Source of the DNA: Saccharothrix sp. NRRL B-16348
GTDB lineage: Bacteria; Actinomycetota; Actinomycetes; Mycobacteriales; Pseudonocardiaceae
Assembly: GCF_001280085.1 (NCBI RefSeq)
Contig: NZ_LGED01000268.1
Location: forward strand, 1 to 51,338
DNA length: 51,338 nt
Direction: 5' to 3'
This document shows positions 1-51,338 of this stretch, piece after piece (the first letter of the stretch is position 1; each line of letters starts with the position of its first letter). Both the position numbers and the translations under genes were made by a program. The notes under the pieces are model-generated. The model searched no databases, was not told where the DNA came from, and was given only the letters and a program-made list of their open reading frames with translations.

Positions 1-445
1 GGCGTGGGGTGGGGATGGTTGGGCGGTGGTTGGGGTGGGTGCGGGGACGTGGGGGGTGGTTGGCGGGGGTCCTCATGGTTTAACCGAGGGGTGGTAACAG
101 TGTTTCCGTACATTTTCGGGCGATGACCACCCGATCGTGTCAGTCCGGTCGGCCGTCGGGGTCCGGCGCAGCCCCTCGTTGAGCCGGAGCCCGACGGCGT
201 TTCGTGGACCTGCGGCGGGGACGCTCCAGGGATTGGCGTCCCCTGCCGCAGGTTCCCGTGCGGTCCCTTCGCTCGCGGGGGCAGCGCGGCGACGGGACCT
301 TGCCCGTCCTGCCAGGGCGCGGTTGGCAGGACGGGAATCCAGGGGTGGTGCGGCGGAAGGCAAAGCACAGCGAGGTGATGTGAGAAATGACTGGTCAGAC
401 GGTGTGTGGTCACGCGTGCTCAGGGCACACGGGTCCCGTCGTACC
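1..445. other. Non-coding region with strong hairpins
   Basis: No convincing gene is seen here. The first 70 bases are G-rich on the plus strand. A hairpin at 209-252 pairs CCTGCGGC/GCCGCAGG and GGGGACGC/GCGTCCCC around an 11-nt loop with a single bulged base. A second perfect 12-bp hairpin lies at 303-335. GGTCCC (about 259-264) and GGGACC (about 295-300) could pair between them. The segment is downstream of the minus-strand secreted-protein gene, so the hairpins may form its terminator or 3' RNA structure. Confidence 0.5.
303..335 (-). terminator. Perfect 12-bp hairpin, possible terminator
   Basis: Arms CCCGTCCTGCCA (303-314) and TGGCAGGACGGG (324-335) pair perfectly around a 9-nt loop. 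It lies about 110 nt past the stop of the minus-strand gene ending at 446. There is no U-tract, which is usual for high-GC actinobacterial terminators. Confidence 0.45.
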
Positions 446-1372
446 TCAGTCGGGTGACGTGCTGGGCAGCCCTGGAACGCTGCCCGGGGACCGGCCGTCG
501 TCCCGCCGCTCGGCCGACCAAGCGGCCAGCGGCTTCAGGTTCGACTGACCGGTCAACGACGCGATCACGCCGCCCCGGTGGCCACCGCCGCCGCTGTCCG
601 CGCTGCCCGAGGACGCCGTCGGCGCGCTGGGCGCGGGCGCCTGCTTCGGGGTCGGCGCGGGAGCGCTCGGCTCCGGCACCTCCCACAGCACCTCGGCGTC
701 CGAGGTGACCTGGGAGACGGCCGGTGCCGGCAGGCTGGTCGGTGCGAACAGGACGGTCGCGCGGGCCGGCACGGCGACGGGAACGGGCTGCGGCGCCGGT
801 GCGGACACCTGCACGGCCGCGCGAGCGGCCTTCTCGGCCACCTTCGCCTCGTACAGCGCGGCGGGCATGGTGTTCGACGCCGTGCCCGAGTGGCTGTACC
901 CGCTCGAATAGCCGCCCGAGTAGCTGAGGCCGCCGGTGTCCGAGGACGACGAGGACGACCCGGGAGTCGGGTACGGCTCCTGGTAGCGGTCGGCTTCCGG
1001 TTCCGCCGGGTCGGACGTCACGGCGAGCGGGCGGGAGGCGACGGTGGCGTAGTCGACCGCGAACAGCTCCGCCCCGCCGACCGACGGTGACTCGTACGGC
1101 TGGGGCGCGACCCCGACGCTCGCGTACGGCGCCACGTCGGCAGGCACGGCCTCGGCGAGCAGGTCGGCCGCTGCCGTCTGCTCGCCGAGCGCCACGGTCA
1201 CCGGGTCGGCCACGTTCACCGAGTCGAGGGACTTCGCCACCTCGTCCGAGTGGTCTTCGTCGGCTCCCGCGACCCCGGCGCACACGAACCACGCCGCCGC
1301 CGCGAACCCGCTGACCGCGAGCGTCCGGAGCAGCACCGATCCACCCCGGCGCACCGCGTTGGGAGCTGCCAC
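446..1372 (-). CDS. Secreted Ser/Gly/Pro-rich protein of unknown function
   Basis: I do not recognise a family in this 308-aa protein. The N-terminus has arginines, a hydrophobic stretch (LAVSGFAAAAWFVCAGVAGA, about residues 19-38) and an Ala-x-Ala-like cleavage region before an acidic mature start (DEDHSDE). This looks like a Sec signal peptide. The mature part is low-complexity, with a Ser/Gly/Tyr-rich section around residues 165-190, then Ala/Pro/Val-rich sequence and a Gly/Ser tract, and few cysteines. It is probably an extracellular or wall-exposed disordered protein. The start is GTG at 1372. An in-frame GTG at 1354 would still leave a signal peptide. Confidence 0.65.
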   Translation of the reverse strand: MAAPNAVRRGGSVLLRTLAVSGFAAAAWFVCAGVAGADEDHSDEVAKSLDSVNVADPVTVALGEQTAAADLLAEAVPADVAPYASVGVAPQPYESPSVGGAELFAVDYATVASRPLAVTSDPAEPEADRYQEPYPTPGSSSSSSDTGGLSYSGGYSSGYSHSGTASNTMPAALYEAKVAEKAARAAVQVSAPAPQPVPVAVPARATVLFAPTSLPAPAVSQVTSDAEVLWEVPEPSAPAPTPKQAPAPSAPTASSGSADSGGGGHRGGVIASLTGQSNLKPLAAWSAERRDDGRSPGSVPGLPSTSPD

Positions 1373-1705
1373 TGTGGATCACCACCGTTCCGGGTGAGGC
1401 GAACGGGACGGACCGTTCGAGGTCGACGTTCTGCTATGTCTAGCACTGGGAACCGCATTTTCGAACGTTCTGGCGCCGAACCCACTCGGAAGGGCGGTGC
1501 GGTGCGGCTGTCCGTGTTCGTCCACCCGTCCGTGAACACAGTCCGTCGTGTCCACCTGATGGTGTGATGGCGCTAATTGTCCCTTGTGGACGCCTGCCCG
1601 TGTCCGGTGTGGACCGCCGCTGGACGCCTGACCGGCGGCTTCGGTACCCCTGGTCCAAATCACCCACATGGGCGACACTCAAATAGGTGACGAGCGGTCG
1701 CACGG
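1373..1705. other. Intergenic region, no gene seen
   Basis: This 333-bp gap separates the secreted-protein gene from the CHAT operon end. It contains the palindrome GAACGTTC (about 1464-1471), an inverted repeat GTGTTC (1514-1519)/GAACAC (1534-1539), and two similar copies of TGGACGCCTG around 1588 and 1621. No convincing terminator or coding sequence was found. Confidence 0.4.
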
Positions 1706-2599
1706 TCACCCCGCGCCAACGCAGACGAAGCCCAGGTCACCGTGCCGGACCTGCGCGTCCGCAAGCGCTTGCGCCGGCTGGGCCAGGTTCGCGTGCAGGT
1801 CCACCACCAGGTCGACCACCCGGTCGTCCGGCACCTCCCGCACGCTTTCCACGACCACCCGCGCGCCACGCCGCAGAAAGACCCGCGACAAACCCGACCC
1901 GCACCCCGAAAGCACCACGACCGAAGGCGCGCGCGCCAAGCCGTCGAGATCGTGCCCGTGCAACGGCCCGTCCTCCAATTGCAGATACGAAAACAATTCG
2001 TCTTGCCGCACGCCCAAAGCCGCGATGTGCACGACGTCCGCATCCACCATTTCCCGCAACACATCGTCCACTGTGGACCGGACCAGTCCGCCGTGCGCCC
2101 GCCGCAACGTCTCGACCTCCCGACGCGCGTGCGGGCGCGACGGCCCCGCCACCCAGAGGCGGTTCGCCAGTGCCAACGGCCGGGTGGCGGCCCGGAACCA
2201 GCAACCCACCGACGGCGCCACCGACACCGCCCGCCCCCGTGCCGACGGCAGCGCGCCCCACGGCACCCGCGCCACCTCGGGACTCGGCACCACCACCAGC
2301 GGACGGTCGCCTGCCGGCCGCAGGAGGTAGTCCAACCCGGCCACCGCGTCCGGCGACGGCAGCGAGCGGACGTGCCGCGCCACGGTCCGGGCCTCGCCGA
2401 AGTCGTGCAGCCTGACCCGCCGCCCGGCGACGGACACGCCGACCAACCGCTCCCGGTGGCTGATGAAGACCAGCAGCGCCCGGTCGCCCAACGCGTCCAC
2501 CACGTCGTTCAGCGGCACGGCCGGTCGCCCCACCGCCGCCGAGCGCGACAGCGCGCGGACCTCCCGCTCCAGCCTCGCCATCCGGTCCCGGTCGATCAT
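1706..2599 (-). CDS. CHAT-domain protein, apparently lacking the catalytic His
   Basis: This 297-aa protein ends in a CHAT (caspase-HetF-associated with TPRs) fold. The Cys side is clear: VVLSGCGSG, Cys233, matches the usual LSACxTG. The upstream motif that normally reads H-x-A-x-H-G is VHIAALG here, so the position of the catalytic His carries Leu195. A C-terminal segment (FLRRGARVVVESVREVPDD) resembles the usual end of the CHAT core. No TPRs are present, so it is short for the family. The start ATG at 2599 overlaps the preceding stop (ATGA), making it the third gene of a sigma factor-small protein-CHAT operon. Either the protease is inactive or the fold has been repurposed. The domain call is fairly sure; the function is unknown. 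Confidence 0.75.
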   Translation of the reverse strand: MIDRDRMARLEREVRALSRSAAVGRPAVPLNDVVDALGDRALLVFISHRERLVGVSVAGRRVRLHDFGEARTVARHVRSLPSPDAVAGLDYLLRPAGDRPLVVVPSPEVARVPWGALPSARGRAVSVAPSVGCWFRAATRPLALANRLWVAGPSRPHARREVETLRRAHGGLVRSTVDDVLREMVDADVVHIAALGVRQDELFSYLQLEDGPLHGHDLDGLARAPSVVVLSGCGSGLSRVFLRRGARVVVESVREVPDDRVVDLVVDLHANLAQPAQALADAQVRHGDLGFVCVGAG

Positions 2600-3024
2600 G
2601 CGACGAACCACGGCGTGACGTGATCGCGGCCCGACGCGTCCGCGCCGCGCAGCACGAACCTGACCGGTCCGAACGGCACCCGTTCGACGTGGAACCGGCC
2701 CGCCGCCACCGCCGCCGTCACCTGACCGCCCGGCCACCGGGCGACCACGGACGTCCCGGCCCGAGCGGGCCCGGTGACCTCCCAGCCGCCGACGACCGGG
2801 TCGAACCGAAGGTCGAGCCCGGTGAACGCCAACTCCCGCGGGCGACCGGGAGCGTGGACCGAGTCGGACAGCAACCGCATGGTGATCATGTCGGAGGAGG
2901 AACGTTCGACCAGGGCGGACCGCGCCCGAACGGCCACGGACTCCGGCGTCGGGTCGAGGTCGTCCACCAGCAGCGCGAGGGCGTCGAGCAGGGCACGGTC
3001 CGACGCCACCTTGAGCCCGATCAT
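2596..3024 (-). CDS. Small beta-rich protein in sigma factor/CHAT operon
   Basis: This is a 142-aa protein with no signal peptide or TM segment. The N-terminal half is helical and acidic (ALLDALALLVDDLDPTPESV). The C-terminal half, from about residue 65, alternates short hydrophobic strands and glycines (LAFTGLDLRF, WEVTGPARAG, FHVERVPFGPVRFVLRG), which suggests a beta-sandwich such as a carboxypeptidase-regulatory-like fold. It overlaps the sigma gene upstream and the CHAT gene downstream, each by ATGA, so the three are probably translationally coupled. The same order of sigma factor, small protein and CHAT protein is common in Actinobacteria. Its role is not known to me; an adaptor or anti-sigma partner is a guess. 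Confidence 0.7.
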   Translation of the reverse strand: MIGLKVASDRALLDALALLVDDLDPTPESVAVRARSALVERSSSDMITMRLLSDSVHAPGRPRELAFTGLDLRFDPVVGGWEVTGPARAGTSVVARWPGGQVTAAVAAGRFHVERVPFGPVRFVLRGADASGRDHVTPWFVA

Positions 3025-3575
3025 CGGCCCACCTCGACGCCGAGACGGCGGCGCAGCACGGCCAGGCACCGGCCGCGGGTGGCGCCGAGGCTGTTGACCG
3101 GGATGCCGACCGCCTCGGCGACCTGCGTGAACGACAGTTCCGGCGCGAACGCGGCCAGCCGCAGGATCTCCCGGCAGCGGTCGGTCAACGTCGCGTACGC
3201 GCGCCACAGCCCGGCGTCACGGGCCAGCGCGCGTTCCTCCGGCGTCGGCCCGTCGTCGGCCGCTTCCCACAGGTCGAGCGGCACCTCCCGGCCGCGCAGC
3301 CGCAGCACGGTCAGCGTCTCGCGCCGGGTGGTCGTGACCAGCCACGCGCCCAGCCGCTCGGGGCGTCGGATGCGGGACAGGTTCTCGGCCAGCGCGAGCC
3401 AGGTGGCCTGGCAGACGTCGGCCGCGTCCTCCCGGCTCAGCCGGTGCGACCGCGGCACGGCCCACACCAGGCGCGCGTACCGGCGGACGATCTCGTGCCA
3501 CGCGGCGGTGTCGCCGCGGTCGGCGTCGATGAGCAGCTCAGTGTTGTCCCGATCTCGCATGCTCCTTGAGAGCAC
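3021..3575 (-). CDS. ECF-type sigma-70 family factor
   Basis: This 184-aa protein has a sigma-70 region 2 (DAADVCQATWLALAENL, with the following RRPERLGAWLVTTTRRE helix) and a region 4 helix-turn-helix near the C-terminus (LSFTQVAEAVGIPVNSLGAT followed by RGRCLAVLRRRL). This is the standard two-domain ECF layout. The start is uncertain. GTG at 3575 is used here. ATG at 3560 is also possible, although AAGGAG is only 1 nt from it, too close for normal initiation. It heads the operon with the small protein and the CHAT protein. No anti-sigma gene with a zinc-binding or TM domain is visible, so control may act through the downstream products. Confidence 0.85.
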   Translation of the reverse strand: MLSRSMRDRDNTELLIDADRGDTAAWHEIVRRYARLVWAVPRSHRLSREDAADVCQATWLALAENLSRIRRPERLGAWLVTTTRRETLTVLRLRGREVPLDLWEAADDGPTPEERALARDAGLWRAYATLTDRCREILRLAAFAPELSFTQVAEAVGIPVNSLGATRGRCLAVLRRRLGVEVGR

Positions 3576-3648
3576 CCGTTCTGACCTGGGGATACCGGTG
3601 CCGCACGATGGTGTGGACGGCGGAACCGGCGATCGTTCCCGTGCGTCG

Positions 3649-5820
3649 CTACTCGGTTCGCAGGCTGGCCGGGCGGATCGCCGAGCGCAGTGCGGGCAAC
3701 GTGCACAGCGACACCACGAGCACGACGACCGCCGCGGCGGCGACCGTGGTGGCGATCTCGGTCCAGTCGACCCGGAACCGCCCGGACGGCGCGACGAGCC
3801 ACGCCGTGCCGAGCCCGATCGGGATCGCCAGGCCGATGCCGACGGCCGCGGGTATCGCCGACTGCCACAGCGCGGACACCGCGAGGACCTTCGGCGGCAC
3901 GCCGTTCGCGGCCAGCACCGCGGTGGGGCGGCGGCGTTCCCAGACCTGGTCGACGGCCGCCGCCGCGAGGCCGATCACGGCCAGCAGGGTGAGCAGCACC
4001 GAGCCGCCGATGACGCCGCTGCGCAGGGACGCGAACAGCTCGACCTGCCCGGCCTCGAACTGGCGGCGCAGCGTGACGCCCCGGTCGGCGCGCCCGGTGG
4101 CGGCGAGCAGGCGGTCGCCGAACGACTCGTCCGGGTCGCCGCGCACGACCAGCTCGGTCGGCGGCACGGAGGCCAGCACGGGATCGGCGCCGCCCGCCAC
4201 GACCAGCCCCCACAGGTCGCCGTTCGCCTTCTTGTGCTGCGGCACGACCCAGTCCTGCCCGTTGATCTTGAGCTTGGTGCCGGGGGCCGGCGCCGAACCG
4301 ACCAGGTACGCGGAGCCGTTCACGCAGTCGTCGACGTCGAGGCGTTCGGCGATCTCGACGCAGTCGGTGCTGGTGACGAGGCCGCCGCGGAAGGGGTGCA
4401 CCCGGACCTCGCTGACCTGGCGCACGCCACCGACCAGCGCGATCGCCTCTTCCAGCGACCGGACCTCGGCGCGCGGCGGCAGGTCGAGCACCCAGCGGTC
4501 CGGGGTGTCGGACGGTGGCGCGGCGGTGAACTGGGCCGCCACGCCCAGCAGCACCTGCAACGTCAACGAGCCCGTCAACACGACGACGACACCGGACAGC
4601 ACGCGTGGTGTGCCCGCGTCGAAGCGGAGGGTCCGCAGGGCGAGCAGCGGCGCGATGCCGTCCGGTTCGAGGCGGTGGGCGACCTTGCCGACCAGCCACG
4701 GCAGCACCGCGCCCGTGCCCGCGAGGACCAGCGCGATGCCGAGGCCGAGCCCGACGGCCAGCCGCGCGTCGGCCATGACCTGCCAGTAGCCGCCGATCGC
4801 CGAGATCACCACGATCAGCGCCGCACCCGCGCCGATCAGCCCGAACCGCCACCCCGCCCGGTGCCGGGGCAGTTCGACGGCGCGGGACAGACCGAGCGGG
4901 CCGACGTCCTCCGTGCGCAGGGCGAGCAGCGCCGACAGGACGGCGACCACCGGCACGCCCAACGCGATCAGCGCGCCGAGCAGCGGGTCGGGCAGCAGGT
5001 CGGTCGGGAAGAAGCCGACGCCCTCGACCTCGATGAACCGGGCGAGGGGCCGTGCGGCGAAGAACAGCGCCACGCCGACGAACAGCCCGAGCACCGCCCC
5101 GGTCAGCGTCTCGCCGCTGGCGATCCAGCGGATCTGGGTGCGGGACGCGCCGACCAGCCGGATCGCGGCCAGCCGCTGCGCCCGGCCGGTCGCGCCGAGG
5201 CGGGTGGCGACCAGGACGAAGATGCCGAGCGGCACGAGCAGGGCGCTGATCGCGGCGACCATCAGCAGCCGGTAGATCGGCAGCAGGGTGGCCGGCGGCC
5301 GGCCGCTGCCGAAGCCCGCGGCGGGGTGGGCGCTGTCGTGGTGGGCTTCGGGCAGGCCCGCGTAGAAGATCAGGGACTTCGGCCGGGGCAGGCCCGCGTC
5401 GGCGATCACGCCGATCACGCTCTCCGGGAACCGGGCGCGGACCGAGTCCTCGGTGCGCATCAGGTCGAGCAGTTCGGGTGAGACGACCAGCTCGCCCGGG
5501 CCCGGGATGCGGCCGACGCCGGGCGGCGCGGGCGCGTCGGGCGCGGTGGCGGCGAGTTCCACGCCGGTGATGAGCCGCCCTTGCCAGGAAACGCTGACGT
5601 GGCGGGCTTTCAGCTTCGCGTCGCCCGGCGTCGAGTCGACCGACGCGGCCTGGACGCGATGCGACTTGGCCTCCCGCGCCGGGCCGATCGAGGCGGCCAG
5701 CAGCAGCACGGTGACGCCGAGGCCGACGCCCGCGGCGGTGAGCGCCAACCTGGCCCAGGACGTCCGGCTGCCCCCGACGGCCAGCCGGATGCCGAGGACC
5801 AGGTCGTCGGCCCACCTCAT
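3649..5820 (-). CDS. FtsX-type ABC permease, without adjacent ATPase
   Basis: This 723-aa membrane protein has an N-terminal TM (LALTAAGVGLGVTVLLLAASI, about residues 20-40), an extracytoplasmic segment, and two FtsX/MacB-type core blocks. Typical features are the LVATRLGATGRAQRLAAIRLVGAS loop and a final set of helices preceding IRPASLRTE. Its N-terminus closely parallels the neighbouring permease (GIRLAVGGSRTSWARLALTA against GVRLALGGGRTSWVRLALTG), so the two are paralogues. It has its own start and is separated from the PadR-ATPase-permease operon by 179 bp with a hairpin. No ATPase lies next to it, so it may share the neighbour's ATPase. Substrate unknown. ATG at 5820 is chosen because it matches the paralogue's N-terminus. 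Confidence 0.85.
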   Translation of the reverse strand: MRWADDLVLGIRLAVGGSRTSWARLALTAAGVGLGVTVLLLAASIGPAREAKSHRVQAASVDSTPGDAKLKARHVSVSWQGRLITGVELAATAPDAPAPPGVGRIPGPGELVVSPELLDLMRTEDSVRARFPESVIGVIADAGLPRPKSLIFYAGLPEAHHDSAHPAAGFGSGRPPATLLPIYRLLMVAAISALLVPLGIFVLVATRLGATGRAQRLAAIRLVGASRTQIRWIASGETLTGAVLGLFVGVALFFAARPLARFIEVEGVGFFPTDLLPDPLLGALIALGVPVVAVLSALLALRTEDVGPLGLSRAVELPRHRAGWRFGLIGAGAALIVVISAIGGYWQVMADARLAVGLGLGIALVLAGTGAVLPWLVGKVAHRLEPDGIAPLLALRTLRFDAGTPRVLSGVVVVLTGSLTLQVLLGVAAQFTAAPPSDTPDRWVLDLPPRAEVRSLEEAIALVGGVRQVSEVRVHPFRGGLVTSTDCVEIAERLDVDDCVNGSAYLVGSAPAPGTKLKINGQDWVVPQHKKANGDLWGLVVAGGADPVLASVPPTELVVRGDPDESFGDRLLAATGRADRGVTLRRQFEAGQVELFASLRSGVIGGSVLLTLLAVIGLAAAAVDQVWERRRPTAVLAANGVPPKVLAVSALWQSAIPAAVGIGLAIPIGLGTAWLVAPSGRFRVDWTEIATTVAAAAVVVLVVSLCTLPALRSAIRPASLRTE

Positions 5821-5946
5821 CGGAGCACGCCCTGGGCGTTCCGGCCGCCCGCGCGGGCGACGTGGTGGGGATCGTGTGGAAGTGGGGTCACATCTACTCA
5901 GACGTCTCGGAGTGCTCGGACGTGGCTTCGGCGTGCCGAGTGAGAT

Positions 5947-5989
5947 GACGTCGCCGACCCCGGCATGGGTGGCCGGGGGCGGCGACGTC
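5947..5989 (-). terminator. Hairpin terminator after permease operon
   Basis: Arms GACGTCGCC (5947-5955) and GGCGACGTC (5981-5989) pair perfectly. An inner CCCCGGC/GCCGGGG pair extends the stem. It starts 11 nt after the stop of the minus-strand permease at 6000 and separates that operon from the second permease. Confidence 0.7.
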
Positions 5990-5999
5990 CGCCTCGGAC

Positions 6000-8300
6000 C
6001 TACTCGGAACGCAGGCCGAGGGCGCCGGTGGCCCGTCGCAGGGACGGCAGCGACAGCAGCGTCACGACCACGACCATCAGGGCCGCCGCGCCGCTGAGCA
6101 CCCCGATGCCCGCCCAGTCGAGCACGATCGGCTGGGAGATGATCCGCAGCAGCAGGGCCGCCAGACCGCCGCCGACACCCACGGCCACGACCAGCGCCAG
6201 CAGCAGCGGCACGGCGTTCTGCCAGAGCAGGGAGCGGCCCAGCGCGCCACGCGGCACGCCGCTCGCCGCCAGCACGGCCAGTGGCCGCCTGCGTTCGCGG
6301 ACCTGCTCCAGGGCCAGCACGAGCAGGCTCGCGCCCGCCAGCAGCAACGTGATCAGCGAACCGGCCAGCAGCGCCTGCCGGATGCTCTGGAACTCCTTCA
6401 CCCGGTCGGCCACGTCGACCTCGCCGAAGTACGCCGTGTGGGCGCGCCACGTCAGCGGGGCGAGTGCGTTGCGGACGTGCTCGGCGATGTCCGGCCGGTC
6501 CGGGTCCACCTTCACGTGCACGCTGGAGCTGTCGAGGTCGACGGGCAGGTCCCGCGCCGCCGCCGGGGTGACCAGCAGGCCCGTCCGGAACAGGGACGTG
6601 TCGTCGTCGGGCGGCGGGACGTCGGTGAACGCCGGCACCGTCCACTGTGGATGGCCCTGGCCCTCCTCCGCGGAGTTCAGCAGCACCGAGATCTGTTGGC
6701 CTGCTTCGAGTTTCGCGTCGTCGGAACGGCGCGGCCCGGCGGCGAGGTAGAAGACGTTGCCGTCCTGGCAGTTCGGCAGCACCGCCAGCGTCCGGAACGC
6801 GTCACAGGTGCCGACCGTCGCCATGTGGTACTCGTCATCGCCCGCCCTGAGGGTCACGCCCCGCATCGGGTGCACCTCGCGCACGCCGGCCGTCCGTGCC
6901 AGCAGGGCGGCGATCTGCTCGGCCTCCTGGGGCGACGAGTCCTGCAGCCCGACCACGATCCGGCCCTTGTCCGCCTCCGGCGTCGGCCGGTCCACGATCC
7001 TGGTCTCCGCGCTGGCCATCACCGACTGCAAGGCGATCCCGCCCGCCAGGACCACGGCCACACCGCCGACGACGCGCGCCGCCGTGCCGCTCTCCAGCTG
7101 GAGCCTGCGGATCGCCAGCTGCCACGACGGCGCGCCGCCGCGCAGCCTGCCGACCGAGCGCTCGACCACCCACGGCAGCAGCACCGGGATGCCCAGCAGG
7201 AGCAGGATGATCCCGCCGATCACGATCTTGTCGGACCCCTGGACCTGCTCGCCGCCGAACGCGCCCGCCTGGGTGAGCAGCGCCAGCGCGCCGAGCACGA
7301 TCGGCACCACGCGCCACCACAGCACCCGCCGCACCGGCTTCGTCCGGCGCACCACGCCCAGCGGCTCGACCACCGTGCGGCGCATCGCGACCACCGACGT
7401 GACCACGGCCAGGACCGGCACCAGCACCACGATCAGCACCGCCGACGTCAGCGACGGGGTCAGGTCGCTGACGAACACGCTGATCCCCAGCAGCGCGATC
7501 TCCTCGACGAACAGGCGTGCGCCGAAGAACAGCGCCGCGCCGACGACCAGGCCGACGGACGCGCCGAGCAGCGCCTCGCCCGCCGCGATCCGGCGCACGC
7601 GCTGCGCACCCGCGCCGACCAGCCGCAACGCCGCCAGCCTCCGGTCCCGCTCGGCGCCCGCCAACCGGGTGCTGACGCCCACGAACACCAGCACCGGGAA
7701 CAGCAGCGCGACCGACCCCACCATGATCAGCAGGAGCAGCACGGGTTCGAGGACGCGCTCGCTCACCTGGCCGCCGTAGCTCGTGATCGCGTTGAGGCCG
7801 TCCTCGGCCAGGGTCGCGTCACCGGCGTAGAACACCAGGTCGTTCGGCGCGTTCAGGCCGGCCTGGCCGATGGTGCCGATCACGCGCTGCGGGAACCGCT
7901 CCCGGAGCAGCCCGCCTTCCGGTGACGCCAGGAGTTCCGCCAACGCGGGCGACAGGAAGACCTCGCCGTCGCCGGGCACCCTCGACAGGCCCGGTGGCAC
8001 CGGCGCGTCCGGTCCCGTGCCGCGGACGAACCGCCCGACGATCGACTGGCCGCGGTAGTCGCTGTCCCAGAACATCGCGTAGAGCACGTCGCCCGACGGC
8101 GTCTCCGAGAGGACCGGTTCGGCCGCGGCCTGGCGCTCGGCGCGTTCGGACAGCACGGTCGTCGCCGACGACGCGGCCAGCAGCACGGCCACCCCGATGC
8201 CGATGCCCGCGCCGGTCAGCGCGAGCCGCACCCAGGACGTGCGCCCGCCGCCCAGCGCCAGCCGGACGCCGAGCGCGAGGTCGGAGAACCACAGCCTCAC
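6000..8300 (-). CDS. FtsX-type ABC transporter permease
   Basis: This 766-aa permease has an N-terminal TM (residues about 20-42), a large extracytoplasmic domain, a first FtsX-like helical bundle around residues 240-400, a second extracytoplasmic part and a C-terminal bundle starting near residue 640 (RRPLAVLAASGVPRGALGRS). It is the membrane partner of the ATPase encoded just upstream. The GTG start at 8300 overlaps the ATPase stop (GTGA), which indicates translational coupling. Such PadR-controlled ATPase/FtsX pairs usually export or sense amphiphiles or peptide antibiotics. The substrate here cannot be read from sequence. Confidence 0.9.
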   Translation of the reverse strand: MRLWFSDLALGVRLALGGGRTSWVRLALTGAGIGIGVAVLLAASSATTVLSERAERQAAAEPVLSETPSGDVLYAMFWDSDYRGQSIVGRFVRGTGPDAPVPPGLSRVPGDGEVFLSPALAELLASPEGGLLRERFPQRVIGTIGQAGLNAPNDLVFYAGDATLAEDGLNAITSYGGQVSERVLEPVLLLLIMVGSVALLFPVLVFVGVSTRLAGAERDRRLAALRLVGAGAQRVRRIAAGEALLGASVGLVVGAALFFGARLFVEEIALLGISVFVSDLTPSLTSAVLIVVLVPVLAVVTSVVAMRRTVVEPLGVVRRTKPVRRVLWWRVVPIVLGALALLTQAGAFGGEQVQGSDKIVIGGIILLLLGIPVLLPWVVERSVGRLRGGAPSWQLAIRRLQLESGTAARVVGGVAVVLAGGIALQSVMASAETRIVDRPTPEADKGRIVVGLQDSSPQEAEQIAALLARTAGVREVHPMRGVTLRAGDDEYHMATVGTCDAFRTLAVLPNCQDGNVFYLAAGPRRSDDAKLEAGQQISVLLNSAEEGQGHPQWTVPAFTDVPPPDDDTSLFRTGLLVTPAAARDLPVDLDSSSVHVKVDPDRPDIAEHVRNALAPLTWRAHTAYFGEVDVADRVKEFQSIRQALLAGSLITLLLAGASLLVLALEQVRERRRPLAVLAASGVPRGALGRSLLWQNAVPLLLALVVAVGVGGGLAALLLRIISQPIVLDWAGIGVLSGAAALMVVVVTLLSLPSLRRATGALGLRSE

Positions 8301-9022
8301 GTGACCGGCTCCATCTCGCGGGACTTGCCGTCGCGCACCACGACCTCGCGGTCGGAGTAGGCGGCCACCCGCGGCTCGTGCGTCACCAGCACCACCGCCG
8401 CGTTGGTCTCCTTCGCCGCCGTCACCAGCAGCTGCATCACGCGTTCGCCGTTGAGCGAGTCGAGCGCGCCCGTCGGCTCGTCGGCGAACACCACGCGCGG
8501 TCCCGTGACGAGGGCGCGGGCGACGGCGACCCGCTGGCCCTGGCCGCCGGACGTCTCGCCGGGGCGCTTGTCCGCGACGTCGGCGACCTCCAGCCGCTCC
8601 AGCCACTCGCGGGCGCGCGACTCGGCTTCCTTGCGCTTCACCGAACCGAGCCGCAGCGGCAGCGCCACGTTCTCCAGGCAGCTCAGCTCCGGCACCAGCT
8701 GGCCGAACTGGAACACGAAGCCGAAGTCGGTGCGCCGCAACTCGCTGCGCGCGCCGTCGCCCATCGCGCTGAGCTCCACGTCGCGGTAGCGCACGGTGCC
8801 CTTGTCGGGCGTGAGGATGCCGGCCAGGCAGTGCAGCAGGGTGGACTTGCCGGAGCCGGACGGACCCATCACGGCCACCACCTCCCCCGCGCGCACGCCC
8901 AGGCCGGCGCCGTCCAGCGCGGGCGTGGGGCCGAACGACTTGTGCAGGTCGACGGCTTCCAGCAGGACCCTGGTCTGGTCCGGGCCGCTCATCGGGCCGC
9001 TGGTCATCGGGTCGCCGCTCAC
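8297..9022 (-). CDS. ABC transporter ATP-binding protein (LolD/MacB type)
   Basis: This 241-aa ATPase has a full motif set: Walker A GPSGSGKST, Q-loop FQFGQLVPELSC, signature SGGQGQRVAVARAL, Walker B VVFADEPTGALDS and H-switch VTHEP. These are typical of the LolCDE/MacB/FtsX class. The GTG at 9022 overlaps the PadR stop (GTGA). In-frame ATGs at 9007 and 8992 are alternative starts, and none has a strong ribosome binding site. Its permease follows with a second 4-nt overlap, so padR, ATPase and permease form one operon. Confidence 0.93.
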   Translation of the reverse strand: MSGDPMTSGPMSGPDQTRVLLEAVDLHKSFGPTPALDGAGLGVRAGEVVAVMGPSGSGKSTLLHCLAGILTPDKGTVRYRDVELSAMGDGARSELRRTDFGFVFQFGQLVPELSCLENVALPLRLGSVKRKEAESRAREWLERLEVADVADKRPGETSGGQGQRVAVARALVTGPRVVFADEPTGALDSLNGERVMQLLVTAAKETNAAVVLVTHEPRVAAYSDREVVVRDGKSREMEPVT

Positions 9023-9543
9023 TTGGTCACCGCCGTCTTGAGCTTGCCGAGGCGCGCGGCGGTGAGCTCCAGCCAGCGCAGGTCGGCTTCGAGGTGGAAC
9101 AGGGCGTGGTCGCAGATCAGCTGGTCGGCGAGGTCGCCGTCGGCCTTGCGCTTGGTCAGGTCGCGCATCATGGTCAGGTGGGCGGCGCGCTGGACGTCGA
9201 GCACGTCGTCCGCGCGGCGACCGGACAGCAGGGCCAGCACGACCTTCGTGTAGAGCGTGTTCTGCAGGTACGGCTCCGGCTTCTCCGGCGTGGCGAGCCA
9301 GTGCTCCACGTCGGTCACGCCCGCGTCCGTGATCGCGTACCGCTTGCGTTCCGGGCCGTCGCCGGCTTCGACGCCCGCCTCCTCGACCAGGCCGTTGCGG
9401 AGCAGGCGCGAGAGCGTGGTGTACACCTGCCCGTAGTGCAGCGGCCGGTCTTGGCCGAAGCGCTCGTCGTAGGCCTTCTTCAGGTCGTAGCCGTGCCGCG
9501 GGCCCTTTTCGAGCAGTCCCAGCAGGGTGTGTCCGATCGACAT
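9019..9543 (-). CDS. PadR family transcriptional regulator
   Basis: This 174-aa regulator has the PadR winged helix (LLGLLEKGPRHGYDLKKAYD followed by QVYTTLSRLLRNGLVEE and ERKRYAITDAG) and a C-terminal helical dimerisation domain with Vir_C-like content. It is the first gene of the operon with the ABC ATPase and permease, and most likely represses the operon until a ligand appears. The start is ATG at 9543. A -10 element TATAGT sits 7 nt upstream, so the mRNA is probably leaderless. Confidence 0.92.
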   Translation of the reverse strand: MSIGHTLLGLLEKGPRHGYDLKKAYDERFGQDRPLHYGQVYTTLSRLLRNGLVEEAGVEAGDGPERKRYAITDAGVTDVEHWLATPEKPEPYLQNTLYTKVVLALLSGRRADDVLDVQRAAHLTMMRDLTKRKADGDLADQLICDHALFHLEADLRWLELTAARLGKLKTAVTK

Positions 9544-9578
9544 GCCGGGCACTATACACACGGGGTATACACACGGTT
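9544..9578 (-). promoter_or_regulatory. padR promoter with direct repeats
   Basis: On the minus strand TATAGT (9551-9556) lies 7 nt before the padR ATG. TATACACACGG occurs at 9553-9563 and again at 9566-9576, a 13-bp period. The repeats overlap the -10, consistent with an autorepression operator. Confidence 0.55.
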
Positions 9579-9695
9579 CATAGCCCGATCGGCGCAGCAA
9601 GGCCGCTGGTCCGACCGGGCAGGGGGAGTAACCGATCGTGCTGGTTTGACGGTTACTTCGCCACATCGTGAGGCTCCGACGCCTACAGTGGAGGG

Positions 9696-10232
9696 GTGAC
9701 TGGTCTGGCGGCCGGCTGGGACCACGCGGCTTTCACGCAGGGTCGAGCCGGCGATGCGGAACACGATGTGGAGCTGCTGCTCGCTTTCCTGAACACCCGA
9801 GACCTCGAACTCGGCACGGACGTCCTGGACAGCGCCGCCGCCTGGCGGGCGTGGGTCACCGAACGCGGCCTGGGCCGGGAGGGTGATCCGCACGAGGTCC
9901 GCGCCGTCCGCGCCTCGCTGCGGGCCTCGCTGGGTGAACGGCACGACGGACCCGATCCGACCCCGGTCGCCGGTCTGATCCGCGTCGACCTCAGCCACGG
10001 CGTGCCGACCATGTCCAGCACCGACGCGCTCGGCGCGGTGCTCGGCGCGGCGGCACGGCTGGCCGTGCTCGGGTCGTGGGAGCGGTTCAAGATCTGCCAG
10101 GCGGACGACTGCCGGTGGGCGTTCTTCGACCGCTCGCGCAACCGCTCGCGCACCTGGTGCTCGATGCAGACGTGCGGCAACCGGGAGAAGGCGCGCAACT
10201 GGCGGGAACGGCGCGCCCTGAGCGTGACCTGA
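9696..10232 (+). CDS. ABATE/CGNR zinc-finger protein
   Basis: This 178-aa protein has the two-part layout of the CGNR family. The N-terminal stress-associated (ABATE) domain begins with DVELLLAFLNTRDLE. The C-terminal zinc finger has C-x4-C (CQADDC), then an Arg-rich FFDRSRNRSRTWCS, then C-x4-C ending in the diagnostic CGNR. It is probably a DNA- or RNA-binding transcriptional regulator. TACAGT (9684-9689) is 6 nt before GTG 9696, suggesting a leaderless transcript. It is convergent with the DUF445 gene across a 22-bp repeat array, and its stop codon lies in the first repeat unit. Confidence 0.9.
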   Translation: MTGLAAGWDHAAFTQGRAGDAEHDVELLLAFLNTRDLELGTDVLDSAAAWRAWVTERGLGREGDPHEVRAVRASLRASLGERHDGPDPTPVAGLIRVDLSHGVPTMSSTDALGAVLGAAARLAVLGSWERFKICQADDCRWAFFDRSRNRSRTWCSMQTCGNREKARNWRERRALSVT

Positions 10233-10376
10233 ACGCGGAACTCGGGGTGCCCGAGCGTTCGACACGCGCGACCTGAGCGTTCGACACGCGCGAGAGTCCT
10301 ACGTTCGCGCCGCGCGTGTCCTACGTCCAGAACGCGCGTGTCCTACGTTCAGGCACCCCGAGTTCAACGCTCAGGT
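10228..10376. repeat. 22-bp unit array 1, head-to-head
   Basis: Reverse-oriented units at 10228-10249 (diverged cap), 10250-10271 and 10272-10293 meet forward units at 10289-10310, 10311-10332, 10333-10354 and a cap at 10355-10376. Core sequences are GTCCTACGTTC in the forward units and CGTTCGACACGCGCG in the reverse units. The two halves form a roughly 48-bp imperfect inverted repeat that reaches into the ends of both convergent genes. It could act as a bidirectional terminator. Confidence 0.85.
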
Positions 10377-11632
10377 CACGTCACGAGTTGGCTGACGGTG
10401 TAGATCGCCAAGCCCGCGAGCGCGCCCACGACCGTGCCGTTGATGCGGATGAACTGGAGGTCGCGACCGACCTGCAGCTCGATCTTGCGCGACGTCTCCT
10501 CGGCGTCCCAGCGCTCCACGGTGTCGGTGATCAGCGTGGTGATCTCGTCGCGGTAGTTGGTCACCACGTACCCCGCCGCGCCCTCGAGCCACCCGTCGAC
10601 CTTCTCGCGCATCGACTCGTCGTCCACCATCCGGCGGCCGAACGACATCAACCCCTCGCGCACCCGCTTGCGCAGCTCCGACGACGGGTCCTCGGCCGCG
10701 TCGAGCAGCATCTTCTTCGCCGTGCCCCAAGCCGACCCGATGAGCCGCTGCACGTCCGGGTGCGTCACGAGCTGCTGCTTGACCTGCTCGGCCCGCTGCA
10801 TGGTCGCCGGGTCGGTGCGCAGGTCGGCCGCGAACTCGATCAGGAACTGGTCCACCGCCAGCCGCATCGGGTGGTTGACGTCGGTCTTCACCGCCCACGC
10901 GAAGTTCAGCAGCTCGGTGTAGACCTTGTCGCCGAGCAGCGAGTCGACGAACTTCGGCGACCACGTCGGCGCCCGGTCCGACACCACGTTCATGACCTTG
11001 TCGTAGTTGTCCCGCACCCAGTCGTACGCCCGGTCGCACACCAGGTCGACGAGCTTGTGGTGGGCGCCGTCGGTGAGCACCTGGCCGAGCAGCTTGCCCA
11101 GCGGCGGGCCCCACGGCTGGTCGACCAACCGCCGCACCAGCGCCTGCTCCACCACGGCCTGCACGTCGTCGTCACGCAGCACGGTGACCGCGCCCTTCAC
11201 GACGTTGGCCAGCTCCGACGTCACCCGCTCGGCGTGCTCGGGCCGCGCGACCCACTCGCCGAGCCGCCGTCCGATGCCCGCCCGGCGCAGCTTGTCCCGC
11301 ACCACCGCCTCGGACAGGAAGTTCGTCCCGACGAACGACCCCAGCGCGTCGCCGAAGCTGTCCTTGCGGGTCGGGATGATCGCCGTGTGCGGGATCGGCA
11401 GGCCCAGCGGCCGGCGGAACAGCGCGGTCACGGCGAACCAGTCGGCCAGCGCGCCGACCATGCCCGCCTCGGCCGCCGCGCGGACGTAGCCGAGCCACGC
11501 CGGGCCGCCGTCCTCGAACAGCAGGGCCACGACGAAGATCGCGGTCGCGGCCAGGAAGAAGCCGGTCGCCACGAGCTTCATCCGGCGCAGGCCCTGGCGC
11601 TTGAGCTGGTCAGCGGGGGTCAGTTGCTCCAC
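10376..11632 (-). CDS. DUF445 family membrane protein
   Basis: This 418-aa protein has a TM at about residues 18-37 (MKLVATGFFLAATAIFVVAL) and a second hydrophobic segment (YVRAAAEAGMVGALADWFAV) with the family's GALADWFAVTALFRRPLGLPIPHTA-like region, then a long helical soluble part and a terminal hydrophobic helix (GTVVGALAGLAIYTVSQLV). DUF445/YheB-like proteins are membrane proteins of unknown role. GTG at 11632 is chosen because GACAAT lies 6 nt upstream. An upstream in-frame start at 11671 would overlap the divergent gene's upstream region. Confidence 0.88.
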   Translation of the reverse strand: MEQLTPADQLKRQGLRRMKLVATGFFLAATAIFVVALLFEDGGPAWLGYVRAAAEAGMVGALADWFAVTALFRRPLGLPIPHTAIIPTRKDSFGDALGSFVGTNFLSEAVVRDKLRRAGIGRRLGEWVARPEHAERVTSELANVVKGAVTVLRDDDVQAVVEQALVRRLVDQPWGPPLGKLLGQVLTDGAHHKLVDLVCDRAYDWVRDNYDKVMNVVSDRAPTWSPKFVDSLLGDKVYTELLNFAWAVKTDVNHPMRLAVDQFLIEFAADLRTDPATMQRAEQVKQQLVTHPDVQRLIGSAWGTAKKMLLDAAEDPSSELRKRVREGLMSFGRRMVDDESMREKVDGWLEGAAGYVVTNYRDEITTLITDTVERWDAEETSRKIELQVGRDLQFIRINGTVVGALAGLAIYTVSQLVT

Positions 11633-11688
11633 GCCGCCATTGTCCGTGAAGATTCGGCGTTGTGCGGGCACCAGCGCTAGTCACCAGG

Positions 11689-12813
<1,125 letters not shown>

Positions 12814-12834
<21 letters not shown>

Positions 12835-14751
12835 CGTGACCCGGGACGGGCGCGCGCCCGCCAGCCGGTCCTGCACCAGCGCGTGCCGGAACTGGTAGGC
12901 GGCGCCCGCCTGCCGCAGCACGCCGAGCTTGCGCGCGTCCTCCAGGAACAGCATCAGCTCCCACGGCAGCTTGCCGCGCGTGGCCAGCCAGATCCGCGCC
13001 ACGGTGAACCACCACCAGCGCAGGTGCAGCACGGACAGCGTGAAGCCGAGCATCAGCCCGCACGCCAGGCCGAGCCCGACCATGCCCGTCTGGGTCGGCC
13101 CGAACACCAGCCCGGCCGCCGCGCCGAACACCACGGCCAGCACCAGCGACCCGGTCCACACCGCGACCCGGTCCCGCGCCATCGTCCACTTCGGACTGGA
13201 CGGGTGGCTCAGCTCGGCGGTGCTGCCCAACCCGAACCGCAGCGCCACCGCCACCGCGATGCCGAGGCCGACGACCAGGCCCGCGGACAGCCCGTACAGC
13301 GCGCCGAACACCAGGCCCGCCGCCGTGCCGAGGACGCCGCTGACCACGAGGAGGCTGCGCCACACGCCCAACCGGGGTTTCACCACGCGGTGCCCCGACG
13401 CGTACAGCGCGGCCACCGCGACCGCGAGCCCGGCGGCCAGGCCGGTGATCGGCGCCAGCTCCGGCGTGCTCGCGTAGGCCATCAGCCAGGCGACGCCGAA
13501 GCCGCCGATCAGGCCGAGCGTGACCGCGCCGAGCAGCGCCAGCCACGTGCTGCCGACCGAACGGCGCAGGTCCCACCAGCCCAGCTCGCGCACGCCGCGC
13601 CGGCGCATCTCGCCGGCCAGGAACGCGAGCCAGCGCGCCGCCTTGTCCTTGGCCCAGACCTGGCTGGCCTTGACCTGGTGCGCCACCCCGCGGTCGCCGA
13701 ACGCGCCGTCGACGAGCAGGTCGGCCAGGTGGTTCTCGATGGCGGCGCGGTCGGGGAACCGGCCGCGGTCCAGCAGCTCGCTCGGCTCGCCGTACCCGTA
13801 GCCGACGCCCGCCAGCCACACCGCCAGCGGCGTGGACAGCGCGTCGGCCAGCCGTCCCTCCGGCTCGGCGCGCAGGTGCAGGAAGATCGGCTCCCAGCGG
13901 GCCGCGGTCACCGGGTCCGACACCGACCGCAGGTAGCCCGCGACCTCCTCCAGGTCCAACGGCTGCAACCGCAGGACCTGCGCGCCGGCCACCGCGCCGG
14001 CCACGTCGGCGAACTCGTCGGCCCGGCAGGTCAGCACGAGCGGGTGCGAGCCGGGGAACGCGCGGTTGATCCGGTCGAGCGCGTCGGCGCGCTGCTCGGG
14101 CGGGATCTGGTCCAGGCCGTCGAGCACCGGGAACACGCGGCGCTGCTCGACCAGGAGGTCGCCGGCGTAGCTGCCGTACAGCTCGGTGTTGCGCAGCGCC
14201 GGGTGGTCCTCGTACAGCCGCCGGGTCATCCAGGTGCGGACGTCCTCCGCCTCCGGGCGCCACGTGGACAGCGGCAGCAGGAACGGCACCGGGCCGTCCA
14301 CGTGGCGGTCGAGCAGGCCGATCGTGAGCAGCATCGCCGTCGTGCTCTTGCCCGCGCCGGGCTCGCCGAGGAACACCATGCGGTGGTTGCGCTGGAACGC
14401 GCGGACGACCGCGTCGCTGTGGCCGGGTTCGCCCTGAGTGGCGCTCCAGTGCAGGTCGAGGAGGTGGTCCTCCAGGCCGCGGGCACGGCACTCCTCGTTC
14501 CACTGCGCGTGCAGGGCGCGGGCCAGGGCGCTCGTGGCGGCGTCGAGGTTGTCGTCGGTGGCCAGGCCCGCGGCGCGCCTGCGGTGCAGCCACGGGTCCA
14601 GCGCCGCGAGCAGCGCGAGGAAGCCGAGGGCGAGGCCGGTCAGCCACAGGTCGGGGTCGATGCCGTAGTCGGTGACGAACAGGCCGGCCGCGGCGAGCAC
14701 GGCGGCCAGCACGCACCCCGTGAGCACGGCCCGCTGGCGGAATCTGGACAC
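12814..14751 (-). CDS. Membrane-anchored NACHT NTPase
   Basis: This 645-aa STAND-type protein starts with two TM helices (about residues 9-27 and 35-53). A NACHT NTPase domain follows: Walker A GEPGAGKST near residue 130, Walker B FPVLDGLDQIP with the NACHT-typical acidic pattern near 205, and a sensor-like LVLTCRADEF. The C-terminal half (about 390-590) is a block of glycine-rich TM helices, ending in a short cytoplasmic tail with LEDARKLGVLRQAGAAYQFRHALVQDRLA. Membrane NACHT proteins are common in Actinobacteria, and some bacterial NACHTs defend against phage. No effector nuclease or TIR domain is seen, so defence is only a possibility. GTG 14751 is chosen because CATGAT lies 6 nt upstream; TTG 14754 is the alternative. 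Confidence 0.85.
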
Positions 14752-14824
14752 CAACGCATCATGACTGACCGGTCACGGATGGTGGTGACGCGGTGACCCT
14801 TGTGTCGTGCGTACCCTCGAAGGC

Positions 14825-15340
14825 GTGATCTGCCCGAAATGCCAGGACCTCATGCGGACCATCAGCCGTGGCTCCGTGCACATCGAGCAGTGCGAGAACT
14901 GCAAGGGCGTGTTCCTGGACGGCGGCGAGTTGGAACAGATCATCGCCGCGGAGCGTGCGCACTACGCGCAGCCGTACCGGCCGGAGGGCGTGCCCGTGGC
15001 GGTGCCGGTGTCCGTTCCGGTGCCGGTGCCCGCCGCCGGGCCGACGGCGCTCGTGCCGGTCGAGGGCACGTTGCCCGCGGACGGCGCCGTGCCGGTCGAG
15101 GGTGAGCAGTCGCCCGTGCCGCCCGCCGACGTTCCGCCGGCCGCGGTGCCGCCCGCGCCCGCAGCCGGTCCGCCCCCGCCCTACCAGCCGCCTCCCGGCA
15201 CGCAGACCGGTCCGCCGCCCCCGTACCAGCCGCCGCCCGGCACCGCGCCGCCGCCGGCCGCCTACCCGGGCGGGTACTACGCGCCGCAGCCGCACTACCC
15301 GCGGCGCAAGCGCAGCTTCCTGGAGGAACTGCTCGACTGA
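14825..15340 (+). CDS. TFIIB-type zinc-ribbon protein with Pro/Val-rich tail
   Basis: The first 40 residues form a zf-TFIIB ribbon: CPKC, then about 20 residues later CENC, then the family motif GVFLDGGELEQII. The rest is low-complexity Ala/Pro/Val, with two PPPPYQPPPGT repeats, a Tyr-rich segment and a basic C-terminus (RRKRSFLEELLD). The C-terminal motif is often conserved in these short proteins. GTG 14825 fits a leaderless start because TACCCT (14812-14817) is 7 nt upstream. GTG 14807, in frame, would add six residues. Function unknown; probably metal- or nucleic acid-binding. Confidence 0.8.
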   Translation: MICPKCQDLMRTISRGSVHIEQCENCKGVFLDGGELEQIIAAERAHYAQPYRPEGVPVAVPVSVPVPVPAAGPTALVPVEGTLPADGAVPVEGEQSPVPPADVPPAAVPPAPAAGPPPPYQPPPGTQTGPPPPYQPPPGTAPPPAAYPGGYYAPQPHYPRRKRSFLEELLD

Positions 15341-15357
15341 ACGGCCGCCGGCGCGTT

Positions 15358-15467
15358 CCGAGCGTTGAACTCGGGTGTTCCGAACGTAGGACACGCGCGT
15401 TCTGGACGTAGGACACGCGCGACGGGAACGTAGGACTCTCGCGGGCTGGGCGTAGGACTCACGGGAG
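15358..15467. repeat. 22-bp unit array 2
   Basis: A cap unit at 15358-15379 is followed by units at 15380-15401, 15402-15423, 15424-15445 and 15446-15467, all in one orientation with core GAACGTAGGAC. The last unit runs into the convergent methyltransferase gene and supplies its TGA stop (minus strand, 15459-15461). Confidence 0.85.
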
Positions 15468-16583
15468 CGGCCAGGTCAGGGTGGTGCCGTCCAGGGCGAA
15501 GTGCTGCCCGGTCGGTGTCGCGGTGAACGTGAACTGGTGGCGGCGGGGTTTGCCCAGCGCGCGCCACTGGCGGTGAGCGGCCTCGGCGACGTCCCACAGC
15601 GCGCGCGGACCGCCCTGGTCGACGACCGCGCCGCGGTGCCGGACCCACGAGCCGTCGGGATGCACGAGCCGGATCGGGTCGGCCGCCACCGCCACCTCGG
15701 CCAGCGCGAGACCGGCGAAGAACTCGAAGGCGCTGGCCGGGTCCAGCACGGCGCGCGAGGCCAGCAGGGTCGTGCGGGACGTCGTCGGCTCCGCGGTCAG
15801 GGCCTCCAGCAGCGCCTCGTCGGCCCACGCCTGCCGGTGCGCGCGCAGCGGCATGAACCGGCCGTCCTCCAGCAGCACGCGCCCGGTGGCCTGCCCGTCG
15901 CGCACGGTCAGCCGCACGAGACCGGCGCCGATGGCCCGGTTGAATGTGGTCACGATCAGCCCGCCGGGCGCGGTCTGCTCCAGCCACGCCTCAGGGATGC
16001 GCGACACGGCGCACGTGCCGAGGATCCGGTCGTAAGGAGCGCGCGGCGCGTGCCCCTGCTCGCCGTCGCCCAGCACGCACGTCGGGTGGTAGCCGGCGGC
16101 GGACAGCCGGGCCTCGGCCCGCACCAGCACGCCGGGGTCGACGTCGATCGTGGTCACCCGGGAGTCGCCGAGCACGTGGCAGAGCAGGGCGGCGTTGTAA
16201 CCGGTGCCGGTGCCGATCTCCAGCACGCGGTCGCCCGGCTCGACGGCCAGGGCCTCCAGCATGATCGCCATGATCGTGGGCATGCTCGACGAACTCGTGG
16301 GTATCCCCGTCACGGCACCGGTGGTGAGTGCTTGCTCCCACGCGCGGTCGTCGTTGTCGAGCTGGGTCACGCAGACGTCGTTGCGGTAGACCAGCGCGAG
16401 GTGGTCCGGGTGCTCGGCGGTCACCGGCTCCCAGGCGCCGTCGGGGCGCTGGACGAAGAACCCCGGGAGGAACGCGTGCCTCGGGACCTGGCGAAACGCG
16501 TCCGCCCACCGCAGGTCGCGCAGCACGTCGGAGGCCAGCAGCGAGTCGGCCAGCTGTGCTCGCAGGTTCGCCGCAACGTCCAC
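15459..16583 (-). CDS. PCMT-like SAM-dependent methyltransferase
   Basis: This 374-aa protein resembles protein-L-isoaspartate O-methyltransferase in its N-terminal two thirds. The pre-motif VTQLDNDDRAW...TSSSSMPTIMAIML matches the usual S-S-Q-P-x-I substrate segment, followed by motif I VLEIGTGTGYNAALLCHVLG and motif II-like TTIDVDPGVLVRAEARL. The C-terminal third is extra and unlike housekeeping Pcm. Similar actinobacterial proteins accompany ATP-grasp peptide maturases, but no precursor peptide or ATP-grasp gene is nearby. GTG 16583 is chosen because TACGGT (16591-16596, minus) is 7 nt upstream. In-frame GTGs at 16592 and 16613 exist. Confidence 0.82.
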   Translation of the reverse strand: MDVAANLRAQLADSLLASDVLRDLRWADAFRQVPRHAFLPGFFVQRPDGAWEPVTAEHPDHLALVYRNDVCVTQLDNDDRAWEQALTTGAVTGIPTSSSSMPTIMAIMLEALAVEPGDRVLEIGTGTGYNAALLCHVLGDSRVTTIDVDPGVLVRAEARLSAAGYHPTCVLGDGEQGHAPRAPYDRILGTCAVSRIPEAWLEQTAPGGLIVTTFNRAIGAGLVRLTVRDGQATGRVLLEDGRFMPLRAHRQAWADEALLEALTAEPTTSRTTLLASRAVLDPASAFEFFAGLALAEVAVAADPIRLVHPDGSWVRHRGAVVDQGGPRALWDVAEAAHRQWRALGKPRRHQFTFTATPTGQHFALDGTTLTWPLP

Positions 16584-16624
16584 GGGCTCCACCGTAGCGC
16601 TGTGGGCGAGCACACGTCCCGATC

Positions 16625-16666
16625 GCTAGCAGAGCGCTTGCAGGAGCTAGCACCTCCGCGTACCGT
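16625..16666 (+). promoter_or_regulatory. XRE gene promoter with paired GCTAGC sites
   Basis: TTGCAG (16638-16643) and TACCGT (16661-16666) are spaced by 17 bp. GCTAGCA occurs at 16625-16631 and 16646-16652, 21 bp apart, about two helical turns, flanking or overlapping the -35. An autoregulatory operator for the XRE protein is likely. Confidence 0.6.
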
Positions 16667-16695
16667 CGGAAGCGGATCGAGGAGGTGCCGCGAAG

Positions 16696-17148
16696 TTGGA
16701 CAAGTCCATCGACGAGGCGGTGGCCGATCTCGGCCGCGACATCGGCGAGTACATCCGCCAGCAGCGCAACACGGCGAAGATCTCGTTGCGGCAGCTGGCC
16801 AAGCTCGCCGGGGTGTCCAACCCGTACCTGAGCCAGATCGAACGCGGTCTGCGCAAGCCGAGCGCGGAGATCCTGCAGCAGATCGCCAAAGGGCTGAGAA
16901 TCTCGGCGGAGGCGCTGTACGTCGAGGCCGGGTTCCTGGAGCAGCGCGAGGGTGGCGCCCTGGCGGACGCCATCATCACCGCCCCCGACCTGACCGAGCG
17001 GCAGAAACAGGTGTTGCTCGACGTCTACGAGTCGTTCCGGCGGGAGAACACCACCGGCGGAGCCGGTAGTCGGACGACCGCCGGCGGAGCCGGCAACCAG
17101 ACCACCGTCGACCAGAACAAGCCGGATCGAACCCGGCCAGAGGAGTGA
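16696..17148 (+). CDS. XRE family regulator upstream of HbhA-like gene
   Basis: This 150-aa protein has an N-terminal helix and a Cro/C1 HTH (SLRQLAKLAGVSNPYLSQIE then RGLRKPSAEILQQIAKGL, about residues 32-72), an Arg/Lys-poor linker and a C-terminal tail with two GGAG repeats. It looks orthologous to M. tuberculosis Rv0474, which also precedes hbhA. TTG at 16696 is the start, with GAGGAGGT about 10 nt upstream. A ribosome binding site AGAGGAG at its 3' end serves the next gene. It probably controls this operon and itself. Confidence 0.9.
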   Translation: MDKSIDEAVADLGRDIGEYIRQQRNTAKISLRQLAKLAGVSNPYLSQIERGLRKPSAEILQQIAKGLRISAEALYVEAGFLEQREGGALADAIITAPDLTERQKQVLLDVYESFRRENTTGGAGSRTTAGGAGNQTTVDQNKPDRTRPEE

Positions 17149-17153
17149 TCTCC

Positions 17154-17852
17154 ATGCCGAACCTGCCCACCACCGAGGAACTGCGCAAGGCGGGCGAGCA
17201 GGCCGTCGCCGCCGCCCGCACGCCGCTGCTGGCCGCCCTGGGCGCCGGTGACCTGGCCGCCAAGGCGGTCATCGAGGCGCTGAACAAGGCCCGCGAGCGC
17301 GCCGAGTCGGCGAAGACCGCGGCCGAGTCCGCCGACCTGAAGAAGGACCTGCGCGACCGGCTCGACCCGGCCGAGCTGCGCAAGGTCGTCGACGCCTACA
17401 CGCAGTCCGCGCTGAACCTCTACCAGTTTTTCGCCCAGCACGGCGAGGAGGCGCTGGAGAAGCTGAAGACCCAGCCGGGCCTGCAGAAGGCGCTGCACCA
17501 GGTCGAGGAGGCCGTCGGCACCGCGCAGAAGCGCACCGAGGCCGCCGCCGCGGACGCCCGCGTGCTGGCCGACGACGTGCTCGGCAAGGTGTCCCGCCGC
17601 ACCCGCGCGGTCGGCGAGAAGGTCGCCGACGACCTGGACGACGCGAGCGAGAAGCTGGCCGAGACCGTGGTCGAGGTCGGCGGTGACGTCGCCGCCGAGG
17701 TGCGCGACACCACCCGCAAGGCCGCGCCGCGCAAGCCCGCCGCGACGAAGCCGGTCGCGGCGACGAAGCCCGCGACCAAGACCACGGGCACGACCAAGGC
17801 CACCGGCGCCCGCTCGACCACGGCGAAGAAGCCGACCGACAGCGCCAAGTGA
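17154..17852 (+). CDS. HbhA-like heparin-binding/surface coiled-coil protein
   Basis: This 232-aa protein has a long alpha-helical, Ala/Glu/Lys-rich body (about residues 1-185, with coiled-coil character) and a basic Lys/Ala/Pro/Thr-rich tail (KPAATKP, KPATKTTGTTKATG). That is the layout of mycobacterial heparin-binding haemagglutinin, whose C-terminus binds polyanions. In free-living actinomycetes such proteins may act in membrane, lipid or nucleoid association rather than adhesion. ATG 17154 is supported by AGAGGAG 8 nt upstream, overlapping the XRE stop. A hairpin follows the gene. Confidence 0.85.
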   Translation: MPNLPTTEELRKAGEQAVAAARTPLLAALGAGDLAAKAVIEALNKARERAESAKTAAESADLKKDLRDRLDPAELRKVVDAYTQSALNLYQFFAQHGEEALEKLKTQPGLQKALHQVEEAVGTAQKRTEAAAADARVLADDVLGKVSRRTRAVGEKVADDLDDASEKLAETVVEVGGDVAAEVRDTTRKAAPRKPAATKPVAATKPATKTTGTTKATGARSTTAKKPTDSAK

Positions 17853-17862
17853 CCCGACCGTG

Positions 17863-17890
17863 ACGGGGCGTCCCACCAGGGGCGCCCCGT
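17863..17890 (+). terminator. Terminator after HbhA-like gene
   Basis: Arms ACGGGGCG (17863-17870) and CGCCCCGT (17883-17890) form an 8-bp perfect stem with a 12-nt loop, followed by TTC. Confidence 0.7.
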
Positions 17891-17932
17891 TTCGGCTGTA
17901 CCGCGAGCACGCCGCGCACGTACGCTGGAGGT

Positions 17933-18253
17933 GTGTTGCCACCGTTCCCAGACTTCAGTCCCCTCTACCTGGACGCCTGGGTCATGTTCGCGGCGTACTA
18001 CGCCGCGCTGGTCATGGGCGTGTTCGCGTTCGCGCACGCGCTCTCGCAGCGGGCGGACGCCTACACGGCGGCCGAGCGCATGACCAAGCCCGCGTGGCTC
18101 GGCATCAGCGGCGGTGGCGCGTTCGCGCTGCTGCTCTTCCACCCGTTCTCCGCCGGCGGCATGTTCTGGCTCGCCGGGCTGGTCGCGGTCACGGTGTACG
18201 TGGTCGACGTCCGGCCCCGGCTGATCGAGGTCCAGCGCGGCCCGCGGTGGTGA
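17933..18253 (+). CDS. DUF2516 family membrane protein
   Basis: This 106-aa protein has about three TM helices: LDAWVMFAAYYAALVMGVFA, WLGISGGGAFALLLF and MFWLAGLVAVTVYVVDVRP. Conserved loops QRADAYTAAERMTKPAWLGI and VDVRPRLIEVQ match the family that includes M. tuberculosis Rv0476, the neighbour of hbhA. TACGCT (17921-17926) is 6 nt before the GTG, so transcription is probably leaderless. Function unknown. Confidence 0.88.
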   Translation: MLPPFPDFSPLYLDAWVMFAAYYAALVMGVFAFAHALSQRADAYTAAERMTKPAWLGISGGGAFALLLFHPFSAGGMFWLAGLVAVTVYVVDVRPRLIEVQRGPRW

Positions 18254-18909
18254 CGCACCGGAGCTTCGGCTCCGGCGCGCCCGTCACGCTCGTCGGCCAC
18301 GGCCTGGGCGCGACACCCGGCGAAGCCCGCCTGCCCACGTCCGGGCTGCCGGGCACGAAAGTCGTGGTCACCCTCCCCTCGCACGGCGACGAGCCGGACG
18401 CGCCCGAGGGCTACTGGACCTACCGGCGCATCGCCGCCGACCTGCGTGCCGCCGCACGGGAGACCGGCGCGACCCGGGCGGTCGGCGTGTCGTTGACGGC
18501 GGGCGCGCTGCTGGCCCTGCTCGCCGGCGAACCCGACGCGTTCGAGCGCGTGGCCCTGCTGCTGCCCGCCGTGCTGGACGAGCCGAGGCGCCTGCTCGGC
18601 CGCGAGGAGGCGATCGCCGCCGTCGGCGGGCCACCCGACTACCAGGCGGAACGGCGGCGGGCGTTCGCGCGGCTCGACGGCGCGCTCACCGAGCTGCCCG
18701 GCCAGGTCGCGGTCACCGACCGTGCGGCATTGGCCCAGGTCACGGCCCCGGTGCTGGTGATCGGCGCGACGGACGACCCGCTGCACCCGGAGGACGTGGC
18801 CAAGCAGGTGGCCGCCGCGTTCCCGAACGGCAGGCTGGAGCTGGTGCCCTCGTGGTTGACCCATCGCGGTGACGTCCGCGGGTGGTTGGTCGACTTCCTG
18901 CGCGGGTAG
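18250..18909 (+). CDS. Alpha/beta hydrolase
   Basis: This is a 219-aa, minimal alpha/beta hydrolase. It has an oxyanion-type start (TLVGHGLGAT), a nucleophile elbow GVSLTAG with Ser in G-x-S, an acid strand PVLVIGATDDPLHPED and a C-terminal His (WLTHRGD). The lid is small. The GTG at 18250 overlaps the DUF2516 stop (GTGA), so it is translationally coupled. The substrate is unknown. The protein is not a family I can name more precisely. Confidence 0.8.
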   Translation: MTHRSFGSGAPVTLVGHGLGATPGEARLPTSGLPGTKVVVTLPSHGDEPDAPEGYWTYRRIAADLRAAARETGATRAVGVSLTAGALLALLAGEPDAFERVALLLPAVLDEPRRLLGREEAIAAVGGPPDYQAERRRAFARLDGALTELPGQVAVTDRAALAQVTAPVLVIGATDDPLHPEDVAKQVAAAFPNGRLELVPSWLTHRGDVRGWLVDFLRG

Positions 18910-18918
18910 CCGAACCGC

Positions 18919-19473
18919 ATGGCCGAACAGAAGAGGATCGCTTTCCTGGTCGACACGGAGGGCATCGAGCAGGTCGAGCTGACCGACCCCTGGCAGCACG
19001 TGGACAAGGCAGGCGCGGTGCCGAGGCTGCTCGCGCCGAAGCTGGGAACGGTGCAGGCGTACGACCACCTCAAGCCCGCCGACACGTTCGACGTGGACGT
19101 GCCGTTCGCGCACGCGGACCCCATGGACTACGACGCCGTGGTGATCCCGGGTGGCGTGGCCAACGCCGACTTCCTGCGGATGGACCGCGACGCCGTGAAG
19201 TTCGTCAAGCAGCACATCGCCGCGGGCAAGCCGGTCGCGGCGATCTGCCACGGGCCGTGGCTGCTGGTGGAGGCGGACGTGGTCCGCGGCAAGGAGCTGA
19301 CTTCGTTCCCGAGCCTGGCCACCGACATCCGCAACGCGGGCGGCGACTGGTCGGACGAGGAGGTGCGGGTCTGCCACCAGGCCGGGTGGACCCTGGTCAC
19401 CAGCCGCAAGCCCGACGACCTGCCCGCGTTCAACCGCGAGGCGCTCAAGGCCTTCGGTCTCCAGGACATCTGA
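18919..19473 (+). CDS. DJ-1/PfpI family protein
   Basis: This 184-aa protein has the DJ-1/PfpI fold, with nucleophile elbow AICHGPWLL (Cys110, His111) and an N-terminal acidic residue region EGIEQVELTDP. The closest known type is YhbO/YraA/PfpI-like, active on glyoxal adducts or as a stress chaperone; which applies here is uncertain. It is 9 nt downstream of the hydrolase and ends at a symmetrical terminator. Confidence 0.88.
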   Translation: MAEQKRIAFLVDTEGIEQVELTDPWQHVDKAGAVPRLLAPKLGTVQAYDHLKPADTFDVDVPFAHADPMDYDAVVIPGGVANADFLRMDRDAVKFVKQHIAAGKPVAAICHGPWLLVEADVVRGKELTSFPSLATDIRNAGGDWSDEEVRVCHQAGWTLVTSRKPDDLPAFNREALKAFGLQDI

Positions 19474-19489
19474 CCGCGTTCCGGACCGG

Positions 19490-19519
19490 GTCCACGGGGA
19501 TGTGCACCTCCCCGTGGAC
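19490..19519. terminator. Bidirectional terminator
   Basis: Perfect 10-bp arms GTCCACGGGG (19490-19499) and CCCCGTGGAC (19510-19519) lie between the convergent DJ-1 and MerR genes. Confidence 0.8.
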
Positions 19520-19522
19520 GTA

Positions 19523-20281
19523 CTAGAGCCTGGCCGCCGCGTACGCCGCGATCGCGTCGCGGACGTACTCGGCGAAGCCCTCGGCGTGCGCGTCGAACTG
19601 GACCTTGAAGTCCGGCGCGTCCACGTACAGCTCACCGAGCCCGGTGTAGGACTCCCGGTTCGGCGTCCAGCTGCGGCAGACCCACCGGTAGTGCCGGTCG
19701 GTCACGTCCAGCGCGCGCGGCGAGTCGGCCGCGACACCGGCGTCGAACAGCTCGGCGTAGGCCTGGCGGAGGGTGTTCCACTCGGCCATGAAGCCGTCGG
19801 CGTCGGCCTTGGTCCAGCCCTTCATCCGGCGCTTGCCCTCGTCGATGTGCTCCTGCGCCTGGTCGCCGTAGCGCTCCACCAGCTCCGCCTCGTAGCGGGC
19901 CTGGCGGTCGGCGTCGAAGCCGTCGAACAGCTCTTCCATCTTCACTTCGTCACCCCCTTCCAGTTCCTCGATCGTGCGGGAGACGGTCCGGGCCAGCTTC
20001 GCCAGCCGTTCCTGCTCGGCGGCCAGCCACCGCGCGTGGTTGCGCAGCACGTCGACCGTCCGGTGCCGCCCGTCCAGGACCTCGGCCACGGTGTCGAGGC
20101 CGAGTCCCAGGTCGCGCAGCAGCAGGATCCGCTGGAGCTTGAGCAGCTGCTCGCGCTCGTAGTACCGGTAGCCGTTGCCGCCGATCCACGCCGGTTCGAG
20201 CAGGCCGATCGCGTCGTAGTGCCGCAACGTCCGCGAAGTCACCTTCGACATGCGCGCGACCTGTGCGATCGACCAGGCCAT
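19523..20281 (-). CDS. MerR regulator with TipAS effector domain (TipA-like)
   Basis: This 252-aa protein starts with a MerR winged helix (SIAQVARMSKVTSRTLRHYD, then GGNGYRYYE), a coiled-coil dimerisation helix, and from about residue 120 a TipAS domain (EELFDGFDADRQARYEAELVE, KGWTKADADGFMAEWNTL). In Streptomyces, TipAL senses thiopeptide antibiotics by covalent capture and activates its own promoter. No thiopeptide or efflux gene is adjacent, so the ligand is unknown. ATG 20281 has GGGAGGGAG upstream. The promoter has the 19-bp spacer and dyad expected of MerR activation. Confidence 0.9.
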   Translation of the reverse strand: MAWSIAQVARMSKVTSRTLRHYDAIGLLEPAWIGGNGYRYYEREQLLKLQRILLLRDLGLGLDTVAEVLDGRHRTVDVLRNHARWLAAEQERLAKLARTVSRTIEELEGGDEVKMEELFDGFDADRQARYEAELVERYGDQAQEHIDEGKRRMKGWTKADADGFMAEWNTLRQAYAELFDAGVAADSPRALDVTDRHYRWVCRSWTPNRESYTGLGELYVDAPDFKVQFDAHAEGFAEYVRDAIAAYAAARL

Positions 20282-20307
20282 TCCCGTGCTCCCTCCCTGT
20301 GCCGACC

Positions 20308-20338
20308 ACGTTAGGGGTTGACGTAACGTCAACGTCAA
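20308..20338 (-). promoter_or_regulatory. MerR-type promoter with 17-bp dyad operator
   Basis: On the minus strand TTGACG (20333-20338) and TAACGT (20308-20313) are separated by 19 bp. The spacer contains the perfect inverted repeat GTTGACGTTACGTCAAC (20317-20333). The long spacer with a centred dyad is the classic MerR activator arrangement. Confidence 0.8.
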
Positions 20339-20361
20339 GGGCAGCCGGCAGGATGGTCGGT

Positions 20362-20901
20362 GTGTGGACCATCGCAGGAACCCTGACCCCCTTGCCGGTG
20401 CTCGACCGGCTCGACCTGGTCGCGGACCCGGTCGCCGCGGCGCTGCGGTCGATGGCGGACGGCGCGCGGCTCGCGGTCGCGGAGATCGACCCGACGTTGG
20501 CGGACACGGCCGAGTTCTGCGCGCACTACGGCTCGCCGTTGGCGGCGTCGGCGAACTGCGTCGTCGTCGCGGGCAAGCGCGGCGACACCGTCCGGTACGC
20601 GGCGTGCGTCGTGCTGGCGACCACGCGCGCGGACGTGAACGGCGTCGTCCGGCGGCGGCTGGACGCGCGCAAGGCGTCGTTCGCGCCGATGGACGACGCG
20701 GTGTCGCTCAGCGGCATGGAGTACGGCGGCATCACGCCGATCGGCCTGCCCGAGGACTGGCCCGTGCTGCTGTCGCCGGAGGTGGCGGCGGCGTCGGAAC
20801 TGGTCATCGGCAGCGGCATCCGGGGCAGCAAGATCCTCGTGCCGGGCGAGGTGCTGGCGAAGCTGCCGAACGCCGAGGTCGTCGAGGGCTTGGCCCGCTA
20901 G
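20362..20901 (+). CDS. YbaK/EbsC-type aminoacyl-tRNA deacylase
   Basis: This 179-aa protein carries the YbaK editing fold: CVVVAGKRGDTVRYAACVVL, KASFAPMDDAVSLSGMEYGG (conserved Lys and G-x-I/V-x-P pattern continuing ITPIGLPEDWPVLL), then ELVIGSGIRGSKILVP. These proteins hydrolyse mischarged aminoacyl-tRNAs such as Cys-tRNAPro or Ala-tRNAPro. GTG 20362 is chosen because CAGGAT (20349-20354) is 7 nt upstream. ATG 20353 is in frame. It is divergent from the TipA-like gene, and its stop overlaps the convergent tetR stop in CTAG. Confidence 0.85.
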   Translation: MWTIAGTLTPLPVLDRLDLVADPVAAALRSMADGARLAVAEIDPTLADTAEFCAHYGSPLAASANCVVVAGKRGDTVRYAACVVLATTRADVNGVVRRRLDARKASFAPMDDAVSLSGMEYGGITPIGLPEDWPVLLSPEVAAASELVIGSGIRGSKILVPGEVLAKLPNAEVVEGLAR

Positions 20902-21398
20902 GTCGCGAGCTGCCGGTCGAGCACCTCGCGCGCCTGGTCGTGCGTGAGGTGCCCGATGAGCACGTGCGTGGTGAGGCCGTCGGCCAGCGCCAGCACCGTG
21001 CGCGCTCGCGCGCGGTCGCCCAGGAGCCTGGTGAACATGTCCTCCAGGTCGGCGTAGCTCGCGCGCAGGACGGGCGCGAGCGCCGGGCTGACGGCCGCCT
21101 GCGCGACGAACGCGAGCCACACCCTGGCTTCGGCGCGCTCGGGCAGCGCGACGGCGCGTGCCGCCTCGACCGCGGTGCCGCCCGCCCGGCCCAGGATGCG
21201 CCTGCCGACCTCTTCCAGCGCGAACCGCAGCATCTCGTCCTTGGTGCGGAAGCACCGCTGCACCGCGCCCATCGAGACGTCCGCGCGCGCCGCGACGTCC
21301 CTCAGCGTCACGCCTTCGAGGCCGCGTTCGTCGGCGAGCAGGAACACCGCGTCGGTGATCTGCCTGCGCCGGGATTCGTATTCGACCTGCTTGGGCAC
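20898..21398 (-). CDS. TetR family repressor
   Basis: This 166-aa protein has the TetR HTH near the N-terminus (RRRQITDAVFLLADERGLEG then VTLRDVAARADVSMGAVQRCF). The short helical C-terminal domain ends HLTHDQAREVLDRQLA. It is divergent from the amidase gene, with an 18-bp palindrome between them, so it probably represses the amidase and itself. The start is GTG 21398. TAGTAT (21405-21410, minus) is 6 nt upstream, giving a leaderless start. Confidence 0.92.
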   Translation of the reverse strand: MPKQVEYESRRRQITDAVFLLADERGLEGVTLRDVAARADVSMGAVQRCFRTKDEMLRFALEEVGRRILGRAGGTAVEAARAVALPERAEARVWLAFVAQAAVSPALAPVLRASYADLEDMFTRLLGDRARARTVLALADGLTTHVLIGHLTHDQAREVLDRQLAT

Positions 21399-21411
21399 CT
21401 GTGGATACTAT

Positions 21412-21429
21412 CCGATGCACTTGCATCGG
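21412..21429. promoter_or_regulatory. TetR operator palindrome
   Basis: CCGATGCACTTGCATCGG is a palindrome with perfect 8-bp arms and a 2-nt centre, located between the divergent tetR and amidase starts and next to the tetR -10. Confidence 0.75.
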
Positions 21430-21441
21430 AACGGGGGCGTC

Positions 21442-22815
21442 ATGTGGGAGTGGACGGCGGCGGAGCAGGCCGCCGCGGTGCGATCGGGCCGCGTCACGGC
21501 GGTCGAGCTGGTGGAGAGCCACCTGGCGCGCATCGAGGCGGTGAACCCGGTGGTCAACGCGATCACGCGGCTGCTGGCCGAGCAGGCGTTGGCCGAGGCG
21601 GCGGAGGTCGACCGGGGCGGTGCGCGCGGGCCGTTGGCCGGGGTGCCGTTCACGGTGAAGGAGAGCATCGCGATCGGCGGCGTGCCGACGACCCACGGCG
21701 CGGTGCGGTTCAAGGACTTCGTGACGCCGCTGGACGCGCCGCCGGTGGCCCGGCTGCGGGCGGCGGGCGCGATCCCCATCGGGCACGCGAACATGCCGAC
21801 GCTCACGTTGGCCGGCATGCACACGCGCAGCGAGCTGTTCGGCGACACGGTCAACCCGTGGGACCCGACCGTCACGCCCGGCGGCTCCAGCGGTGGTGAC
21901 GGGGTGGCGGTGGCCACCGGGATGGCGGGGTTGGGGCTGGGCAACGACTCCGGCGGCTCGGTGCGCATCCCGGCGGCGTTCTGCGGCGTGGCCGGGTTGA
22001 AGCCGACCTACGGGCGGTTCCCGGCCGACCACCGGCTCGGTCCGGACGACCCGCCGCTGGGCGCGCAGCTGTTCGTCGTGGACGGGCCGCTCGCCCGGAC
22101 CGTCGGGGACCTGCGGCTCGCGTTCGAGGCGTTGGCGGGCACGTCGCCGCGCGACCCGCGGGCGGTGCCCGTGCCGTTGACCGGGCCGCCGGTGCCGCGT
22201 CGGGTCGCCGTGGTCGCCGATCCCGGCGGGACGGGTGTCGACCCGGTGGTGCGGGCCGCGGTCGAGGACGCCGCCGGCGTGCTGTCGGACGCCGGGTACG
22301 AGGTGGTCGAGGCGGACGTGCCGGTGCTGGACGAGGCGCTGTCGGCGTACGGGGCCATGCTGATGACCGAGTTCACGCCGAGCTGGCCGGTGGTGCGCAC
22401 CCTGCTCGGCGCGGAAGGCCACCGGTACATCGAGCTGTCGATGGCGAAGGCCGGGCCGGTCGACGTCGCCGAGTACCTGCGGCTCACCGGCGTGCTGCTG
22501 GGCGTGAAGCGGGCGTGGGCGGAGTTCCTGGGCCGGTTCCCGCTGGTGCTCGGGCCGGTGTTCACCGCGCGTCCGCCCGAGCCGGGGCTGGAGTCGCGTT
22601 CGCGCGAGGGGCACGACCTGGTGACCGGCGCGATGCGGCTGTGCACCGCGACGAGCTTCGCGGGCCTGCCGGCGGTGGCCGTGCCGACCGGGGTGGTCGA
22701 CGGGCTGCCGGTCGGCGTGCAGCTGATCGGGCGGGCCTACCGCGAGGACGTGTGCCTGGACGCGGCCGAGGTGGTGGAGCGGGTGATCACGCCGCGTACT
22801 CCCGGAGGAAGCTGA
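21442..22815 (+). CDS. Amidase signature family protein
   Basis: This 457-aa enzyme shows the Ser-cisSer-Lys triad motifs: Lys in VPFTVKESIAIGG, the Ser-rich loop TPGGSSGGDGVAVATGM and the GNDSGGSVRIPAAFCGVAG nucleophile segment. The family includes amidases, GatA and urethanases. Lack of gatB/gatC neighbours and a dedicated TetR argue for a catabolic or detoxifying amidase. The Asp in SSGGDG is usually Glu or Ser in relatives. ATG 21442 follows GGGGGCG; an upstream ATG at 21415 lies inside the operator and is less likely. The 3' end overlaps the convergent LOG gene by 29 bp. Confidence 0.9.
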   Translation: MWEWTAAEQAAAVRSGRVTAVELVESHLARIEAVNPVVNAITRLLAEQALAEAAEVDRGGARGPLAGVPFTVKESIAIGGVPTTHGAVRFKDFVTPLDAPPVARLRAAGAIPIGHANMPTLTLAGMHTRSELFGDTVNPWDPTVTPGGSSGGDGVAVATGMAGLGLGNDSGGSVRIPAAFCGVAGLKPTYGRFPADHRLGPDDPPLGAQLFVVDGPLARTVGDLRLAFEALAGTSPRDPRAVPVPLTGPPVPRRVAVVADPGGTGVDPVVRAAVEDAAGVLSDAGYEVVEADVPVLDEALSAYGAMLMTEFTPSWPVVRTLLGAEGHRYIELSMAKAGPVDVAEYLRLTGVLLGVKRAWAEFLGRFPLVLGPVFTARPPEPGLESRSREGHDLVTGAMRLCTATSFAGLPAVAVPTGVVDGLPVGVQLIGRAYREDVCLDAAEVVERVITPRTPGGS

Positions 22816-23854
22816 CGGCCTCGTCGGCGTCGTCCGTGACGAGGATCCAGCGCTCGGCCTCCCGGCCACGGGCGAGGCGTTGCACCAGTGGTGCGGCCGG
22901 CACCTCGTCGACCCAGAAGTCCCGGCCCAGGAACACCATCGGCGCGGCCGGGCCGACCGAGCCGTAGTGGTTCTGGCAGTAGTCCTGGAAGACCTCCTGC
23001 ACGGTGCCCGCGCTGCCCGGCGTGTAGATGATGCCGCCGGTGGCGACGGTGAGCAGGCCCTCCTCGCGGACCGAGTTGGCGAAGTACTTGGCGTGCAGCT
23101 CGCACGCCGGGTTCGGCGGCTCGTGGCCGTAGAACCACGTCGGGATGCCGATCGTGCGCGGCCGGTCGGAGGTGGGCAGGTCGGTGGGGCACGCGGCGAT
23201 CCAGCGGCCGATGGACTCGGCGTCGCCGCCGAAGCCCGGAGCCTTCGCCAGGTCCTTCAACGTCGGCTCGTCCACGCCGATCCGCACGCCCAGCGGCACG
23301 GCCTCCATCACGCCAGGGCCGCCGCCGGTCAGCACGGTGAACCCGGCCTCGCCGAGCGCCGCGCCCAGCCGCACGGCACGCCGGTAGCCGTCCGTGTCGC
23401 GGCCGAGCGCGTGCCCGCCCATCACGGCGACCGGACGTGCGGACAGCGCGTCGTCCAACGCCTCGGTGATCGCGTGGTCGTGCAGGCGTTCGGCGAGCGC
23501 GTGCAGCGGGTCGGGGTTGTGGCCCTGGGCGCGGGTGTGCTGGTAGATCAGGGCGTCCGGGGTGTCGGCGTAGGACAGCGGGTCGTCCGGGTCGAACCCG
23601 GCGAACAGCTCGGCCGGCGTGTAGAGCCGCGACCGGTACACGTCGTACGGCAGGTCCGGGATCGTCGGGAACACCAGCGCGCCGGCCGCCGCCGCACGTC
23701 GTTGGCCGAGCGGCGAGAGCGTGCAGCCGAGGAACAGCGCGCCGTCCATCGGCACGCGCAGCTCCTCTTCGCTCAGGTCGAGCCCGACGAGGACGGCGTG
23801 CCTCAGCTCGGCCGCCGCGCGGACCTGGTCGAGGTCGGTGTACTCGGTGCGCAC
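22787..23854 (-). CDS. LOG family protein (lysine decarboxylase-like fold)
   Basis: This 355-aa protein contains the LOG nucleotide-binding motifs VLTGGGPGVMEA and a PGSAGTVQEVF version of PGGxGTxxE. It is longer than the typical 180-200 aa LOG phosphoribohydrolase because of an N-terminal domain of about 140 residues (including PMDGALFLGCTLSPLGQR). Long LOG proteins are found in actinomycetes and may be nucleotide 5'-monophosphate nucleosidases. The start is GTG 23854, with TAGGCT (23861-23866, minus) 6 nt upstream. A repeat array begins right behind that -10, so the -35 region lies in the repeat. Confidence 0.85.
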   Translation of the reverse strand: MRTEYTDLDQVRAAAELRHAVLVGLDLSEEELRVPMDGALFLGCTLSPLGQRRAAAAGALVFPTIPDLPYDVYRSRLYTPAELFAGFDPDDPLSYADTPDALIYQHTRAQGHNPDPLHALAERLHDHAITEALDDALSARPVAVMGGHALGRDTDGYRRAVRLGAALGEAGFTVLTGGGPGVMEAVPLGVRIGVDEPTLKDLAKAPGFGGDAESIGRWIAACPTDLPTSDRPRTIGIPTWFYGHEPPNPACELHAKYFANSVREEGLLTVATGGIIYTPGSAGTVQEVFQDYCQNHYGSVGPAAPMVFLGRDFWVDEVPAAPLVQRLARGREAERWILVTDDADEAVSFLREYAA

Positions 23855-23868
23855 CGGCGCAGCCTACG

Positions 23869-24017
23869 GCCGAGCGTTGAACACGGGGTGCGCGAACGTT
23901 CGACACGCGGCACCTGAGCGTTCGACACGCGCGACGCGAACGTAGGACTCTCGCGAGAGTCCTACGTTCAGGACGCGAGAGTCCTACGTTCGGGAGCGGT
24001 GAGTTCGACGTTCGGGA
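23869..24017. repeat. 22-bp unit array 3, head-to-head with perfect palindrome
   Basis: Units in reverse orientation at 23869-23890 (cap), 23891-23912, 23913-23934 and 23935-23956 meet forward units at 23952-23973, 23974-23995 and a cap at 23996-24017. At the junction 23938-23969 forms a perfect 32-bp palindrome centred on CTCTCGCGAGAG. It lies upstream of the LOG gene and 8 bp from the stop of the lipoprotein gene. Confidence 0.88.
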
Positions 24018-24024
24018 CGTGAGG

Positions 24025-24939
24025 TCAGCCGAAGAACAGGGACTTCGGGCCCGTCGGGAAACCGAGCGCGGTCACGTCGCGGACGTCGTCGGTGATCACG
24101 GCGGACTTGCCCGTGCAGCCCGGCTCGGACCACAGCTTCACCGAACCGCCGGGCGCGATCGACAGGAAGTCGCCCCGCACGTCCTGGCAGCCCGGCCCGG
24201 TGACGCCGGTGGCGAAGTTGGTGCCGCTGAAGTCGTCGAAGTTCTTGCCGGAGAACAGGGTCGCGGACGTGGCAGGCGGCACGGCGGGGCCTGCCGGCGC
24301 GGGCGGCGTGGTGGTGGCGACGGGCGTGCCCGCCTTCTGGCCGTTCGGCGTCACGCCGAACCACGTGCCGCCGACGCCCTGGCCGAGCGTGTCACCGGGC
24401 TTGACGTCCTTGCTGAACAGGTAGACCGGCCAACCGCCGACGGTGAGCTGCGTCCGACCGTCGGCGCGCTTGACGAAACCGACGTCCCGCTTCGCGATGC
24501 CCGCGATGAACACCTTGCCGCCCTTGGCGATGGTGACCGGCGGCCACGTCTGCGCGCACTCGCCGTCGCACGTGGACTCGGACGGGTTCGCGGTGTCCTT
24601 GTCGAAGCGGTAGAGCGTCATTCCCGCGCCGTTTACCACAACGGGGTTCAACGCGCCGGCGGACGTGGCGCGCAACTGCACCCACTTGTCCTTCACCTCG
24701 CGCGGCGCGGATTTCGGCGCGAGGTCGCCGGTGTTCGGATCGGCTTTGTTGGACCGCGCCGTCCCGGCGAGGAACGACACCCCGGCCGGGTCAGAACCGG
24801 CCGACTCCTGCTGAACCCGCTGGTCGACGGGCTGCGCCTGGGGTGCCGGTTGGGCCGAGCCGTCGACACCGCAGGCCGACAGGGCCAGGGCACCCAACGC
24901 GATGAGGGCGGCAAAGGGCGCGACATGCTTGCGCAGCAT
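24025..24939 (-). CDS. Lipoprotein with secreted repeats and crystallin-like C-terminus
   Basis: This 304-aa lipoprotein has lipobox LSAC near residue 23. Two segments match the Lipoprotein_15/secreted repeat pattern with Y-x-[FWY]-x-x-D: LYRFDKDTANPSESTCDGEC followed by AQTWPPV, and GGWPVYLFSKDVKPGDTLGQ. A Pro/Thr-rich linker precedes a C-terminal domain of about 80 residues (LFSGKNFDDFSGTNF, SVKLWSEPGCTGKSAVI) that resembles a beta/gamma-crystallin or inhibitor-like fold. Function unknown. The start ATG 24939 has CGGAG upstream, which may be masked in an RNA helix. Confidence 0.82.
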   Translation of the reverse strand: MLRKHVAPFAALIALGALALSACGVDGSAQPAPQAQPVDQRVQQESAGSDPAGVSFLAGTARSNKADPNTGDLAPKSAPREVKDKWVQLRATSAGALNPVVVNGAGMTLYRFDKDTANPSESTCDGECAQTWPPVTIAKGGKVFIAGIAKRDVGFVKRADGRTQLTVGGWPVYLFSKDVKPGDTLGQGVGGTWFGVTPNGQKAGTPVATTTPPAPAGPAVPPATSATLFSGKNFDDFSGTNFATGVTGPGCQDVRGDFLSIAPGGSVKLWSEPGCTGKSAVITDDVRDVTALGFPTGPKSLFFG

Positions 24940-24943
24940 GGAA

Positions 24944-25031
24944 TTCTCCGAATGGTGAGGGTTTCATCGCCGAGTGGCCGACACCCAGGACACGTGCGGA
25001 CCGCCGGAGCGGTTCAACCCGATTCGGAGAA
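24944..25031 (-). promoter_or_regulatory. Possible SD-sequestering stem in lipoprotein leader
   Basis: In the minus-strand mRNA TTCTCCGAAT (from 25022-25031) can pair perfectly with ATTCGGAGAA (from 24944-24953), which contains the SD of the lipoprotein gene. The loop is 68 nt. GAGAAA of the purU stop context could compete for the TTTCTC part of the first arm. Confidence 0.4.
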
Positions 25032-25037
25032 AATTTC

Positions 25038-25916
25038 TCAGAAGATGACGGTCTGGTTCCCGTGCACCAGCACGCGGTCCTCCAAGTGCCACCGCAGACC
25101 GCGCGCCAGCACGACCTTCTCGATGTCACGCCCCTTGCGCACCATGTCGTTGATGGAGTCGGTGTGGTCCACCCGGATCACGTCCTGCTCCACGATCGGA
25201 CCCTGGTCGAGGTCCGCGGTCACGTAGTGGCACGTCGCGCCGACCAGCTTCACGCCCCGGCTGTGCGCCTGGTGGTACGGCCGCGCGCCGATGAACGACG
25301 GCAGGAAGCTGTGGTGGATGTTCAACGCCCGCCCGGCCCAGTCCGCGCACAGCTCCGCGGGCAGGATCTGCATGAACCGCGCCAGCACCACCGCGTGCGG
25401 CCGGTGCCCGTCGACGAGCTGCCGCAGCTGCGCGAACGCCGCCGCCTTGCCCTCCGGGTCGTTCGCCGGGAACGGCACGTGGTGGAACGGGATGCCGTGC
25501 GCCCTGGTGATCCCGGCCAGGTCGGCGTGGTTGCCGATGACCGCGGACACGTCGACGTCCAGCTCCTGCGACGCCACCCGGCCGAGCAGGTCGTACAGGC
25601 AGTGCCCCTCCTTGGACACCAGGATCACCACCCGCCTGCGCTCGCCGGAGTCGGCGACCCGCCACGAGCCGGGGTGCGCGCCCAGGTCACGGGCCACCTC
25701 CGCGAACCGGGCCCGCAGCTCGTCCACGTCGAACGGCAGCGAGTCGGCCCGGACCTCCTGGCGGGTGAAGAACCAGTTGGTGGTCGGGTCGGTGTGGTAG
25801 GCCGCTTCGACGATCCAGCCGCCGTGCTCGGCCAGGAACGAGGAGATCCGGGCCACGATGCCGGTGCGGTCGGGGCAGCCGAAGGTGATCACGTAGCGTC
25901 GTTCAGGCAGAGGCAC
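25038..25916 (-). CDS. purU: Formyltetrahydrofolate deformylase
   Basis: This 292-aa enzyme hydrolyses 10-formyl-THF to THF and formate, balancing one-carbon pools for purine synthesis. The N-terminal ACT domain (about 7-85) starts with ITFGCPDRTGIVARI. The catalytic formyltransferase-like domain shows FMQILP, the NIHHSFLPSFIGARPYHQA catalytic Asn/His region and LDQGPIVEQD with the catalytic Asp. Length is normal. The start is GTG 25916; GATACT 7 nt upstream may give a leaderless mRNA. Confidence 0.96.
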   Translation of the reverse strand: MPLPERRYVITFGCPDRTGIVARISSFLAEHGGWIVEAAYHTDPTTNWFFTRQEVRADSLPFDVDELRARFAEVARDLGAHPGSWRVADSGERRRVVILVSKEGHCLYDLLGRVASQELDVDVSAVIGNHADLAGITRAHGIPFHHVPFPANDPEGKAAAFAQLRQLVDGHRPHAVVLARFMQILPAELCADWAGRALNIHHSFLPSFIGARPYHQAHSRGVKLVGATCHYVTADLDQGPIVEQDVIRVDHTDSINDMVRKGRDIEKVVLARGLRWHLEDRVLVHGNQTVIF

Positions 25917-25928
25917 GACCGGAAGTAT

Positions 25929-26663
25929 CTACGGTCGCGGCAGCCCGTCCAGCAGTGACCTGTCACCCGATGTGATGGCGCCGCTGGGCCGGCCCCACGC
26001 CGCCCGGTACAGCGCGTCGGCGGTGCCCGCCACGGTGGCGTCCTCGTCGGTCGCCGAATCGGTGATCGGACCCGCCTCCGGCGGTCGGCCGGGCGTGAGC
26101 CGGACCTCCCAGGCGCGGCCCGCGTCGGCGGCGTGGAACAGCACCCGGCCCGACCGCTCGACCGGCTTGCGCTGGGCGGCCCGCACCACCATCCGCGTCA
26201 GGAACTCGTCCACCCCGTCGGCCGCGAACTCGACGTCGAACAGCAGCGTCGGCACGTCCGCGCCGTGCCGCGCGTGCTCGGCGTCCAGCCGGTGGATCGC
26301 GGTCTCGTGCGCCTGTCGGCGTGACCAGAAACCGAAGGTCTTCGGCCCGATGAACGTCCACGCGGGCGTGTCAGGCGTGGCGCCGGCCAGGGTGTCGGCC
26401 AGCTCGGCGACCTTCTTGTCCCACCAGTCGAGCAGCTCGTCCCAGTCGGCGGGGCGTTCGTCGGCCCGCGGCCTCTCACCGTCCGCCGGCGTGTGCAGGG
26501 CACGCAACGCCCAGGAGTGGACGCTCCCCACGTGGTCGATCAGGTCCCGCACCGTCCATCCCGCGCAGGTGGGCACCGGCGCGTCCGGCCCGGCGGCCAC
26601 CGCCGCGTCACGCACGGCGGCGTACTGGGTCCTCAGGTGCTGCACGAAGTCGGCGTGGTCCAC
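25929..26663 (-). CDS. Mycothiol-dependent maleylpyruvate isomerase family protein
   Basis: This 244-aa protein has the MDMPI/DinB-like N-terminal metal-binding helical bundle (CAGWTVRDLIDHVGSVHSWA with its His, then RRQAHETAIHRLDAE with two His) and a C-terminal MDMPI_C-like domain. Family members use mycothiol as cofactor or substrate. That fits the presence of mshA in the same window. The exact reaction is unknown. The start is GTG 26663. Its predicted -10, TAGGCT, contains the stop codon of the upstream methyltransferase. Confidence 0.87.
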   Translation of the reverse strand: MDHADFVQHLRTQYAAVRDAAVAAGPDAPVPTCAGWTVRDLIDHVGSVHSWALRALHTPADGERPRADERPADWDELLDWWDKKVAELADTLAGATPDTPAWTFIGPKTFGFWSRRQAHETAIHRLDAEHARHGADVPTLLFDVEFAADGVDEFLTRMVVRAAQRKPVERSGRVLFHAADAGRAWEVRLTPGRPPEAGPITDSATDEDATVAGTADALYRAAWGRPSGAITSGDRSLLDGLPRP

Positions 26664-26672
26664 GCCACAAGC

Positions 26673-27476
26673 CTAGGGACTCACCACGTCCCAGGGCAGG
26701 GTGACCTCGCCCAGCCGCCACCGCTTCCGGTCGTCCAGCACGGGCCAGCCGCGTTCGGCCAGCAGCCGCACGGACTCCACCCAGCGCGCACGCGGGCCGT
26801 AAGGCGCGAACGGCGCGCACGTCGCCCAGCACGCGTCCAGCTCGGACAGCAGGGCGTGCACCTTCTCACCGGGCACGTTGTGGTGGATCAACGCCTTCGG
26901 CAGCCGTTCGGCCAGGTCGCCCGGGGTCTCCAGGTCGGCGGGCAGGCACGAGAGCGTGAACGTCCGCGGCCCGTCGGAGGTCAACGCCACCCAGCAGCAA
27001 CGGCGGCCGATCTCGTCGCACGTGCCCTCGACCAGCACGCCGCCGGGCGCGAGCCGGCCGACCATGGTGTCCCACGCCTCGGCCGCCTGCTCCTCGGTGT
27101 ACTGGCGCAGCACGTTGAACGCGCGCAGCAGCACGGGCCGGGCGCCGGCCAACTCGAACCCGCCGCGGCGGAAGTCGAGCCGCGGCGGGTCGGCGACCTC
27201 CTTGCCCGCGGCGACCCGTTCGGCGTCGAGTTCGAGGCCCAGCACGCGGACGTCCGGGTTGACCGCGCGCAGCCGTGCCGCCAGCTCGACGGTGGTGATC
27301 GGCGAGGAGCCGTAGCCGAGGTCGACCACCAGCGGCTCGGGTGTGGAGAGCAGGTCGCGGTACGCGTGCGCGACCCACCGGTCGACCCGGCGCAGGCGGT
27401 TCGGGTTGGTGGTGCCCCTCGTCGGCAGGCCGAGCGCACGGGCCCGGCCCGCGGCTAGGCGCGGCGTGCGAGCCAT
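26673..27476 (-). CDS. Class I SAM-dependent methyltransferase
   Basis: This is a 267-aa protein. The SAM-binding motif is VVDLGYGSSPITTVELAARL, followed by a VRVLGLELDAERV acidic loop and an ARPVLLRAFNVLRQYTEE motif. No closer family is recognised, and the substrate is unknown. It starts at ATG 27476 inside the end of the DUF2505 gene (22-bp overlap), so the two are probably co-transcribed and coupled. It ends at 26673, 10 nt before the start of the MDMPI gene. Confidence 0.82.
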   Translation of the reverse strand: MARTPRLAAGRARALGLPTRGTTNPNRLRRVDRWVAHAYRDLLSTPEPLVVDLGYGSSPITTVELAARLRAVNPDVRVLGLELDAERVAAGKEVADPPRLDFRRGGFELAGARPVLLRAFNVLRQYTEEQAAEAWDTMVGRLAPGGVLVEGTCDEIGRRCCWVALTSDGPRTFTLSCLPADLETPGDLAERLPKALIHHNVPGEKVHALLSELDACWATCAPFAPYGPRARWVESVRLLAERGWPVLDDRKRWRLGEVTLPWDVVSP

Positions 27477-27949
27477 TCGGCGGTGAACTCGGATTCCTTG
27501 TCGAGCAGCAGCGACACCTGTTCGGCGATCATCGCCTCCAGCTTGCCGCCCATGATCGGGATGCCCACCTTGACCTGACCCGTGAGGGTGAGTTCGCTCC
27601 CAGTCGCGGTGTCGGCGAGCGTGATCGTGCCGTCCAGCCGGCCCGGGACGCCGTTCAGCGTCACCTCGACCGTGCCCGCGTAACCGGCCTCGGTCCACGA
27701 CTCGGCGCGGTCGATGACGAGGTCGCCGCCGAGCAGGCCGCGGGCCACCGACGGCAGCTTGTCCGCGGGCACACCCTGCTTGAGCTGGTAGGACGTGCTC
27801 TGGCCCGTGGCGGTGAAGGCGACCAGCTCCGGGTTCGTGCCGCCCAGCTCGGCGAGCCGGTCGCGCAGGTACGACTGGTCCACCAGCGCTGCGTACACGT
27901 CCCGCGCCGGCCAGCGGGACGTGGTTCGGTGCTCGATGCGGCGTGCCAT
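27455..27949 (-). CDS. DUF2505 protein (START/SRPBCC-like)
   Basis: This 164-aa protein begins MARRIEHRTTSRWPARDVYA and has the alternating strands of a SRPBCC lipid-binding fold, including the final helix KLEAMIAEQVSLLLDKESEF. It matches the DUF2505 family next to murB in mycobacteria (Rv0481c by memory). TAGCCT is 7 nt before the ATG, suggesting leaderless mRNA. The -10 overlaps the divergent murB -10. Function unknown; a small-molecule or lipid binder is likely. Confidence 0.87.
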   Translation of the reverse strand: MARRIEHRTTSRWPARDVYAALVDQSYLRDRLAELGGTNPELVAFTATGQSTSYQLKQGVPADKLPSVARGLLGGDLVIDRAESWTEAGYAGTVEVTLNGVPGRLDGTITLADTATGSELTLTGQVKVGIPIMGGKLEAMIAEQVSLLLDKESEFTAEWLARRA

Positions 27950-27956
27950 GTCGCGG

Positions 27957-27966
27957 AGGCTACCGT
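27957..27966. promoter_or_regulatory. Overlapping divergent -10 elements (murB/DUF2505)
   Basis: AGGCTACCGT carries TAGCCT for the minus strand (27957-27962) and TACCGT for the plus strand (27961-27966), sharing the TA at 27961-27962. They lie 7 nt and 8 nt from the two start codons, so the divergent promoters probably exclude each other. Confidence 0.55.
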
Positions 27967-27974
27967 TCTCGGTC

Positions 27975-29038
<1,064 letters not shown>

Positions 29039-29057
<19 letters not shown>

Positions 29058-29127
29058 TGTCGCCGGTCGGGTGCGAGTTCGGGTGATGTCGCTGGTGGCC
29101 TGCGGGCTCCGGTGATGTCCGCTGGTT
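29039..29127 (+). repeat. Imperfect ~30-bp tandem repeat across murB stop
   Basis: Three copies of a roughly 30-bp unit, each with a CGGGTGATGTCGC-like core (third copy CCGGTGATGTCCGC), start around 29039, 29069 and 29098. The first copy includes the murB TGA. Confidence 0.6.
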
Positions 29128-29228
29128 GGGATCACCTCCCACCGCTGAACGGCCGAACGGGTGACTCCGTGTGACGAATCCTCACTCCACGCGTTTCATG
29201 GAGGTAGAGGCACCCGTTGGAGGTCGTC

Positions 29229-30191
29229 ATGGCCTACCCCGACGACGATCGCGCGGCCGTCAGGCCGATCAAGAAGCTGGTCGAGGACGATTTCCTGAGC
29301 CGGCCCGGCGTGGTGGGGGTCGACCTCGGCGAGAAGACCGTCGGCGGCCGGCCGACCGGTGAGCTGGCCATCGTCGTGTTCGTCCGCCGCAAGGGTCGCG
29401 CCGCCCAGTTCGCCATCCCGCCGGACGTGCTCGGCGTGCCGACCGACGTGGTCGAGGACACGTTCTGGCTGCACCACACCATCGCGTCGCCCGAGGGCGT
29501 GAGCGGGGCGGAGCGGCACGAGTCGTTGGCCGGCGGCATCGGGATCGGGCCGAGCCGGGCGATCCGGTTCGTGCCGCCGGACGTGCCGGAGGTGGACGAC
29601 TACGTGGTGGCCGGGACGCTGGGCGCGCTGGTCACGCCGCGCCGCAGGCACACCGTGATGGCGTTGACGTCGTTCCACGTGGCCTGCGTCGACGACGCCT
29701 GGGCGGTCGGCGACGCGATGGTGCACCCGTCCCGCGTCGACGGCGGGCACCCGGTGCACGACCGGATCGGCGTGCTGGCGCGGGCGGCGCTGTCGGCACG
29801 GGTGGACGCGGCCGCGATCATGCTGACCACGCCGCGCGTGCGGCCCGAGGTGGTGGGGTTGGGCGCGGTGACGGGTCGGGCGTCGGCGCGGGTCGGTGAT
29901 CGGGTGCGCAAGCGCGGGCGGACGACGGCGGTCACCGAGGGCGTGGTGGCGTCGACGGACGCGGCGATCACGCTGGACTTCGGGGTGGGGTTGGGCGTGC
30001 GGACGCTGCACGACCAGATCCGGATCGAGACGCCCCGGTTCGCCGACCACGGTGATTCGGGCGCGGTGCTGCTGGACGACGCGAACCGCGTGGTCGGCTT
30101 GTACTGCGGCGGGAGCCCGGACCGGGGATTCGCGAACCCCATCGGTCCGGTGCTCGACCAGTTGGACGTGGAGTTGCTCACGTCCGGGTGA
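29229..30191 (+). CDS. Trypsin-like serine protease (Nal1-like fold)
   Basis: This 320-aa protein has no signal peptide and so is likely cytoplasmic. A chymotrypsin-fold triad is visible: His in MALTSFHVAC, Asp in ARVDAAAIML and Ser in HGDSGAVLLD. The first 110 residues contain a KLVEDDFLSRPGVVGVDLGE segment that resembles the N-terminal part of bacterial Nal1-type or trypsin-like peptidases. ATG 29229 follows GGAGG at 5 nt. It is convergent with the SDR gene, with directly adjacent stops (TGATCA at 30189-30194). Confidence 0.78.
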   Translation: MAYPDDDRAAVRPIKKLVEDDFLSRPGVVGVDLGEKTVGGRPTGELAIVVFVRRKGRAAQFAIPPDVLGVPTDVVEDTFWLHHTIASPEGVSGAERHESLAGGIGIGPSRAIRFVPPDVPEVDDYVVAGTLGALVTPRRRHTVMALTSFHVACVDDAWAVGDAMVHPSRVDGGHPVHDRIGVLARAALSARVDAAAIMLTTPRVRPEVVGLGAVTGRASARVGDRVRKRGRTTAVTEGVVASTDAAITLDFGVGLGVRTLHDQIRIETPRFADHGDSGAVLLDDANRVVGLYCGGSPDRGFANPIGPVLDQLDVELLTSG

Positions 30192-30923
30192 TCACGCCCG
30201 GTGCACCCTGGACGCGGAGGCTTGGGCGCGGGGCTTGAGGACGATCTGGTCCAGGTTGACGTGCGACGGCCTGGTCACCGCGAACGCGATCACGTCCGCG
30301 ACGTCGTCCGCGGTCAGCGGGGTGACGCCCTGGTAGACGGCCGCGGCGCGGTCGGCGTCGCCGTCGAACCGGTTGACGGAGAAGTCGGTCTCGACCATGC
30401 CGGGCAGGATCTCGGTCACGCGGACGGGCTGGCCGAGCAGTTCGCCGCGGAGGGTGCGGTGCAGCGCGGACTGGGCGTGCTTGGCCGAGGTGTAGCCGGA
30501 GCCGTTGTCGTAGGCCTCGTAGGCGGCGACCGAGGTGACGGTGACGACGTGCCCGTCACCGGAGGCGATCAGCTTCGGCAGCAGGCCCTTGGTGACGCGC
30601 AACGTGCCCAGCACGTTCGTCTCCCACATCCACCGCCAGTGCTCCTCGTCCGCCTCCGCGACGGTGGTCAGGCCGCGTGCGCCGCCGGCGTTGTTGACCA
30701 GCACGTTCGCCGCCGGGACGGCGTCGAGGAAGGACTCGACCGACGGAGCTGAGGTGACGTCCAACTCGACCGCGGTGCCCTCGATCTCATCCGCGATAGC
30801 CTTGAGGCGGTCGACCCGCCGGGCGCCGAGCACCACGTGGAAGCCCTCGGCGGCGAGCCTGCGGGCGGTGGCCTCACCGATGCCCGCACTGGCTCCGGTC
30901 ACGACTGCGATAGGACGGTTCAC
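30192..30923 (-). CDS. SDR family NAD(P)-dependent oxidoreductase
   Basis: This 243-aa classical short-chain dehydrogenase has the cofactor motif VTGASAGIGEATARRL, NNAG at LVNNAGGARG, catalytic Ser in TVTSVAAYEAY and the YTSAK Tyr-Lys pair. It is close to serine/3-hydroxy acid dehydrogenases (YdfG type). The synteny matches Rv0484c near murB and mshA. The start is GTG 30923, with TAGGAT 7 nt upstream (30931-30936, minus). Confidence 0.92.
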   Translation of the reverse strand: MNRPIAVVTGASAGIGEATARRLAAEGFHVVLGARRVDRLKAIADEIEGTAVELDVTSAPSVESFLDAVPAANVLVNNAGGARGLTTVAEADEEHWRWMWETNVLGTLRVTKGLLPKLIASGDGHVVTVTSVAAYEAYDNGSGYTSAKHAQSALHRTLRGELLGQPVRVTEILPGMVETDFSVNRFDGDADRAAAVYQGVTPLTADDVADVIAFAVTRPSHVNLDQIVLKPRAQASASRVHRA

Positions 30924-31013
30924 ACCGGAGATCCTATGTGCGAGACGTAGCTGTGATGCGAATCACTCGCACCAGGAGTCGGGTGGGACGTCCTTCGATC
31001 AGGAGGTCGTAAC

Positions 31014-32159
31014 GTGCACAGGACAGTGGCGGCTCTGCTGCTCGGCTTGGCCCTGGTGGCCGGCTGCTCGGCGAAGGTGGAGACGGGCACGGCCAAGCCG
31101 GTCGGCGGCGACAACCCGCCGGTGGCCAAGTTCACCACCGCGCCCGCGGACGGCGCGACCGATGCCCCGGTGAACGTGCCGGTGCAGGTCGCCGTGGCCG
31201 AGGGCACGATCGACCAGGTCGCGGTCACCAACCCCGAGGGCAAGGCGATCGAGGGCAAGCTCGCCGACGACAAGAAGTCGTGGGCCAGCACGGAGCCGCT
31301 CGGGTACGGCAAGACGTACGCGTACGCGGGTCGGGCGACCGGGACGGACGGCCGGCCGGTCGACCTGAAGGGCGGGTTCACGACGTTGAACCCCGCTGCC
31401 CAGGTGCGCGCGACGCTGTTCCCCGGCGACAACCAGACCATGGGCGTGGCCGTGCCGATCAAGGTCGAGTTCGACGCCGACGTCGCGGACCGGGCGACGG
31501 TGGAGAAGGCGTTGACGGTCACCAACTCGGCCGGCATCAAGGGCAGTTGGGCGTGGCTGGGCGCGCGCGAGGTCCACTACCGGCCGGAGAAGTACTGGCC
31601 CGCGAACACGCAGATCCACGTCGAGGCGAAGCTGTACGGGGTGCCCTACGGCGGCGGCGCGTACGGCCGCGCGGACGTGACCAGTGACTTCACCATCGGC
31701 CGCAACCAGGTCGTGAAGATCGACACGCCGTCGCACCAGCTGGTCGTGCAGCGTGACGGGCAGACGGTGGCGACCTACCCGGCGTCGTTCGGCAAGGACG
31801 AGGACCCGGCCCTGGCCACGCCGAACGGCACGTTCGTCGTGATGCAGAAGTTCGACACGTGGAGCTTCGACAACCCCCAGTACGGCTACACCAACGTGGT
31901 GAAGAAGTGGTCGGTGCGGTTCTCCAACCACGGTGAGTTCATCCACGAGAACAACGACAACGCGGGCAACATCGGCAAGGTCAACTCGTCGCACGGGTGC
32001 GCGAACCTGTTGGAGGCCGATGCCAAGGCGTACTACGACAGCGCGTTGGTGGGTGATCCGGTGGAGGTGACCGGGTCGATCACGACGTTGCCGGCGCAGT
32101 TCGACTGGTACGACTGGCAGATCCCTTGGGCGCAGTGGCAGACGATGTCGGCGCTGTGA
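31014..32159 (+). CDS. L,D-transpeptidase lipoprotein with Ig-like domains
   Basis: This 381-aa protein makes 3-3 cross-links in peptidoglycan outside the membrane. It has a lipoprotein signal (LALVAGC, lipid Cys near residue 18), two bacterial Ig-like domains (about 45-120 and 125-225) and a YkuD catalytic domain from about 235 with SHGCANL (Cys329) and an upstream His in GEFIHEN. This is the layout of mycobacterial LdtMt enzymes; the corresponding gene near mshA in M. tuberculosis is lprQ (Rv0483). A C-terminal Trp-rich extension (FDWYDWQIPWAQWQ) follows the domain. GTG 31014 is preceded by AGGAGG at 7 nt. Confidence 0.93.
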   Translation: MHRTVAALLLGLALVAGCSAKVETGTAKPVGGDNPPVAKFTTAPADGATDAPVNVPVQVAVAEGTIDQVAVTNPEGKAIEGKLADDKKSWASTEPLGYGKTYAYAGRATGTDGRPVDLKGGFTTLNPAAQVRATLFPGDNQTMGVAVPIKVEFDADVADRATVEKALTVTNSAGIKGSWAWLGAREVHYRPEKYWPANTQIHVEAKLYGVPYGGGAYGRADVTSDFTIGRNQVVKIDTPSHQLVVQRDGQTVATYPASFGKDEDPALATPNGTFVVMQKFDTWSFDNPQYGYTNVVKKWSVRFSNHGEFIHENNDNAGNIGKVNSSHGCANLLEADAKAYYDSALVGDPVEVTGSITTLPAQFDWYDWQIPWAQWQTMSAL

Positions 32160-32233
32160 GTTGAGTTCGGCGCGGTGGTTGGGTCCGGTGCGGTGGTTCG
32201 GGTTCCGTCCGATGGTCTCGCTCAAGTCCGGCT

Positions 32234-32359
32234 CGATTTGACATGGGGCCCTTACGGGCACTCCAGGCAGGCCAAAGCCGGGCAGGCCTGGCGGGAAGAG
32301 CGTCCGCCAAGCCTGCCCGGCTTCGACCAGCCTAAAGCACCCGAACCCATGTCAAATCG
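32234..32359. repeat. Nested inverted-repeat element (MITE- or RNA-like)
   Basis: The outer arms CGATTTGACATGGG (32234-32247) and its complement (32346-32359) match at 14/14. The inner arms 32275-32294 and 32304-32323 match at 19/20 around a 9-nt loop. The single mismatch becomes a G-U pair on the minus strand. No gene is inside. Confidence 0.75.
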
Positions 32360-32485
32360 GGCCTCTGCGGGGGTGCGCCGGGTCCGTTGTGCGGCTGTTG
32401 GGGCGGTGATGTCGGTGGGCGGTTGTGAGGTCGTTGAGCTGGGTGTCTGGTGATCAAGTGGTGGTCGTTGCGTGTGTGGTTGATG

Positions 32486-32527
32486 GCGCAAAATCACTTG
32501 TGCGGGAAGTGATGGGATGATTTGCGC
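32486..32527. promoter_or_regulatory. Compound dyad upstream of alpha/beta hydrolase
   Basis: GCGCAAAATCA (32486-32496) pairs with TGATTTGCGC (32518-32527) with one bulge. An inner TCACTT/AAGTGA forms a second stem. The AT-rich content is unusual for the window. It ends 13 nt before the GTG start, so it could be an operator or an mRNA structure. Confidence 0.4.
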
Positions 32528-32540
32528 GTTGTCGTAGGTC

Positions 32541-33338
32541 GTGCGGAACACTCTCCTCGACGCCGGGGGCGTCCGGTTGTCGGTTCGCGAGTCCGGACCC
32601 GCCGACGCCCCTGCGGTCGTGCTGGTGCACGGATGGGCTCAGTCCGGGGAGGTGTGGTCGCCCCCGTCGTCGTTGCGTGGTTACGCGGTGGATCTGCGCG
32701 GTCACGGCGCGTCGGAGGTTGCTGGCGGCGGGTATCGCGAGTCGGCGGTCTGGGCGGCTGATCTGAAGGCCGTCCTCGATCACGTCGGGCGGCCGGCGGT
32801 GGTGGTCGGGTGGTCGTACGGCGGGTTGGTGATTGCCGACTACCTACGTTTTCACGGTACGGCGGGGCTCAGTGGGTTGGTGCTCGTCGGAGCGATCACG
32901 GAGCTGGGGCGCGGTCGGCCGGGTGGGCTCACCGGGCGGCTGGCGGACGCGGTGTTGCCGGAGGCGTACTCGGATGATCCGGCGGTGGCCGTGCCCGCGT
33001 TGACGGGGTTCTGCCGTGACCAGGCGCCGGGGTTGGGCGGTGACGTGGTGCAGCGGATGTTGGGCACGGCGTTGCGGGTGCCGCCGTGGGTCCGTCGGGA
33101 CATGTTCCGGAGGGACGTGGACAGCGCCGGGGTGCTGAAGGCGGTCGACAAGCCGACACTGGTCGTGCACGGCACCGCCGACGAGGTGGTCGACCCGGCC
33201 GCCGGTGAGTACGCGGCGGCCCTGATCCCCGGAGCCGACTTGCGCCGCTACGACGGAATTGGGCACGCGCCGTTCCTGGAACGGCCGGAGTGCTTCGCGG
33301 CCGACCTCGGGCGGTTCGTCGCGGAGGTCTCGCGGTGA
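32541..33338 (+). CDS. Alpha/beta hydrolase in mshA operon
   Basis: This 265-aa alpha/beta hydrolase has HG at [11 protein letters not shown], nucleophile elbow GWSYGG, acid region [14 protein letters not shown] and a catalytic His in [11 protein letters not shown]. It resembles haloperoxidase-like or esterase-type hydrolases with a cap of about 80 residues. Its stop overlaps the mshA start (GTGA), so it is coupled to mycothiol synthesis genes. Whether it acts in that pathway is unknown. Confidence 0.88.
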
Positions 33339-34588
33339 AGCGGGTCGCGGTGTTGTCGGTGCACACGTCGCCGCTGGAGCAGCCCGGCACGGGCGACGCG
33401 GGTGGGATGAACGTCTACATCGTGCAGACCGCCACGCGGATGGCGCAGCGGGGCATCGCGGTCGAGATCTTCACCCGGGCCACGTCCTCGGAGTTGCCGC
33501 CGGTGGCCGAGCTGGCGCCCGGCGTGAAGGTGCGGCACGTGGTCGCGGGGCCGTTCGAAGGGCTGGGCAAGGAGGAACTGCCCGGTCAGCTGTGCGCCTT
33601 CACTGCGGGTGTGCTGCGGGCCGAGGCGCGGCACGAGCCCGGGCACTACGACGTCGTGCACTCGCACTACTGGTTGTCGGGGCAGGTCGGGTGGTTGGCG
33701 CGGGAGCGGTGGGCGGTGCCGTTGGTGCACACCGCGCACACGTTGGCGAAGGTGAAGAACCTGGCGCTGGCGGCCGACGACATGCCCGAGCCCCGGATGC
33801 GGGTGATCGGCGAGGAGCAGGTGGTCGCCGAGGCGGACCGGTTGGTGGCCAACACCGACGTCGAGGCGGCCGAGCTGGTCAAGCTGTACGACGCGGACCC
33901 GTCGAAGGTGATGGTCGTGCCGCCGGGGGTGGACCTGGAGCGGTTCACGCCCGGTGATCGGGACCGGACCCGGGCGGCTCTGGGGCTGCGGTCGGATGCC
34001 GTCGTGCTGGCTTTCGTGGGTCGCATCCAGCCGTTGAAGGCGCCGGACGTGCTGTTGCGCGCGGCGGCGGAGATGGTGGCGCGCGATCCCGGCTTGCGGT
34101 CGCGGTTGGTCGTGCTCGTGGTCGGCGGGCCCTCGGGGTCGGGGATGAAGACGCCCGACGAGCTGGTGCGGTTGGCGGCCGAGCTGCGGATCTCGGACGT
34201 GGTCCGGTTCATGCCGCCGCAGGGCGGTGAGGCGTTGGCGCGGGTCTACCGCGCGGCCGACGTGGTGGCGGTGCCCAGCTACAACGAGTCGTTCGGGCTG
34301 GTGGCGTTGGAGGCGCAGGCGTGTGGCACGCCGGTGGTCGCGGCGGCGGTCGGCGGGTTGCCGGTGGCGGTGCGCGACGGGGTGTCCGGGGCGTTGGTGG
34401 ACGGGCACGACGCCGGTGCGTGGGCGCGGGTGCTGACGGCCATCGCGCTGAACCCCGCGTACCGGGAGGAACTGGCCAGCAACGCCGTCGGCCACGCCCG
34501 CCGGTTCTCCTGGGACCGCACGACTGATTCACTCCTCGCCGGGTACGCCGAAGCACGGGACGTGTTCCGCGAGGAGGTCATCGCTTGA
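33335..34588 (+). CDS. mshA: D-inositol-3-phosphate glycosyltransferase
   Basis: This 417-aa GT-B (GT4) enzyme transfers GlcNAc from UDP-GlcNAc to 1L-myo-inositol-1-phosphate, the first committed step of mycothiol synthesis. It has the N-terminal nucleotide-sugar/acceptor loop [16 protein letters not shown], acceptor His in HSHYWLSG and [11 protein letters not shown], and the donor E-x7-E in [21 protein letters not shown] 33335 overlaps the previous stop, and the last codons overlap the next start. It is placed as in mycobacteria (mshA, YbjN protein, gpmA). Confidence 0.96.
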
Positions 34589-35067
34589 GCCTGGACGACG
34601 TGATCCGGTCGACCCTGGACGACCGCGAGCTGCGCTACGACAACAAGGAGCCGGGCCGGTTCTTCGTGACCCTGCCGGGCACGAAGAAGCTCCAGACGAA
34701 CTGCTGGCTGGTCGTCGGCAGGCACGCGCTGGTGGTGGAGGCGTTCGTGTGCCGCAAGCCGGACGAGGCGCACGAGGACGTCTACCGGTTCCTGTTGCGG
34801 CGCAACGCCAAGCTGTACGGCGTCCACTACACGATCGACACGACCGGCGACATCTACCTGGTCGGCCGGCTCGCCCCGCACGCGGTGACGCCCGACGAGC
34901 TGGACCGCGTGCTCGGGCAGGTGGTGGAGGCCGCCGACGGCGACTTCAACACGCTGCTGGAGATCGGGTTCGCCGGCGCCATCCAGCGGGAGTGGGACTG
35001 GCGGGTCTCGCGCGGCGAGTCGCTGGCCAACCTCCAGGCGTTCCGGCACCTGGTGTCCGAATCGTGA
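34585..35067 (+). CDS. YbjN domain protein
   Basis: This 160-aa protein has a YbjN/type III secretion chaperone-like alpha-beta fold ([57 protein letters not shown]). It is the counterpart of Rv0487, which follows mshA. The start is TTG 34585, overlapping the mshA stop (TTGA), with GAGGAGG upstream. Its role is unknown; YbjN proteins influence stress responses and motility in enterics. Confidence 0.9.
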
Positions 35068-35135
35068 TCGTGCACGAGCAACGGGGATGAGCCCGCGCCC
35101 CGTCCCAGCGGTGACCGGAAACCAGGGAGGGTCAC

Positions 35136-36026
35136 ATGGGCAGACGGGTGGGGTTGGTGGTCGCCGCGTTCGCGCTGGCGGCGCTGGCGGGGTGCGCGGC
35201 GGGCTCGTCGGGGTCGGCGGCCGACCACGCGGCGGTGGCGCCCGCGCCGGCGCAGGACAACGCGCAGCCGGGTGGCACGCCGAAGCAGGAGTCGGCCGGC
35301 ACGGGTGAGGCGAAGCAGGCGGGCACGTCGGCGCAGCAGAACCGGCAGCTCGTGCGCACGGCGACGGTCGAACTGCGCGCGTCGGACACCACCGCGGCGT
35401 TGTCCCGGGTCAAGGACCTGGTCATCGCGGAAGGCGGGTACTCGGCGCAGGAGAAGTCGCAGCCCAACCGGGCCTCGGTCACGGTGAAGGTGCCCGGCGA
35501 CCGGCTGGACCCGGTGCTGGAGTCGATCAGCGGGCTGGAGGGCGTCGAGGTCAGCAGGCGGGAACTGCAGACCGAGGACGTGACCGAGCAGCTGGTGGAC
35601 GTCGAGGTCCGGCTCGCCAACCAGCGGGCCAGCGTGGAGCGGGTGCGCGGACTGCTGGACCGGGCCACGACCACGTCCGAGATCACCGACATCGAGGCCG
35701 AGCTGACCAAGCGGCAGTCCGAGCTGGAGTCGCTGCAGCGCCGGCACGAGACGTTGAAGAGCCAGGTCGCCATGTCGACGTTGACCGTCGTCATCTCGGC
35801 GAAGAGCGAGCCGGTGGTGGTCGTGGAGGACGAGAACGACTTCCTGGCGGCGTTCGCCGGTGGCTGGGGAGCGCTGGTGAAGGCGTTCGGCTGGCTGCTG
35901 GTGGTGCTGGGCGGCGTGCTGCCGTTCGCGGTGGTGCTGGGGCTGCCGGCGTTCGGCTACCTGTGGTGGCGGCGACGTCGGAAGGTCGCGCCCGCGGTGC
36001 CCGCCGCGTCGTCGAGCACGCCTTAG
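35136..36026 (+). CDS. DUF4349 lipoprotein with C-terminal TM
   Basis: This 296-aa protein has a lipoprotein signal (LAALAGC near residue 20), a Gly/Ser/Gln-rich linker, and a DUF4349 body with a coiled coil (TEQLVDVEVRLANQRASVER, then ITDIEAELTKRQSELESLQR). A TM segment near 250-280 (AFGWLLVVLGGVLPFAVVLG) is followed by a basic tail (WWRRRRKVAP). The lipid plus a C-terminal TM gives two membrane anchors around a periplasmic-side coiled coil. Function unknown. AGGGAGG precedes the ATG. Confidence 0.87.
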   Translation: MGRRVGLVVAAFALAALAGCAAGSSGSAADHAAVAPAPAQDNAQPGGTPKQESAGTGEAKQAGTSAQQNRQLVRTATVELRASDTTAALSRVKDLVIAEGGYSAQEKSQPNRASVTVKVPGDRLDPVLESISGLEGVEVSRRELQTEDVTEQLVDVEVRLANQRASVERVRGLLDRATTTSEITDIEAELTKRQSELESLQRRHETLKSQVAMSTLTVVISAKSEPVVVVEDENDFLAAFAGGWGALVKAFGWLLVVLGGVLPFAVVLGLPAFGYLWWRRRRKVAPAVPAASSSTP

Positions 36027-36036
36027 GGGGCGGGAG

Positions 36037-36087
36037 CGCGGGGCGGCTTGGGAGAGAGGGGGAGTCGCGAGCTCAAGCCGCCCCGCG
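36037..36087 (+). terminator. Strong terminator after DUF4349 gene
   Basis: Perfect 14-bp arms CGCGGGGCGGCTTG (36037-36050) and CAAGCCGCCCCGCG (36074-36087) enclose a 23-nt loop, starting 10 nt after the stop. Confidence 0.85.
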
Positions 36088-36394
36088 TCATTCCCCGCTG
36101 ACGTGGATCCGGGCGGGGGGAGCCCGGGATTCCAAGCGGGCCGCGGTTCGACGGGGGGATTGCGAACCGCGGTTCTGCCGCGCGGGTCGATCGGAGTGCG
36201 TGGGAGCCGACCCGCGAGGGCCTTGCCAACTTGGCAGATGGCCGGTGATCACCACAAGGGCCGGCGCTACTCCATTCGTGTGTTCTTAGCCGAGTTAAGT
36301 AACGCTGTAGCGGGACTGACGACCGCCTTGACCAGCGATGTGGCTTGACTCACGATGACGGGATCCCGGCCCCCAGGATGAATGAGGCAGCCGC
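36088..36394. other. Intergenic region before acyl-CoA ligase
   Basis: This 307-bp region has no gene. An AT-richer stretch around 36270-36310 (TTAGCCGAGTTAAGTAACGC) is a candidate promoter/operator zone with a small dyad CGCTGTAGCG (36303-36312). No clear -10 could be assigned. Confidence 0.4.
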
Positions 36395-37957
36395 ATGGTC
36401 TTCCGCAGTCCGTTCCCCGATGTCGCGGTCCCGGACGTCACGCTGCACGAGTTGCTCTTCGCCGACCTCGGCGAGCGCGCCGACCGGGTGGCCCTGGTCG
36501 ACGGCACCTCGGGCGCGTCGCTGACCTACCGCCAACTGGCCAGCGCGGTCGACCGCTTGGCCGCCGCGCTGGCCGCCAGGGGGATCGGCAAGGGCGACGT
36601 GGTGGGCATCCTCAGCCCGAACACCCCCTACTACGCCGTCGTGTTCCACGGCATCCTGCGCGCGGGCGCCACCGCGACCACCATCAACGCCCTGTACACG
36701 GCGGACGAGGTCGCGCACCAGTTGGCGGACGCCGGCGCGAAGATGCTGTTCACGGTGTCCGTGCTGCTGCCGAACGCCGCGCCGGGCGCGGAGAAGGCCG
36801 GCATCTCCGACGTCGTTGTGCTGGACGCCGCCGAGGGCTACCCCAGCCTGTCGTCGTTGCTGGCGAACGCCGAGCCGACGCCGGAGGTGTCGATCGACCC
36901 GGCCCAGGACGTGGCCGTCCTGCCGTACTCGTCCGGGACGACCGGCCGGGCCAAGGGCGTGATGCTGACGCACCGCAACCTGGTCGCGAACATCGTCCAG
37001 TGCGGGCCGCTGCTGAAGATCGGCGAGAGCACGAAGATCCTCGCCGTGCTGCCGTTCTTCCACATCTACGGCATGCAGGTGCTGATGAACAACGGCCTGC
37101 ACGTCGGCGCGACGGTGGTGACGCTGCCGAAGTTCGACCTGCCCGAGTTCCTGCGGGTGATCCAGGACCACCGGACCGACCGCGTCTACATCGCGCCGCC
37201 GGTCGCGGTGGCGCTGGCCAAGCACCCCCTGGTCGACCAGTACGACCTGTCCGGCATCGACACGATCTTCTCCGGCGCCGCGCCGCTGGACGTCGACCTG
37301 GCCGCGACCGTCGCCAAGCGCCTCGGCTGCCGCGTCTCGCAGGGCTACGGGATGACCGAGATGAGCCCGGTCAGCCACGCGATCCCGGACGGCCGCGACG
37401 ACATCTCCGTCGGCACGGTCGGCGTCATCGCGCCGAACATGGAGTGCCGCTTCATCGACCCGGCCACCGGCGAGGACGTGGGCGTCGGCGAGCGCGGCGA
37501 GCTGTGGTGCCGCGGCCCGAACGTCATGAAGGGCTACCTGAACAACCCCGAGGCCACCGCCGCCACGCTCGACGAGGACGGCTGGCTGCACACCGGCGAC
37601 GTCGCGATCATCGACGAGAACGGCCTGGTCAGCATCGTCGACCGGGTCAAGGAACTGATCAAGTACAAGGGCTACCAGGTGCCGCCGGCCGAGCTGGAAG
37701 CGCTGCTGCTGACGCACCCGGAGGTCGCCGACGCGGCCGTGGTCGGCGTGCGTGACGCGGAGGGCGAGGAGGTGCCGAAGGCCTTCGTCGTCCGCCAGCC
37801 GGGCACGGCGCTGGACGAGGCCGGCGTGATGGAGTTCGTGGCCTCCCAGGTGGCGCCGCACAAGAAGGTGAGGGTCGTGGAGTTCATCGAAGCGATCCCG
37901 AAGTCGGCCGCGGGCAAGATCCTGCGCAAGGACCTCCGGGCGCGGGAAGCTCGTTGA
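36395..37957 (+). CDS. 4-coumarate--CoA ligase-like acyl-CoA synthetase
   Basis: This 520-aa ANL-family enzyme activates a carboxylic acid as acyl-AMP and then acyl-CoA. It has the AMP-binding P-loop YSSGTTGRAKGVMLTH, motif QGYGMTEMSP, LHTGDVAIIDENG and the C-terminal catalytic Lys in GKILRKDL. The lack of a PCP or NRPS partner argues for a stand-alone ligase. Close relatives use hydroxycinnamates or fatty/aryl acids; the substrate is not deducible. The gene is bounded by terminators on both sides, so it is monocistronic. Confidence 0.93.
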   Translation: MVFRSPFPDVAVPDVTLHELLFADLGERADRVALVDGTSGASLTYRQLASAVDRLAAALAARGIGKGDVVGILSPNTPYYAVVFHGILRAGATATTINALYTADEVAHQLADAGAKMLFTVSVLLPNAAPGAEKAGISDVVVLDAAEGYPSLSSLLANAEPTPEVSIDPAQDVAVLPYSSGTTGRAKGVMLTHRNLVANIVQCGPLLKIGESTKILAVLPFFHIYGMQVLMNNGLHVGATVVTLPKFDLPEFLRVIQDHRTDRVYIAPPVAVALAKHPLVDQYDLSGIDTIFSGAAPLDVDLAATVAKRLGCRVSQGYGMTEMSPVSHAIPDGRDDISVGTVGVIAPNMECRFIDPATGEDVGVGERGELWCRGPNVMKGYLNNPEATAATLDEDGWLHTGDVAIIDENGLVSIVDRVKELIKYKGYQVPPAELEALLLTHPEVADAAVVGVRDAEGEEVPKAFVVRQPGTALDEAGVMEFVASQVAPHKKVRVVEFIEAIPKSAAGKILRKDLRAREAR

Positions 37958-37968
37958 TCCGCTGACCG

Positions 37969-38013
37969 GTTGGCGCGGGTCGGCCGCTGGAACCAGGTCC
38001 GACCTGCGCCAAC
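37969..38013 (+). terminator. Terminator after acyl-CoA ligase
   Basis: Arms 37969-37983 (GTTGGCGCGGGTCGG) and 37999-38013 (CCGACCTGCGCCAAC) pair over 15 positions with one G-U and a 15-nt loop, 11 nt after the stop. Confidence 0.8.
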
Positions 38014-38091
38014 AGGGTCACGGGTACCTGCCGTGGCGGGCGCCGGGCAGGAGGCGGCGTTGGGCTGCGCGACGGCATGAAGGGTGCTCCG

Positions 38092-38835
38092 ATGTCGAGG
38101 CCATCGAGGCGTGACCGCAAGAAGAAGCGCAACCGGGGCACTCGGAAGCGGGCCGATCCCGAGCCGTTACCCGTGTCGAGCGCGCCCGCCGAAGGCGATC
38201 GACGTTCGGCCGGCGACACCGCCGTGCGCAGGGCACTGGCATTGCCGGAGCGGCCTGGCCGGATCACCGCGGGGCTCCTCTTCCTGGCGATCATCGTGTT
38301 CGGCTACGAGGCGGCACCGCAGCTCGCCGACCCGGCCACGGTGTCCGGCGCCTGGGAGGTCTACTCGAACGGGTTGTGGGTGGCGGTGGCCTTCGGCGCG
38401 ACGGCCACGTTGACGACCCTGGCCTACTGCCTGGTGTTCTTCCGGGACGTGGAGCCCACCAGGAAGTTCCTGACGTGGGTCGCCCAGTACGCCGGCATCG
38501 GCGCGATCCTGGGCACCCTCCTGGGGTGCCGGATGGCCCTGCCCCTGGTGATCGCGTCGAAACAACCCGGCGGCCAGGCCTTCACCTTCTCGGGGTTCCT
38601 GGGGATGGTGAGCAACACCGCCACCATGCTCACCCTCCTGATGATCGCCACCTGCTGGATCCGGATGTGGGGTGTCGTGTCCGCGATCGCCCGCGCCAAC
38701 GCGGCGGAGACACCGGTGTCGCGGTGGCGCTTCGTGGGCTGGGCCAAGACCACCGCCCTGGTCGTGGTCACCGTGGGCGTGTCGAACCTCGTCGGACTGC
38801 GCGCGGCCAACGCCGTTCTCGTCATGTTGGGCTAG
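38092..38835 (+). CDS. Multi-pass membrane protein of unknown function
   Basis: I do not recognise this 247-aa protein. The N-terminal 60 residues are strongly basic (RRDRKKKRNRGTRKRAD), then four or five TM helices follow: ITAGLLFLAIIVFGYEA, GLWVAVAFGATATLTTLAYC, WVAQYAGIGAILGTLLGCRM, MVSNTATMLTLLMIATCWI and WAKTTALVVVTVGVSNLVGL. ATG 38092 follows AAGGG at a suitable distance; an in-frame ATG at 38077 is the alternative. This lies where the M. tuberculosis order has a LysE-type gene (Rv0488), but it is not that family. Confidence 0.7.
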   Translation: MSRPSRRDRKKKRNRGTRKRADPEPLPVSSAPAEGDRRSAGDTAVRRALALPERPGRITAGLLFLAIIVFGYEAAPQLADPATVSGAWEVYSNGLWVAVAFGATATLTTLAYCLVFFRDVEPTRKFLTWVAQYAGIGAILGTLLGCRMALPLVIASKQPGGQAFTFSGFLGMVSNTATMLTLLMIATCWIRMWGVVSAIARANAAETPVSRWRFVGWAKTTALVVVTVGVSNLVGLRAANAVLVMLG

Positions 38836-38953
38836 GACCACCTCGCCGGCACCACCCGATGGTGTTGATCCCCGTCACTCAGCGAGCCGGACCCGTCACG
38901 CTCCACAACCATGTCGGGTGCAAATCGGAGTCGACACATCGGAGAAGACACGC

Positions 38954-39214
38954 ATGCGCATTCTCGGAAGGCTGGCCCTCGCGGCCGGCGCCACCGCCGT
39001 CATCCTGCTGGCCGCGCCCGCCGCCAACGCCGCGGACGCCCCGGCGGAGCGAACGGCGAAGGGTGCGATGGACGCCGTTCCCAGCGGCGACCTGCTGGGC
39101 GCCCTGTCCAGCGTGCTGGCGCCGGTGACCAGCCTCGGCGGCGCGGCCGGCGGGACCGGCGGGATCAGCGGCCTGACCGGCGGGCTCGTGGGCGTCAGTG
39201 GTCTCGGCGGCTGA
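38954..39214 (+). CDS. Small secreted Gly-rich protein
   Basis: This 86-aa protein has a clear Sec signal (RILGRLALAAGATAVILLAA, cleavage after APAANA near residue 27) and a mature peptide of about 60 residues. The mature part ends in a Gly-rich repeat (GGAAGGTGGISGLTGGLVGV) and has no Cys. GGAG lies about 10 nt before the ATG, and a strong hairpin follows. The size and Gly/Leu/Val composition recall small surface-active or wall proteins, but it lacks the chaplin pattern. Function unknown. Confidence 0.75.
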   Translation: MRILGRLALAAGATAVILLAAPAANAADAPAERTAKGAMDAVPSGDLLGALSSVLAPVTSLGGAAGGTGGISGLTGGLVGVSGLGG

Positions 39215-39223
39215 TCCGGCTTC

Positions 39224-39251
39224 GGGCCGGGCCCCGCGAGAGGCCCGGCCC
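39224..39251 (+). terminator. Terminator after small secreted gene
   Basis: Perfect 10-bp arms GGGCCGGGCC (39224-39233) and GGCCCGGCCC (39242-39251) with an 8-nt loop, 9 nt after the stop. Confidence 0.8.
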
Positions 39252-39328
39252 CGCCGCCCGCTGCACCGATCAAGATCACACCTGCCACCGGCGTGAGCCG
39301 GCCCCGTCCATCTGGCAGGCTGACGCCC

Positions 39329-40075
39329 ATGGCTGTCGGAACCCTGGTGCTGCTCCGCCACGGCGAGAGCGTCTGGAACGCGGAGAACCTGTTCACCGGT
39401 TGGGTGGACGTCCCCCTCTCGGAGAAGGGTGTGAACGAGGCGAAGCGCGGCGGCGTGCTGCTGCGTGAAGCGGGCGTGCTGCCGGAGGTGGTGCACACGT
39501 CGCTGCTGCGGCGGGCCATCGGCACCGCCAACCTCGCGCTCGACGCGGCCGACCGGCACTGGATCCCGGTCCGCCGGGACTGGCGGCTCAACGAGCGCCA
39601 CTACGGCGCGCTCCAGGGCAAGAACAAGAAGCAGACGCTGGAGGAGTTCGGCGAGGAGCAGTTCATGCTCTGGCGCCGTTCCTACGACACCCCGCCGCCG
39701 CCGATCGAGCCCGGCACCGAGTTCAGCCAGGACGCCGACCCGCGCTACGCCGACCTCGGCCCCGACCTGCCGCTCACCGAGTGCCTGCTGGACGTGGTCA
39801 AGCGGATGATCCCGTACTGGGAGTCCTCGATCGTGCCGGACCTGCGCACGGGCAAGACGGTGCTGGTCGCCGCGCACGGCAACTCGCTGCGCGCGCTGGT
39901 CAAGCACCTCGACGGCGTCTCGGACGAGGCGATCGCGGGCCTGAACATCCCCACCGGCATCCCGCTGCGCTACGACCTGGACGAGGAGCTGAAGCCGCTC
40001 AAGCCGGGCGGCGAGTACCTCGACCCGGACGCGGCGGCGGACGCGATCAAGGCCGTGGCCAACCAGGGTCGCTGA
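39329..40075 (+). CDS. gpmA: 2,3-bisphosphoglycerate-dependent phosphoglycerate mutase
   Basis: This 248-aa glycolytic enzyme interconverts 3- and 2-phosphoglycerate. The phosphohistidine motif is [10 protein letters not shown] (His11). [11 protein letters not shown], the acid segment [14 protein letters not shown] and the second His in [17 protein letters not shown] complete the active site. Length is normal for dPGM. ATG 39329 has CAGGCT 7 nt upstream, suggesting leaderless mRNA. It precedes senX3, as in mycobacteria. Confidence 0.96.
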
Positions 40076-40090
40076 CCGAGGTCGGACTCC

Positions 40091-40135
40091 GACGGCGGCA
40101 CGTGCGCGGGAACACCCGGCGCCCGTGCCGCCGTC
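40091..40135 (+). terminator. Terminator after gpmA
   Basis: Perfect 12-bp arms GACGGCGGCACG (40091-40102) and CGTGCCGCCGTC (40124-40135), with GGG/CCC in the loop, 15 nt after the stop. The remaining 227 bp up to senX3 hold no gene. One isolated GGTGAAC at about 40250 resembles a PHO half-site, but no partner was found. Confidence 0.8.
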
Positions 40136-40362
40136 TCGTTTCCGCACCCTTCGTTCCCGGCACGTCCTCCGCTCGTCACCTGGAGGAGAACCCGGCTTCC
40201 GCCGATCGGCACCTGTCCGAACGCGACCTGACTCAATTGGACACGATTGGGTGAACGGCGGTCGTCTCCTGGGAGAACATCGGTCCCGGACGGTGTCGCA
40301 GGAGTCACGAACCAGGCGTGAGCTCTAGGCCGTACCCCGCCTGACCTGCTTACGATGCGCTT

Positions 40363-41562
40363 GTGACCGCAACGGGTTACCTCGTCCTGTCGATCGGCGC
40401 TCTGCTGATCGGCGGCGTCGCGTTTCTCGCCGGACGGACCACCGCACGGGCTCGCGAGACGCGTCCGCGCGGCCTCACCGTCGCCGACCTGATGGCCAGG
40501 GTCGTCCACTCCTCACCCAGCGGCATCGCCGTCCTCAACGGCTTCGGCGACGTCGTGCTGCACAACGCCCGCGCCGAGGACCTCGGCGTGGTCCGCAACA
40601 ACCGGGTGGACGACCGGGCCAGACGCGCCGCCGAGATGGCCCGCAGCCACGGTGGCGTGATCTCGGTGGACCTGTCGTCGCTGGAGGTCATCAAGGGCCG
40701 CCAGCCGCAGGCCGTGCACGCCACCGTCAAGGTGCTCACCGAGGGTTTCGTGGTGGTCGACGCCTCCGACGAGTCCGAGTCGGTGCGGCTGGAGGCGACC
40801 AGGCGCGACTTCGTGGCCAACGTCAGCCACGAGCTGAAGACCCCGGTCGGCGCGCTCGCGCTGCTGGCCGAGGCGGTGCTGGACGCCGCGGACGACCAGG
40901 AGGAGGTCCGCCGGTTCAGCGCCAAGATCATGCAGGAGGCCACCCGGCTCGGCACCCTGGTCACCGAGCTGATCGCGCTGTCGCGGCTGCAGGGCGCGGA
41001 GAAGCTGCCGGAGCTCAGCCGGGTCGAGGTCGACGTGGTCATCGACGAGGCGATGAGCCGGTCGAAGCTGGCCGCCGAGTCCGCCGGCATCGAGATCGCC
41101 ACCGACGACCCGAGCGGCCTCGAGGTCGAGGGCGACCGGACGTTGCTGGTCACGGCGTTGAGCAACCTCCTGGACAACGCGGTCGCGTACTCGCCGCCGG
41201 GCAGCCCGGTGTCGGTCAGCCGCAAGCTCGTCGACGGTTTCGTCGAGATCGCCGTCACCGACCGGGGCATCGGCATCGCCGAGGACCAGCAGACCCGCGT
41301 GTTCGAGCGCTTCTACCGGGTCGACAAGGCCCGGTCACGTGCCACCGGCGGCACCGGCCTCGGCCTCGCCATCGTCAAGCACGTCGCCAACAACCACGGC
41401 GGCGAGGTGAAGCTGTGGAGCCTGCCCGGCACCGGCTCCACCTTCACGCTGCGCATCCCGGCTCATCCAGACCAGGACGAGCCCACCCAGGACCTGCCAA
41501 CACAGGAGCTGGCGAGCCCCGTGCCGAGCGGCGCGGGCAGCAACCACGGAGGAGAGCTGTGA
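40363..41562 (+). CDS. senX3: Phosphate-responsive sensor histidine kinase
   Basis: This is a 399-aa kinase of the SenX3-RegX3 system, which controls the phosphate starvation response. It has one obvious N-terminal TM (GYLVLSIGALLIGGVAFLAG), a PAS-like domain (about 45-140), HisKA with NVSHELKTPVGALALLAEAV (phospho-His about 156), N-box ALSNLLDNAVAYSP, G1 DRGIGI and G2 GGTGLGLAIVKH. TACGAT (40351-40356) is 6 nt before GTG 40363, suggesting leaderless transcription. The GTGA overlap with regX3 couples the two. Confidence 0.96.
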   Translation: MTATGYLVLSIGALLIGGVAFLAGRTTARARETRPRGLTVADLMARVVHSSPSGIAVLNGFGDVVLHNARAEDLGVVRNNRVDDRARRAAEMARSHGGVISVDLSSLEVIKGRQPQAVHATVKVLTEGFVVVDASDESESVRLEATRRDFVANVSHELKTPVGALALLAEAVLDAADDQEEVRRFSAKIMQEATRLGTLVTELIALSRLQGAEKLPELSRVEVDVVIDEAMSRSKLAAESAGIEIATDDPSGLEVEGDRTLLVTALSNLLDNAVAYSPPGSPVSVSRKLVDGFVEIAVTDRGIGIAEDQQTRVFERFYRVDKARSRATGGTGLGLAIVKHVANNHGGEVKLWSLPGTGSTFTLRIPAHPDQDEPTQDLPTQELASPVPSGAGSNHGGEL

Positions 41563-42239
41563 CCAGGGTGCTCATCGTGGAGGACGAGGAGTCCTTCGCC
41601 GATCCGCTCGCCTTCCTGCTGCGCAAGGAGGGCTTCACCGCGGCGCTCGCGGCCACCGGCCAGGAGGCGCTGGAGGAGTTCGACCGCAACGGCGCCGACA
41701 TCGTGCTGCTCGACCTCATGCTCCCCGGGATGAGCGGCACGGACGTGTGCAAGCAGCTGCGCGCCCGCTCCGCCGTGCCGGTGATCATGGTCACGGCCCG
41801 GGACAGCGAGATCGACAAGGTCGTCGGCCTGGAGCTGGGCGCGGACGACTACGTCACCAAGCCGTACTCGGCCCGCGAGCTGATCGCCCGGATCCGGGCC
41901 GTGCTGCGGCGCGGCGGCGAGTCCGAGGAGCTGCTGCCGCAGGTCCTGGAGGCGGGGCCGGTGCGGATGGACGTCGAGCGGCACGTGGTGACCGTGGACG
42001 GCGCCGAGGTCAGCCTGCCGCTCAAGGAGTTCGACCTTTTGGAGTACCTGCTGCGCAACGTCGGCCGGGTGTTGACCCGCGGCCAACTGATCGACCGGGT
42101 GTGGGGCGCGGACTACGTCGGGGACACCAAAACCCTGGACGTGCACGTCAAGCGGCTGCGGTCGAAGATCGAGCCAGACCCGTCGGCGCCGCGGTACCTC
42201 GTCACCGTGCGCGGACTGGGATACAAGTTCGAATCCTGA
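41559..42239 (+). CDS. regX3: OmpR-family response regulator
   Basis: This 226-aa regulator has a receiver domain with acidic VEDEES, phospho-acceptor Asp52 in VLLDLMLPG and Lys in YVTKPYSA. The winged-helix DNA-binding domain contains LKEFDLLEYLLRNVGRVLTR, then VWGADYVGDTKTLDVHVKRL. The GTG start overlaps the senX3 stop and has GGAGGAG 4-5 nt upstream. It is expected to activate phosphate-uptake genes when phosphorylated by SenX3. Confidence 0.96.
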   Translation: MTRVLIVEDEESFADPLAFLLRKEGFTAALAATGQEALEEFDRNGADIVLLDLMLPGMSGTDVCKQLRARSAVPVIMVTARDSEIDKVVGLELGADDYVTKPYSARELIARIRAVLRRGGESEELLPQVLEAGPVRMDVERHVVTVDGAEVSLPLKEFDLLEYLLRNVGRVLTRGQLIDRVWGADYVGDTKTLDVHVKRLRSKIEPDPSAPRYLVTVRGLGYKFES

Positions 42240-42266
42240 TCATCCCGACCAGGTACGGTGCACCGC

Positions 42267-43277
42267 GTGCGCCTAGGGGTGCTTGATGTCGGGTCCAACA
42301 CCGTCCACCTCTTGGTGGTGGACGCTCATCGTGGTGCCCACCCGACGCCGATGAGTTCGGAGAAGTCCGTGCTGCGCCTCGCGGAGCAGCTGGACGGCTC
42401 CGGGCTGCTCGGGCGTGAGGGCGCCGACCAGCTGGTGCGCACCGTCGCCGCGTCCAAGGCGGCGGCGGAGCGGCTCGGCTGCGAGGACCTGATGGCGTTC
42501 GCCACGTCCGCGGTGCGCGAGGCGGGCAACTCCGCCGAGGTGCTGGACCGCGTGCGCGCCGAGACCGGCGTCGACCTGCAGGTGCTGACCGGCGAGGACG
42601 AGGCGCGGTACACGTTCCTCGCGGTGCGCCGCTGGTACGGCTGGTCGGCGGGCAGGCTGCTGTGCCTGGACATCGGCGGCGGGTCGCTGGAGCTGGCGGT
42701 CGGCGTGGACGAGGAGCCGGAGGAGGCGTTCTCGGTGCCGTTGGGCGCGGGCAGGCTGACCCGGACCAGGTTCCGCAACGACCCGCCCACCAGGGCCGAG
42801 GTGCGCGAGACCACCGAGTGGCTGGCCGAGCAGCTCGCGCCGGTGGCGAAGAAGATCCGCCGGGTGGGCACCCCTGATCGCGTGGTCGCGACGTCCAAGA
42901 CGTTCCGCACGCTGGCCAGGCTGACCGGCGCGGCGCCGTCGTCGGCCGGTCCGCGCGCGCGGCGCGTGCTCACCGACGCGGGCCTGCGGCAGCTCATCGC
43001 GTTCGTCTCGCGGATGTCCGCGGCCGACCTGGCGGAGCTCGAAGGGGTGAGCGCGAGCCGTGCCCACCAGCTGGTGGCGGGCGCTCTGGTGGCGGAGGCC
43101 ACCATGCGAGCCCTGTCACTCGGCGAGCTGGAGATTTGCCCCTGGGCCCTGCGGGAAGGTGTCATCCTGCGTCGGCTGGACCACACTAATGGTTCGGACC
43201 CGGACACCCCGCCGGACCGCACCCGCCGGACGGGTGACACTGGACGGACTGGCCGCCACGGGGCACGGTGGAGTTGA
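42267..43277 (+). CDS. ppx: Exopolyphosphatase/pppGpp phosphatase (Ppx/GppA)
   Basis: This is a 336-aa ASKHA-fold phosphatase. It shows the N-terminal phosphate-1 motif [24 protein letters not shown], the phosphate-2 motif [14 protein letters not shown] and a [16 protein letters not shown] segment. Family members degrade polyphosphate or (p)ppGpp, which fits the link to phosphate signalling through adjacent senX3-regX3. GTG 42267 is chosen because TACGGT (42254-42259) is 7 nt upstream; an in-frame GTG at 42258 overlaps that element. The C-terminal 30 residues are Thr/Arg-rich and probably disordered. Confidence 0.93.
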
Positions 43278-44464
43278 TGAGTCGAGAGAGCGAGTCGGAG
43301 CAGACCCAGCGCACCGTCGCGGAGTTGCTCGCCCAGTACGGCGGGGGCTCCGGCGAGGTGACGCCGCGTCGGCGACGGCGCCGTGCCGAAGAGGCCTCGG
43401 ACACCGCTCCGCAGGCCATCATCGACCGCGTCAACTCCGACAGCGGACGGCTGCGCGCCATCCGGGACGAGTCCGAGGCGCCGCCCGCCGCGCCGCCGTT
43501 GCCCCAGCGGCAGCGGCCGGTCGAGGCCGAGCGCACGGCCTACCAGCCGCCGGTGCCGCCGGTGGCGCGTCCCGAGCGTCCCGAGCCGCCGGTGTCCCGG
43601 CTGGAACCGCCGGTCTCGCGGCTGGACTCGCCCGTGTCCCGGCTCGACCCGCCGAAGCAGGCCGAATCCGGGCGCAGACGCGCGCCCGAGGTCGACCCGG
43701 CCGAGGAGACCCGCGTCGTGCCGCCGATCGTGGCCGACTACCAGGGTGACCAGTCCCGGCCCAACCTGCCGAAACCGCCGCTCAAGCCCGAGACGTCGCG
43801 CTCCAACGTGGTGCGGCCCGTGCCGCCCGGCGCGCCTCCCGCGGCGAAGCCGCCGGTGCGCGAGCCGGTGACCGAGGTGATGCCGCGCATCACCGACAAG
43901 CTCGCGCCGAACGTGCCGCTGGAGTCGCTGCCGACCGAGTCGGTGCTGATCGTGCCGCCCGCGCCGCCGAGGCTGCCCGACCCGCTGCCCGACCAGTCCG
44001 CCGAGGACTGGTTCGGCGACGACGAGCCGGAAGAGGCCGTCGAGGGCGAGAGCACCGCGTTCCACCCGTACGTCGACCTCGACGAGGAAGACGACGACGA
44101 CTACTCGCGCCGCGACTTCCAGCGCCGCGACCTCGACGATGACGGGCCCGCCGGGCTGGGCGACGTCGACGACGAGGACGACGAGCGCCCCGCCGACCGT
44201 TCGGCGGGCAAGGAGTGGCTGCTCATGATCGGGCAGCTGGCCGCGGGCGTGATCGGTGGCGCGGCCCTGTGGCTGGGCTTCAACTACCTGTGGCGCACGG
44301 CCGCGCCCGCGGCGCTGGTGGTGGCACTGGCGGTGACCGTCGGCCTGGTGATGATGGTCCGCAAGATCCGCCGTGCGGACGACCTCCAGACGACGGTCCT
44401 GGCGGTGCTCGTCGGGTTGATCGTGACGGTGTCGCCCGCGGCGATGCTGCTGGTGAACTCTTGA
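43277..44464 (+). CDS. Membrane protein with long disordered N-terminus (Rv0497-like)
   Basis: This is a 395-aa protein. The first 310 residues are Pro/Arg/Glu-rich and mostly disordered: a short conserved start (TVAELLAQYGG), repeats of LEPPVSRLDSPVSRLDPP, then an acidic Asp/Glu region. The last 85 residues have three TM helices (WLLMIGQLAAGVIGGAALWL, AAPAALVVALAVTVGLVMMV and TTVLAVLVGLIVTVSPAAML). It follows ppx and overlaps its stop by one base, as Rv0497 does in M. tuberculosis. Function unknown. Confidence 0.87.
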   Translation: MSRESESEQTQRTVAELLAQYGGGSGEVTPRRRRRRAEEASDTAPQAIIDRVNSDSGRLRAIRDESEAPPAAPPLPQRQRPVEAERTAYQPPVPPVARPERPEPPVSRLEPPVSRLDSPVSRLDPPKQAESGRRRAPEVDPAEETRVVPPIVADYQGDQSRPNLPKPPLKPETSRSNVVRPVPPGAPPAAKPPVREPVTEVMPRITDKLAPNVPLESLPTESVLIVPPAPPRLPDPLPDQSAEDWFGDDEPEEAVEGESTAFHPYVDLDEEDDDDYSRRDFQRRDLDDDGPAGLGDVDDEDDERPADRSAGKEWLLMIGQLAAGVIGGAALWLGFNYLWRTAAPAALVVALAVTVGLVMMVRKIRRADDLQTTVLAVLVGLIVTVSPAAMLLVNS

Positions 44465-45246
44465 TCCCGGTCGGCCTGTCCACCGCGGCCGTGTGGCCGC
44501 AGCCCGCCGGCGCCGCGTTCGAGGCCGCCGCCGAGCTGGGGTACGACGGCGTCGAGCTCATGGTGTGGGCCGATCCGGTGAGCCAGGACGTGCGCGCGGT
44601 CGAACGGCTCTCGAAGCGCTACGCGATGCCGGTGCTGGCCGTGCACGCGCCGTGCCTGCTGATCAGCCAGCGCGTGTGGTCGCCGGACCCGGCCGAGCGG
44701 CTGCGGCGCAGCGTGCGCGCCGCCGCCGACCTGGGCGCGCGGACCGTCGTGCTGCACCCGCCGTTCGTGTGGCAGCGGCGGTACGCGGAGGGCTTCGCCG
44801 ACCTGGTCGCGTCGCTGGAGGACGACAGCGGCGTCGCCATCGCGGTGGAGAACATGTTCCCGGTGCGGCGTCCCCTCGGGCGGGGGCGATCGGTGCAGGT
44901 CACGGCGTTCCGGCCGTCGATCGACCCGACCGACGTCGGGCACCGGAACTACACGCTCGACCTGTCGCACGCGTCGGCCGCGCACGTGGACACGATGGAG
45001 CTGGCCAAGCGGATGGGCGACGGGCTCACCCACGTGCACCTGGCGGACGGCTCCGGCCTGCCCAAGGACGAGCACCTGGTGCCCGGCCGCGGCACCGAGC
45101 CGTGCGCCGAGCTGCTGTCCCACCTGACCCGCACGGGCTTCACCGGGCAGGTCGTGCTGGAGGTCAACACCCGCCGCGCCCGCACCGCCGCCGAGCGGTC
45201 CGAGCTCCTGGCCGAATCCCTCCTGTTCGCCCGCCTCCACCTCTGA
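44461..45246 (+). CDS. TIM-barrel sugar phosphate isomerase/epimerase-like protein
   Basis: This 261-aa protein has the AP endonuclease 2/xylose isomerase-like barrel, with metal-binding residues plausible in GYDGVELMVW, VLAVHAPCLL, VVLHPPF, AVENMF, YTLDLSHASA, HVHLADGSG and VVLEVNT. It corresponds to Rv0498 in the ppx-Rv0497-Rv0498 order. The TTG start at 44461 overlaps the previous stop (TTGA). The substrate is unknown. A repeat array starts 4 nt after its stop. Confidence 0.87.
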   Translation: MIPVGLSTAAVWPQPAGAAFEAAAELGYDGVELMVWADPVSQDVRAVERLSKRYAMPVLAVHAPCLLISQRVWSPDPAERLRRSVRAAADLGARTVVLHPPFVWQRRYAEGFADLVASLEDDSGVAIAVENMFPVRRPLGRGRSVQVTAFRPSIDPTDVGHRNYTLDLSHASAAHVDTMELAKRMGDGLTHVHLADGSGLPKDEHLVPGRGTEPCAELLSHLTRTGFTGQVVLEVNTRRARTAAERSELLAESLLFARLHL

Positions 45247-45250
45247 CCTC

Positions 45251-45338
45251 CGCGCGTGTCCTACCTTCAGAACGCGCGTGTCCTACGTTCGCGTCGCGAG
45301 AGTCCTACGTTCAGGACGCGTGAATTCAACGCTCAGGT
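45251..45338. repeat. 22-bp unit array 4
   Basis: Three forward units (45251-45272, 45273-45294, 45295-45316; core GTCCTACGTTC, one with CTACCTTC) and a cap (45317-45338) with GAATTCAACGCTCAG. It lies between the isomerase gene and the PRODH promoter, 4 nt after a stop codon. Confidence 0.88.
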
Positions 45339-45395
45339 CGACGGACGGCGAACTCGCATCCGCTCCGGCGCCGGTCAGCGGCTAGGGTCTTGATC

Positions 45396-46316
45396 GTGAA
45401 CCCGTTGCGCACGTTGATCCTCGCCGCCGCGGGCAACGACACGGTGCGCCGGGTCGTCGCGACCGCCCCCGTCAGCCGCGACGTGGTCCGCCGGTTCGTG
45501 GCGGGCGAGACCACCGCGGACGCGATCGACGCGGCCGGCCGGCTCATCGGCGACGGCCTGCGCGTCACCCTCGACCACCTCGGCGAGGACACCGCCGACC
45601 GCGCCACCGCCGAACGGACCGTGCGCGCCTACCTGGAGCTGCTCGACCAGCTGCACGACGTCGGCCTCGCCGCGGACGCCGAGGTCAGCGTGAAGCTGTC
45701 CGCCGTGGGCCTCGGCCTGAGCGAGACGGTCGCGCTGGACAACGCCTCCCGCATCTGCGCGGCGGCCGAGCAGGCGGGCACCACGGTCACGCTCGACATG
45801 GAGGACCACACCACCACCGACGCCACGCTGCGCGTGCTCGCCGAGCTGCGCCGCCACTGGCCGTCGGTGGGCGCGGTGCTCCAGGCGTACCTGCGCCGCA
45901 CCCTGGACGACGTGCGCGAACTCGCGGACACGCGCGTGCGGCTGTGCAAGGGCGCGTACGCCGAACCGCCGTCGGTGGCCTTCGTCGACCCGCACGAGGT
46001 CGACGTCAACTACGTGCGCTGCGCCAACGTGCTGCTGGCCGGCTCCGGTTACCCGATGTTCGCCACCCACGACCCGCGCCTGATCGAGATCGTCTCCGAA
46101 CGCGCCCGCTGGTACGGCAAGCCGGTCGAGGACTTCGAGTTCCAGATGCTCTACGGCGTCCGGACGGGCGAGCAGCGGCACCTGGCGGCGGAGGGGCACG
46201 TCGTGCGCGTCTACGTGCCGTTCGGCGGGCAGTGGTACGGGTACCTGATGCGCCGGCTCGCCGAGCGACCGGCCAACGTCGCGTTCTTCCTGCGTTCGCT
46301 GGTCAGCCGCTCGTGA
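45396..46316 (+). CDS. Proline dehydrogenase
   Basis: This 306-aa monofunctional PRODH oxidises proline to pyrroline-5-carboxylate with FAD. It shows the barrel motifs EVSVKLSAVGL, VTLDMEDHTTTDATL, QAYLRRTLDDV, VRLCKGAYAEP, FATHDPRLIE, FEFQMLYGVR and the C-terminal VYVPFGGQWYGYLMRRLAER substrate loop. GTG 45396 follows TAGGGT (45383-45388) at 7 nt. P5C dehydrogenase is not adjacent. proC is 1 kb downstream, so synthesis and breakdown genes of proline sit together. Confidence 0.95.
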   Translation: MNPLRTLILAAAGNDTVRRVVATAPVSRDVVRRFVAGETTADAIDAAGRLIGDGLRVTLDHLGEDTADRATAERTVRAYLELLDQLHDVGLAADAEVSVKLSAVGLGLSETVALDNASRICAAAEQAGTTVTLDMEDHTTTDATLRVLAELRRHWPSVGAVLQAYLRRTLDDVRELADTRVRLCKGAYAEPPSVAFVDPHEVDVNYVRCANVLLAGSGYPMFATHDPRLIEIVSERARWYGKPVEDFEFQMLYGVRTGEQRHLAAEGHVVRVYVPFGGQWYGYLMRRLAERPANVAFFLRSLVSRS

Positions 46317-46324
46317 GGAGCCCT

Positions 46325-47131
46325 GTGTCCTTCTCGGTAGCCAGTGCGGTCCGCCCCCTCGGCGACGGCACGTACACCGCGTCCCTGCCCGCCGAGTGGA
46401 CCGTCGGTCCCAAGCCGCACGGCGGGTTCCTGCTGGCCCTGGTCGCGCGGGCGGCGGTGGACAGCGCGCGGGCGGCCGTGCCGGGAGCCGACGACCTGGC
46501 GCCGCTGGCGGTGAGCACGCAGTTCCTGCGCGCGCCCGAGGTGGGGCCGGTGCTGGTGCGGACCGAGGTGCGCAAGGCGGGGCGGACGGCGACCGTGGTG
46601 ACGTCCACGTTGGAGCAGCGGGGCCGCAGTTGCGTGGAGGCGGTGGTGACGGTCGGGCGGATGCCGACGGCCGCGCCGGACTACGTCGACCTGCCCGACA
46701 TGCCCGCCGCGCCGCCCGTGGACGCGATCGACCTGGCGTCGATGGGGTCCGGCGGGGTGTACAAGCTCGGGTCGGTGTGCGACGTGCGGCTGGACCAGGC
46801 GGGCGCCGGGTTCCTGGCCGGGCGGGTCGGCGACCCGTTGGTGCTGCGGCTGTGGGCGCGTCCGCTCGGTGAGCGGCCGGACCCGTACTTCGCGCTGATC
46901 GCCGGTGACATCTCGATGCCGGTGACGTTCAACCTGGGCCGGTTCGGGTGGTCGCCGACCGTGCAGCTGACGGCGTTGCTGCGGGCGAACCCGGCGCCGG
47001 GGTGGCTGCGCGTGCGGGTGTCGTGCAGCGCGGTGCACGGGCAGTGGTTCGACGAGGACGCCGTGGTGATCGACTCGGCCGGGCGGCTGGTGTGCCAGGC
47101 GCGGCAGTTGGCGCTGACGCCGGCGACCTGA
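46325..47131 (+). CDS. Acyl-CoA thioesterase (double hotdog)
   Basis: This 268-aa protein has a TesB/4HBT_3-like double hotdog: N-terminal WTVGPKPHGGFLLALVARAA with the family HGG, STQFLRAPEVGPVLVRTEVR, and a C-terminal half with GDISMPVTFNLGRFG and WFDEDAVVIDSAGRLVCQARQL. It hydrolyses acyl-CoAs in general; the substrate is unknown. GTG 46325 has GAGGAG 5 nt upstream and lies 8 nt after the PRODH stop, so the two are probably co-transcribed. Its TGA lies in the cap of repeat array 5. Confidence 0.85.
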   Translation: MSFSVASAVRPLGDGTYTASLPAEWTVGPKPHGGFLLALVARAAVDSARAAVPGADDLAPLAVSTQFLRAPEVGPVLVRTEVRKAGRTATVVTSTLEQRGRSCVEAVVTVGRMPTAAPDYVDLPDMPAAPPVDAIDLASMGSGGVYKLGSVCDVRLDQAGAGFLAGRVGDPLVLRLWARPLGERPDPYFALIAGDISMPVTFNLGRFGWSPTVQLTALLRANPAPGWLRVRVSCSAVHGQWFDEDAVVIDSAGRLVCQARQLALTPAT

Positions 47132-47258
47132 GCGTTGAATTCAGGTGTCCTGAGCGTAGGACACGCGCGTTCTGAGCGTAGGACACGCGCGTTCTGAACG
47201 TAGGACTCTCGCGACGTGAACGTAGGACTCGCGCGTTCTGGAGGTGGGACACGCGTGG
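47127..47258. repeat. 22-bp unit array 5
   Basis: A cap (47127-47148) that contains the thioesterase stop and GAATTC is followed by five reverse units (47149-47170, 47171-47192, 47193-47214, 47215-47236, 47237-47258) with core GAGCGTAGGACACGCGCG. The array is exactly periodic at 22 bp and ends 45 nt before the proC start. Confidence 0.9.
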
Positions 47259-47302
47259 GGACCTGCGGTGTTGCGGTGGTGAGGGCGTGGCAGGCTTGGC
47301 GC

Positions 47303-48115
47303 ATGACGACCATCGCCGTGTTGGGGGCTGGCAAGATCGGTGAAGCGCTGCTGTCGGGGCTGCTTCAAGGCGGGCGGAAGGCCGACGACCTGCTGTTCAC
47401 CGAGAAGCACCCGGAACGGGCCGCCGCGCTGACCGAGCGGTACGGGGTGGAGGGCCTCGACGTGCCCGGCGCCGCGCAGCGGGCCGACGTCCTCGTGGTC
47501 GCGGTCAAGCCGCAGGACATCGAACCGCTGCTGGACGAGCTGGCACCGGTGCTCAAGCCCGGCACGCTCGTCGTGTCGCTGTGCGCGGGCCTGCCGACGT
47601 CCCTCTACGAGCGCAGGCTGCCCGACAGCACCCCGGTCGTCCGGGTCATGCCGAACACCCCGATGGTCGTCGGCGAGGCGATGAGCGCCATCTCCGCGGG
47701 CAAGTACGCCACCGACGAGCACCTGAACCTGGTCGAGGAGCTGCTGACCACGGTCGGCAAGGTGGCCCGCGTCCCGGAGAACCAGCAGGACGCCGTCACC
47801 GCGCTGTCCGGCTCCGGCCCCGCCTACTTCTTCTACCTGGTCGAGGCCATGATCGACGCGGGCATCCTGCTCGGCATCCCGCGCGACCTGGCCGGCCGGC
47901 TCATCATCCAGTCGGCGGTCGGCGCGGCCACCATGCTGAACGAGGGCGACCAGCACCCGGTCATCCTGCGCGAGGCCGTCACGTCGCCCGCCGGCACCAC
48001 CATCATGGCCATCCGCGAGCTGGAGAAGCACGGCGTGCGCGCGGCCATGCTGGCGGCCATCGAGGCGGCCCGCGACCGTTCGGTGGAACTGGGACGCGCC
48101 CACGAGGCGGACTGA
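47303..48115 (+). CDS. proC: Pyrroline-5-carboxylate reductase
   Basis: This 270-aa enzyme carries out the last step of proline synthesis. It has the Rossmann motif AVLGAGKIGEALLSGLL, VVAVKPQDIEPLL, VVRVMPNTPMVVGEAMSAI, and the proline-binding C-terminal LSGSGPAYFFYLVEAMIDAG and VTSPAGTTIMAIRELEKHGV. ATG 47303 has CAGGCT 6 nt upstream, suggesting leaderless mRNA. The position before the excisionase-like HTH gene is as in Rv0500. Confidence 0.96.
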   Translation: MTTIAVLGAGKIGEALLSGLLQGGRKADDLLFTEKHPERAAALTERYGVEGLDVPGAAQRADVLVVAVKPQDIEPLLDELAPVLKPGTLVVSLCAGLPTSLYERRLPDSTPVVRVMPNTPMVVGEAMSAISAGKYATDEHLNLVEELLTTVGKVARVPENQQDAVTALSGSGPAYFFYLVEAMIDAGILLGIPRDLAGRLIIQSAVGAATMLNEGDQHPVILREAVTSPAGTTIMAIRELEKHGVRAAMLAAIEAARDRSVELGRAHEAD

Positions 48116-48183
48116 TACCGCCATTGGCCGTCGCACCAGTCCCACCCGTCCCGTTACCCTCAAGGCAGCACGTGCGTGTCGAA

Positions 48184-48205
48184 CCGTCGGTGGGGAAGCC
48201 GACGG
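48184..48205 (+). promoter_or_regulatory. Hairpin in leader of excisionase-type HTH gene
   Basis: CCGTCGG (48184-48190) and CCGACGG (48199-48205) form a perfect 7-bp stem with an 8-nt loop, 30 nt before the ATG. Confidence 0.4.
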
Positions 48206-48235
48206 CACGACGCGTGTCGAAGGACGCGGTGATCC

Positions 48236-48439
48236 ATGCCTGCGGAGGAGAAGTCGCTCGGTCAAGTCAGATTCATGACGGTCGCCGAGGTCGCGCTGAT
48301 GATGCGCGTGTCGAAGATGACGGTGTACCGCCTGGTCCACTCCGGTGAGCTGACGGCGGTGCGCGTGGGAAAGTCGTTCAGAGTGCCGGAGAAGGCGGTC
48401 CACGAGTACCTGCGGAACGCCTACTTCGACGCCGGGTGA
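48236..48439 (+). CDS. Excisionase-family HTH DNA-binding protein
   Basis: This is a 67-aa, single-domain MerR-like winged helix (RFMTVAEVALMMRVSKMTVY then VHSGELTAVRVGKSFRVPEK). It matches the small HTH protein between proC and bS22 in mycobacteria (Rv0500A). Despite the family name, no phage genes are near, so it is a conserved chromosomal regulator. Target unknown. Confidence 0.92.
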   Translation: MPAEEKSLGQVRFMTVAEVALMMRVSKMTVYRLVHSGELTAVRVGKSFRVPEKAVHEYLRNAYFDAG

Positions 48440-48460
48440 GGGCGCGTCCGGGCAGGCGGG

Positions 48461-48532
48461 TAAACTCATAGGCCGTTCGTGCCTGGTGTCGGCGCGCCCA
48501 CTTGACGGGTGTCTCCACCGGCGCGTGGAGAC
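48461..48532 (+). promoter_or_regulatory. Promoter and hairpin leader of bS22 gene
   Basis: TAAACT (48461-48466) is a good -10, giving a leader of about 90 nt. GTCTCCAC (48511-48518) and GTGGAGAC (48525-48532) form a perfect 8-bp stem with a 6-nt loop, 29 nt before the ATG. GAAGGAA is the SD. Confidence 0.5.
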
Positions 48533-48561
48533 CACCAACGTCTAGTAGTGAAGGAACCCGC

Positions 48562-48663
48562 ATGGGCTCGGTCATCAAGAAGCGCCGCAAGCGCATGTCG
48601 AAGAAGAAGCACCGCAAGTTGCTGCGCAAGACGCGGGTCCAGCGCAGGAAGCGCGGCAAGTAA
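48562..48663 (+). CDS. Small ribosomal protein bS22 (AURKAIP1/COX24-like)
   Basis: This is a 33-aa highly basic protein: [20 protein letters not shown], then [13 protein letters not shown]. It matches the actinobacterial protein found at the decoding centre of mycobacterial 30S subunits (bS22; Rv0500B position between Rv0500A and galE2). SD GAAGGAA is 6 nt before the ATG. It has its own -10 (TAAACT) and is followed by a strong terminator. It is easily missed because of its size. Confidence 0.95.
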
Positions 48664-48681
48664 GCCCCTGCGGGTTCTAGC

Positions 48682-48721
48682 ACCGCCAGTCCCCGGCCTC
48701 ACCGGTCGCGGGACTGGCGGT
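48682..48721 (+). terminator. Strong terminator after bS22 gene
   Basis: Perfect 12-bp arms ACCGCCAGTCCC (48682-48693) and GGGACTGGCGGT (48710-48721) with a 16-nt loop, followed by GTCTTCGTT. Confidence 0.9.
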
Positions 48722-48884
48722 GTCTTCGTTCCACGGCGCCCCGGCCCTTCCGGGGCCGTCCCGCCATCCGGGTGATTCACCGGTAAAGCCTCGGTGACCT
48801 GCGTCAAGACGACGTTCCGCGACCGATAGCCCCACCGGATCCCGGTTAGCATCGTCGAGTCGCACCACCCGCACAGGGAGTCGC

Positions 48885-49922
48885 ATGGCGCCCAAGGTCG
48901 TTCTCGTCACCGGATGCAGCCGATACCTCGGCGGTCACCTCGCCGCGCGCTTGGCGGCGAACCCCGACATCGACCGCGTGCTCGGCGTGGACACCGAACC
49001 GCCGTCGCGCGACCTGCAGCGCCGCATGGGCCGCGCCGAGTTCGTGCGCGCCGACATCCGCAACCCCCTCATCGCGAAGGTCATCGCCACCGCGCACGTC
49101 GACACGGTCGTGCACGCGTCGGTGACGGCGAACCCGGCCGGCCCGACCGGGCGGACCGTGATGAAGGAGATGAACGTCATCGGCACGATGCAGCTGCTGG
49201 CCGCGTGCCAGAAGTCGCCGCACGTGCGCAAGCTCGTGGTCAAGTCGACCAGCGCGGTGTACGGGACCAGCTCGCGCGATCCGGCGGTGTTCACCGAGGA
49301 CATGGGCCCGAAGGACCTGCCGTCCAGCGGGTACGCCAAGGACGCGGTCGAGGTCGAGGGGTACGTGCGCGGGTTCGCGCGCCGCAGGCCGGACGTGGAC
49401 GTCACCGCGCTGAGGTTCAGCAACTTCATCGGCCCCCGCATCGACACGGTCCTGACCAGGTACTTCGCCCTGCCGGTCGTGCCGACGGTGATGGGGTACG
49501 ACGCCAGGGTGCAGTTGCTGCACTCCGAGGACGCGCTGGCCGTGCTGGAACGGGCCGCGCTGCACGACCTGCCCGGCGTCTACAACGTGGGCGGTGACGG
49601 CGTGCTGATGCTGTCGCAGGCCATCCGGAGGGCGGGCCGGATCAGCCTGCCCGTGCCGAGCGCGGCGGTGCCGACGATGGGCCGGTTCTTCCGCAGCGCG
49701 CGGCTGGTGGACTTCTCCCCGGACCAGATGAGGTTCCTGAACTGGGGTCGGGTGGTGGACACGACGCTGCTCAAGCGGGAGTTCGGGTTCACTCCGAGGT
49801 GGACCACCCAGCAGGCGTTCGACGACTACGTGAGCGGGCGCGCGCTGCGTCCGCTCATCGACCCGGAACTGGTGGCGTCGGTCGAGCGGGGCGTGCTCGA
49901 CCTGGCTGCCAGGTTCCGCTAG
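48885..49922 (+). CDS. NAD-dependent epimerase-like SDR with altered motifs (GalE2-like)
   Basis: This 345-aa extended SDR resembles Rv0501, named galE2. The cofactor motif is TGCSRYLGGHLA, where the second Gly of TGxxGxxG is Arg. The catalytic Tyr region is SGYAKDAVE: Tyr is followed by Lys at +2 and lacks Lys at +4. Ser is present in VVKSTSAVYG. UDP-sugar epimerase activity therefore cannot be assumed. Nucleotide or lipid-linked sugar binding, or a non-catalytic role next to the acyltransferase, is possible. The ATG has AGGGAG 6 nt upstream. Confidence 0.85.
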   Translation: MAPKVVLVTGCSRYLGGHLAARLAANPDIDRVLGVDTEPPSRDLQRRMGRAEFVRADIRNPLIAKVIATAHVDTVVHASVTANPAGPTGRTVMKEMNVIGTMQLLAACQKSPHVRKLVVKSTSAVYGTSSRDPAVFTEDMGPKDLPSSGYAKDAVEVEGYVRGFARRRPDVDVTALRFSNFIGPRIDTVLTRYFALPVVPTVMGYDARVQLLHSEDALAVLERAALHDLPGVYNVGGDGVLMLSQAIRRAGRISLPVPSAAVPTMGRFFRSARLVDFSPDQMRFLNWGRVVDTTLLKREFGFTPRWTTQQAFDDYVSGRALRPLIDPELVASVERGVLDLAARFR

Positions 49923-49980
49923 AGGGTTCCCGCTTGAGGGTTCCGAACGAGGGCGAGATCGAGGGCGAGGAGGTGGACGC

Positions 49981-51030
49981 GTGGCAGAGGCACGGGTGAT
50001 CCCGCTGCACGGTGCGGACCGGGAGGCTGCCCGACGACGGCGCGCCGCGGACCGGGCTCCCGGGCCGGTTCCCGTGCCCGAACCGCCCGCGTCGGACGCG
50101 ACGCCCTCGGAGGAGCACGCAGAGGAGCACGCGGCGGATCCGATGGGTGCGGATCCGATGGGTGCGGACGAGTCCGGGGCGGAGCAGGCGGGCTGGGAGC
50201 GGCGCCTGGCGGGTCTGCTGGCGTTCGCCCGCAGGCGCATCCAGGGCGACTACGAGGTCGACGAGTTCGGCTTCGACCCGGACCTGACCGACAACGTCCT
50301 GATGCCGCCGCTCAGGCCGCTGTACGAGAAGTGGTTCCGGGTGGAGACGATCGGGATGCACAACGTGCCGGGCGAGGGCGGCGCGCTGATCGTCGCCAAC
50401 CACTCCGGTACCCTGCCGCTGGACGCCACGATGACCGCGTTCGCGGTGCGCGCCGACCACCCGAAGCGCCGCCACCTGCGGATGCTGGGCGCCGACCTGG
50501 TGTTCAAGACGCCGGTGCTGGGCGCGCTGGCCCGCAAGTCTGGGCAGACGCTGGCGTGCAACCCGGACGCGGAACGCCTGCTCAGGTCGGGTGAGCTGGT
50601 CGGCGTGTGGCCGGAGGGCTTCAAGGGCATCGGCAAGCCGTTCAAGGACCGGTACAAGCTCCAGCGGTTCGGACGCGGCGGTTTCGTGTCGGCGGCGTTG
50701 AACACCGGCGTGCCGATCATCCCGTGCTCGATCGTGGGCGCCGAGGAGATCTACCCCAAGATCGGCGACATCAAGGCGCTGGCCAGGCTGTTCGGCTTCC
50801 CCTACTTCCCGGTGACGCCGTTCTTCCCGTTCCTGGGCCCGCTCGGCGCGATCCCGTTGCCGTCGAAGTGGTACATCGAGTTCGGGGAGCCGATCCGGAC
50901 CGACGTCTACGGCGAGCACGCGGCGGATGACCCGATGCTCGTGTTCAACCTGACCGATCAGGTGCGGGAGACGATCCAGCAGACCCTGTACCGGCTGCTC
51001 ACGCAGCGTCGGAACGTGTTCCTGGGGTGA
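49981..51030 (+). CDS. Lysophospholipid acyltransferase family protein
   Basis: This is a 349-aa PlsC-like acyltransferase with a disordered acidic N-terminus of about 75 residues, including a duplicated DPMGA. The active-site motif is NHSGTLPLD (His141 with Asp at +7, so H-x6-D rather than H-x4-D). Block III-like VWPEGFKGIGKPF and PIIPCSIVGAEE follow. It resembles Rv0502, next to galE2. It probably acylates a glycerolipid or lysolipid. GTG 49981 is preceded by GAGGAGG. Confidence 0.9.
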   Translation: MAEARVIPLHGADREAARRRRAADRAPGPVPVPEPPASDATPSEEHAEEHAADPMGADPMGADESGAEQAGWERRLAGLLAFARRRIQGDYEVDEFGFDPDLTDNVLMPPLRPLYEKWFRVETIGMHNVPGEGGALIVANHSGTLPLDATMTAFAVRADHPKRRHLRMLGADLVFKTPVLGALARKSGQTLACNPDAERLLRSGELVGVWPEGFKGIGKPFKDRYKLQRFGRGGFVSAALNTGVPIIPCSIVGAEEIYPKIGDIKALARLFGFPYFPVTPFFPFLGPLGAIPLPSKWYIEFGEPIRTDVYGEHAADDPMLVFNLTDQVRETIQQTLYRLLTQRRNVFLG

Positions 51031-51338
51031 GTGGTCACGACGTGGTGGGTGACGTCGTAAAGATCAAAAGCTTAAAAGCATGTCCTCGCCGGACGGGCAG
51101 ATCAGCAGGATGACCCCAACTGCCTGGTTCTGTGGCGGGTCCGTTGTTGGTCCGGGCTCCGTGTCATCCCACCGACCTCCACAAGGGCTACCACACGTAT
51201 CAAGGGGGGCGCGGCCCACAGTCGATGCCGCCAGGCATTGGTGGACAGGCGCCCCCCTTGACACGCGCGGTAGGGCTGCGCCAGGTCGGCGGGATGACAC
51301 GAAGCCCTGCTTTTGAGGAAAGACCTGCCAGTGGAGTG
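51031..51338. other. Terminal intergenic region with long hairpin element
   Basis: No gene is seen. An AT-rich patch (ATCAAAAGCTTAAAAGC, about 51063-51079) is followed by the long inverted repeat 51154-51307. TCAAAAGC (51064-51071) and GCTTTTGA (51309-51316) flank it as a further 8-bp inverted pair. Confidence 0.6.
51154..51307. repeat. Long imperfect hairpin element
   Basis: Arms of 59 nt (51154-51212 and 51249-51307) pair around a 36-nt loop. The outer 25 nt match at 23/25 and the inner 17 nt (with GGGGGGCGC/GCGCCCCCC) at 16/17. The loop contains a small hairpin ATGCC/GGCAT. No gene is inside. It follows the acyltransferase stop by 124 nt. Confidence 0.75.

Follow-up and report, generated by a model that had tools for sequence, protein, structure and literature searches.

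What kind of element are the tandem arrays of 22-bp units that lie between genes at five places in a stretch of the Saccharothrix sp. NRRL B-16348 genome, and what might they do there? The stretch, here called the window, is the whole of the 51,338 nucleotides that were analysed. A sequence-only reading of it had offered a bidirectional terminator, a nucleoid-protein site, a replication or recombination signal and a mobile mini-element as candidates, and knew of no named family with this structure. The last point stands as far as it was checked: no description of the 22-bp family was found in searches of open-licence papers, some of them aimed at related kinds of repeat, the terms 'repeat' and 'palindrom' are absent from the text of the S. 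espanaensis genome paper, and Rfam gave no match in the whole window up to E = 1, on which ground a known RNA family was rejected. Our best reading is that the arrays represent an undescribed family of modular interspersed repeats in Saccharothrix, comparable to BOX elements and BIMEs.

Anatomy and abundance of the arrays

All five arrays were reproduced with their 22-bp period (Table 1), and those at sites 2, 4 and 5 run in one orientation each, as had been read. Sites 1 and 3 do consist of two opposed arms, but these are joined tail-to-tail and not head-to-head, with a 4-bp overlap (CGCG) between their middle units. Units do follow one another without spacer as far as register is concerned, but in sequence each 22-mer is an 18-bp core, GRRCG-NNN-GAC-WCNCGCG, followed by a variable 4-nt linker. 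In arrays 1 and 3, units with '-TTC-' belong to a sub-type of the shared unit, and each of the five window arrays also has a terminal head unit of different spelling, CYGAGCGTTGAAYTCRG or a variant of it.

Table 1. Arrays, modules and junctions in the window
Feature	Position	Strand	Remarks
Site 1, two-armed, tail-to-tail	10229..10374	.	Fold z -9.7 / -11.7; occupies the whole spacer, which is flanked by a CGNR zinc-finger gene (+) and by a DUF445 gene (-)
Site 1, left head	10229-10248		
Site 1, units	10253-10270, 10275-10292	+	
Site 1, units	10289-10306, 10311-10328, 10333-10350	-	
Site 1, right head	10355-10374	-	
Site 1, tail-to-tail junction	10289..10292	.	Last + and first - unit overlap by 4 bp, 14 bp start-to-start
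Site 2, one-armed	15358..15467	+	Fold z -0.2 / -0.9; between convergent genes
Site 2, head	15358-15377		
Site 2, units	15382-15399, 15404-15421, 15426-15443		
Site 2, end unit	15448-15465		
Site 3, two-armed, tail-to-tail	23869..24017	.	Fold z -6.3 / -6.0
Site 3, head	23870-23889		
Site 3, units	23894-23911, 23916-23933, 23938-23955	+	
Site 3, units	23952-23969, 23974-23991	-	
Site 3, right head	about 23996-24013	-	
Site 3, tail-to-tail junction	23952..23955	.	14-bp geometry as at site 1
Site 4, one-armed	45251..45338	-	Fold z -1.4 / -0.6; starts 4 bp past the stop of a TIM-barrel gene (44461-45246)
Site 4, tail	45251-45268		GAAGG type
Site 4, body	45273-45290, 45295-45312		
Site 4, head	45317-45336		
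Site 5, one-armed	47127..47258	+	Fold z -2.9 / -1.8; head shares bases with the stop codon of a gene that ends at 47131
Site 5, head	47128-47147		
Site 5, body	47152-47169, 47174-47191, 47196-47213, 47218-47235		
Site 5, tail	47240-47257		GGAGG type
Unrelated 29-bp tandem repeat	29036..29119		2.9 copies

The genome-wide search that the sequence-only reading had proposed returned hundreds of copies. In G000, the genome that contains the window (10,894,815 bases in 278 contigs), a strict pattern, RCGTAGGACWCNCGCG, had 350 matches as against 0 for its reversed control, exact-pattern counts being lower bounds here and below. As to the period, in the 152 kb of non-coding DNA of the G000 sample, 38 three-unit tandem arrays were found at a period of 22, one at 21 and none at 23, with other peaks of 25 at period 12 (the lowest tried), eight at 15 and eight at 44, the last of these being a multiple of 22. 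One spelling of two adjacent units was found in 49 stretches of a named genome collection, a scan which may omit records of the window's own genome; all 49 belong to Saccharothrix records (S. sp. S26, S. luteola, S. carnea and S. sp. ALI-22-I).

Arms follow a modular plan, with a head unit and a variable number of body units, to which a distinct tail unit is often added, and they occur singly, tail-to-tail, or head-to-head around a short loop. Over 55 G000 arms, collected by a search for a head accompanied by two or more units, the consensus is tGtnCtGAGCGTTGAACTCggg for the head and GAACGTAGGACaCgCGCG for the body, with 2 to 10 units after the head. The tail is recognisable at position 4, which is G in 17/26 last units of open arms as against 14/126 non-last units (Fisher p 2e-8; G000 open arms of three or more units), and in only 2/16 last units where the arm ends at a tail-to-tail junction. 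Junctions themselves are regular: all eight tail-to-tail junctions in the G000 sample measure 14 bp start-to-start with the 4-bp CGCG overlap, and 9 of the 11 head-to-head junctions measure 82-83 bp (the remaining two 116 and 61).

The position of a unit within its arm matters in the window's own genome, where two units taken from different loci resemble each other more if they have the same rank from the head than if their ranks differ (15.02 vs 14.35; 0/200 shuffles) under a stricter head definition than that of an earlier version, which counted nested arms. This rank effect was not seen in G016 (14.86 vs 14.87, with nested arms still counted). Compared rank by rank, the two opposed arms of a head-to-head element also resemble each other more closely than arms from different elements do (16.07 vs 15.07 of 18, n=29, p 5e-5). 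The same comparison gave no effect for tail-to-tail arms (14.14 vs 14.10, n=35) and p = 0.09 when pooled; a mirror constraint between arms is supported for head-to-head arms only. Hairpins between neighbouring units on the same strand were considered and rejected, since the first linker base covaries with the stem base of the next unit (Fisher p 0.014) but more strongly with that of the preceding one (p 0.0016), and this offers no evidence for pairing.

Placement at gene ends and folding

Positions were scored in 1.25 of the 10.9 Mb of G000, a non-random sample since it consists of the contigs of a first listing plus the window, with genes outside the window called by a home-made codon-usage finder. 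Among 37 elements, 18 lie between convergent genes, 16 between codirectional genes and one between divergent genes, and two were scored inside genes, partly through errors of the gene finder. If all spacers of 30 bp or more are counted, the 35 intergenic elements would be expected to divide into 5.6 convergent, 20.0 codirectional and 9.5 divergent cases, which makes the convergent excess (two-sided binomial p 1e-6) and the divergent deficit (p 4e-4) pronounced and leaves the codirectional class near expectation (p 0.23). Within that class, 13/16 elements overlap the upstream stop or start no more than 30 bp from it (8.4 expected, p 0.005), and 5/16 also have their end 30 bp or less from the downstream start. 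Coding sequence makes up about 88% of the sample, so the 2/37 elements inside genes are far from the random intragenic placement that would have spoken against an intergenic family; one of the two directly follows a stop where two genes overlap, and the other falls within a coding linker. The sequence shows that the arrays are located at the 3' ends of genes and seldom between divergent ones. At the scale of single sites, array 3 proved to be flanked by two minus-strand genes and does not lie between convergent genes.

Two further observations concern location. By eye, the two units at G000:C124:179741-179780 (L282) fall in an ORF, in what looks to be the flexible linker of a lipoyl-domain (E2-like) protein, and apparently represent a genuine intragenic copy. 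Elsewhere, units are found no more than a few hundred bases from the end of a contig (G000:C8:229 and C101:146; G010:C45:193 and C40:386), which suggests that arrays may break short-read assemblies.

Gene-end placement naturally raises the possibility of termination. Folding was predicted for 25 elements (14 two-armed, 10 one-armed and one mixed), with array-free spacers as controls. Two-armed elements fold strongly on both strands, with mean z of -10.1/-9.5 for tail-to-tail (n=6) and -12.8/-13.2 for head-to-head elements (n=8), whereas one-armed arrays reach only -1.5/-1.4 (n=10) and the mixed element -1.7/-0.4 (n=1). Control spacers gave -1.5 when codirectional (n=37), -6.0 when convergent (n=6) and -0.5 when divergent (n=17). 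Strong hairpins are therefore a property of two-armed elements, although convergent spacers fold well even when free of arrays, and termination is not the common role, since one-armed arrays fold no better than codirectional controls. The earlier suggestion of a bidirectional terminator thus fits the position of the arrays and the folding of two-armed copies on both strands, but not the one-armed copies. It is plausible that two-armed copies would terminate transcription.

A stronger version of this idea, in which the arrays are simply bidirectional intrinsic terminators made of repeats and maintained by selection for termination, seems to us quite improbable. It would account for the gene-end position, for the two-armed z of about -10 to -13 on both strands, and for the situation at site 1 in the array-less G008 and G009, where a plain hairpin occupies the place between the same two stops (by eye). 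On the other hand, it does not account for one-armed arrays that fold no more than controls, nor for the spacer of site 4 in array-less species, which has no evident hairpin by eye, and alone it leaves unexplained a sequence change common to several sites.

The chromosomal distribution bears on another of the original candidates, a replication signal. Loci are crowded into the origin-proximal half in two complete genomes, G006 (51/63) and G020 (26/28), the count pattern missing many CAT-type units of G020, for which the unit listing shows the same crowding. The third complete genome, G014, has no such enrichment (8/14 loci, from few and loose matches), and the strand of units is not clearly matched to replication (25 vs 38, 10 vs 18 and 6 vs 8). 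Even though two of three complete genomes are strongly enriched near the origin, a replication signal is unlikely because the copies number in the hundreds and are dispersed. The crowding in G006 and G020 may only mean that old elements have survived in the conserved half of the chromosome.

Orthologous sites, spelling and copying

The core triplet varies between genomes. Counts of the exact core in 25 Saccharothrix genomes, with a slightly different tail in the CAT pattern and with the TAC units listed for G008 and G009 left out, identified 15 carriers with at least 10 counted units (Table 2), the remaining 10/25 genomes having 0 to 2 of each triplet. Several triplets coexist within one genome. 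Among the four counted, TAG is the commonest in 8/15 carriers and TTG, TTC or CAT in 7/15, so that a spelling is common to several species and not unique to each.

Table 2. Exact-core counts by core triplet in the 15 carriers
Genome	TAG	TTC	TTG	CAT
G000	350	40	2	0
G004	61	13	140	0
G005	139	44	2	0
G006	138	22	0	0
G008	1	1	11	0
G009	1	6	35	0
G010	200	37	3	0
G014	5	60	0	0
G015	195	1	3	0
G016	38	45	200	0
G017	380	2	4	0
G019	78	19	55	0
G020	0	27	0	185
G022	181	0	62	0
G024	0	0	0	14

A search for two adjacent units with the triplet left free was positive in 24/297 genomes of the family to which Saccharothrix belongs, from 6/46 genera; these are 15 Saccharothrix genomes and nine others, five of the nine with 1 to 3 matches. 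The commonest triplets listed for other genera are TAC (G054), TGG (G222) and, within one genus, GGG and GGC (G142, G280). At the level of sequence, then, the core triplet differs between lineages around a skeleton whose constancy is partly by construction, being fixed in the search patterns. Outside Saccharothrix, G222 is of separate interest: several differently spelled 22-bp sub-families coexist there (L245, L250, L259, L267, L271), one locus (L267) containing some eight nearly identical GAACGCGGAACACGCACGACAG units in a row.

How do copies within a genome come to share a spelling? The flanks of the five window sites served to find their orthologues in fetched stretches. After cleaning (body units only, 45 arrays in 12 genomes, with phantom opposite-strand units and a chance pair in G018 removed), the mean distance between units, out of 18, was 3.81 for different sites of one genome, 4.12 for the same site in different genomes and 4.40 where both differed. 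Permuting genome labels within sites gave a mean of 4.38, and 0/2000 permutations reached 3.81; uncleaned distances fall in the same order (4.75, 5.12 and 5.40). Without G014, G016 and G020, which leaves nine genomes, same-site and same-genome distances are close to equal (3.35 and 3.42; 1/2000 permutations). Copies at different sites of one genome are thus homogenised, if only partly.

Architecture behaves differently from sequence. Besides the window sites, 11 G000 elements have an orthologue in another species, and by eye all 11 pairs agree in architecture and orientation but diverge in core triplet, copy number or loop; in one, G000:C56:80525, the left arm of the G016 orthologue is a single unit with no evident head. 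Most orthologue loci were fetched because they bear arrays, so that occupancy is biased, though three came from G016 stretches that were not selected for arrays. Loops offer a sign of copying. An 8-nt loop, AGATCGAC or its complement, is found in 5/7 strict head-to-head cores among the loci examined (four in G000, one in S. sp. S26), and within G000 in 4/11 head-to-head junctions plus a truncated fifth at C124. The element at G000:C146:77507 carries this loop and its S26 orthologue (L075) another, which suggests that the core was replaced at a site that stayed occupied.

Such exchange could also result from transposition. The proposed mobile mini-element gains from the identical loop in the head-to-head core at several unrelated loci and from site 5, whose orthologue is empty in G004, G014, G017, G008, G009, G018 and G023 and occupied in G000, G010, G016, G019 and G022, by unit matches also in G005, G006, G015 and G020. 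It loses from the lack of a target-site duplication at site 5, of PF01797, the REP transposase family, in G000, and of any match in viral contigs, plasmids or phages. Comparison of filled and empty sites showed no duplication there; GACCTG flanks the array, yet both copies pre-exist in the empty site, and insertion with target duplication was rejected. IMG/VR held no match to the exact two-unit TAG pattern and plasmids and phages none to one 132-bp query each, so that carriage by phages or plasmids was likewise dismissed. As for neighbouring sites, the arms of 4 and 5 (window 45251-47258) point head-first towards each other, with a proline dehydrogenase gene and a thioesterase gene in between, and both sites are occupied also in G005, G006, G010, G015, G016, G019, G020 and G022.

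We regard it as decidedly unlikely that the arrays are REPIN-like non-autonomous transposons moved by a putative transposase, with apparent conversion being repeated insertion into existing copies. The head-to-head core and loop common to dispersed loci, the presence and absence of the site 5 array, the intragenic copy at G000:C124:179741 and the chain of three alternating arms at the G016 orthologue of site 4 (by eye) would all be expected of such an element. Nevertheless, PF01797 has matches in only 5/25 Saccharothrix genomes, four of them carriers (G005, G006, G016, G024) and one (G012) without counted units, and in neither G000 nor 11/15 carriers, so that RAYT transposition is unsupported and a RAYT-mobilised REP was rejected; the missing target duplication, the missing viral, plasmid and phage matches and the shared architecture at orthologous sites also argue against it.

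The main rival is of a different nature. Tandem operators for a sequence-specific DNA-binding protein (a nucleoid, segregation, gyrase-recruiting or competence factor) could show a triplet that follows the changing specificity of the protein; the 22-bp step, about two turns of DNA, would place the sites on one face of the helix, and the variants would resemble the dialects of DNA uptake sequences. Selection by a changing protein of this kind could also alter sequence and keep architecture. An exact 22-bp period, one skeleton with different triplets across genomes and genera, architecture retained while sequence changes, and origin-proximal enrichment in G006 (51/63) and G020 (26/28) are all in line with it. 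Weighing on the other side are a skeleton partly built into the search patterns, the coexistence of several unit spellings per genome, TAG as the commonest counted triplet in at least seven species, the absence of origin enrichment in G014 together with strands that do not clearly follow replication, and loops and tail variants shared by unrelated loci, which would be unexpected under point-by-point co-evolution. Taken together, we consider this reading possible but doubtful.

The explanation that we prefer, and to which we give roughly even credence, is a family of modular repeats placed at gene ends, whose copies become partly alike through exchange from site to site and whose two-armed members would serve as terminators or transcript-end hairpins. 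New sites would arise by rare insertion or copying and be retained where harmless, just behind stop codons. Copies would then swap sequence by ectopic gene conversion, perhaps triggered by breaks at hairpins or cruciforms of two-armed elements, for which SbcCD is a possible source, and two-armed elements would act as bidirectional terminators or transcript-end hairpins. Ectopic gene conversion would be the simplest route to changed units within a kept architecture; conversion between such short tracts, like the function of the arrays, is something we infer from comparing sequences. This explanation has its own difficulties, namely that homogenisation is partial, that the rank effect was not seen in G016 and that tail-to-tail arms lack the mirror effect.

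Known repeat kinds and wider meaning

MIRU and other mycobacterial intergenic tandem repeats also lie in tandem between actinobacterial genes, but differ from the 22-bp arrays in unit length and architecture. A similar plan is that of the BOX elements of Streptococcus pneumoniae, which have a modular boxA-boxB(n)-boxC organisation in many dispersed copies (PMC3049150). The arrays share with them an end module, variable tandem central modules, another end module and dispersal, with 2-10 units after the head and a tail signature (17/26 vs 14/126). They differ in their 22-bp units, in their GC-rich actinobacterial hosts, in arms that also form inverted pairs and in a triplet that varies by lineage, the likeness being one of plan.

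REP, BIME and REPIN elements with their RAYT transposases are a second reference kind (PMC2817692, PMC3116915), with features both shared and lacking. More than 100 mostly extragenic copies (here 350 strict matches, and 35/37 intergenic), opposed arms at fixed spacing, two-armed hairpins and a spelling that varies by lineage are shared. The unit is no palindrome, however, and one-armed arrays fold like codirectional controls (z about -1.5); the GTAG-type 5' tetranucleotide kept in most REPs tabulated (PMC2817692) has no constant counterpart, since the TAG of CGTAGGAC becomes TTC, TTG or CAT in other species; and a cognate Y1 transposase (PF01797) was found in neither G000 nor 11/15 carriers.

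A third comparison is with the DNA uptake sequence dialects of Neisseriaceae, which are species-conserved variants whose inverted pairs are associated with terminators (PMC3630211). Both are short sequences with a constant part and variants, and both form inverted pairs at terminators or gene ends, but the present units form 22-bp tandem arrays, number in the hundreds and not thousands, and have several spellings per genome. By analogy, one might imagine a genome-wide address system at actinobacterial gene ends, in which helically phased tandem sites for a putative DNA-binding or recombination protein carry a 'dialect' triplet that differs between lineages and to which copies are rewritten, much as in Neisseria but arranged as tandem arrays; we consider this unlikely.

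Repeats that keep their place and architecture while their sequence is rewritten at many sites could provide a read-out of copying between distant chromosomal sites or, alternatively, of a DNA-binding protein changing its target. If the two-armed copies do terminate transcription, part of the gene ends in these antibiotic-producing bacteria would be supplied by repeats.
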